NCBI GenBank assembly: GCA_018656655.1
Contig: JABHYW010000040.1
Location: forward strand, 1-40,380
Direction of reading: 5' to 3'
Length of the DNA: 40,380 bases
Source: Candidatus Komeilibacteria bacterium
GTDB lineage: Bacteria; Patescibacteriota; Patescibacteriia; UBA1558; GWA2-36-10
A program made the position numbers and the translations under genes. Under the pieces are notes generated by a model. It made no database searches, had not been told where the DNA came from, and saw only the letters and a list, made by a program, of their open reading frames with translations. Below, piece by piece: positions 1-40,380 of this stretch. Numbering within the stretch: position 1 is the first letter of the stretch; every line of letters begins with the position of its first letter.

Positions 1-3000
1 CCGGATAATGACCTACTAAATCAACGACTCCCAAGACAGGTGGTCCAATGACTATATCCAAATCTCCAAAATCTTCAAATAAAACAGTTTGATCAACTAC
101 ATCTACTTCTATCTGAGTAGATTGACCAGTTAAGACTGTGGAGTCAGTAGTAAACAAAGGATTGGCAGGATCAGAACCACTAAAGCCTCCTAAATCATTT
201 GGATTATCAATCCAAGCATAGCTACAAGTATCGCAATAAACCGGCATGTCGCCACAACCAGGCATGGTAGTAATAGATGTATCTGCATGATAAGAAATAC
301 CTTGACTAGCACCAGCGGTCATAAGGCTTGGATCTACATCTACACTATCAATACGACAATCTGCTGCACCAACGGTAAAGCCATAAGACGTATCTACTCC
401 GAGAAGGTTGCCAGAAGTATTGGCTATATTTTGACCGAGTGTCACAGTATAATTATGTCCTAGTATCAATCCAGTAGTTTCAATGATGACCGTCCTATCT
501 CTGCCCGTCAAAATAAAGCCATTGGTCACTGGATCAGTAGCATCATCCATAACATAAGCATTACCTGCCAAAGATGCAAATTGAATAGGTGTATCAAAAC
601 GAGCTGTTATTTGGGCATTAGTACAAACGTCTGATCCAGCTATACAATCTGGATCATAACTCAACAAATTGAGCCCTGGTCCACTAGCAACATTTAAAGC
701 CAATGATCCAGGTGTAATGGATAAAGGTGTGGCACCTTCCCAAGCTTGTAAAGTCATAGTAGCTGTATCTCCAGTTACAACAGTGCCTAATGTAATAAAG
801 TCCGTTTCTTGATCACTATTAACGTCAAAATTACCTATTAATGGTACATCCTGCCAATCATAGGTACAAGTAGTACAAACCACTGGCACTTCTCCACAAG
901 CTGCGGCATCATATGTAGTGACAGCTCTATAAGCATCAGTATCAGAAGCTCCCATTATATTATTTGCTGGATCTACATAGGCAGCATCTGCTAGACAACC
1001 ATCATTTTCAATAAGAATATCTGGTGATTGCCAACCACCTACTATCCAATCTCCGTCAGTATTAATAACTGCATCAGAAACTACTATCGCATATGTCAGG
1101 CCCATAGTAAAAGGCCCGTGATCAATAATTACATGTCTATTACCTATTATTGATACTCCTATGGATGGTTCAGGAGCTCCGGTGGCAGTATCTATAATAT
1201 AAAAATTATTATCATTAATAAGGACCGATGGATCAATATCAGAATTGAACCAAACTTGAGCTTCAGAATTGGTACAAGCTCCACAATTTGGAAAATAATT
1301 ACTTACAGCCAATTCAGTAATACTTGAGCCTGTGCCGCCAACATTGACAGTCAAAGGAGTACTATCTGATTCGACCCCCAATACACCTCCATCAATAGTC
1401 AAATCTATATCTGTAGTTGGAGGATTGTTGTTTAAACCACTCAATACAGCTGTGACATAATCTGAGCCTGTACCTATACTAGCTATTGTTGAAGCTACAG
1501 GGCTTGTACTCCAATTCCAAGCGCAAGTAGGACAATCTATAGCTGTAGCCCCACAAGAACCACCGTCAGCCATAGCATAGCCCCGATAATTAATATCATT
1601 ATAAGAATAAGCAGTATAATTGTCTGGGGAAATTTCTGCTCCATTCATTACGCAATTACCAGTTCCAACTGTAAATTGCCATGTAAAATCTGTACCAAGA
1701 GTATAGCCATATATATTTACAATTGAAGCATCAAGAGTCACCATATAAGTCTCTCCTTCTGTAAGAGGTGATAAACCATCTACTTCTATACGATAAGGAT
1801 CTGTGATATCTATACTAGTTATCAGATCTAGTCCATCAAAAGCAGTACAAGTAGCATCAGTACAATGATATAAATCTATATGGGTTAGCCCTGATAATTG
1901 TAATTCAGTATTAAAGTCAGCCCAAATCAGAGCATTTCCACAGGAATCATCACAATTTGGGACATAGTTTTCTACTCTTAAAATCGGTGCCAATATAACT
2001 GGAAAAGATTGTCCTGTAATCTCTAATCCGTTACTTGTAGTAGTAGCTTCTAAAGTAATAGAAGTGTCTCCAGCAGATAATAATTGAGTAGCTGAAGGAC
2101 CACCTTCTAATCTAGTATACCCTCTATTAACGCTCGTATTTAGTGGTGGTCCAGTTATACTAGCATAGTCACTAGCTGGTCCAGGAGTATGATCTATAGA
2201 CCATTGCCAGTCATAATTTCCACCACAAATATTACAATTATCAGCTAGAGGGGAAGCATTAAAATTCTTCTCTCTACCTGGATACATATCAGCTGACGGA
2301 CTTTGAGGAGTAACGGCTACAGAAGTAACCTCGCAAAGCAAACCACTGTCTCTAGTTTTAAAATGCCAATCAAGAGGTGGCTGCTCATCATCTGGATTCC
2401 AACTATCTACACCAATCTCAGTATGAAAAGTACCGAGTCTAACTTGATACCAAGTGTTTGCTACTAAATCTGTAGCAGGATCAAATACAAAGCCCTCTCT
2501 ATTAGTATTTTGATTTAAAATATCCAAAATTCCATCACCATCTAAATTAGCATCAAATATTTCAGTATTACAATCTCCTATAATTAATACTGGGCCACCG
2601 GTATTACATTGCCAAACTCTAACATTATTTGGATAAGTATCTAAATCAAAATCAGCGTCATCTACATCACGATTAAACAAAGCTGAAATATTGGAATCTA
2701 TAAAAGCATCTAAAGAAGCTTGTTGCACTTCAAATCCATCAGCCCCAATACCTAGATGTTGATCTGGCCATGGACTTGGAGATTGCAATCCGCTAGCACA
2801 GTCATAATTATAAACTAGTCCAAAAGGCTCCGCTTCTGTAAAAACCTCCCAAGAGTATGAACATGAAGTTAGAGTAATTCCACAACTACCCTCCACATCA
2901 CAATAGTCTCCAAATTCTCCTGGACAACATTCATTACCAACACCACACTGAACATCTCCAGTACAAGCACCTACATTAAATGGCAAGCCATTACTATTAT

Positions 3001-5266
3001 TATCTGCACTATCTGTAACTATGACCGGACCAGTGCTAGCTCCAACTGGTATTTCAATACCAAGCACTTGATTAGCATTCCAGCCAGTATGACTTGTATT
3101 AATATTATCAAAAAAAGTTACAGTGCCGTCGTCAGAGCCTAAATTTTCACCAAAAATATTTACCCTATTACCAATTGGTCCATTGTCTGGATCAATAGCA
3201 CAAATCTGTGGTCCAACTAAAGTATCTGTAACAGTAAAACCATTAAAATCATTACTAGTAGCTGAATCACTCTGTCTAACTATTCTAATAAAATATGAGT
3301 CTTCTATTATTAAAGTATCTGGCACTCTGACAATTATATGATCATCAAACCAATAATCTCCACATTGAGCAGGAAAATCAAATAAGCCTAATATTTCATC
3401 ATCAGCCACTGCAGAATTTGGATCAAATAATACTTGACCTCCATTATTTCCAAAATTTGATCCCATAATCGTAAGATAGGAATCCATTGGACCATTGTTT
3501 GGAGACAATTCTATAATAACTGGATTTCCGCCACTAACAGATAAAGCTGAAAACGGAAATGCGTTACTAGCTATTGGCGTTGGATCATTTGTCTGTATAG
3601 TTACTGGAAGGTTGACTCCTACTACGTTTGGCACTTCAGTATCGAAATTATTATCATCAACATAAGTATTTACATAACTAAATAAGTCATCAAAATAAGC
3701 TATATCACCATCTGAAAAATTTACACCTTGAATACTTATAGCATCGCCATAAGAACCATAGTCTGGAATTAAGCTACAAATACCTGGACGAACTGTATCA
3801 TTTCTTTCAAACCATGTAAATGAAGCATCGCTAGATTCTGCTCCAGCAGCAGCTGATTGAGTTACTACTACATCTAATAATTCATTAAGTGATGTAACAT
3901 CACCAGGAGTCTGAATCACTATATAAGTGTCTGTCCAAACATCTCCACAAATAGGTGGTGTTAAAGCTATTTCACCACCAATAGTAACTACACCTACACT
4001 TGTTCCAAAATTATAACCGAAAATAGTAAGTAATGTGCCACCTTCACCATCTTCAGGTGAAATACCATCAATAAATGGTTGATTGTCACTTGGAATCACC
4101 GTACCACTACAAGCATCGGCAGGCATACAAGAGTTATTATCACAACAACCAGAATCACAATCAGTTTCGTCTTCACACGTTACATCAAAATATCCTGAAC
4201 CTGAATATCCGCCTACCTCTACTACTATATCACTAGCCAAAGCATTAATTGGTACTGACATATTAATTTCTAAATCAGTCCAACTGTTAATACTTAAATT
4301 TTCATTAATTAAAGTTACTTCGGCATCATCAAACCAACCATTCATAGATAAACTTCCTTCTATATCTGTAAAACCATCACCCAGAATAGTAACATCAGTC
4401 ACTATTCCCGCAGGTCCTTCGTCTGGCACTAAACAATCTACATTAACTGGAGATATACCTGCTGTAACTGTAAAATCAAAGTGAGGAAATTCTACACTTT
4501 CTACACCAGTTGGTAAGACATCATTATATAAAATTACTTCATAATTTCCCGGATCTAGAGAATCTGGAATCTTCACTCTCACCCTTCTATCATCCCACAT
4601 TTGTGAAGTGCCACATTCTACTATTTCAGCAACTTCTCCATCTATTTCTACTCTACCAACGCCAGGTAAATTATCATCGTCAGTATCAAAGTGCCAGCCA
4701 CGAATAGTTAAATTACTACCCACTGGACCACTACTTCTACTTAAAGAGCAAACTCTCGGCTCATCATCATCAAGTGGTTCAGAACAAGTTATTGTTGGAT
4801 TACAAAAACTATATGGCTGACAAGTACCTGATCCAGCCGTATCACAACAGCCAGAAGCACACTCAGTATCAAGTACACAAGCGATTGGTGCCACACCACC
4901 TGGCTCAGTCACTTCGTATAATTTGCTTAATATAAATCTAGAAATAGCATAGGCAGAAACTATAATGACTAGTCCAATAGCCGCACTAGCGATAAGCAAT
5001 TTTGCTTTTTCCACTTTCTCAGCATTACCTCGAGAAGTCATCCATAGAAAACCAGCGTATAATAACAATAGAGTTGCTAGTATTCCCAAAAAACCAAGGA
5101 ATATATTAATAATTCCTCCAATGGTGTCTTGTATAGACCGCGTCCCCAGGACTACTCCTGCATCCGCTAAATCATTAATGCCAAACTCTTCTTGGGCAAA
5201 AGCCTTATTAGCAAAGGTTAATGCTAGAACAAGGTTGCTTATTAATAGTGAAAATACTTTTTTCAT
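1..5266 (-). CDS. Giant surface protein, 3'-truncated by window edge (at least 1755 codons): signal/pilin-like two-TM N-terminus, Cys-rich segments, several IPT/TIG-like domains, then repeated Ig-like/SbsA-like modules
   Basis: Start MKKVFSLLISNLVLALTFANKAFAQEEFGINDLADAGVVLGTRSIQDTIGGIINIFLGFLGILATLLLLYAGFLWMTSRGN at 5266. I walked the minus frame (codons starting at positions = 1 mod 3) to position 1 and saw no stop. TIG-like motifs include 'PTIDGISPEDGEGGTLLTIFGYNFGTSVGVVTIGG' and 'PVIIELSPNNGPMDSYLTIMGSNFGNNGGQVLF'. Absent from the ORF track because no stop lies in the window. Confidence 0.9.
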   Translation of the reverse strand, partial: MKKVFSLLISNLVLALTFANKAFAQEEFGINDLADAGVVLGTRSIQDTIGGIINIFLGFLGILATLLLLYAGFLWMTSRGNAEKVEKAKLLIASAAIGLVIIVSAYAISRFILSKLYEVTEPGGVAPIACVLDTECASGCCDTAGSGTCQPYSFCNPTITCSEPLDDDEPRVCSLSRSSGPVGSNLTIRGWHFDTDDDNLPGVGRVEIDGEVAEIVECGTSQMWDDRRVRVKIPDSLDPGNYEVILYNDVLPTGVESVEFPHFDFTVTAGISPVNVDCLVPDEGPAGIVTDVTILGDGFTDIEGSLSMNGWFDDAEVTLINENLSINSWTDLEINMSVPINALASDIVVEVGGYSGSGYFDVTCEDETDCDSGCCDNNSCMPADACSGTVIPSDNQPFIDGISPEDGEGGTLLTIFGYNFGTSVGVVTIGGEIALTPPICGDVWTDTYIVIQTPGDVTSLNELLDVVVTQSAAAGAESSDASFTWFERNDTVRPGICSLIPDYGSYGDAISIQGVNFSDGDIAYFDDLFSYVNTYVDDNNFDTEVPNVVGVNLPVTIQTNDPTPIASNAFPFSALSVSGGNPVIIELSPNNGPMDSYLTIMGSNFGNNGGQVLFDPNSAVADDEILGLFDFPAQCGDYWFDDHIIVRVPDTLIIEDSYFIRIVRQSDSATSNDFNGFTVTDTLVGPQICAIDPDNGPIGNRVNIFGENLGSDDGTVTFFDNINTSHTGWNANQVLGIEIPVGASTGPVIVTDSADNNSNGLPFNVGACTGDVQCGVGNECCPGEFGDYCDVEGSCGITLTSCSYSWEVFTEAEPFGLVYNYDCASGLQSPSPWPDQHLGIGADGFEVQQASLDAFIDSNISALFNRDVDDADFDLDTYPNNVRVWQCNTGGPVLIIGDCNTEIFDANLDGDGILDILNQNTNREGFVFDPATDLVANTWYQVRLGTFHTEIGVDSWNPDDEQPPLDWHFKTRDSGLLCEVTSVAVTPQSPSADMYPGREKNFNASPLADNCNICGGNYDWQWSIDHTPGPASDYASITGPPLNTSVNRGYTRLEGGPSATQLLSAGDTSITLEATTTSNGLEITGQSFPVILAPILRVENYVPNCDDSCGNALIWADFNTELQLSGLTHIDLYHCTDATCTAFDGLDLITSIDITDPYRIEVDGLSPLTEGETYMVTLDASIVNIYGYTLGTDFTWQFTVGTGNCVMNGAEISPDNYTAYSYNDINYRGYAMADGGSCGATAIDCPTCAWNWSTSPVASTIASIGTGSDYVTAVLSGLNNNPPTTDIDLTIDGGVLGVESDSTPLTVNVGGTGSSITELAVSNYFPNCGACTNSEAQVWFNSDIDPSVLINDNNFYIIDTATGAPEPSIGVSIIGNRHVIIDHGPFTMGLTYAIVVSDAVINTDGDWIVGGWQSPDILIENDGCLADAAYVDPANNIMGASDTDAYRAVTTYDAAACGEVPVVCTTCTYDWQDVPLIGNFDVNSDQETDFITLGTVVTGDTATMTLQAWEGATPLSITPGSLALNVASGPGLNLLSYDPDCIAGSDVCTNAQITARFDTPIQFASLAGNAYVMDDATDPVTNGFILTGRDRTVIIETTGLILGHNYTVTLGQNIANTSGNLLGVDTSYGFTVGAADCRIDSVDVDPSLMTAGASQGISYHADTSITTMPGCGDMPVYCDTCSYAWIDNPNDLGGFSGSDPANPLFTTDSTVLTGQSTQIEVDVVDQTVLFEDFGDLDIVIGPPVLGVVDLVGHYP

Positions 5267-5302
5267 CCAGTTTAGAAATTTATTTTGTTAATTCCTCTCG
5301 TT

Positions 5303-5402
5303 TGTCATTTCGACTAAGTCTCGAATTAATGAGAGGCGCATGGAGAAATCTAGATCCCTGCCTTGCCGGCAGGCAGGTCTCCACTTCGGTCGAGATGACA
5401 AG
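5303..5402. repeat. MITE-like dispersed element with terminal inverted repeats (TGTCATTTCGA ... TCGAGATGACA) and an internal CCTGCC/GGCAGG palindrome
   Basis: Same ends as the element at 18375-18459; ends are inverted with one mismatch; lies between two CDSs. Confidence 0.75.
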
Positions 5403-5416
5403 TGATTAATTTATAT

Positions 5417-6997
5417 TTAACTACCCTCACAATACTCTTCATTACCAGAACAGAATCTATTATTACAAACACATGAAGCATCAGCAGCATCACAAACACA
5501 TGGATACCAACAATTTTGACTTAAATCTTTAATACCAGAAGTCAAAGTAGGCGTGTAATAACTAGACGGATCAAATCTATCATGTCTAATACTAATTGTA
5601 TCGCCATCTAATAAACGCATCCAATAATTAATGTCTGGCGCAATACCAATATTACTTGAGTTGATTGAACTACCTAATAATTGTTTATCAAAGGTAACTT
5701 CTATTGGATCGATTAATGAAATAGCATCTGGATTTTGCATCTGAGAAATAGTTGGTGGAGTAAGATCAATTTCACCGGTAGTAGCAAAAACCCAAGTATA
5801 ATCTGACTCTAAGTGATTATCTGCCATATCAGCTATATTGGTAGTTACTAGAGCAACAAAATCGTCAGGACTAGTATCATCACTAGCTGGTAGACAAAAT
5901 ACATCTCCACCACAAGAATTTACACCACATAAATCAGTAGTGATTAATTCTATGGTTCTATATTGATTAGATATTCTATATTCTCCAGATACCAATGGTA
6001 AAGCATCGTCATGATTCACAAGGCTAATATTTGTAAAAGCAGGAGCTATACCTGTTGCTAAAGCTGGATTTATTGCTTCTGAAAAATTAATTTGTAATAC
6101 ACTATTTCTGGGATTATCTGTAGAGCCTGCTATAGGTCTAACTGATACTACTGTAGGCGGAGTAAAATCAAACTCAGTACCAGTAGTAAAATTCCAAGTA
6201 TAAGAATTAGAATGCGGAAAAGCTACTGATCCATTTTGAGTTTCTAAATCACCCAATACCATAGTATAACGGACATCCATTCTAGGGTTTCCTAAATCAT
6301 TAACTGGATTTAATTGAAAAGTCCTAAAGCCAGTATTAGGCTCAATACTATAACTTATCAATAAATCATCGCCTGTAATAGGCTCTGTATTGCCTTGCTC
6401 ATATAAATTAATAAATCCACTATTAGCCGCACAATCAGTATTACAACCTGAATCAGCTACTATCATATCAACATCCATCGGCTCCTTGAAAGTCAAATAA
6501 ATATTAGTATTTCTAGCTACATCAGTAGCGTAACGAATTGGATAATGACTATCTAAAGTACCAGCTCCCAAACCTGCTCCCGAGCTAAAACCTCCACCCG
6601 AGCTACCACTGCCATTTCCAAAAGCACCATCATAACCTTCACGTAGTACAAATCTAGCTATAGCATATGATGAAAGCACAATTGTCAGACCAATCACTCC
6701 ATTGATCAAAATCTGCTTAGCTTTATCTACTTTTTCAGTATTGCCTTGAGAGGTCATCCAAATAAACCCACCGTATAGAATAATTAGCGTGGCCAGAATC
6801 CCCAAAAACCCAAGGAATATATTAACTATACCCGCAATTGTTTCTTTAAGGTCTCTAGTGCCTAGATTGACTCCCGCTTCAGCCAAATCATTGGTACCAA
6901 GAACATCTGCTGCTTGAGCTAAAGCAAGCTCTGGCAACAAAAAAATAACTGTCAAAAATACAATAAACATAACAGTTATCTTTTTATTAATTAGCAT
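5417..6997 (-). CDS. Surface protein with pilin-like two-TM N-terminus, Ig-like (SbsA/Big_5-like) domains and Cys-rich C-terminus
   Basis: N-terminus DLAEAGVNLGTRDLKETIAGIVNIFLGFLGILATLIILYGGFIWMTSQGNTEKVDKAKQ is closely similar to that of the 5266 gene; Ig-like 'PPTVVSVRPIAGSTDNPRNSVLQINFSEAINP'; tail CVCDAADASCVCNNRFCSGNEEYC. Confidence 0.85.
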   Translation of the reverse strand: MLINKKITVMFIVFLTVIFLLPELALAQAADVLGTNDLAEAGVNLGTRDLKETIAGIVNIFLGFLGILATLIILYGGFIWMTSQGNTEKVDKAKQILINGVIGLTIVLSSYAIARFVLREGYDGAFGNGSGSSGGGFSSGAGLGAGTLDSHYPIRYATDVARNTNIYLTFKEPMDVDMIVADSGCNTDCAANSGFINLYEQGNTEPITGDDLLISYSIEPNTGFRTFQLNPVNDLGNPRMDVRYTMVLGDLETQNGSVAFPHSNSYTWNFTTGTEFDFTPPTVVSVRPIAGSTDNPRNSVLQINFSEAINPALATGIAPAFTNISLVNHDDALPLVSGEYRISNQYRTIELITTDLCGVNSCGGDVFCLPASDDTSPDDFVALVTTNIADMADNHLESDYTWVFATTGEIDLTPPTISQMQNPDAISLIDPIEVTFDKQLLGSSINSSNIGIAPDINYWMRLLDGDTISIRHDRFDPSSYYTPTLTSGIKDLSQNCWYPCVCDAADASCVCNNRFCSGNEEYCEGS

Positions 6998-7022
6998 GGG
7001 ATTTTTATTTAATTATAAATTT

Positions 7023-7460
7023 TTATAAATTCAATTTTTTCTTTACTTTTTCCTGAATCGTCTTGCCGTCTGCCTGACCTTTGGTCCTAGTCATGACTTC
7101 TTTCATGACCAAGCCAAAATTGTCATGTCCTTCAGATATTACTGTATCTACTATCTTATCTATTTCTTCTTCGCTCATCATAGCTGGCATATATACTTGT
7201 AATACTTTAGCTTCAGCCTCTTCTCTGGCTAACAAATCATCACGCCCAGCTGTTCTAAAGGCTTCGATAGAATCTTGCCTCTTCTTGAGCTCTTTCTTGG
7301 CAATAGATAAAACATCGTCATCATCTAAAACTTCAATCTTTTTATCTATCGCCAAATTTTTCAGAGCACTACGAAGCATCCTTAAAGTAGACACTTCTAT
7401 ATCTTTTTTAGCTTTAAAAGCTACTATAAAATCTTTTTCTATATCTTTTTGTAAAGACAT
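7023..7460 (-). CDS. yqeY: GatB/YqeY domain protein
   Basis: MSLQKDIEKDFIVAFKAKKDIEVSTLRMLRSALKN...RQDSIEAFRTAGRDDLLAREEAE...GQADGKTIQEKVKKKL is characteristic of YqeY. Confidence 0.9.
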   Translation of the reverse strand: MSLQKDIEKDFIVAFKAKKDIEVSTLRMLRSALKNLAIDKKIEVLDDDDVLSIAKKELKKRQDSIEAFRTAGRDDLLAREEAEAKVLQVYMPAMMSEEEIDKIVDTVISEGHDNFGLVMKEVMTRTKGQADGKTIQEKVKKKLNL

Positions 7461-7485
7461 TTATAAATATCTTGCCAATAAAAAA

Positions 7486-7731
7486 TTATCGCCTTTTTTT
7501 GCGTCTTAGTTCAAAATCGTCTAATTTACCAACTTTTTTCAAATAATCAAAACGTGCTGTAATATTTCTACGACGTAGAGCCGTATCCCTGGTCTTCTTC
7601 TTACTATCTGTTTTACTAAAAAATCTAATTTTTTTAGCTTGTAAAATCTTACCGCTTTGAATTGTTTTTCTGGTAAATCTACGGATTAAGCTTTCAAATG
7701 ATTCTCCATCTTTACGCTTAACTTCTAACAT
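7486..7731 (-). CDS. rpsU: Ribosomal protein bS21 (start corrected from 7845)
   Basis: MLEVKRKDGESFESLIRRFTRKTIQSGKILQAKKIRFF... ; AATGGAGGTGTTTACATG gives a strong SD ahead of 7731; the upstream 38 aa of the ORF are untranslated-like and overlap the promoter. Confidence 0.9.
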   Translation of the reverse strand: MLEVKRKDGESFESLIRRFTRKTIQSGKILQAKKIRFFSKTDSKKKTRDTALRRRNITARFDYLKKVGKLDDFELRRKKRR

Positions 7732-7813
7732 GTAAACACCTCCATTTCTTTTTATTAAAATCTTATACTTAGTGTCAAAAGAATAACGGCCAAAAGCAAT
7801 TATTCTCATCATT

Positions 7814-7842
7814 ATAATGACAGATTTGAAGACAAAAGTCAA
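7814..7842 (-). promoter_or_regulatory. Putative sigma70-type promoter for rpsU/yqeY
   Basis: Minus strand TTGACT-N17-CATTAT; an overlapping TATAAT lies at N20. Confidence 0.5.
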
Positions 7843-7847
7843 CAAAA

Positions 7848-7873
7848 AAATAATCCCCAGATGGGGATTATTT
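7848..7873. terminator. Intrinsic terminator overlapping hisS stop codon
   Basis: AAATAATCCCC-AGAT-GGGGATTATTT hairpin followed on the minus strand by a T-run. Confidence 0.8.
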
Positions 7874-9187
7874 CTTAAGCTTTAAATTTTTGGCAATATT
7901 TCTATCTAGACGCTTTCGGACCTCTGCTTTGACCTTCTTATAATCAACAATCTCTTGTACTCCACTCTCCATATCTCTAATAAGTATAGTACCATCGGCA
8001 ATTTCTTTTTGACCCATGATCAAAGTATATTTAACTTGTTTTTTGTCAGCAGCCTCCAATTGATCCTTGAGTCCTTTCTTGGACATGTTCTCTGAAACTG
8101 AAAAACCAGCTCGTCTCAAATCTTCAAAAAGGTTCAAAGCTTTTTTACGAGCCTCTATACCAAGCTGAGCAATATAAATATCAAAACCCCTGCCTTTATC
8201 AATCTCTACTTTGGCCTCTTGCATTTTCATGATTACTCTTTCAATCCCAATGGCAAAACCAATGGCTGGTGTCTCACGACCACCTAGTATATTCACCAAG
8301 TCATCATAACGTCCTCCTCCGCCTAGAGCATTTAACTTACCCTCTTTGCCTGAACATTCAAAAATCTCCCAAGCAGTACGAGTATAATAGTCTAATCCTC
8401 TGACTATTTTGGGATTAAGGCTATATTTGATATCCAATTCGTCTAGATATTCCAAAACTGCCATAAAATGTTCTTTACCTGCTTCTGACAAATGATCTAC
8501 CATTTGTGGGGTTTCTTCAGCTAATTCTTGGCATTTTTTATTTTTACAATCTAATAAACGTAAAGTATTTTTATTTAATCTTAAACTACAATCTTTACAA
8601 AGAGATTTTTTCTTATCTTGATAATATTTTTTAAGAATCTTAATGTATTCTGTTCTAGAGGCACTGTCACCTACACTATTTACTTGTATTTCAATATCTA
8701 AGCCCAAGTCCTTGAGAATAAAATATGATATAGCTATCATTTGAGCATCAATTACCGGATCTTCATCTCCAATAGCTTCAAAACCAAATTGCCAAAACTG
8801 ACGATAACGACCAGCCTGAGGATTATCATGACGAAACTGAGGACCAATGTAAAAAAGTTTAACTGGTTGAGGCAAATTAAGCATGCCGTGTTCTATATAT
8901 GACCTAACTACAGGAGCGGTATTCTCAGGACGAAGCGATAATTTATCACCACCCTGACTAACAAAAGAGTACATTTCTTTGCTAACCACATCGGTGTCTT
9001 CACCTACTGTTCGTTTAAACAAACTAGTAGCCTCTACTATTGGCGTATCAATACGAGAAAAGCCATAATTTCTAGCGAAATTTTCTACTTTGGTTCTAAT
9101 AAGGTTCCAATATAATTGCTCATCAGGCAATATATCTTTCATACCCTTAACTAATTGTACTTTTACTTTTTTCTTTTTAGCTGCCAT
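7868..9187 (-). CDS. hisS: Histidine--tRNA ligase
   Basis: Class II motifs: VKGMKDILPDEQLYWN, SLRPENTAPVVRSYIEHGM, QFRHDNPQAGRYRQFWQFGFEAIG, LGGGGRYDDLV, GFAIGIERV. Confidence 0.96.
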   Translation of the reverse strand: MAAKKKKVKVQLVKGMKDILPDEQLYWNLIRTKVENFARNYGFSRIDTPIVEATSLFKRTVGEDTDVVSKEMYSFVSQGGDKLSLRPENTAPVVRSYIEHGMLNLPQPVKLFYIGPQFRHDNPQAGRYRQFWQFGFEAIGDEDPVIDAQMIAISYFILKDLGLDIEIQVNSVGDSASRTEYIKILKKYYQDKKKSLCKDCSLRLNKNTLRLLDCKNKKCQELAEETPQMVDHLSEAGKEHFMAVLEYLDELDIKYSLNPKIVRGLDYYTRTAWEIFECSGKEGKLNALGGGGRYDDLVNILGGRETPAIGFAIGIERVIMKMQEAKVEIDKGRGFDIYIAQLGIEARKKALNLFEDLRRAGFSVSENMSKKGLKDQLEAADKKQVKYTLIMGQKEIADGTILIRDMESGVQEIVDYKKVKAEVRKRLDRNIAKNLKLKK

Positions 9188-9196
9188 ATATCTTAT

Positions 9197-9847
9197 TTAT
9201 TGACTAATATTCTCATAAATTGGGACATTAAAAGTATTGACCCTATTTATAGGCCAACCTCTAACCCACACTCTTCCTATAACATAACTTTCATTAACGG
9301 GACCAATTTGACGAGAATCTAAGCTGTTTGATCTATTGTCTCCCATTAGAAAATACTCATTTTCTTCTAAAGTAATAGCCTCATGTTTATCAGAAGAAAA
9401 ATTTTCTATGTAAGCCTCCTCTAAAATCTCTCCATCAATATAGACCCTGCCCTCATCTATAGATACTGCCTCCCCTGGCAATCCTATTATTCTTTTTATA
9501 AAATAAGCCCGAGTGTTTTTGGGATTTTTAAAAATTATTACCTCGCCTCTTTGCTTTTCATTAAATCTGTATGATAACTCATCTATAATAAGATATTCAT
9601 TTTGATAAAAGTTTGGCTCCATTGACGCCCCTTCTACATAAAAAGGCTGTACCAAAAATAATCTAATTGGCAAAATAATAGCTAGAGAAATTAAAACTAC
9701 CTTTACTACTTCAAAAACTAATATACCAAATTTCTTCAACCAAGATAAAACTAGAGAATCTTCATCATCTTCTGAAAAATTACTCATGTCCATATCAGTA
9801 CTTTCGGGTGCTAAATTTTCTTGTATTTCCTTTTTATTTTCTTCCAT
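9197..9847 (-). CDS. lepB: Signal peptidase I
   Basis: VEGASMEPNFYQNEYLIIDE (Ser nucleophile), FIKRIIGLPGE (Lys), FLMGDNRSNSLDSRQIGPV. Confidence 0.95.
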   Translation of the reverse strand: MEENKKEIQENLAPESTDMDMSNFSEDDEDSLVLSWLKKFGILVFEVVKVVLISLAIILPIRLFLVQPFYVEGASMEPNFYQNEYLIIDELSYRFNEKQRGEVIIFKNPKNTRAYFIKRIIGLPGEAVSIDEGRVYIDGEILEEAYIENFSSDKHEAITLEENEYFLMGDNRSNSLDSRQIGPVNESYVIGRVWVRGWPINRVNTFNVPIYENISQ

Positions 9848-9879
9848 AAAAAATATAAAATTATATAATCGATACGATT

Positions 9880-9908
9880 ATTATACATAATACAAAAATT
9901 AAAATCAA
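9880..9908 (-). promoter_or_regulatory. Putative sigma70-type promoter for lepB-hisS
   Basis: Minus strand TTGATT-N17-TATAAT. Confidence 0.65.
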
Positions 9909-9954
9909 CTCCATAAAAGCCTATAAATTATGGGCTAAAATAGACTTATAATGG

Positions 9955-9983
9955 TTGACTGATACTTGTTTTATTAGTATAAT
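9955..9983 (+). promoter_or_regulatory. Putative sigma70-type promoter for the LCP-der-pth block
   Basis: TTGACT (9955-9960)-N17-TATAAT (9978-9983). Confidence 0.75.
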
Positions 9984-10008
9984 TGATATACTTCAGAAAT
10001 GTAATAAA

Positions 10009-11586
10009 ATGGATTTTAAGAAAAGAAAACTAAATCTTCTAGACGAAAATTTGAACAATAATTTTGATACTCAGCACCAAGCAAATAAACCTAAGCTGAA
10101 TTTCAAAAAAGAATATAAAATAGACTCTAAGAAGCAAGACAAAAATCAGGCTGGCAAAAGTCGGGGAAAGAAAAAACTTCCCTTGTTTTTTATAATATTA
10201 ATTATTGCCTTTCTAGGTATTGCTAATTTATTAGCTGCTGACAATGACAGTTTTTTATCTGGCGTAAAAAATTCTTATCTAGTCAGACAAATTACTCATA
10301 TTATATCTAGTAAAGAAAAATATCTAGATGGCGAAAAAGAAGATAGAATAAATTTTGTATTAATGGGCATGGGTGGTGCTGGACATAATGGTCCGTATCT
10401 AACAGATACTATTATGATAGCCAGTTTCAAACCATCAAGTAAGGAAGCCGCTATATTTTCTTTACCTCGTGATATGATTGTGCCAATTGATAGTGCTAAC
10501 TATAGAAAAATAAACTCCGTCTATACTATTGGTCAAAATAATGGTATTGGTGGTGGTGAATTAATGAAGCAAGTATTAAGTAAAACTTTTGATACACCTA
10601 TACACTATTTTGCCGCTGTAGATTTTAATGGTTTTATAGAAATGATAGATGCTATAGATGGCGTAGAGGTTAATGTAGATATAGCATTTGTAGATAATCA
10701 ATTTCCAACCTACGATGAAAAATGGCAAAGCGTTTCTTTTGAAGCTGGCAAACAAACTATGGATGGCCTAACAGCTCTTCGCTACTCTCGCTCTCGTCAC
10801 GGTAATAATGGCGAAGGCTCTGATTTTGCTCGTATTAAAAGACAACAAAAAGTAATATTAGCTGCTAAAGAAAAACTTACTTCTTTTAACACTCTAATCA
10901 ACCCTACTAAAATTACTAATCTATTTTCACTATTTACCAAATATACCTCTACTGATCTTGAACCTTGGGAAGCCGTTAAATTAGTACATCTAGCCAAAGA
11001 GTTAAACACTCAAAATATAGTAACCCAATCAATTGATGATCGTCCTGGTGGATATCTTAAAGCTGGCATTGCTGAAGATGGTGCCTATATATTACAACCT
11101 GTCACTGGAAACTATAATCAAATAAATTTATTAATAAAAAACATATTTGATCTTCAACAAGCTAGCCAAGAGAAAGCTAAAATAGTAATTCAAAATGGCA
11201 CTATAGTGCCTGGTCTAGCTCTTAAGGCAGTTAATTATTTAGACCAAATAGGGTATAATATAATAAGGTATGGCAATGCTAATACTCAAGATAAGATTAG
11301 CACCATAATATATGATTATACTAATAATAATCCCAAAACTAAAGAATCATTAGAAGGTGTTTTTTCCACAAAAGCAAAAAACAGTATTCCATTAGATTAT
11401 GATAGCGCCGTCGTAGCCTCAAATTGGGGAATAAGAAATGATGATGGAGATTTAGAACAAATAGACTTTTTGATTATTTTAGGACAAGATCAAATAATAG
11501 ATGAGGGAATAGAAATAATAACTACTATTAATCCTTCTTTACTAAGCAGCTCTACAGCTACTAGTACTGAAGAAATAACAGAATAA
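10009..11586 (+). CDS. LytR-CpsA-Psr (LCP) family protein with LytR C-terminal domain (start corrected from 9955)
   Basis: FVLMGMGGAGHNGPYLTDTIMIASF, IFSLPRDMIVPI, GLTALRYSRSRHGNNGEGSDFARIKRQQKVI; one TM near the N-terminus; C-terminal 'AKIVIQNGTIVPGLALKAVNYL'. Confidence 0.92.
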   Translation: MDFKKRKLNLLDENLNNNFDTQHQANKPKLNFKKEYKIDSKKQDKNQAGKSRGKKKLPLFFIILIIAFLGIANLLAADNDSFLSGVKNSYLVRQITHIISSKEKYLDGEKEDRINFVLMGMGGAGHNGPYLTDTIMIASFKPSSKEAAIFSLPRDMIVPIDSANYRKINSVYTIGQNNGIGGGELMKQVLSKTFDTPIHYFAAVDFNGFIEMIDAIDGVEVNVDIAFVDNQFPTYDEKWQSVSFEAGKQTMDGLTALRYSRSRHGNNGEGSDFARIKRQQKVILAAKEKLTSFNTLINPTKITNLFSLFTKYTSTDLEPWEAVKLVHLAKELNTQNIVTQSIDDRPGGYLKAGIAEDGAYILQPVTGNYNQINLLIKNIFDLQQASQEKAKIVIQNGTIVPGLALKAVNYLDQIGYNIIRYGNANTQDKISTIIYDYTNNNPKTKESLEGVFSTKAKNSIPLDYDSAVVASNWGIRNDDGDLEQIDFLIILGQDQIIDEGIEIITTINPSLLSSSTATSTEEITE

Positions 11587-11587
11587 T

Positions 11588-12949
11588 ATGGCAAGTTTAT
11601 ACAAAATAGCTATAGTCGGAAGAGTAAATGTAGGTAAATCTACCTTGTTTAATCGTTTAATTTCAGATCAAAAAGCCATCACTTCTCGTGTAGCTGGCAC
11701 AACTAGAGATAGAAATTACGCAGTCTGCTCATGGAAAGACATGGATTTTTCTTTAATTGATACTGGCGGTTTAGAAAGACAATCTGATGATGATATAGAT
11801 CAACAAATTATAGAACAAGCTCAAGTAGCCATTAAAGAGGCTGATCTTTTACTTTTTGTAGTAGATACTAAAACTGGCATTATGCCAGCTGATCTTGAAT
11901 TAGCTAAAGAATTTAAAAAGAATAAAAAACCTATTATTCTGGTGGCTAATAAAACTGATAATAATAAACTTCGCCAACACACAGCTGATTTTTATAAGCT
12001 TAATTTTGATAAACCATGGCCTATTTCAGCTATCAATGGTGTTGGAACTGGCGACCTATTAGATGAAGTGGTTGTTAGACTTAAGAAATTAAAAAAGAAA
12101 AAAAGACTTAAAGAAGCTCCAGTTGATGAAAAAATTATAAGAGTAGCCGTAGTTGGTAAACCTAATGTTGGCAAATCCTCTATTATTAATGCTATCTTGG
12201 GCGAACAAAGAGTAATAGTTTCTGCCACAGCCCACACTACTAGAGATTCTCAAGATATAGAATTTATTTTTGAAGGTCAAAAAATAGTTTTTGTAGATAC
12301 CGCTGGTATGAGACGTCATAGTCAAAAATCAGCTGATGCCTTTGAAAAACAATCCGTTGATCAAAGTATTGAAAGTATAAAAAAATCTGACATTGCCATA
12401 CTGGTAACTGATGTTAGTAAAAAACTAACTTGGCAAGATAAACATATGATAGATGAGGCTAATGAGGCTGGCGTGGGCCTTGTCATATTAGCTAATAAAT
12501 GGGACATGATAACTGACAAAACTACCGATACTGTCAAAGAGTTTGATATGTATTACAAAAGATTTTTCCCATTTATAAAATGGGCACCCGTAATATATTC
12601 TTCTGCGACTAAAAAAATACGTATCAAAAAAATATTAGATAGTGTTATAGCTATTTATGGAGAAAAAAATAAAGTTATTAGTGAAAATGCTCTAGATAAA
12701 CTATTAAAAGCAATAGTTAAAAGACACAAACCATCCAGAGGTAAAGGCACTAAACATCCTTACATTTATAGCCTTAAGCAACTTCGTACTAACCCTCCAA
12801 TTTTTGCTATCAAAATTGATTTTAAGGCTGATTTACATGATTCTTATTTAAGGTTTATAGAAAATAATTTAAGATATAAGTTTGGTTTTGAAGGTACTCC
12901 TATTCATATTAGAGTACTAAAGAGCCAAAATACTAAAGATAAAAAATAA
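11588..12949 (+). CDS. der: Ribosome biogenesis GTPase Der (EngA), two GTPase domains
   Basis: GRVNVGKSTLFNRL...AGTTRDRNY...DTGG...NKTD and GKPNVGKSSIINAILGEQRVIVSATAHTTRDSQD...DTAGMRR...NKWD, then KH-like C-terminus. Confidence 0.96.
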   Translation: MASLYKIAIVGRVNVGKSTLFNRLISDQKAITSRVAGTTRDRNYAVCSWKDMDFSLIDTGGLERQSDDDIDQQIIEQAQVAIKEADLLLFVVDTKTGIMPADLELAKEFKKNKKPIILVANKTDNNKLRQHTADFYKLNFDKPWPISAINGVGTGDLLDEVVVRLKKLKKKKRLKEAPVDEKIIRVAVVGKPNVGKSSIINAILGEQRVIVSATAHTTRDSQDIEFIFEGQKIVFVDTAGMRRHSQKSADAFEKQSVDQSIESIKKSDIAILVTDVSKKLTWQDKHMIDEANEAGVGLVILANKWDMITDKTTDTVKEFDMYYKRFFPFIKWAPVIYSSATKKIRIKKILDSVIAIYGEKNKVISENALDKLLKAIVKRHKPSRGKGTKHPYIYSLKQLRTNPPIFAIKIDFKADLHDSYLRFIENNLRYKFGFEGTPIHIRVLKSQNTKDKK

Positions 12950-12951
12950 AT

Positions 12952-13506
12952 ATGAAATTAATAATAGGCCTAGGAAATCCAGATAAAGAGTATGAACAAA
13001 CTCGCCATAATTTTGGCTACCTATCTACAGATTCTTTAGCTAGTAAAAAAGAAATAAGTTGGACTAAACATAAACAAAGCAACAGCTTGATAGCTAGCTT
13101 CCAAGGTAAAAAAGAAAAAATTATCTTAGCTAAGCCTTTAACCTATATGAATAACTCTGGTAAAGCGGTTAAAGCCTTAAAACAATATTACAAAACTCCT
13201 GTTAATAGAATAATTGTTATTTATGATGATATTGACTTACTATATGGAAAAATAAGGATTTCCAAAAATCGCAGTGCTGGTGGACACAAGGGTATTGATT
13301 CCATAATAGAACATCTCAAATCTAAAGACTTTAAAAGAATCCGTCTGGGTATTGGTCCTCAAAAAGGTAAAGCTGAAGACTTTGTCCTAAAAAAATTCTC
13401 CAGTACAGAAAAGAAAAAGCTAAATGAGATTATAGATACTAGTAATCTAATACTAGAAAATATACTGGCTAGAAGTTTTGATCAAGCAGCCAATAAATAT
13501 AATTAA
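12952..13506 (+). CDS. pth: Peptidyl-tRNA hydrolase
   Basis: MKLIIGLGNPDKEYEQTRHNFGY, KPLTYMNNSGKAV, YDDIDLLYGKIRISKNRSAGGHKGIDSII. Confidence 0.96.
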   Translation: MKLIIGLGNPDKEYEQTRHNFGYLSTDSLASKKEISWTKHKQSNSLIASFQGKKEKIILAKPLTYMNNSGKAVKALKQYYKTPVNRIIVIYDDIDLLYGKIRISKNRSAGGHKGIDSIIEHLKSKDFKRIRLGIGPQKGKAEDFVLKKFSSTEKKKLNEIIDTSNLILENILARSFDQAANKYN

Positions 13507-13510
13507 AATC

Positions 13511-13543
13511 AAAAAGCCTCGTCCAATAAATGAGGCTTTTTTT
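13511..13543. terminator. Bidirectional intrinsic terminator between convergent pth and pepA
   Basis: AAAAAGCCTC-loop-GAGGCTTTTTTT. Confidence 0.85.
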
Positions 13544-13545
13544 GT

Positions 13546-15057
13546 TTAGATACTTCTCAGCCAATTAAGGATAGTTCGCACTCCAAATCCTGCACCACCA
13601 ACTGGTGTATACGAATTTATGGATTTCTCTATGTAAGCTGGACCAGCAATATCAATATGAGCCCACTCTACTCCATCTTCTATAAAATGATTAAGAAACC
13701 AAGCAGCCATAATAGAGCCACCGCCCTTAGTATTTGATATATTTCTAATGTCAGCGATTTTAGATTTATTCATGTCTTTATATTCCGGAGCTAAAGGTAA
13801 CTGCCACATAGTCTCCCCTGTATCTTTGGCTTGTTTTAAAATAGCTTTAGCTAGCTTATCATTATTAGAAAAGAATCCCGCATATTGAGAACCTAAAGCC
13901 GCAATAACAGCGCCAGTTAAGGTAGCTAAATCTACTATTTTAGTAATCCCCTGTTTTTGAGCATAGGCCAATGAATCAGCTAAGGTAACTCTGCCCTCTG
14001 CATCAGTATGAGCTATTTCAATACTTTTGCCTTGCATATTTCTAACTACATCGCCTGGTTTAACAGCAGAACCAGAAGGCATATTTTCACAAGCGGCAAT
14101 AATACCATGTACTTCTACTTTTGGATTACTAGCTACCAAGGATTGAAAAACACCTAAAACAGTCGCTGCACCACCCATATCTATTTTCATGTCATACATA
14201 CCTTCCCAAGGCTTGATATTAAGACCACCACTATCAAAGGTAAGTCCTTTACCAACTAAAGCAATCTTATCTTTAGCTTTGCCAGTTGGTTTATATACTA
14301 AATGAATAAATTTTGGCCTGGCTTCTGAACCTTTAGCAATAGATAAAAAAGCATTCATCTTTAATTTTTTAATAGCTTCTTCTTCTAATATTTTGACTGT
14401 AATATTCCCGCCTTGCCGCGAGGCAGGTTTATTAGCCTTAGCTATTATCACAGCAGTATCTGCCAAAAATTGTGGTGTCATTATTCCAGCAGGCTCATTA
14501 ACTAAATCACGAGCTAAAATTGTACCTTCGGCTAAAGATTTTCCTAAATCCCAAGCTTTAGTAAACTTTACTTTTTGACTAGCAAGTAAATAAACATAAA
14601 TTTCTTTAATATCTACTTTAATATTTTCTTTGTCTACTTTTTTATATTTATCAAAATCATAATTAGCTAAATATAATCCTTCGGCTAATGACTGAGCTAG
14701 AAGACTAATGTCACTAGTTCCCTTGAGCCAGTGCTTAGCTACTAAACCAATCTTATTAGCTTTGTATTTTTTAAGATAAGCTATAACATGTCCAGCTGTT
14801 TTTCTAAAATCTTCAGCAGCTAATTTCTTAGCTTGTCCAGTACCAATAAAAACAATTGTCTGCTGATCATCGTGAATTACAAATACTTGCCCTTTTTTAC
14901 CTAGAAAATTTTCTTTCTTAACACGAGACAAAACATCTGACTCATCTTCATAATCAAAAGACTTAATTAGATTAGTAATAGCTTTATCATCTTTCAAAAC
15001 AGGCACAAATAATACCTCTTCTTCCTGATTTTCTTCTGCTCTAAATATTAATTCCAT
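13546..15057 (-). CDS. pepA: Leucyl aminopeptidase (M17), containing a short in-frame inserted element
   Basis: VGKGLTFDSGGLNIKPW, KIDMGGAATVLG, NTDAEGR-like AHTDAEGRVTLADSLAYA, DLATLTGA; insert NKPASRQGGN. Confidence 0.95.
   Translation of the reverse strand: MELIFRAEENQEEEVLFVPVLKDDKAITNLIKSFDYEDESDVLSRVKKENFLGKKGQVFVIHDDQQTIVFIGTGQAKKLAAEDFRKTAGHVIAYLKKYKANKIGLVAKHWLKGTSDISLLAQSLAEGLYLANYDFDKYKKVDKENIKVDIKEIYVYLLASQKVKFTKAWDLGKSLAEGTILARDLVNEPAGIMTPQFLADTAVIIAKANKPASRQGGNITVKILEEEAIKKLKMNAFLSIAKGSEARPKFIHLVYKPTGKAKDKIALVGKGLTFDSGGLNIKPWEGMYDMKIDMGGAATVLGVFQSLVASNPKVEVHGIIAACENMPSGSAVKPGDVVRNMQGKSIEIAHTDAEGRVTLADSLAYAQKQGITKIVDLATLTGAVIAALGSQYAGFFSNNDKLAKAILKQAKDTGETMWQLPLAPEYKDMNKSKIADIRNISNTKGGGSIMAAWFLNHFIEDGVEWAHIDIAGPAYIEKSINSYTPVGGAGFGVRTILNWLRSI
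14407..14430. repeat. Short palindromic element inserted in frame in pepA
   Basis: CCCGCCTTGCCGCGAGGCAGG resembles CCCTGCCTTGCCGGCAGGCAGG at 5356-5377. Confidence 0.55.
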
Positions 15058-15136
15058 ATAATTATTTATTATAATTTAACACTCTGTAACTTAACATAAG
15101 TTAATATATATAGCAATAATCAACCTATTAACTAAA

Positions 15137-15162
15137 CAAAAAACCGCCCTAACGAGCGGTTT
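15137..15162 (-). terminator. Intrinsic terminator for the secE-nusG-rplK-rplA operon
   Basis: Minus strand AAACCGC-TCGTTAGG-GCGGTTTTTTG. Confidence 0.8.
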
Positions 15163-15163
15163 A

Positions 15164-15188
15164 GATCCTGAACTAAATTCAGGATGAC
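15164..15188. repeat. Solo hairpin copy of a dispersed element
   Basis: GATCCTGAACTAAATTCAGGATGAC is 25/25 identical to 34241-34265; 8-bp stem ATCCTGAA/TTCAGGAT. Confidence 0.85.
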
Positions 15189-15192
15189 AAAT

Positions 15193-15879
15193 TTAATTTA
15201 TACTTACTTTGATACTAGGTCCCATTGAAGATGAAATGTATAAAGCTTTAATAAAAGTACTTTTTAAACTTTGAGGTTTTGATTTCTTTAAAGACTCAAG
15301 GAAAACTGCAAAATTCTCAAGTAACTTAGCATCATCAAATGATGTTTTACCAATAGTCAAATGAATATTAGCAGTACTATCATTTTTGTAAGATACTTTA
15401 CCTTTTTTAAGCTCACCAACCATTTTAGTTATATCTGGACCAATTGTACCAGCCTTGGGATTAGGCATAAGACCTTTTTGACCAAGTACTTTAGCAATCA
15501 CTGCTAATTTTGGCATCATCTCAGGTACAGTAACCGCAATATCAAAATTTGTTTTTGAAGTTTTTTTAATCTCAGCAATTAATTCTTCACTACCAACTAA
15601 ATCAGCGCCAGCATCTTTAGCTTCTTTAGCTTTATCTTCTGGTACAAAAGCAGCTATATTAATAGTCTTACCAGTACCATGTGGAAGTGCTGCAGAGGCT
15701 CTAACAATTTGATCGCCTTTTTTGGGATCAATACCTAATCTAGCGTGAACTTCTATAGAAGCATCAAATTTTACTACGCTAGTTTCTTTAACTAATTTGA
15801 TTGCTTCTTCAATTTTATAAATCTTATCGCTATCAATCTTAGCTTTAGCTTCTTTTAATCTTTTACTTACTTTTGACAT
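15193..15879 (-). CDS. rplA: Ribosomal protein uL1
   Basis: EAIKLVKETSVVKFDASIEVHARLGIDPKKGDQIVRASAALPHGTGK, GLMPNPKAGTIGPD, MGPSIKV. Confidence 0.96.
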   Translation of the reverse strand: MSKVSKRLKEAKAKIDSDKIYKIEEAIKLVKETSVVKFDASIEVHARLGIDPKKGDQIVRASAALPHGTGKTINIAAFVPEDKAKEAKDAGADLVGSEELIAEIKKTSKTNFDIAVTVPEMMPKLAVIAKVLGQKGLMPNPKAGTIGPDITKMVGELKKGKVSYKNDSTANIHLTIGKTSFDDAKLLENFAVFLESLKKSKPQSLKSTFIKALYISSSMGPSIKVSIN

Positions 15880-15880
15880 A

Positions 15881-15931
15881 ATTATTTATTATTACGAGGT
15901 TCAAACGCTCAACCGACTAGCCAAGCTCCCT
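15881..15931 (-). repeat. Copy 1 of duplicated structured leader, immediately 5' of rplA
   Basis: Minus strand GAGGGAGCTTGGCTAGTCGGTTGAGCGTTTGAACCTCGTAATAATAAATAAT; near-identical to 16398-16449. Confidence 0.8.
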
Positions 15932-15934
15932 CCG

Positions 15935-15962
15935 TGTCCTCCATAGCTTTACGCGAAGGAGA
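15935..15962. repeat. Dispersed family-B hairpin element (intergenic copy)
   Basis: TGTCCTCCATAGCTTTACGCGAAGGAGA; compare 25261-25291, 27048-27074, 34111-34139. Confidence 0.65.
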
Positions 15963-15971
15963 GAAGAATAT

Positions 15972-16397
15972 TTATTTTCCTATTTTAACTCCCATTTGAC
16001 GAGCAGTACCAGCAATTATCTTTTTTGCTTGTTCTACGTCATCGGTATTTAAATCTGGCATTTTAGCTTCTGCAATTTCAGTAAGTTGTGCATCACTTAA
16101 TGTAGCAACTTTTTCTTGCAATGGACTACCAGAACCTTTTTTTAAACTAAGTTTTTTCTTTATCATATCAGATGCCGGGGCAGTCTTAGTAACAAAAGAA
16201 AAACTTCTATCTTCATAAATAGATAATTCTACAGGTACTACTTCTCCCATACGTTCTTTTGTAGCTGCATTAAATTGCGTACAAAAAGCTTGAATATCTA
16301 AACCATGGGGCCCTAAAGCTGTACCAACTGGAGGAGCTGGAGTAGCTTTACCAGCTTGGATTTGTAGCTTAACAATTTGTTTTATTTGTTTTGCCAT
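15972..16397 (-). CDS. rplK: Ribosomal protein uL11 (start corrected to MAKQIKQ)
   Basis: [46 protein letters not shown]...[10 protein letters not shown]. Confidence 0.95.
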
Positions 16398-16449
16398 ATT
16401 ATTTATTATTACGAGGTGCAAACGCTCAGCCGACTAGCCAAGCTCCCTC
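16398..16449 (-). repeat. Copy 2 of duplicated structured leader, immediately 5' of rplK
   Basis: Minus strand GAGGGAGCTTGGCTAGTCGGCTGAGCGTTTGCACCTCGTAATAATAAATAAT. Confidence 0.8.
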
Positions 16450-16457
16450 ATTATTAT

Positions 16458-17003
16458 TTATATTTTTTTAATTTGTAAAAAATCTAATTCTACTGGAGTC
16501 TCACGACCAAACATAGAAACTAATACTTTGGCTTTACCACGAGCTTCATCAACTTCGGAAATCTTACCTTCATGATCTTTAAATGGACCATCGGTAATCT
16601 TAACAACTTCATCAACTTCAATATCAACTTTAAATTCTGGTTCTTCAGCACCCATTCTTTGCATTAATTGTTTTATCTCTGCCTCAGAAACAGGAGTAGG
16701 TGTAGTACCAGAACCAACGAAACCAGTTACGTTTGGAGTATTTCTAACTACATACCAAGAAGCGTCAGTTACTACCATAGATACCAAAACATAGCCTGGA
16801 AAAATCTTTTCCTTAACTGTTTTTCTTTTTCCGTTCTTAATTTTAATTTTAGTCTCGGTTGGAATAATAACATCAAAAATCTTATCTTCCATATCCATAG
16901 ATTCAATACGTTGTCTCAAATTACGACAAACGTTTTCTTCATAACCAGAATAAGTATGTAATACATACCACCTTCGACCCTGTTGTGCGGTTTGTTTTGG
17001 CAT
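16458..17003 (-). CDS. nusG: Transcription termination/antitermination protein NusG
   Basis: RRWYVLHTYSGYEENVCRNLRQRIESM, FPGYVLVSM, VRNTPNVTGFVG, KITDGPFKDHEGKISEVD. Confidence 0.96.
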   Translation of the reverse strand: MPKQTAQQGRRWYVLHTYSGYEENVCRNLRQRIESMDMEDKIFDVIIPTETKIKIKNGKRKTVKEKIFPGYVLVSMVVTDASWYVVRNTPNVTGFVGSGTTPTPVSEAEIKQLMQRMGAEEPEFKVDIEVDEVVKITDGPFKDHEGKISEVDEARGKAKVLVSMFGRETPVELDFLQIKKI

Positions 17004-17020
17004 ATGTTTATATCTTAAAA

Positions 17021-17203
17021 TTATTTAATCAAGCCTTCTATTACTTGGCTAAGACCCAAATCAACTACCCCTAGAAAAATAGCCACTGCAATAGAAACAC
17101 CAATAACCATTAAAGTATGATTAATGGTTGTTTGTCTAGTTGGCCATACTACCTTAGATAGTTCTTCTTTGGCTCCTTTAAAATAGCTTACTATTTTGTT
17201 CAT
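17021..17203 (-). CDS. secE: Preprotein translocase subunit SecE
   Basis: YFKGAKEELSKVVWPTRQTTINHTLMVIGVSIAVAIFLGVVDLGL; adjacent to nusG. Confidence 0.93.
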   Translation of the reverse strand: MNKIVSYFKGAKEELSKVVWPTRQTTINHTLMVIGVSIAVAIFLGVVDLGLSQVIEGLIK

Positions 17204-17226
17204 ATTTTTAAAATAAAGGTTTTTTA

Positions 17227-17247
17227 AAACAGCTCTGACAGCTGTTT
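17227..17247 (-). promoter_or_regulatory. Perfect 8-bp-stem hairpin at the predicted 5' end of the secE operon mRNA
   Basis: AAACAGCT-CTGAC-AGCTGTTT just downstream of the predicted TSS. Confidence 0.55.
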
Positions 17248-17258
17248 ATAACGAGATT

Positions 17259-17287
17259 ACTATAGCATAAAAAAATAGCTGAGTCAA
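17259..17287 (-). promoter_or_regulatory. Putative sigma70-type promoter of secE-nusG-rplK-rplA
   Basis: Minus strand TTGACT-N17-TATAGT. Confidence 0.7.
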
Positions 17288-17298
17288 GGATTAAACTA

Positions 17299-17325
17299 AA
17301 AAGCCCCGAATTTCGGGGCTTTTTA
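17299..17325. terminator. Intrinsic terminator
   Basis: AAAAGCCCCGAA-T-TTCGGGGCTTTTT. Confidence 0.85.
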
Positions 17326-17353
17326 TGTAAATATAGTGTATTTTATGTTTTAT

Positions 17354-18337
17354 TTATTGAATCTCTAAAGTATTTATAATACCTACAATAATAGCTTTTT
17401 TCTCAACTAATAATTCTTCTGTTTGAGGTATAAAATTAAATTCAAAGCTTATTCTAATAATTTTATTATTATGGAGAATATAATATCTTTCTATAACTCC
17501 TAAATCATAACGAGCTTGTTTATAAGTATTAATGCCAGCCACTTCTATAAAAGTATCTTCATAGCTATAACCATAACCATCATTTGCGTAAAAATCATCT
17601 TTTATTTCTTGAGAAGTTTTTAAGTTTTTAATATTATCTTCTGCTTTCAGCCAAAAATGTCCTTGTTCTGATTTAAATAATTGACCAAATAATTCACTAA
17701 ACTCATCTTCAACAAATTCTAATGGATACTTAAAACTTATGCCTAATTCTTCATTCGTATAAGTCTGCCAATCAACTATATTATCTAAAAATTTAAAAGT
17801 TTCCACTATATCTTTTACTTCCGAAAGCATCCCCTGCAAACTAGGAACCTCGTCATGACTAGTACTATAAACAAAAATGTAATCATCATTTTCAGTCACA
17901 TACTTGGGTTTTGGACCTTCTTCATTCTTTATAGCATCCCAGCCTTGATGACTCATAATACCAAGAGCCCAAAAATCTAATTGTTCTGGAAAACCAAAAT
18001 ATATTCCATTATCTTTCTCTTCAAATTGATAACCTTGCCAATTCTCTGGAAAAACCAAACTAAAACCATATTTATTATTTTTATAAACAAGTCCCTCTTC
18101 TAAATTAGACTTTTCTTTTTCTATTACTGTCTCTTTTTCTAATTCTTCTATACGCTCAGCTAATTTTTCCATTTGAACTTGGGCTTGTTGCTGAATATTT
18201 TTAGAAGTTTCTTGGACAGCGTTTGTAATTTGCTTTTCTGCCTGATCTTGCACTAAAACATAAGTACTACCACCTGCTAATATCGCTGTATTAACAATGG
18301 CTAAAATTATACTAATAAATCCTTTCTGTTTTTTCAT
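17354..18337 (-). CDS. Membrane-anchored protein with coiled coil and two PsbP/DUF1795-like halves
   Basis: N-terminal TM (ISIILAIVNTAILAGGSTYVLV), coiled coil, then 'YGFSLVFPENW' and 'LGISFKYPLEF' repeats of one fold type. Confidence 0.6.
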   Translation of the reverse strand: MKKQKGFISIILAIVNTAILAGGSTYVLVQDQAEKQITNAVQETSKNIQQQAQVQMEKLAERIEELEKETVIEKEKSNLEEGLVYKNNKYGFSLVFPENWQGYQFEEKDNGIYFGFPEQLDFWALGIMSHQGWDAIKNEEGPKPKYVTENDDYIFVYSTSHDEVPSLQGMLSEVKDIVETFKFLDNIVDWQTYTNEELGISFKYPLEFVEDEFSELFGQLFKSEQGHFWLKAEDNIKNLKTSQEIKDDFYANDGYGYSYEDTFIEVAGINTYKQARYDLGVIERYYILHNNKIIRISFEFNFIPQTEELLVEKKAIIVGIINTLEIQ

Positions 18338-18374
18338 AGCTTTATTTTTATTTTTTAAATATCTAAATTCCCTT

Positions 18375-18459
18375 TGTCATTTCGACCGAAGTCTAGCTGA
18401 GCTAGACTGAGTGGAGAAATCTAATCCTCAGATCTCTCGACTACGCTCGAGATGACAAG
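18375..18459. repeat. MITE-like dispersed element, second copy
   Basis: TGTCATTTCGACCGAAGTCTAGCTGAGCTAGACTGAGTGGAGAAATCT...TCTCGACTACGCTCGAGATGACA; TIRs match 5303-5402. Confidence 0.75.
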
Positions 18460-18464
18460 CCTCT

Positions 18465-20540
<2,076 letters not shown>

Positions 20541-20550
20541 TTATTATATT

Positions 20551-20643
20551 AAATCCCTCCCCCGCCTCCCTTTGACAAGGGAGGAGCTACCTCATTAAAT
20601 TAAGCTTGTTAAGCCCCCTTGATAAAGGGGGTTTGGGGGATTT
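20551..20643. repeat. Dispersed C-tract/G-tract inverted-repeat element (family E)
   Basis: AAATCCC...GGGATTT ends, internal CCCCCTT/AAGGGGG hairpin; 20611-20642 is the exact reverse complement of 36474-36505. Confidence 0.8.
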
Positions 20644-20673
20644 CTCTATGCTTATTTTATCATAAAATAAGCA

Positions 20674-20702
20674 AAAAAACAACCAAAATTGATTGTTTTT
20701 TT
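20674..20702 (-). terminator. Probable intrinsic terminator-like hairpin upstream of gyrB / downstream of pheT
   Basis: AACAACCAAAATTGATTGTTTTTTT, imperfect stem plus T-run. Confidence 0.5.
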
Positions 20703-20723
20703 ATATAAATATTTTACCTAATA

Positions 20724-23153
20724 TTAGCGTAAAATTGCCTTAAATTTTTTCTGTAAAATTGCTAAAATATCATCCATTAATTTATCTACATCTTCAGCTA
20801 ATAAAGTACGATCATTAGATCTAAATTCAAGATGCCAAGCTATTGATTTCTGACCCTCTTCAATGCCTTTCCCTGAAAAAACATCAAATGGCTCTAAATG
20901 ACGGATAAGTGGTGAAATTCTAACTATCTCAGCCTCTAAATCAGCCCATTTAAGGCCTTTATCTACCACTACTGCCATATCTCTGTAAACTGCTGGAAAT
21001 TTAGCTAGAGTGGCATATTTTTTAACTTTATTAATATATTTGAGTAGTAAAGTAAAATTTAATTGCCAAAAGGCTACATTCACATTTACATCGTTACTAT
21101 CAAATAAACCATCTTCTAATAAACCAAATTGTCCTAAAATAATATCTTTATATTTTATTTCATAAGCTATAGAAGCATATTCAATATCTGACTCTTCAAA
21201 TTCCACTTCAACATTAAGATGCTCCATCAAAGCGCTAAACATTCCCTTGATTGATAAAAATAAATCTTCTTTACTTTTCTTACTAACCTCAACTCCAGCT
21301 AAATATTTATCTTGTTTTGGTAAAAATTTCTTTCTAGAATCATCTGTGTGGTAAGTGCCATGACTAATTTTATCAAAAGTACGCTCTAACTCATAAATTC
21401 TGAATTCATCATACCAGCGCATATTCTCCTCTGCTCTAGCTAATAGATTTGGTAGTAAAGACATATTTAAATAAACCTGCTCAGGACTAAGAGCATTCTT
21501 TACCCTCAAATGATTATTTAATTCTAAGCCTAATTTTTTAGCCCAAGCTTGATTAGTAAATGGATAATTATAAAGCTCGTAATATTTTTGAGACAAGCTA
21601 AACCATCTTTTGATATCTCTAGCGGCTACATGATCTAAATTAACACTAGGGCTATCAATATTTACTTTTGGTAATTCAAACTTAATATTGTCATAACCAT
21701 AAATTCTAGCTACCTCTTCTACAATATCTTCTGGAATTGAAATATCTTTAGTGGCTCTAAAACTTGGCACTCCAATTGTAAAAGTCTTAGCTTTATATTT
21801 TAAATCAAACTTTAATCTCTGCAAAGTATCTTTAATCTCAGCTGTTGGGATAATTAAACCAAAACGATTATTAATTAATTCTTCAGATACTTCTAAGGTA
21901 ACTGGCTTGAATGGATTATTATCTACATCTACCAGCTTACTGGCAATATAAGCCTCGGGACAAAGCTGTAAAATTAATTCAGCTGCTCTTCTAATAGCCG
22001 TACCAGCCAAGACTGGATCAAGAGACTTCTCAAAGCGAGTTGAGCTCTCAGAACGAAGCCCAATAGCTGTAGCAGTACGTCTAACGCTAGCTGCTCTAAA
22101 ATTAGCAGACTCTAATATAATTTCTGATGTATCTATACCGATTTCACTATTTTGACCACCCATTACACCAGCGATTGCTACATATTTTTTAGCATCGGCA
22201 ATCATTAAGGCTCCTTCAGGTAATTTCCTATTTTCACCATCCAATGTAATAAACTTCTCTCCTTTAGCGGCCTGTTTAACTATAATATGATCTCCTTCAA
22301 TATGTTTGGCGTCAAAAGCGTGCATTGGCTGACCCAATTCGTACATAACGTAATTAGTCACATCTACAATATTATTAATAGGTCTAATCCCAACGGCCTC
22401 CAGTCTCTTCTTTAACCACCAAGGAGACTCGGCTACTTTAATATTTTTAATAGCTAAACCAAGATAACGAAAACAATTTTTTTTATCCTCTACTGTTACT
22501 TTTAATTTGGTTTCGTTTTTTCCTTTTAATTCAAAATTTGGATAGTCTTTTAATTTAAGTTTGTAAATAGCTGCTAATTCTCTAGCCAATCCATATTGCC
22601 CCCAAAGATCAGGACGATGGTTAATTGATTTATTATCAATATCAATAATAGTATCATTTAACTCTAAAGCTTCAGCTAATTCTTCACCTGCTTTTAATTT
22701 AAGTTCTGATAAATCAAGAATTTCTTTATCTGATTTTTGAGGAAAAAGATTTTCTAGGCCAATTTCTTCAGCGGCAGCAATCATACCACTAGATTCTACA
22801 CCTCGAATCTTAGTTTTAGCCATCATAACTAAATCACCTTCTCCGTGCCATTTTACTCTAGAGCCTACCTTAGCCACTGCCACTAACATGCCTTTACTAA
22901 GGTTTATACCACCACAGACAATTTGCTCTACACTATCTCCAATATCAACTTGGCAGACCTCTAATCTATCAGCGTCTGGATGTTTAGCTATTTCATTAAT
23001 TTTACCAACTACTATATCTTTTAGATTAGCACCTCGTTCAATCACCTCTTCTACTTCTACTATAGCCATAGTAAAATCTAGAGCCAATTGCTTTGTCTCT
23101 AAATCTTTTGGTAATTTTATCCAATCTTTTGCCCAATCAAGTGATAAATACAT
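20724..23153 (-). CDS. pheT: Phenylalanine--tRNA ligase beta subunit
   Basis: tRNA-binding domain NLKDIVVGKINEIAKHPDADRLEVCQVDIG; NIVDVTNYVMYELGQPMHAFDA; C-terminal FDX-ACB domain. Confidence 0.95.
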   Translation of the reverse strand: MYLSLDWAKDWIKLPKDLETKQLALDFTMAIVEVEEVIERGANLKDIVVGKINEIAKHPDADRLEVCQVDIGDSVEQIVCGGINLSKGMLVAVAKVGSRVKWHGEGDLVMMAKTKIRGVESSGMIAAAEEIGLENLFPQKSDKEILDLSELKLKAGEELAEALELNDTIIDIDNKSINHRPDLWGQYGLARELAAIYKLKLKDYPNFELKGKNETKLKVTVEDKKNCFRYLGLAIKNIKVAESPWWLKKRLEAVGIRPINNIVDVTNYVMYELGQPMHAFDAKHIEGDHIIVKQAAKGEKFITLDGENRKLPEGALMIADAKKYVAIAGVMGGQNSEIGIDTSEIILESANFRAASVRRTATAIGLRSESSTRFEKSLDPVLAGTAIRRAAELILQLCPEAYIASKLVDVDNNPFKPVTLEVSEELINNRFGLIIPTAEIKDTLQRLKFDLKYKAKTFTIGVPSFRATKDISIPEDIVEEVARIYGYDNIKFELPKVNIDSPSVNLDHVAARDIKRWFSLSQKYYELYNYPFTNQAWAKKLGLELNNHLRVKNALSPEQVYLNMSLLPNLLARAEENMRWYDEFRIYELERTFDKISHGTYHTDDSRKKFLPKQDKYLAGVEVSKKSKEDLFLSIKGMFSALMEHLNVEVEFEESDIEYASIAYEIKYKDIILGQFGLLEDGLFDSNDVNVNVAFWQLNFTLLLKYINKVKKYATLAKFPAVYRDMAVVVDKGLKWADLEAEIVRISPLIRHLEPFDVFSGKGIEEGQKSIAWHLEFRSNDRTLLAEDVDKLMDDILAILQKKFKAILR

Positions 23154-23154
23154 A

Positions 23155-24165
23155 TTAAAATTGTTTTAAAAATCTTAAGTCGCCTGATTGAAGTAATCTA
23201 ATATCATCAATCTTATAGCGCATCATTACTAATCTAGTAAAGCCAAGTCCAAAGGCAAAACCAGAATATTCTTTTGGATCAAGACCACCTGCTTTAATTA
23301 CTTTTGGATGTATTAAACCGCAGGGCATTAGTTCTAGCCAACCAGACTGCTTACAAACACTACAACCCTCTCCACCACAGATTAGACATTTAATGTCCAT
23401 TTCAAAACCAGGTTCCACAAATGGGAAAAAACCAGGCCTTAATCTAACATCCACTTCAGTATTAAAAAAAGTAGACAAAAATGATTTCATAACTGCAATC
23501 AAATTACCAATATTTATATCTTTATCAACCATTAAACCTTCCAGTTGATAAAAAGTATGATCATGACTAGCATCAGTAGCCTCATTTCTAAATACACGAC
23601 CCGGAAAAATTCCTCTGAATGGAGCTCCAAATTTTTCTAACATGCGAACTTGAAGATTTGAAGTTTGAGATCTAAGAAGTAAGCCTTGCTCTAACCAAAA
23701 AGTATCTTGAGCGTCTCTAGCTGGATGATCCTCTGGAGTATTCAAAGCTGTAAAATTATAATATTCAGATTCTACTTGTGGACCGTCATATACACCAAAA
23801 CCCATCTGTGCAAAAATATCCTCTATTTCGTATTGAACAATAGTAGAAGGATGAAGGTGGCCAGTTTCTTCTCTGGTACCAGGCATAGTTGGATCAAAAT
23901 CCGTTCCGCCGCCTGATTGTTTGTTTTTAATTATTCTCTCAGTCTTACTAAAAACACTAGCTAGCTCCATTTTTATTTCATTAGCCAATTTACCAATTTT
24001 TGGTTTTTCTTCAACAGCTAAATCTTTTACTTCTTTAAGAACATTAGTAAGCTCTCCTTTGCGTCCTAAATATTTAGTCTTTAAATCTAACAAAAGTTTA
24101 GAATCTTTAACTTCAGTTACTTCTTTTAAAAATTGTTCTTTAAGATCTTTTAATTTCTTTTCCAT
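23155..24165 (-). CDS. pheS: Phenylalanine--tRNA ligase alpha subunit (start probably MEKK at 24165; ORF opens at 24189)
   Basis: HPSTIVQYEIEDIFAQMGFGVYDGPQVE, FRNEATDASHDHTFYQLEGLMVD, FAFGLGFTRLVMMRYKIDDIR. Confidence 0.95.
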   Translation of the reverse strand: MEKKLKDLKEQFLKEVTEVKDSKLLLDLKTKYLGRKGELTNVLKEVKDLAVEEKPKIGKLANEIKMELASVFSKTERIIKNKQSGGGTDFDPTMPGTREETGHLHPSTIVQYEIEDIFAQMGFGVYDGPQVESEYYNFTALNTPEDHPARDAQDTFWLEQGLLLRSQTSNLQVRMLEKFGAPFRGIFPGRVFRNEATDASHDHTFYQLEGLMVDKDINIGNLIAVMKSFLSTFFNTEVDVRLRPGFFPFVEPGFEMDIKCLICGGEGCSVCKQSGWLELMPCGLIHPKVIKAGGLDPKEYSGFAFGLGFTRLVMMRYKIDDIRLLQSGDLRFLKQF

Positions 24166-24169
24166 ATAA

Positions 24170-24568
24170 TTAATTTTTTGCTCGCTCATTATTTTGACGA
24201 AATACTAATATTACAAACTCTACTACAGTAGCTAATATAATTAATAAAACCATATTCCACCAAGTAAGTATTCTAGCAGCTTGTAACATTAAAGCTAGAG
24301 TCAATACTGCGGAAAATATAATAGCCTGACGAAAAGATTCTGTAGCTATTATTTTTGGCCTACCTCTTTTTCTATTAAAAAGACTACGTAATAAAAATCC
24401 TAAAATAGATAGGCTTCCTAAAATGCTTAAAAACAGAATACTATAGAACATAGCGTAAACCAACCAAGAGCCTTCTGTAGGGTCAAAACTGCTTATAATT
24501 ATAAAAAAACCAAGCCATGCTAAGGCAGTGGCTAGTAACATTATTAAATTATACGCTTTGATGTTCAT
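24170..24568 (-). CDS. Small integral membrane protein, unknown function
   Basis: About four hydrophobic TM stretches; upstream of pheS with little spacing. Start at TTG 24571 or ATG 24568. Confidence 0.65.
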   Translation of the reverse strand: MNIKAYNLIMLLATALAWLGFFIIISSFDPTEGSWLVYAMFYSILFLSILGSLSILGFLLRSLFNRKRGRPKIIATESFRQAIIFSAVLTLALMLQAARILTWWNMVLLIILATVVEFVILVFRQNNERAKN

Positions 24569-24576
24569 CAATATAA

Positions 24577-24605
24577 ATAATACAAGAAATACAAGTAAAA
24601 ATCAA
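24577..24605 (-). promoter_or_regulatory. Putative sigma70-type promoter for 24571-pheS-pheT
   Basis: Minus strand TTGATT-N17-TATTAT; the -10 lies about 6 nt from the TTG/ATG start. Confidence 0.6.
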
Positions 24606-24630
24606 TCCAGCCCTTCGCGAAGGGCTGGAT
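24605..24630. terminator. Perfect 26-nt palindrome, probable terminator of the upstream gene
   Basis: ATCCAGCCCTTCG|CGAAGGGCTGGAT followed on the minus strand by TGATTTTTA. Confidence 0.65.
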
Positions 24631-24644
24631 CAACCTCTTAACAA

Positions 24645-24941
24645 TTATGACAGAAAATTTAAATCTTCTACTATATTATCGCCTAGCTTACTATTTAAAC
24701 TAGTTATAAACAAAGCTTTATCTCGAAGTAACTGTTTTAACAAATCATCATCTAAAGCAGCAATTGTCAAAATACCATTCCTAAAATAAATAGCGCTCAT
24801 CTTATCTTTAGCTTGTTCAGACAAAAAATCAACTAACACTCTATTGGCCGATTCTAATACTAAAGACTCTTGAATCTGACTTTTGATTCCCTTTTTGTCT
24901 ACTGCCTTATCGGCTAAATCTTTAAAACTATTCCAAGACAT
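24645..24941 (-). CDS. DUF721/DciA-like protein
   Basis: IYFRNGILTIAALDDDLLKQLLRDKALFITSLNSKLGDNIVEDLNF matches the DUF721 pattern (GxLxVxxxSxxxxQELxxxxxxLLxxLNxxLG). Confidence 0.55.
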   Translation of the reverse strand: MSWNSFKDLADKAVDKKGIKSQIQESLVLESANRVLVDFLSEQAKDKMSAIYFRNGILTIAALDDDLLKQLLRDKALFITSLNSKLGDNIVEDLNFLS

Positions 24942-24943
24942 AA

Positions 24944-27900
24944 TTATTTACTTAATTTAGCGTGCGGACAAATTGATTTAAAATCACAAGTGCTACAAAC
25001 ATGGCCTGGTGTAGCGGTGAAATCATGTTTGACAATATTATCTATAGTAGCTTTTATCCAATCTTTGGTTTTAGTAATTTCTTTTTCAGTTCCTACAAAA
25101 GATACAGCTGTATTATTACTTAAATAAAAGAAGGTTAAATCTTTAACTGACTGTTTAAATACTTCCTCAGAGGCAATCTGATAAATAAGTAATTGCTTTT
25201 TATCATCAAAACTAAGTTTTTCTTTAGCTCTACCAGTTTTATAATCAATAATCTCCCACGTGTCCTTCGAAGCCTTGCGCGAAGAAGGGGCCTCACTATG
25301 AACATCTACTCTATCAAACACACCCCGTAAACTATAATCTTTTACTTTAATAGTAAAGCCTTTTTCCAAAAACAATGGTGTTGCCCTTCGGCCTTGCTCA
25401 GGATCTTCGAGAAATTTCTTGTTAAACTTTTTAAAATAATCTTTTAATATTCTAATGCCATCTTGATAATATTTTTGTTTTTGATCTTCAGATTCATACC
25501 AATCATCAATCCAAGATTCTTCATAAAATCCTAATAAATCTTTTTGAGTAGGTTGTTTTATTTTCTTACCTTTAGAAAATAAATCTCCTTGGCCTAGTTC
25601 TGAATTATTAATTATTAACTGATAGAATTTTTGCAAAGTAGAATGCATTGTTTTACCAAAGCTAAAATAAGCATTGCCTTTAGTCGGTACTTTGGCTACA
25701 AAAGTATAAAAGTATTGCCAAGGACATGATTCATAAGCCCGTAACTGAGAAAAAGAAAATGTCTTAGGTACTGGATAATTTGGCTTAACTTGCTTAGCAT
25801 TTATTTTATCTGGCTCTTTAATTGGAGTAGTTATTTCTTTACTAGCAATTTTAATCTCATCTATAAAACGAGATGGCTTTTTAGTAGTAGAACCGCCGTA
25901 ATTTTTAGCCCAAGTTAGATACACTGCTTCTTTAGCTCTGGTCATAGCTACATAAAATAAACGACGCTCTTCCTGAAGATGAGCATCACCAGATGGTAAA
26001 TCCTCTTTAATGAATTGCTCAGGCATCTCTATTGGATCACGACGTGAAGTTGATGGAAATCTAAGATGAACTAAATTAGTAATAAATACATATTTAAATT
26101 CTAAACCTTTAGCGCCGTGCACAGTCATGACCTTAACTACATCTGGACCAGCCTCAGCGTCAAATTGCATAGCTCCCATTTCACCTGACTGCATCTCCAT
26201 ATCTAGAGTTTCTAAGAAATTATGAACTGAAGTATCTTCAATAGATTCTTCCTCCCAAGTTCTTACCTTTCTGAAAAACTGATTAAGAAAATGCAATTGA
26301 TCTGTATTGTATTGATTTTGTTCAATAGTCAACATATTAAGATAACCACTATCTTCAAGCCAATTATATATTACTTGAGAAACTGGCTGTTCTTTAGATT
26401 GCTCTGTATGTTTATCTATATCTGAAATTACTTTGGCTATTATTCTTTGATCTCCGACTGGTAATTGGATGTAACGATGATTACTCTTAGTTGCATAATA
26501 CAAACTCCAAGCTTTTTTTCTAGCTAGATGATTCAAATTAATAATACTAGCAATATTTAAACCAGTAACTGGCAAAGATAAAATTCTAAAAAATGCAGCT
26601 GACTCATGATAATTATCTAACAATTTAAGATAAGCTATAATATCTTGAACTATATCCTGAGCGTATAAACCACGAGAAGCCATAAACTGATGAGGAATAC
26701 CTATTTTTCTCATCATAGACACAAAGCCCTGAGCCTGATCATTAGCTCTAACCAATATAGCAAAATCAGACCAGTTCGTGTCTGGGTTTTTTTTCTTTAA
26801 ATCTACTATCTTAGCCAATATTCCATCTATCTCAGCATTTTTATCTATAAAGGATAAAACATCCACTGAGCCTTTAGCTTTGACATGACTGGTAAGTTTT
26901 TTGTTAAGTGGTGTCTTACCTTTTTTATATTGATATTCTAATCTATCTGGATCATTCTGCTGTATAAAATTATAAGCTGTATCTAATATTTTTTGTCCAG
27001 ACCTATAATTATCATTTAAAAATATCTCGCGGAGCGCTAGCGGAGCGTCCTCCGAAGCCTTGGCGAAGGAGGACTTATCCTTAGTATGTTCTTTTTTAAA
27101 ATTTAAAATATTTGATATGGCAGCCCCACGGAATTTATAAATAGCTTGATCGTCATCACCAACGACCATCAAATTATTAGCTGGGGCAGCTAATATCTTT
27201 ATCAATTCATACTGAGCCCAGTTAGTATCTTGAAACTCATCTACTAAAATATACTTAAATTGCTTCCTGAATTTTTTTAAAACCGGCGGACGCTTTTTAA
27301 ATAATTCTAAAGTATAATTTATAAGATCGCCAAAATCTAAAGCATTATTTTCTAATAACAATTGTTGGTAAACATGATAAGCATTAGCAACTTCTTTATT
27401 TCTAGCTATCTCTGCCTTTTCTGCCTCTTTGTCCTCAGCTTTAGTAGCGCTGACTTTCAAGCTCTTAGTATATTTAATATATTCTTCTGGATAAACTACC
27501 TCGTCTTTTAGTCTTGAAAAATGACTAAGCAAAGCATGGATAAATCTAGTTGGATTACCTAATGGCGCATAATAATTTAAATCAAACTTATCTAAATTCT
27601 CTCTAACTAACATCCAGGCAGCTGTCTGATCCAATAATTTAAAATCATTAGACAGTCCAATTTCTAAAGCATAGTCTTTAAGAACTTTTTCACAAAAACC
27701 ATGAAAAGTATGAATCCATAAATCGCTATAACCTAAAGGCAAAAGCTTGTCTACCCGTTCAATCATCTCACCAGCTGCTTTTTCAGTAAAAGTAACTGCT
27801 AATATTTCATCAGGCGTAGCTTTCTTTTTTTCTATTAAATAAGCTATTCGTTGGGTAATAACGGTGGTTTTACCAGTACCAGCCCCAGCAATTAAAATAG

Positions 27901-27973
27901 CCGGCCCCTGATCATGAGTGACCGCCTGTTTTTGATCTTTATTAAGATATGATAAATCAATTGCCATATACAT
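24944..27973 (-). CDS. UvrD/Rep/PcrA-family SF1 helicase fused to RecB-like PD-(D/E)XK nuclease with AddB-type 4-Cys cluster
   Basis: AGAGTGKTTVITQRIAYLI, DEFQDTNWAQYEL, VGDDDQAIYKFRGA, LNDNYRSG, TVHGAKGLEFKYVFI, VAMTRAKEAVYL; GVFDRVD...IIDYKTGR; SCPWQYFY...CSTCDFKSICPHA. Confidence 0.93.
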   Translation of the reverse strand: MYMAIDLSYLNKDQKQAVTHDQGPAILIAGAGTGKTTVITQRIAYLIEKKKATPDEILAVTFTEKAAGEMIERVDKLLPLGYSDLWIHTFHGFCEKVLKDYALEIGLSNDFKLLDQTAAWMLVRENLDKFDLNYYAPLGNPTRFIHALLSHFSRLKDEVVYPEEYIKYTKSLKVSATKAEDKEAEKAEIARNKEVANAYHVYQQLLLENNALDFGDLINYTLELFKKRPPVLKKFRKQFKYILVDEFQDTNWAQYELIKILAAPANNLMVVGDDDQAIYKFRGAAISNILNFKKEHTKDKSSFAKASEDAPLALREIFLNDNYRSGQKILDTAYNFIQQNDPDRLEYQYKKGKTPLNKKLTSHVKAKGSVDVLSFIDKNAEIDGILAKIVDLKKKNPDTNWSDFAILVRANDQAQGFVSMMRKIGIPHQFMASRGLYAQDIVQDIIAYLKLLDNYHESAAFFRILSLPVTGLNIASIINLNHLARKKAWSLYYATKSNHRYIQLPVGDQRIIAKVISDIDKHTEQSKEQPVSQVIYNWLEDSGYLNMLTIEQNQYNTDQLHFLNQFFRKVRTWEEESIEDTSVHNFLETLDMEMQSGEMGAMQFDAEAGPDVVKVMTVHGAKGLEFKYVFITNLVHLRFPSTSRRDPIEMPEQFIKEDLPSGDAHLQEERRLFYVAMTRAKEAVYLTWAKNYGGSTTKKPSRFIDEIKIASKEITTPIKEPDKINAKQVKPNYPVPKTFSFSQLRAYESCPWQYFYTFVAKVPTKGNAYFSFGKTMHSTLQKFYQLIINNSELGQGDLFSKGKKIKQPTQKDLLGFYEESWIDDWYESEDQKQKYYQDGIRILKDYFKKFNKKFLEDPEQGRRATPLFLEKGFTIKVKDYSLRGVFDRVDVHSEAPSSRKASKDTWEIIDYKTGRAKEKLSFDDKKQLLIYQIASEEVFKQSVKDLTFFYLSNNTAVSFVGTEKEITKTKDWIKATIDNIVKHDFTATPGHVCSTCDFKSICPHAKLSK
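25261..25291. repeat. Family-B element in frame in the nuclease domain
   Basis: TGTCCTTCGAAGCCTTGCGCGAAGAAGGGGC, encoding APSSRKASKDT. Confidence 0.7.
25384..25410. repeat. Family-A element in frame in the helicase-nuclease gene
   Basis: CCCTTCGGCCTTGCTCAGGATCTTCGA, encoding EDPEQGRRA. Confidence 0.7.
27026..27074. repeat. Composite family-B element in frame in the helicase domain
   Basis: CTCGCGGAGCGCTAGCGGAGCGTCCTCCGAAGCCTTGGCGAAGGAGGAC, encoding SSFAKASEDAPLALRE; perfect GTCCTCC/GGAGGAC stem and an 8-mer direct repeat. Confidence 0.75.
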
Positions 27974-28011
27974 AATATTAACTGAAAACTATACTTTTGG
28001 CAAAATTAATA

Positions 28012-28039
28012 CCCCCTCCCAGATTTCTCTGAAAGGGGG
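28012..28039 (-). terminator. Strong hairpin, probable terminator after the carbonic-anhydrase-like gene
   Basis: Minus-strand RNA CCCCCU-UU-CAGA-GAAA-UCUG-GG-AGGGGG. Confidence 0.65.
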
Positions 28040-28049
28040 CCTAAACAGT

Positions 28050-28502
28050 TTATTCAACAACTTTGTACTCTAATCCTTGAGGTGCACTTTTACTATAAGC
28101 CATAATGATCTCTAGATCATCAGGTAGTTCTCTAACCAACATCTCTTTAACCGTACGCATGTCCCTAAGATAGATGCTTTCTTCTTCATCGGCTGAAGGA
28201 AAAGCTTTAGAGCCACCATAGCCCCCGCAATCCCAGTGCCACAGAAGAAGTAGTTTCTTAACTTTGTGCAAACCAATAGAAACCGATACTATCTTGTCAA
28301 CAAAGTCTGTCTTGAAACCATTATTTTTCAAAACATCTTTAGCTGCACCTGGCCAAGAATAAAGATCAAAATCATCAAAACCCAAACCACGCTCCACGAA
28401 TTCTTGGTCAGTTTTACGGAATCTGAAATCCACGCACTTGATGACTGCCAATGGGCACTCGTGCATCTTTAACTTGTCATTGGGTACTGTGAAATTAGCC
28501 AT
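28050..28502 (-). CDS. Small beta-carbonic-anhydrase-like protein
   Basis: Zn-ligand motifs CxDxR (KCVDFRF) and HxxC (WHWDCGGYGG) in beta-CA order, with the connecting segment SVSIGLHKVKKLLLL. Confidence 0.7.
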   Translation of the reverse strand: MANFTVPNDKLKMHECPLAVIKCVDFRFRKTDQEFVERGLGFDDFDLYSWPGAAKDVLKNNGFKTDFVDKIVSVSIGLHKVKKLLLLWHWDCGGYGGSKAFPSADEEESIYLRDMRTVKEMLVRELPDDLEIIMAYSKSAPQGLEYKVVE

Positions 28503-28519
28503 AACTTTGTATTCCTTTC

Positions 28520-28990
28520 TTAGTTGTTGTGTCCTGTTCTTACCCCTCTTTTCTTATATTTCCTAACTACCTTCAGACGAGCCATCTCTTTTTCAATCTG
28601 AGCTCTAAACATAATAAAAGACTCAGCATCAGCTAGTTTAGTCTTCAAAACTTCTTCGGCTTTCTGCCTAGCTGCTTCAGCACGCTCTTCATCGATATCT
28701 TCAGCACGTTCAGCAGTATCAGCTAAAATAACTACTTGATCAGGTAAAACTTCTACAAAGCCACCTGAAATAGCCATCAAATCTTCATCCTTCGCTAAAG
28801 CTATGGATGACGCGTCTTCTTTTTTATTATGTTTAACTACTATCTCACCTGAAGCTAGTTGGGAAACTAGCGGTATATGATTTGGTAAAATAGTAATTTC
28901 ACCCATTACTGTAGAAATGGAAACCTGAGATACCTTTTCTTCAAAAAGTATCTTTTCTGGAGTTACTATTTTTAATTTCAAATCTTTCAT
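28520..28990 (-). CDS. atpC: F1F0 ATP synthase subunit epsilon
   Basis: LKIVTPEKILFEEKVSQVSISTVMGEITILPNHIPLVSQLASGEIVV; position after atpD. Confidence 0.95.
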   Translation of the reverse strand: MKDLKLKIVTPEKILFEEKVSQVSISTVMGEITILPNHIPLVSQLASGEIVVKHNKKEDASSIALAKDEDLMAISGGFVEVLPDQVVILADTAERAEDIDEERAEAARQKAEEVLKTKLADAESFIMFRAQIEKEMARLKVVRKYKKRGVRTGHNN

Positions 28991-29000
28991 TTATATAAAA

Positions 29001-31306
<2,306 letters not shown>

Positions 31307-31324
31307 AAATATTAATTAATATTA

Positions 31325-32854
31325 TTATTTATTTTCTTCAACTTTTTCTTCTAGCTCTACTAGGTCATCAATGATGGTTTTAAGTTTTTGTTCATCACCG
31401 TCTGAAAGTTCACCACTTTTTTCAATACTAGCTAAAACATCTTTACCTTCAGCTTCCATTCTAGTAAATAATTTTTGCTCAAAGACAGCTAAATTAGCTA
31501 CTGGTACTTTGTCTAAATGACCATTAGCAGCTGCGTAAATAATAGACACTTGCTTAGCTTGTGATAATGGAGCAAATTGTCCCTGTTTTAAAATCTCAGT
31601 AATACGGGCACCACGATCAAGTAATTGTTTAGTAGCATCATCTAAATCTGATCCAAATTGAGCAAAGGCTTCCATTTCTCTATATTGAGCTAAGTCCATC
31701 TTTAATTTACCAGCTACTTTTTTCATAGCTTTCTTCTGAGCAGCAGAACCTACACGAGATACTGAAAGTCCAGTTGATAGAGCTGGCCTAACACCTTTAT
31801 AAAATAAATCTGTTTCTAAGAAAATTTGACCATCGGTAATAGAAATTACGTTGGTTGGAATATAAGCTGAAATATCACCAGCTTGAGTTTCAATAATAGG
31901 AAGAGCTGTTAATGATCCTCCACCCATGGCATCACTCATCTTAGCAGAACGTTCTAATAATCTTGAGTGAACATAGAAAACATCACCAGGATAAGCTTCA
32001 CGTCCAGGAGGTCTCTTTAGAAGTAGAGAAATCTGACGATAGGCTACAGCGTGCTTTGATAAATCATCATATATAACTAATACGTCTTTTCCTTTATCCA
32101 TGAAATATTCTCCCATAGAACATCCAGCGTAAGGAGCAATATAAGATAGAGCGGCTGATTCAGATGCACCAGCTAATACTATAGTAGTGTAATCCATAGC
32201 TCCAGTCTCTTCTAACTTAGCAACGATTCTAGCAATTTTGGATTCTTTTTGACCGATAGCAACATAAATACAAACTACATCCTTGCCCTTTTGATTAATA
32301 ATAGCATCAATAGCTAAGGCAGTTTTACCAGTTTGACGATCACCAATAATAAGCTCACGTTGTCCTTTACCAATCGGAATAATAGCATCAATTACTTTGA
32401 TACCAGTTTCCAATGGTTGAAATACTGACTGACGAGTAATAACACCAGGAGCAATCTTTTCTACTGGATAGTGATCTTTTGATTTAATGGCACCTTTACC
32501 ATCAATGGCTTCGCCAAGTGGGTTTACCACACGGCCAACTACTGCTTCACCAACTGGTACTTCAAGAATACGTTTGGTTCGCTTTACTTTGTCGCCTTCT
32601 TTTAAAGCTGTATATTCACCTAAGATGATAGCACCAACGGCAAATTCTTCTAAGTTTAAAACCACACCGTAGACTTTGTCTCCAGCCTTGGTTTCAAATT
32701 CAAGCATCTCGGAAGCCATGACATCTGATAATCCAGAAACTTTGGCAATACCGTCACCTACTTCGATAATTTCACCGACTGTCTCTTCTTTAACATCTGA
32801 CTGCCAGTCTTCTAGTTGCTTTTGCAAACTTTTTACTAAATGATCGTAAGACAT
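31325..32854 (-). CDS. atpA: F1F0 ATP synthase subunit alpha
   Basis: [60 protein letters not shown]. Confidence 0.98.
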
Positions 32855-32858
32855 ATTA

Positions 32859-33260
32859 TTAATTACTTAATTGTTTTGCTAAATTGTTTAATTGATGTCT
32901 GATAGACATATCTATAATTTTATCATTATATTTTATTACTGCTCCACCAACAAGATCTTTATCTTCTTCAGTTTTTACTACTACTTCTTGTTTAGTTTTG
33001 GCTTTTACTAAATCACTAATCTTTTTAATTTCAGTTTTATCTAATTCTGCTGGACTAGTTACTTTAGTAGCTACAATACCTTCGTTTAAAAAATGAATAT
33101 TTTCAAGTTCAATTAAAATACTTGGAATCATAGAAACTAAGTAATGTTGACTTAAATAAGCAGAGAAATTAGCAATGACCTTATCTAATTCTTTGCCTTT
33201 CTTATCTTTAGAAGCTTCATATAAAGCTAGGGCTAAAATTTTAACTTGATTCTTTTTCAT
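32859..33260 (-). CDS. atpH: F1F0 ATP synthase subunit delta
   Basis: Position and C-terminal [28 protein letters not shown]. Confidence 0.88.
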
Positions 33261-33290
33261 TTAACTCTTTAATATATATTTATAATTAAA

Positions 33291-33310
33291 TCCTGAGCGA
33301 AGTCGAAGGG
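33291..33310. repeat. Family-A element, intergenic copy in opposite orientation
   Basis: TCCTGAGCGAAGTCGAAGGG between atpF and atpH. Confidence 0.65.
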
Positions 33311-33805
33311 TTATTTCAAATCTTTTAATACCTTATCAATATACTTTTTATCTAGATCTTTAGAAATTCCAGTAGATAAAATTTTCTCTAAGGCTGTAAC
33401 TACCATGGCAGATACCTCGCTTTTGATTTCAGTAATCATACCATCTTTTTCACTGGCAATCTGTTCTTTGGCTTTCTCAATAAGTTTAGCTACCTCTTCT
33501 TTGGTTTTTACTAAATTGGCTTGCTTGGCATTTTCAGATAACTTTTTGGCTTCTTCCAAAATAGCAGCTGCATCACCCTTAGTAACGATTAGTTTTTCTT
33601 TAACTTCTTTCTCTACTTGCTCCAATCTTTCTTCAGCAGCCTTAGCATCTGATAAGCCTTTGGATATCTCATCATTTCTCTTTTGCATTGTTTTAGTTAA
33701 AGGCTTCAAAGCAAAAAACCACAAAACGGCTACCACTATCAAAAAATTGACTAGTTGAGCTATTAGTAATTTCCAATCGATTCCAAATAATTCTAAAATT
33801 TCCAT
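33311..33805 (-). CDS. atpF: F1F0 ATP synthase subunit b
   Basis: N-terminal TM, long charged coiled coil, operon position. Confidence 0.93.
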   Translation of the reverse strand: MEILELFGIDWKLLIAQLVNFLIVVAVLWFFALKPLTKTMQKRNDEISKGLSDAKAAEERLEQVEKEVKEKLIVTKGDAAAILEEAKKLSENAKQANLVKTKEEVAKLIEKAKEQIASEKDGMITEIKSEVSAMVVTALEKILSTGISKDLDKKYIDKVLKDLK

Positions 33806-33869
33806 ATCTATTATTTAAATTAATTGCTTAGTCGTGCCCTCATATATAGAGAGCACTCAAAACTATCAA

Positions 33870-34163
<294 letters not shown>

Positions 34164-34206
34164 TTATTGTTTTACGTCGCCTAGATTATCTATATTAATT
34201 ATATTT

Positions 34207-34265
34207 GTCATTCTGAACTTGTTTCAGAATCCCATTGTGAGATCCTGAACTAAATTCAGGATGAC
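34207..34265. repeat. Double-hairpin dispersed element between atpB and atpE
   Basis: GTCATTCTGAA...TTCAGGATGAC ends; two 8-bp hairpins (ATTCTGAA-CTTGT-TTCAGAAT and ATCCTGAA-CTAAA-TTCAGGAT). Confidence 0.85.
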
Positions 34266-34288
34266 GAAGTGTGTTTTAAAATGACCTC

Positions 34289-35230
34289 CTAATGTGCGTG
34301 TTCAGTAGAAGCAATAGTATAATATACTAAAGTTAATATTGAAATAATAAGTGCCTGAATAATACCAACAATAACCTCTAAAAACATAAATGGCAATGGC
34401 ACTCCAAAAGCAATCAAGGCAGCAATTGAAGCAATCAATACTTCACCAGCAAAAATATTACCAAAAAGCCTAAATGATAATGAAGCTACTTTAGCAAATT
34501 CTCCAATTATTTCTAGTAAACCTACAAAAAACATAATAGGATTAATAATGATTACTGTCCAATCTTCTTTTATCTTGCCAGGAATCTCTATTAAGGCTTT
34601 TATATTTACAAATTTATTAAAATAATTCCAGCCACCGACAACCATAATACCAAAAATATTAGCAGATACTATAGAAAATAATCCTAAAGCTAAAGTTGTA
34701 TTTAAGTCAGCCGTAGCTCCTCTGAAAATAGCTGTACCGTCATAAGTAATAGAACCTAAGCCAGGAACTAAGCCTAACCAGTTATTAATCAAAACAAATA
34801 AAAAGATTCCAAATATAATTGGAAATACTTTTTTACTTTTAGCCCTATCATTAGTTACCAAGTCCATCATATCTAAAGCACCATTTATAATTATTTCTAA
34901 GAAACTTTGAAAAACTCCTGGGATGCGACTATTTTTAGCCCTAATAGTTAATGACAAAATGATAATTAAAAAAACTGCTACCCAAGAGGTCAACAGTGAA
35001 TTAGTGACATTAAAGTCACCTATATTAAAAACAGTTTCTGCATATAAAGTATGTTCGTGTTCGTCATGAGCCTCGCCTTCATGACTAGTGCCATGGGCGT
35101 CTTCATTTATGATATCTTCAGCCTTTCGGCCTTGCTCAAGACCTTCGGCGTGAAGAGTTTCTGTTTCGTTTGTATGATCAGCGACCGACGCGTGATCTAT
35201 ATCTTGATTATTATTTGTCTCTTGACTCAT
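34289..35230 (-). CDS. atpB: F1F0 ATP synthase subunit a with acidic/His-rich N-terminal extension (start probably MSQE at 35230; ORF opens at 35260)
   Basis: Hydrophobic subunit-a signature FGNIFAGEVLIASIAAL, NNWLGLVPGLGSI; extension DAHGTSHEGEAHDEHEH. Confidence 0.94.
   Translation of the reverse strand: MSQETNNNQDIDHASVADHTNETETLHAEGLEQGRKAEDIINEDAHGTSHEGEAHDEHEHTLYAETVFNIGDFNVTNSLLTSWVAVFLIIILSLTIRAKNSRIPGVFQSFLEIIINGALDMMDLVTNDRAKSKKVFPIIFGIFLFVLINNWLGLVPGLGSITYDGTAIFRGATADLNTTLALGLFSIVSANIFGIMVVGGWNYFNKFVNIKALIEIPGKIKEDWTVIIINPIMFFVGLLEIIGEFAKVASLSFRLFGNIFAGEVLIASIAALIAFGVPLPFMFLEVIVGIIQALIISILTLVYYTIASTEHAH
35122..35149. repeat. Family-A element in frame in the atpB N-terminal extension
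   Basis: CCTTTCGGCCTTGCTCAAGACCTTCGGC, encoding AEGLEQGRKA. Confidence 0.7.
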
Positions 35231-35537
35231 TTTCGTCTTTTTTCTTCCCTTCGGCTTCACTCAGGGTCTTCGATTTAGTTTCTTCTTTTTCAATTCTTTT
35301 CATGTATTTAACTCCTGTAATACCTATTCCCACAGAAGAAATGATAAAGGCAGCAGCCGTAATACTGAGAAAGTATAATGGTTCTGTTCCTTGCTTTTCG
35401 TCTAACCATCGACCCAAAAATAGAGCTCCAATAACAGGGAAAGCAATCCAGCCAGTAGATTCGGCAAACATCAGCATTCCTTGTCTTAGCCACTCATTAT
35501 TGGCTTTATTTTTATTGTCATTTTTGACAGATGGCAT
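35211..35537 (-). CDS. atpZ: AtpZ/AtpI-family ATP synthase accessory protein
   Basis: Two TMs with FPVIGALFLGRWLDEKQGTEPLYFLSITAAAFIISSVGIGITGVKYMKRIEKEE; first gene of the operon. Confidence 0.75.
   Translation of the reverse strand: MPSVKNDNKNKANNEWLRQGMLMFAESTGWIAFPVIGALFLGRWLDEKQGTEPLYFLSITAAAFIISSVGIGITGVKYMKRIEKEETKSKTLSEAEGKKKDENESRDK
35247..35273. repeat. Family-A element in the C-terminal tail of atpZ, read in a different frame
   Basis: CCCTTCGGCTTCACTCAGGGTCTTCGA, encoding SKTLSEAEGK. Confidence 0.7.
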
Positions 35538-35564
35538 AAATTTCTAATAAACAAAAGCGGCTAC

Positions 35565-35593
35565 ATTATATATCTTTAGACGTCAAATGTCAA
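35565..35593 (-). promoter_or_regulatory. Perfect consensus sigma70 promoter for the ATP synthase operon
   Basis: Minus strand TTGACA-N17-TATAAT. Confidence 0.85.
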
Positions 35594-35630
35594 TAGTTTT
35601 TTATGTATAATCACCTGAAGAGTCGATTTA

Positions 35631-35659
35631 TTGACAAGATAGCTAAAATATGATATATT
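35631..35659 (+). promoter_or_regulatory. Putative sigma70-type promoter for the alpha/beta hydrolase
   Basis: TTGACA-N17-TATATT; SD AGGAGGT at 35704-35710. Confidence 0.75.
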
Positions 35660-35716
35660 AATCTGTTCTATTCTGGAACTAATACGTCCTTTTCTTCATA
35701 AACAGGAGGTCATAAC

Positions 35717-36418
35717 ATGACCAGCAAAAAACCGATTCTGTACCTGACTGGCATGTGGTTCCTGAAAGAGATTTGGCTCAAATGGGCCATTGAAACCACA
35801 AAAGCTGGTCATCAGACCTATAGCATGGACTTCTGTAATAACGGCAGTCCGCCCATTCAGCAATACATTAATAATGCGATTAAAGCCTGTCTACGCATCA
35901 AAGAAGAAACTGGTTCGCTGCCAATCATTTTTGGTTGGTCCATGGGTGGTCTAGTTGCTCAAGTCGTAGCCTCCAAACTGGAGATTCCCAAACTAGTGCT
36001 CGTCTGCAGTGCTGCTCCTCGTGGCATTGCTAACACAAGTTGGCCTATGACCAAAAGAATTAGGCCCTACCTCTCGGCAATACTGTTTAATGGCTCTTTC
36101 CGACCCAGCAAGCAACATGCCTTGGAAATCGTCTGCAATAACTGTCCTGAAGAACTCTCTTCGCACGAACTACAACTTGTCTCAGGCAAAATCGCCCGAC
36201 AAATCCTGTTGGGAAATATCAGCGTAGACGCTTCTGATATCAATTGTCCTTGTCTAGTTATAGCCGGAAGTCGTGATCGCATACTTCCTCTACACATTCA
36301 ACAGCAGTTGAAACAAAAATATGATGCTAAAATCATCATTGGACCTTATGGTCACACACCCATGCTGGAAGACAGTAATGGAAAGCTAATCAAGCGTATC
36401 CTGAACTGGCTCGACTAG
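35717..36418 (+). CDS. Alpha/beta hydrolase
   Basis: Nucleophile elbow GWSMGG, Asp in VIAGSRDRILP, His in GPYGHTPMLE. Confidence 0.88.
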   Translation: MTSKKPILYLTGMWFLKEIWLKWAIETTKAGHQTYSMDFCNNGSPPIQQYINNAIKACLRIKEETGSLPIIFGWSMGGLVAQVVASKLEIPKLVLVCSAAPRGIANTSWPMTKRIRPYLSAILFNGSFRPSKQHALEIVCNNCPEELSSHELQLVSGKIARQILLGNISVDASDINCPCLVIAGSRDRILPLHIQQQLKQKYDAKIIIGPYGHTPMLEDSNGKLIKRILNWLD

Positions 36419-36425
36419 TAAATAA

Positions 36426-36470
36426 TCCGTATCGTTCGCCTAATAGCGAATGGTACGGGTTCTTTTTTTT
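36426..36470 (+). terminator. Intrinsic terminator of the alpha/beta hydrolase gene
   Basis: CCGTATCGTTCGC-CTAATA-GCGAATGGTACGGGTTCTTTTTTTT. Confidence 0.85.
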
Positions 36471-36473
36471 GTT

Positions 36474-36556
36474 AATCCCCCAAACCCCCTTTATCAAGGG
36501 GGCTTTTTTTAAAAAATCTCCCCTGACAAGGGGAGATGTCCGAAGGACAGAGGGGT
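36474..36556. repeat. Dispersed family-E element
   Basis: AATCCCCCAAACCCCCTTTATCAAGGGGGCTT is the exact inverted copy of 20611-20642; followed by CTCCCCTGACAAGGGGAG hairpin. Confidence 0.8.
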
Positions 36557-37603
36557 TTATTCTAACCTCGGCTTCTCGACATCTTCTAGCTCTAAATCTC
36601 CACCTTTTCCACTTATTTTAAGTATATCTTTGTCTATTTTCTTAAATTCTTTATTGGAAAAATTATAAGCATTTGTAACTGTAGCTAAATGACCGCCCAA
36701 TTTTCTCTGATATTCAGCATAGGCTGACATGTGTTTTTGTAACTTTTCTACATTCTTACGAATCTCTTTAGCAGACTCCTCTATTTGCAAAGCCTTTAGT
36801 CCTTGTAGAACAGTTTGTAAATAAGCAGCAAAAGTAGTTGGAGAAACTATAATTACTTTTCTTTCATTAAAAGCATAATCAATTAAAGATCTAGTATTTA
36901 CTTTGACTGCTCCCACTTCATTTATAAGCAAATCATAATAGATTCCTTCAGCTGGAATAAACATAAAAGCAAAATCTAAAGTAGATTCATTAGGGCGGAT
37001 ATATTTAGAAGTTTCGTCAATCCTCTTTTTCAAATCATTTTTAAATTCTTTTTCCAAGACTAATTTTTTAGTTTTATCTTTTTCATCAATAATACGACGA
37101 TAATTTTCCAAAGAAAATTTAGCGTCTACTGGCAGAAGCTTATCTTTTATCTTAACTACCGCATCTACTGCTTCACCGCTTTTAAAATGATATTGCATTT
37201 CATATGACTGAGGCGGTAAAATATTTGATAAAATCATTTCCAAACTTGCCTCACCAAGATTTCCTCTTGTCTTAGCATTGGTCAAAACTTTTTCTAAATT
37301 TTGCAGCTGATCAGTAAAACTAACTACTTGTTTATTAGTTTCTTCCAGCTTAAGTAGTTTTTCAGTTACATCTCTTGAAATTTTAGAAGTTTCAATAAAT
37401 TGATCTTGAAGCATTTTAGAAGAATGTTGATTAGTCTTATCAATCTTATCTCCTAGCTGCTTAGTCAAATCATTTATTTGCTGTTGAAGCATTAACATGG
37501 CCTTGTCATCTTTTACCTCTTCTTTAGGCTTCTGATTTTTCAACATTAACCAAATAATGACTGCAAAACCTACTACTATTAAAATTGTGCTTAAATATTC
37601 CAT
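36557..37603 (-). CDS. rmuC: DNA recombination protein RmuC
   Basis: N-terminal TM, coiled coil, TRGNLGEASLEMILSNILPPQSYEMQYHF, VDAKFSLENYRRI, FMFIPAEGIYYDLL, IIVSPTTFAAYLQTVLQGLKAL. Confidence 0.93.
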   Translation of the reverse strand: MEYLSTILIVVGFAVIIWLMLKNQKPKEEVKDDKAMLMLQQQINDLTKQLGDKIDKTNQHSSKMLQDQFIETSKISRDVTEKLLKLEETNKQVVSFTDQLQNLEKVLTNAKTRGNLGEASLEMILSNILPPQSYEMQYHFKSGEAVDAVVKIKDKLLPVDAKFSLENYRRIIDEKDKTKKLVLEKEFKNDLKKRIDETSKYIRPNESTLDFAFMFIPAEGIYYDLLINEVGAVKVNTRSLIDYAFNERKVIIVSPTTFAAYLQTVLQGLKALQIEESAKEIRKNVEKLQKHMSAYAEYQRKLGGHLATVTNAYNFSNKEFKKIDKDILKISGKGGDLELEDVEKPRLE

Positions 37604-37612
37604 ATATTTATA

Positions 37613-37936
37613 TTATAATTTATCTATAAATTTACCAATGTCATCCCAATCAAAATCTTCTGACTGCCTAGCTATTTCTTTAGCCAAAATCTTATCTCCA
37701 GTCTCAATAACAGCTTCTACAATTTGTCTTTTATCTATATCTTTGAATCTATCTAAATTATTGGCCAGTAATTTTTCTTGACCAACTTTAATTAATTCAA
37801 GAGCTATTTGTTGATGAATGGCAGATTTGACTTCATCTAATATACCAAAGTCACCACTCTCCATATCAAGAATATAATTAATAACAATATTCTCTGGCGT
37901 AAGTTTAGAAAATTTAAAATCTTTATCGTCTTCCAT
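37613..37936 (-). CDS. Small protein with repeat units related to those of the downstream-encoded repeat protein
   Basis: IALELIKVGQEKLLANNLDRFKDIDKRQIVEAVIETGDKILAKEIARQSEDFD resembles LDHKEIALKLIEAGKGDSVAKNLDKFQG. Confidence 0.6.
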   Translation of the reverse strand: MEDDKDFKFSKLTPENIVINYILDMESGDFGILDEVKSAIHQQIALELIKVGQEKLLANNLDRFKDIDKRQIVEAVIETGDKILAKEIARQSEDFDWDDIGKFIDKL

Positions 37937-37979
37937 TATTTTAAATATTTTAATACTTCATTTTTATTTAATATCTTAT

Positions 37980-40380
37980 CTACTCTCTCTGCCAAATAAC
38001 ATCTAAATCTTTCTGCTTATATTCTGGAGTAAATGAAAAATCCTCTGTTTCAGACAAGTTAACTTCCTGATCTTCTTTACGGATTGTTTTATTCATAGCT
38101 CCTTCAAATTCTCCACCAGTTCTATTTGTTCTTATTCCTTTGTTTTGATTAACCGCTATTGTATCTATGTCGTTATCTTCAGCAAACTCTGTTAATTGAT
38201 CTAATAAGCTATTAAACAACTGTGTTTCATTGACCTTGTAAAGATAAGTGTTGGCTGGATTAAAAGATGCTGTTAATATTTTTTTACCATTATCTTCATA
38301 ATAATGCAATAAAATTAAGCCTTGGCATATCATAGTTTCTTTATCTCTCAAAACCATTTGAAAATAATTTTCTAAATTCCACTGAGATTCTTCTCCATTA
38401 TATGGATTATCTCCTGCAACACAAACACCACCTACTCCTCTAGCATGAGCTGAGGTATGATTTTTAGTAATAAAACATTCTAATTTTCTTCTTTGCTTTT
38501 CTTTTTGCTTTTCATCTTCTGGTTGATACTTAGCTATTTCTTTATCAATAATACTTAACTCCTTTTCAAAAACACCTTGGAACGCTTGAACTAAATATCT
38601 GGAAAATAATTCTTCATCATACTGCCCCTCTTGAATTTCACTACTTGCTCTTAAATATTCTTCTAGATTCAATTCTCCTAAATGAATAGATTTTGGATCG
38701 AGTTCTTTACCAGTTAATGTTTTAATTGCTTTAGCGACTTTCTTTTGTTCGGATATTATCATGCCAGCGATAGTCTTTCCTTTTTTTCCTGCTTTTAATT
38801 CATTATTTTCATCTAACTCAGCCAACTCAAAAGGATTACCTTTTTTATCTGTTTGCCTGCTAAGCTCTTTCATTATTCTTTCCAATATATTACCATTTAA
38901 ACCTAGTTGATCTAATCTTAATTTATTAATATCATCTTGTTTAGTATTACTATTTTCTAAGTCTGTTTTTTGACTATAGTAAGCTGGTAATAAGGCGGCG
39001 ATGTCTGAATTTGATTGTGCTTCTGTAGATATCTTTCTTTCTACTTCTTTAACATGATCAGCAAAAAATTCTCTCAATTCTAAAAGGTAAGCATAATCTG
39101 GATTTTTCGCTTCTCCAGCTCTTCCTCGAGTTCCCTCTAAATATGTTTTGATGTCTTCAAACTCTGCAAATTGATAACCTATTAATACTTCTTTTAATTC
39201 TTGTGCATCAAATTTATCTACTAATGATTCTAATAGTAAAGCGTATACTTTTTCTTCTCTAGTTTTAAATATTTCTTTGTTAGGAAGATTTTCAATATGC
39301 TTATCTAAAATATTATCTAATATCCCAAGCATTTTATCTTTTTCAAAAGATACTTCTGAAAATTTCTTTTGAATACTAGTAATTGATTGCTCTAAATATT
39401 CTATATTTTTTTCATTTTTCTCTTCTCTATCTCTAAGCTCCATCTCTACTCCATCTGACAAATCTATTTCATAAACATCTTTGATTTTAAATCTCTCAAG
39501 GTCTGATGATCTATCTGGGCATGCTTCATTACTATCAAAGTCAGTCCAAGCACCAACATGATTAGGATATACTAATTCAACTAATTCTTTATAGTTCTCT
39601 TGCTCTGTTATATTTTCATCTTGTTCTTTTGATGATATTAAAGTATCAACTTGATCTTTTATTTTTTCAATATACCCAACTAACTGAATTTCATCTCCTG
39701 CTTGTTTTAATTCTAAATATTTATCGTATATATCTTTACTTGGTAAGCCTAGTTCTGATTTATATGCTTTAAGGAAAAAATTATCTTCTTGAGTATCTAA
39801 AAAACTATCTTCTAGATTATTTAAGACTTGTTGGAGATAGCCAGACTCAATTAATCTAAAAGCAATTTCTTGATCTAAGCCTTGGAATTTATCTAGACTT
39901 TCTGCTACTAAATCACCTTCTCCTACTTCAATGAGTTTTATAGCTATTTCTTGATGATCTAAGCCTTGGAATTTATCTAGATAATTTACTACAGACATAC
40001 CTTTTCCTACTTCAATCAACTTTAAGACGATTTCTTTATGATCTAAGCCTTGGAATTTGTCTATATTCTTTGCTACAGAGTCACCATTTCCTGCTTCAAA
40101 TAACTTTAAAGCAATAGCTTTATAATCTAAACCTTGGAAATTGTCTAGATATCGTGCTACGGAATGACCTTTTTCTGCTTCAATCAACTTCAAGGCTATT
40201 TCTTGATCTAAACCTTGGAAATTATATAAATGATTTTCTACAGAGTCACCATTTCCTGCTTCAAATAACTTCAAGGTAATAGCTTTGTGATCTAGGTCTC
40301 CAAATTTGTCTATATTCTTTGCTACGGAATGACCTTTTTCTGCTTCAATCAACTTCAAGGCGATATATTCATGATCTAAG
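37980..40380 (-). CDS. Tandem-repeat protein, 5'-truncated by window edge: 28/27-aa helical repeats, coiled coils, conserved-looking C-terminal domain
   Basis: The frame is open to 40380 (LDHEYIA precedes the TTG used by the ORF track at 40358), so the real start is outside the window. Confidence 0.8.
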   Translation of the reverse strand, partial: LDHEYIALKLIEAEKGHSVAKNIDKFGDLDHKAITLKLFEAGNGDSVENHLYNFQGLDQEIALKLIEAEKGHSVARYLDNFQGLDYKAIALKLFEAGNGDSVAKNIDKFQGLDHKEIVLKLIEVGKGMSVVNYLDKFQGLDHQEIAIKLIEVGEGDLVAESLDKFQGLDQEIAFRLIESGYLQQVLNNLEDSFLDTQEDNFFLKAYKSELGLPSKDIYDKYLELKQAGDEIQLVGYIEKIKDQVDTLISSKEQDENITEQENYKELVELVYPNHVGAWTDFDSNEACPDRSSDLERFKIKDVYEIDLSDGVEMELRDREEKNEKNIEYLEQSITSIQKKFSEVSFEKDKMLGILDNILDKHIENLPNKEIFKTREEKVYALLLESLVDKFDAQELKEVLIGYQFAEFEDIKTYLEGTRGRAGEAKNPDYAYLLELREFFADHVKEVERKISTEAQSNSDIAALLPAYYSQKTDLENSNTKQDDINKLRLDQLGLNGNILERIMKELSRQTDKKGNPFELAELDENNELKAGKKGKTIAGMIISEQKKVAKAIKTLTGKELDPKSIHLGELNLEEYLRASSEIQEGQYDEELFSRYLVQAFQGVFEKELSIIDKEIAKYQPEDEKQKEKQRRKLECFITKNHTSAHARGVGGVCVAGDNPYNGEESQWNLENYFQMVLRDKETMICQGLILLHYYEDNGKKILTASFNPANTYLYKVNETQLFNSLLDQLTEFAEDNDIDTIAVNQNKGIRTNRTGGEFEGAMNKTIRKEDQEVNLSETEDFSFTPEYKQKDLDVIWQRE
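39869..40380 (-). repeat. Coding tandem repeat, about 84/81-bp units in a 165-bp higher-order period
   Basis: 'ctacagag' recurs at 40073 and 40238; 'gctacggaatgacc' at 40156 and 40321; both spaced 165 bp. Confidence 0.85.

Follow-up and report, generated by a model that had tools for sequence, protein, structure and literature searches.

The window, by which we mean the whole stretch of 40,380 nucleotides that was analysed, is a 40-kb contig from a MAG of 780 kb (84% complete), and it carries a nusG-rplK-rplA cluster on its minus strand. The first gene of the cluster is a short ORF (17021..17203, minus strand) which, judged by its look and position as read from the sequence, is secE-like. It is followed on the same strand by nusG (16458..17003; Pfam PF02357 and KOW), rplK, which specifies ribosomal protein L11 (15972..16397; PF03946 and PF00298), and rplA, which specifies ribosomal protein L1, the proposed repressor (15193..15879; PF00687, E 5e-54). 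The closest named matches to this L11, at 60–68% identity, come from Uhrbacteria, Moraniibacteriota, Buchananbacteria and Falkowbacteria; L1 is a normal member of its family with 45% identity to E. coli L1. From the gene order we infer that rplK and rplA are co-transcribed. An intrinsic-terminator-like hairpin just past rplA (15141..15162, minus strand) is likely to be the end of the operon, a weak assignment with one such hairpin found against 1.1 expected in shuffles.

A first-pass annotation of this DNA had reported a repeat 5′ of both rplK and rplA, and two L1-operator-like hairpins are indeed located there. Hairpin 1 (16413..16449, minus strand; GAGG-GA-GCUUGGC-UAGUCG-GCUGAGC-GUUUGCA-CCUC) lies between nusG and rplK, and hairpin 2 (15896..15932, minus strand; GAGG-GA-GCUUGGC-UAGUCG-GUUGAGC-GUUUGAA-CCUC) between rplK and rplA. 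Each is 37 nt in length, 35/37 positions are identical, and the two copies are 517 bp apart. As had been noted, one of the mismatches is a T/C difference in the stem at which either base pairs with G, and the other falls outside that stem, being an A/C difference in the 3′ internal loop. The AUG of rplK (ATG at 16397) follows hairpin 1 by 15 nt and that of rplA follows hairpin 2 by 16 nt. Both spacers (16398..16412 and 15880..15895, minus strand) are A/U-rich and without a Shine-Dalgarno (SD) sequence, and they too are near-identical, the identity extending to about the start codon. The alternative, longer TTG start given to rplK by the ORF caller would cross the 3′ part of hairpin 1. That neither start has a good SD, a point also made in the first pass, is true yet ordinary: an SD-like 4-mer is absent in 19/24 window ORFs of at least 150 aa, so that its absence is the rule in the window and not part of the regulatory device.

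Fold and covariation

Both copies fold into an outer stem GAGG/CCUC, a 5′ bulge GA, an inner stem of 7–8 bp, an apical loop of the UAGUC type and a 7-nt 3′ internal loop, GUUUGNA. For both 50-nt elements this fold, which had been proposed from the letters alone with its outer stem included, is the MFE as well as the centroid structure (−16.5 and −12.3 kcal/mol). The folding-energy z-scores are modest at −2.2 and −0.07, uninformative for the rplA copy, and in a 92-nt context the outer stem of that copy mispairs with upstream sequence. Folding energy alone is thus weak support; that from covariation is strong.

Directly upstream of the rplA hairpin lies an imperfect short inverted repeat, CTCCTTCGCGTAAAGCTATGGAGGA, at window 15934-15971, which can pair with the operator GAGGG in a longer fold. 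Small inserts resembling it are present at the same spot in three relatives (L008, L011 and L013). When checked as a possible mobile repeat, it had no more than loose matches in the rest of the genome.

Among 20 rplA-side homologues from the window's family, 95.5% of the cells at paired positions are paired and 7/11 pairs have changed on both sides, with a covariation score of 0.529 versus 0.151 when shuffled and at most 0.128 with slid partners. A set of 45 sequences, which added other families and E. coli, gave changes on both sides at 9/11 pairs and a score of 0.533 versus 0.149 shuffled, although this alignment was fitted to the model and so leans towards the structure. Together, folding and covariation show an asymmetric internal loop, 5′ GA with a longer 3′ side, between two helices.

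Scanning by simple regex or by exhaustive hairpin enumeration missed copies and returned many false structures, and a covariance model (CM R1), trained on rplA-side copies only, took its place. Hairpin 2, itself among the training sequences, scores 52.4 bits, and hairpin 1 scores 53.8 bits (E 5.3e-10); rplK-side copies were detected in nine genomes at 32.6–53.8 bits. At gathering and at relaxed thresholds the hairpins match no family in Rfam 15, and a CM built from the present set could therefore be used to annotate them.

Two near-identical copies 517 bp apart might also be the trace of an ordinary dispersed repeat, REP- or MITE-like, which landed twice in the operon. Genome-wide searches refute this, and we attach practically no probability to it. 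A 20-nt core with up to 3 mismatches has exactly two matches in the whole 780-kb assembly, with 0.00 expected by chance in the window. The CM likewise finds two matches in this genome. Every family genome that has the locus gives one or two, none of them away from rplA or rplK, and the covariation described above is strong.

Distribution among relatives

The rplA-side copy is present in 20/20 loci of the family and in most loci inspected from the class, and the rplK-side copy in 9/20 family loci, namely the window's own (L003), L004–L009, L015 and L022; an rplK copy was found in this family only. A broader CM run on 382 class genomes, with strict filters at which weak matches are lost, gave matches in 41 of them, and every genome with two copies belongs to the window's family. 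Sixteen class-wide matches outside the family were fetched as L165–L180, and 15/16 were automatically placed just before an L1-like ORF, L175 being the one without a placement. The distance from hairpin to start codon is 14–20 nt in nearly all relatives. At seven loci of order-level relatives (L027, L030, L031, L032, L035, L039 and L044) rplK and rplA are separated by an unrelated gene, yet the hairpin still lies 14–19 nt before rplA, which argues that the element belongs to the L1 gene. The default site of the element in the class is before rplA. The inserted gene at these seven loci is small and membrane-protein-like.

Eighty named loci from a wide range of phyla were put through a strict hairpin scan, which overlooks variants and cannot serve as a census; rplA-side candidates came mainly from Patescibacteria. 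The same scan gave an rplK-side candidate in one locus only, that of an actinobacterium, and this is probably a chance occurrence given a background of 5/1040 windows.

The E. coli operator and the 23S rRNA site

The rplK leader of E. coli MG1655 contains, about 18 nt before the AUG, the hairpin GGG-GA-GCCUC-loop-GAGGC-GUUAUUA-CCC, which, in line with a review (PMC10931766), we take to be the mapped L1 target. By eye, positions 903-930 of the E. coli locus (L070) have the same anatomy as the window hairpins. Common to them are the outer stem, the 5′ GA, a GC-closed inner stem, the 7-nt 3′ internal loop, a similar spacing to the AUG and the encoding of L1 in the same operon; the E. coli 3′ loop GUUAUUA is identical to that of one family relative (L005). 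The sole CM R1 match across the 3 kb of the E. coli locus is the rplK leader at 904-929, with 16.1 bits and an E value of 0.42 over 223 kb, a score that would carry little statistical weight if its position were not the expected one. The GAGG/CCUC outer stem and the UAGUC apical loop are features of the window and not of E. coli. Furthermore, the L1 site of E. coli is a single one, in the 5′UTR before rplK only (PMC10931766), whereas in the window rplK and rplA are each preceded by a hairpin.

L1 sites in mRNA are described as mimics of the 23S site (PMC10931766). As the window's own 23S is absent from the MAG, three congeners (G001-G003) were used instead. Their L1 site reads GGUGGGAGACU...AGUCACCAGUGAGAUACCACC, and when the aligned site was read by eye the internal-loop core of the hairpins matched it. 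H76/H77(/H78) of 23S and the mRNA hairpins are alike in a 5′ strand G(U/A)GG-GA-G(C/A).., a 3′ strand ..UACC(A/U)C and an asymmetric internal loop. They differ in that 23S has a longer 3′ loop, ACCAGUGAGAUA, to which the window's family adds helix H78, and the mRNA has a 7-nt loop on a plain hairpin. CM R1 accordingly has no match to 23S in its entirety: H77/H78 are different, as is the longer 3′ loop, and the likeness resides in the internal-loop core. Relatives whose H78 is truncated have GUGGGAGCCUUCGGGCGCCAGUGAGAUACCAC as their 23S site, and this closely resembles class mRNA operators such as GUGGGAGCUCGCACGAGCGCUUGAACCAC.

In many members of the class 23S H77/H78 has shrunk to a mini-hairpin, often UUCG-capped (L187, L184, L198, L204, L189, L195, L188, L194, L192 and L191), so that the L1 site in rRNA and the operator in mRNA become almost identical. 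Loss or truncation of H78 in CPR has already been published (PMC12641178). The apical loop of the mRNA element keeps GUC in 20/20 rplA-side family copies and in most rplK-side copies, and AGUC is also seen in a few families besides this one (L023, L082, L165 and L166). The E. coli operator does not explain this conserved GUC; the ends of H78 in family 23S carry AGU(C/U).

Inserts in rRNA genes are known for CPR. In seven genomes (G010, G033, G037, G035, G359, G056 and G117) the 23S matches are interrupted near model positions 2044-2103, shortly before the L1 stalk region, which suggests inserts in the rRNA gene. In one further genome the sole 23S match (L067, G013:C1:181304-181389) is an 86-nt stretch that covers the L1-stalk region, without a neighbouring 23S match.

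Taken together, we regard both hairpins as very probably the L1 autogenous translational operator, present twice in a genome of the Patescibacteria (CPR), on the strength of where and how often they occur, their fold and its covariation, their distribution among lineages and their likeness to the E. coli operator and, in the internal-loop core, to the 23S site of congeners, all of which were observed here; L1 binding, repression and occlusion are the interpretive part of this reading. The L1 gene lies directly downstream of hairpin 2, which fits an operator whose regulated transcript carries the L1 gene. The first-pass annotation had suggested one such operator per cistron, and the refutation tests that could be run, on dispersed copies and on covariation, speak for its suggestion at the level of sequence, as do the likeness to the E. 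coli L11-operon operator and, as far as the internal-loop core of congeners goes, that to the 23S L1 site.

Each hairpin would then be an mRNA mimic of the L1-binding site (H76/H77) of 23S. L1 in excess of free 23S rRNA would bind a hairpin ending 15–16 nt before a start codon, and the bound protein would sterically hinder loading of the 30S subunit on the A/U-rich, SD-less initiation region. Hairpin 1 would shut off rplK (L11) and hairpin 2 rplA (L1), so that the two might be repressed individually. In E. coli, rplA relies on translational coupling to rplK. Here rplA would have an operator of its own in the 92-nt gap that follows rplK, and need not depend on such coupling.

One might suppose instead that another factor, L11 or a general RNA chaperone for instance, binds the hairpins, or that they are sites of RNase processing or mRNA stability. 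Binding of L1 is predicted from sequence, after all, and each hairpin stands at a cistron boundary, a frequent place for processing sites. We nevertheless hold this to be very improbable: the element tracks rplA and neither rplK nor the operon boundary, it matches the E. coli L1 operator, and its internal loop and AUG spacing are conserved, none of which a processing site needs.

The rplK-side copy and known dual operators

On a tree of NusG, L11 and L1 the rplK-side trait needs at least four changes; several branches are weak, and gains and losses therefore cannot be apportioned. The two copies differ at 0 positions in L004 and L008, at 2 in the window, at 3 in L022 and at 8–11 in L005, L006, L007, L009 and L015. 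Copies within a genome are closer to each other than in permuted pairings (summed distance 52 versus a mean of 84.8, with 0/20000 permutations as low), a result which is only suggestive since relatedness is not taken into account in the permutations and two of the genomes, L003 and L004, are closely related. As the stems vary freely between genomes with pairing kept, a stem common to both copies of one genome speaks for recent copying rather than for recognition, and suggests gene conversion or re-duplication.

This patchiness, with an rplA-side copy at every family locus and most class loci inspected, an rplK-side copy at nine of 20 and at least four changes of state, would suit a model in which the hairpin before rplA is the only working L1 operator and the rplK-side copy a fixed duplicate of little regulatory effect. 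We think this unlikely, because the divergent rplK-side copies (those of L005, L006, L007, L009 and L015) differ in stem sequence but have retained base pairing, the 5′ GA and the 3′ internal loop, and their spacing to the start codon stays at 14–18 nt. Returning to a predicted operator before each gene, we would tentatively propose, as one possible history, that L1 feedback in the class is anchored on rplA alone and that one family copied the rplA operator to rplK, with repeated re-copying by gene conversion or re-duplication; this would be a natural succession of duplicated regulatory elements, donor and recipient being still recognisable. The apical GUC may, in the same tentative scheme, add a second L1 contact which imitates the AGU(C/U) end of 23S H78.

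Covariation thus points to a putative classical L1 feedback operator in a reduced, uncultured CPR lineage with few SD sites. The gain of an rplK copy within one family, and the sharing of copies within genomes, offer a tractable case of an operon gaining a second operator. For CPR, we found nothing published on L1 operators in the open literature, which is no proof that such a paper does not exist.

A duplicated operator as such is not new, as the first pass had implied it to be. According to a 2024 review (PMC10931766, section 3.1) L1 sites precede rplK in Proteobacteria, rplA in Actinobacteria and Cyanobacteria, and both genes in Firmicutes, Thermus thermophilus and Thermotoga maritima; for these dual sites the review cites Fu et al. 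2013 and Mikhaylina et al. 2021. The novelty here is therefore the new lineage and its lineage-specific history. As far as the review describes them, the dual sites of Firmicutes, Thermus and Thermotoga are like those of the window in having an irregular stem-loop with an internal bulge before each gene of rplK-rplA; the window belongs to a different phylum, and the comparison is with the review's description. Set against those dual systems as so described, the window's family differs in that its rplK copy is sporadic within a single family and often shares its sequence with the rplA copy.
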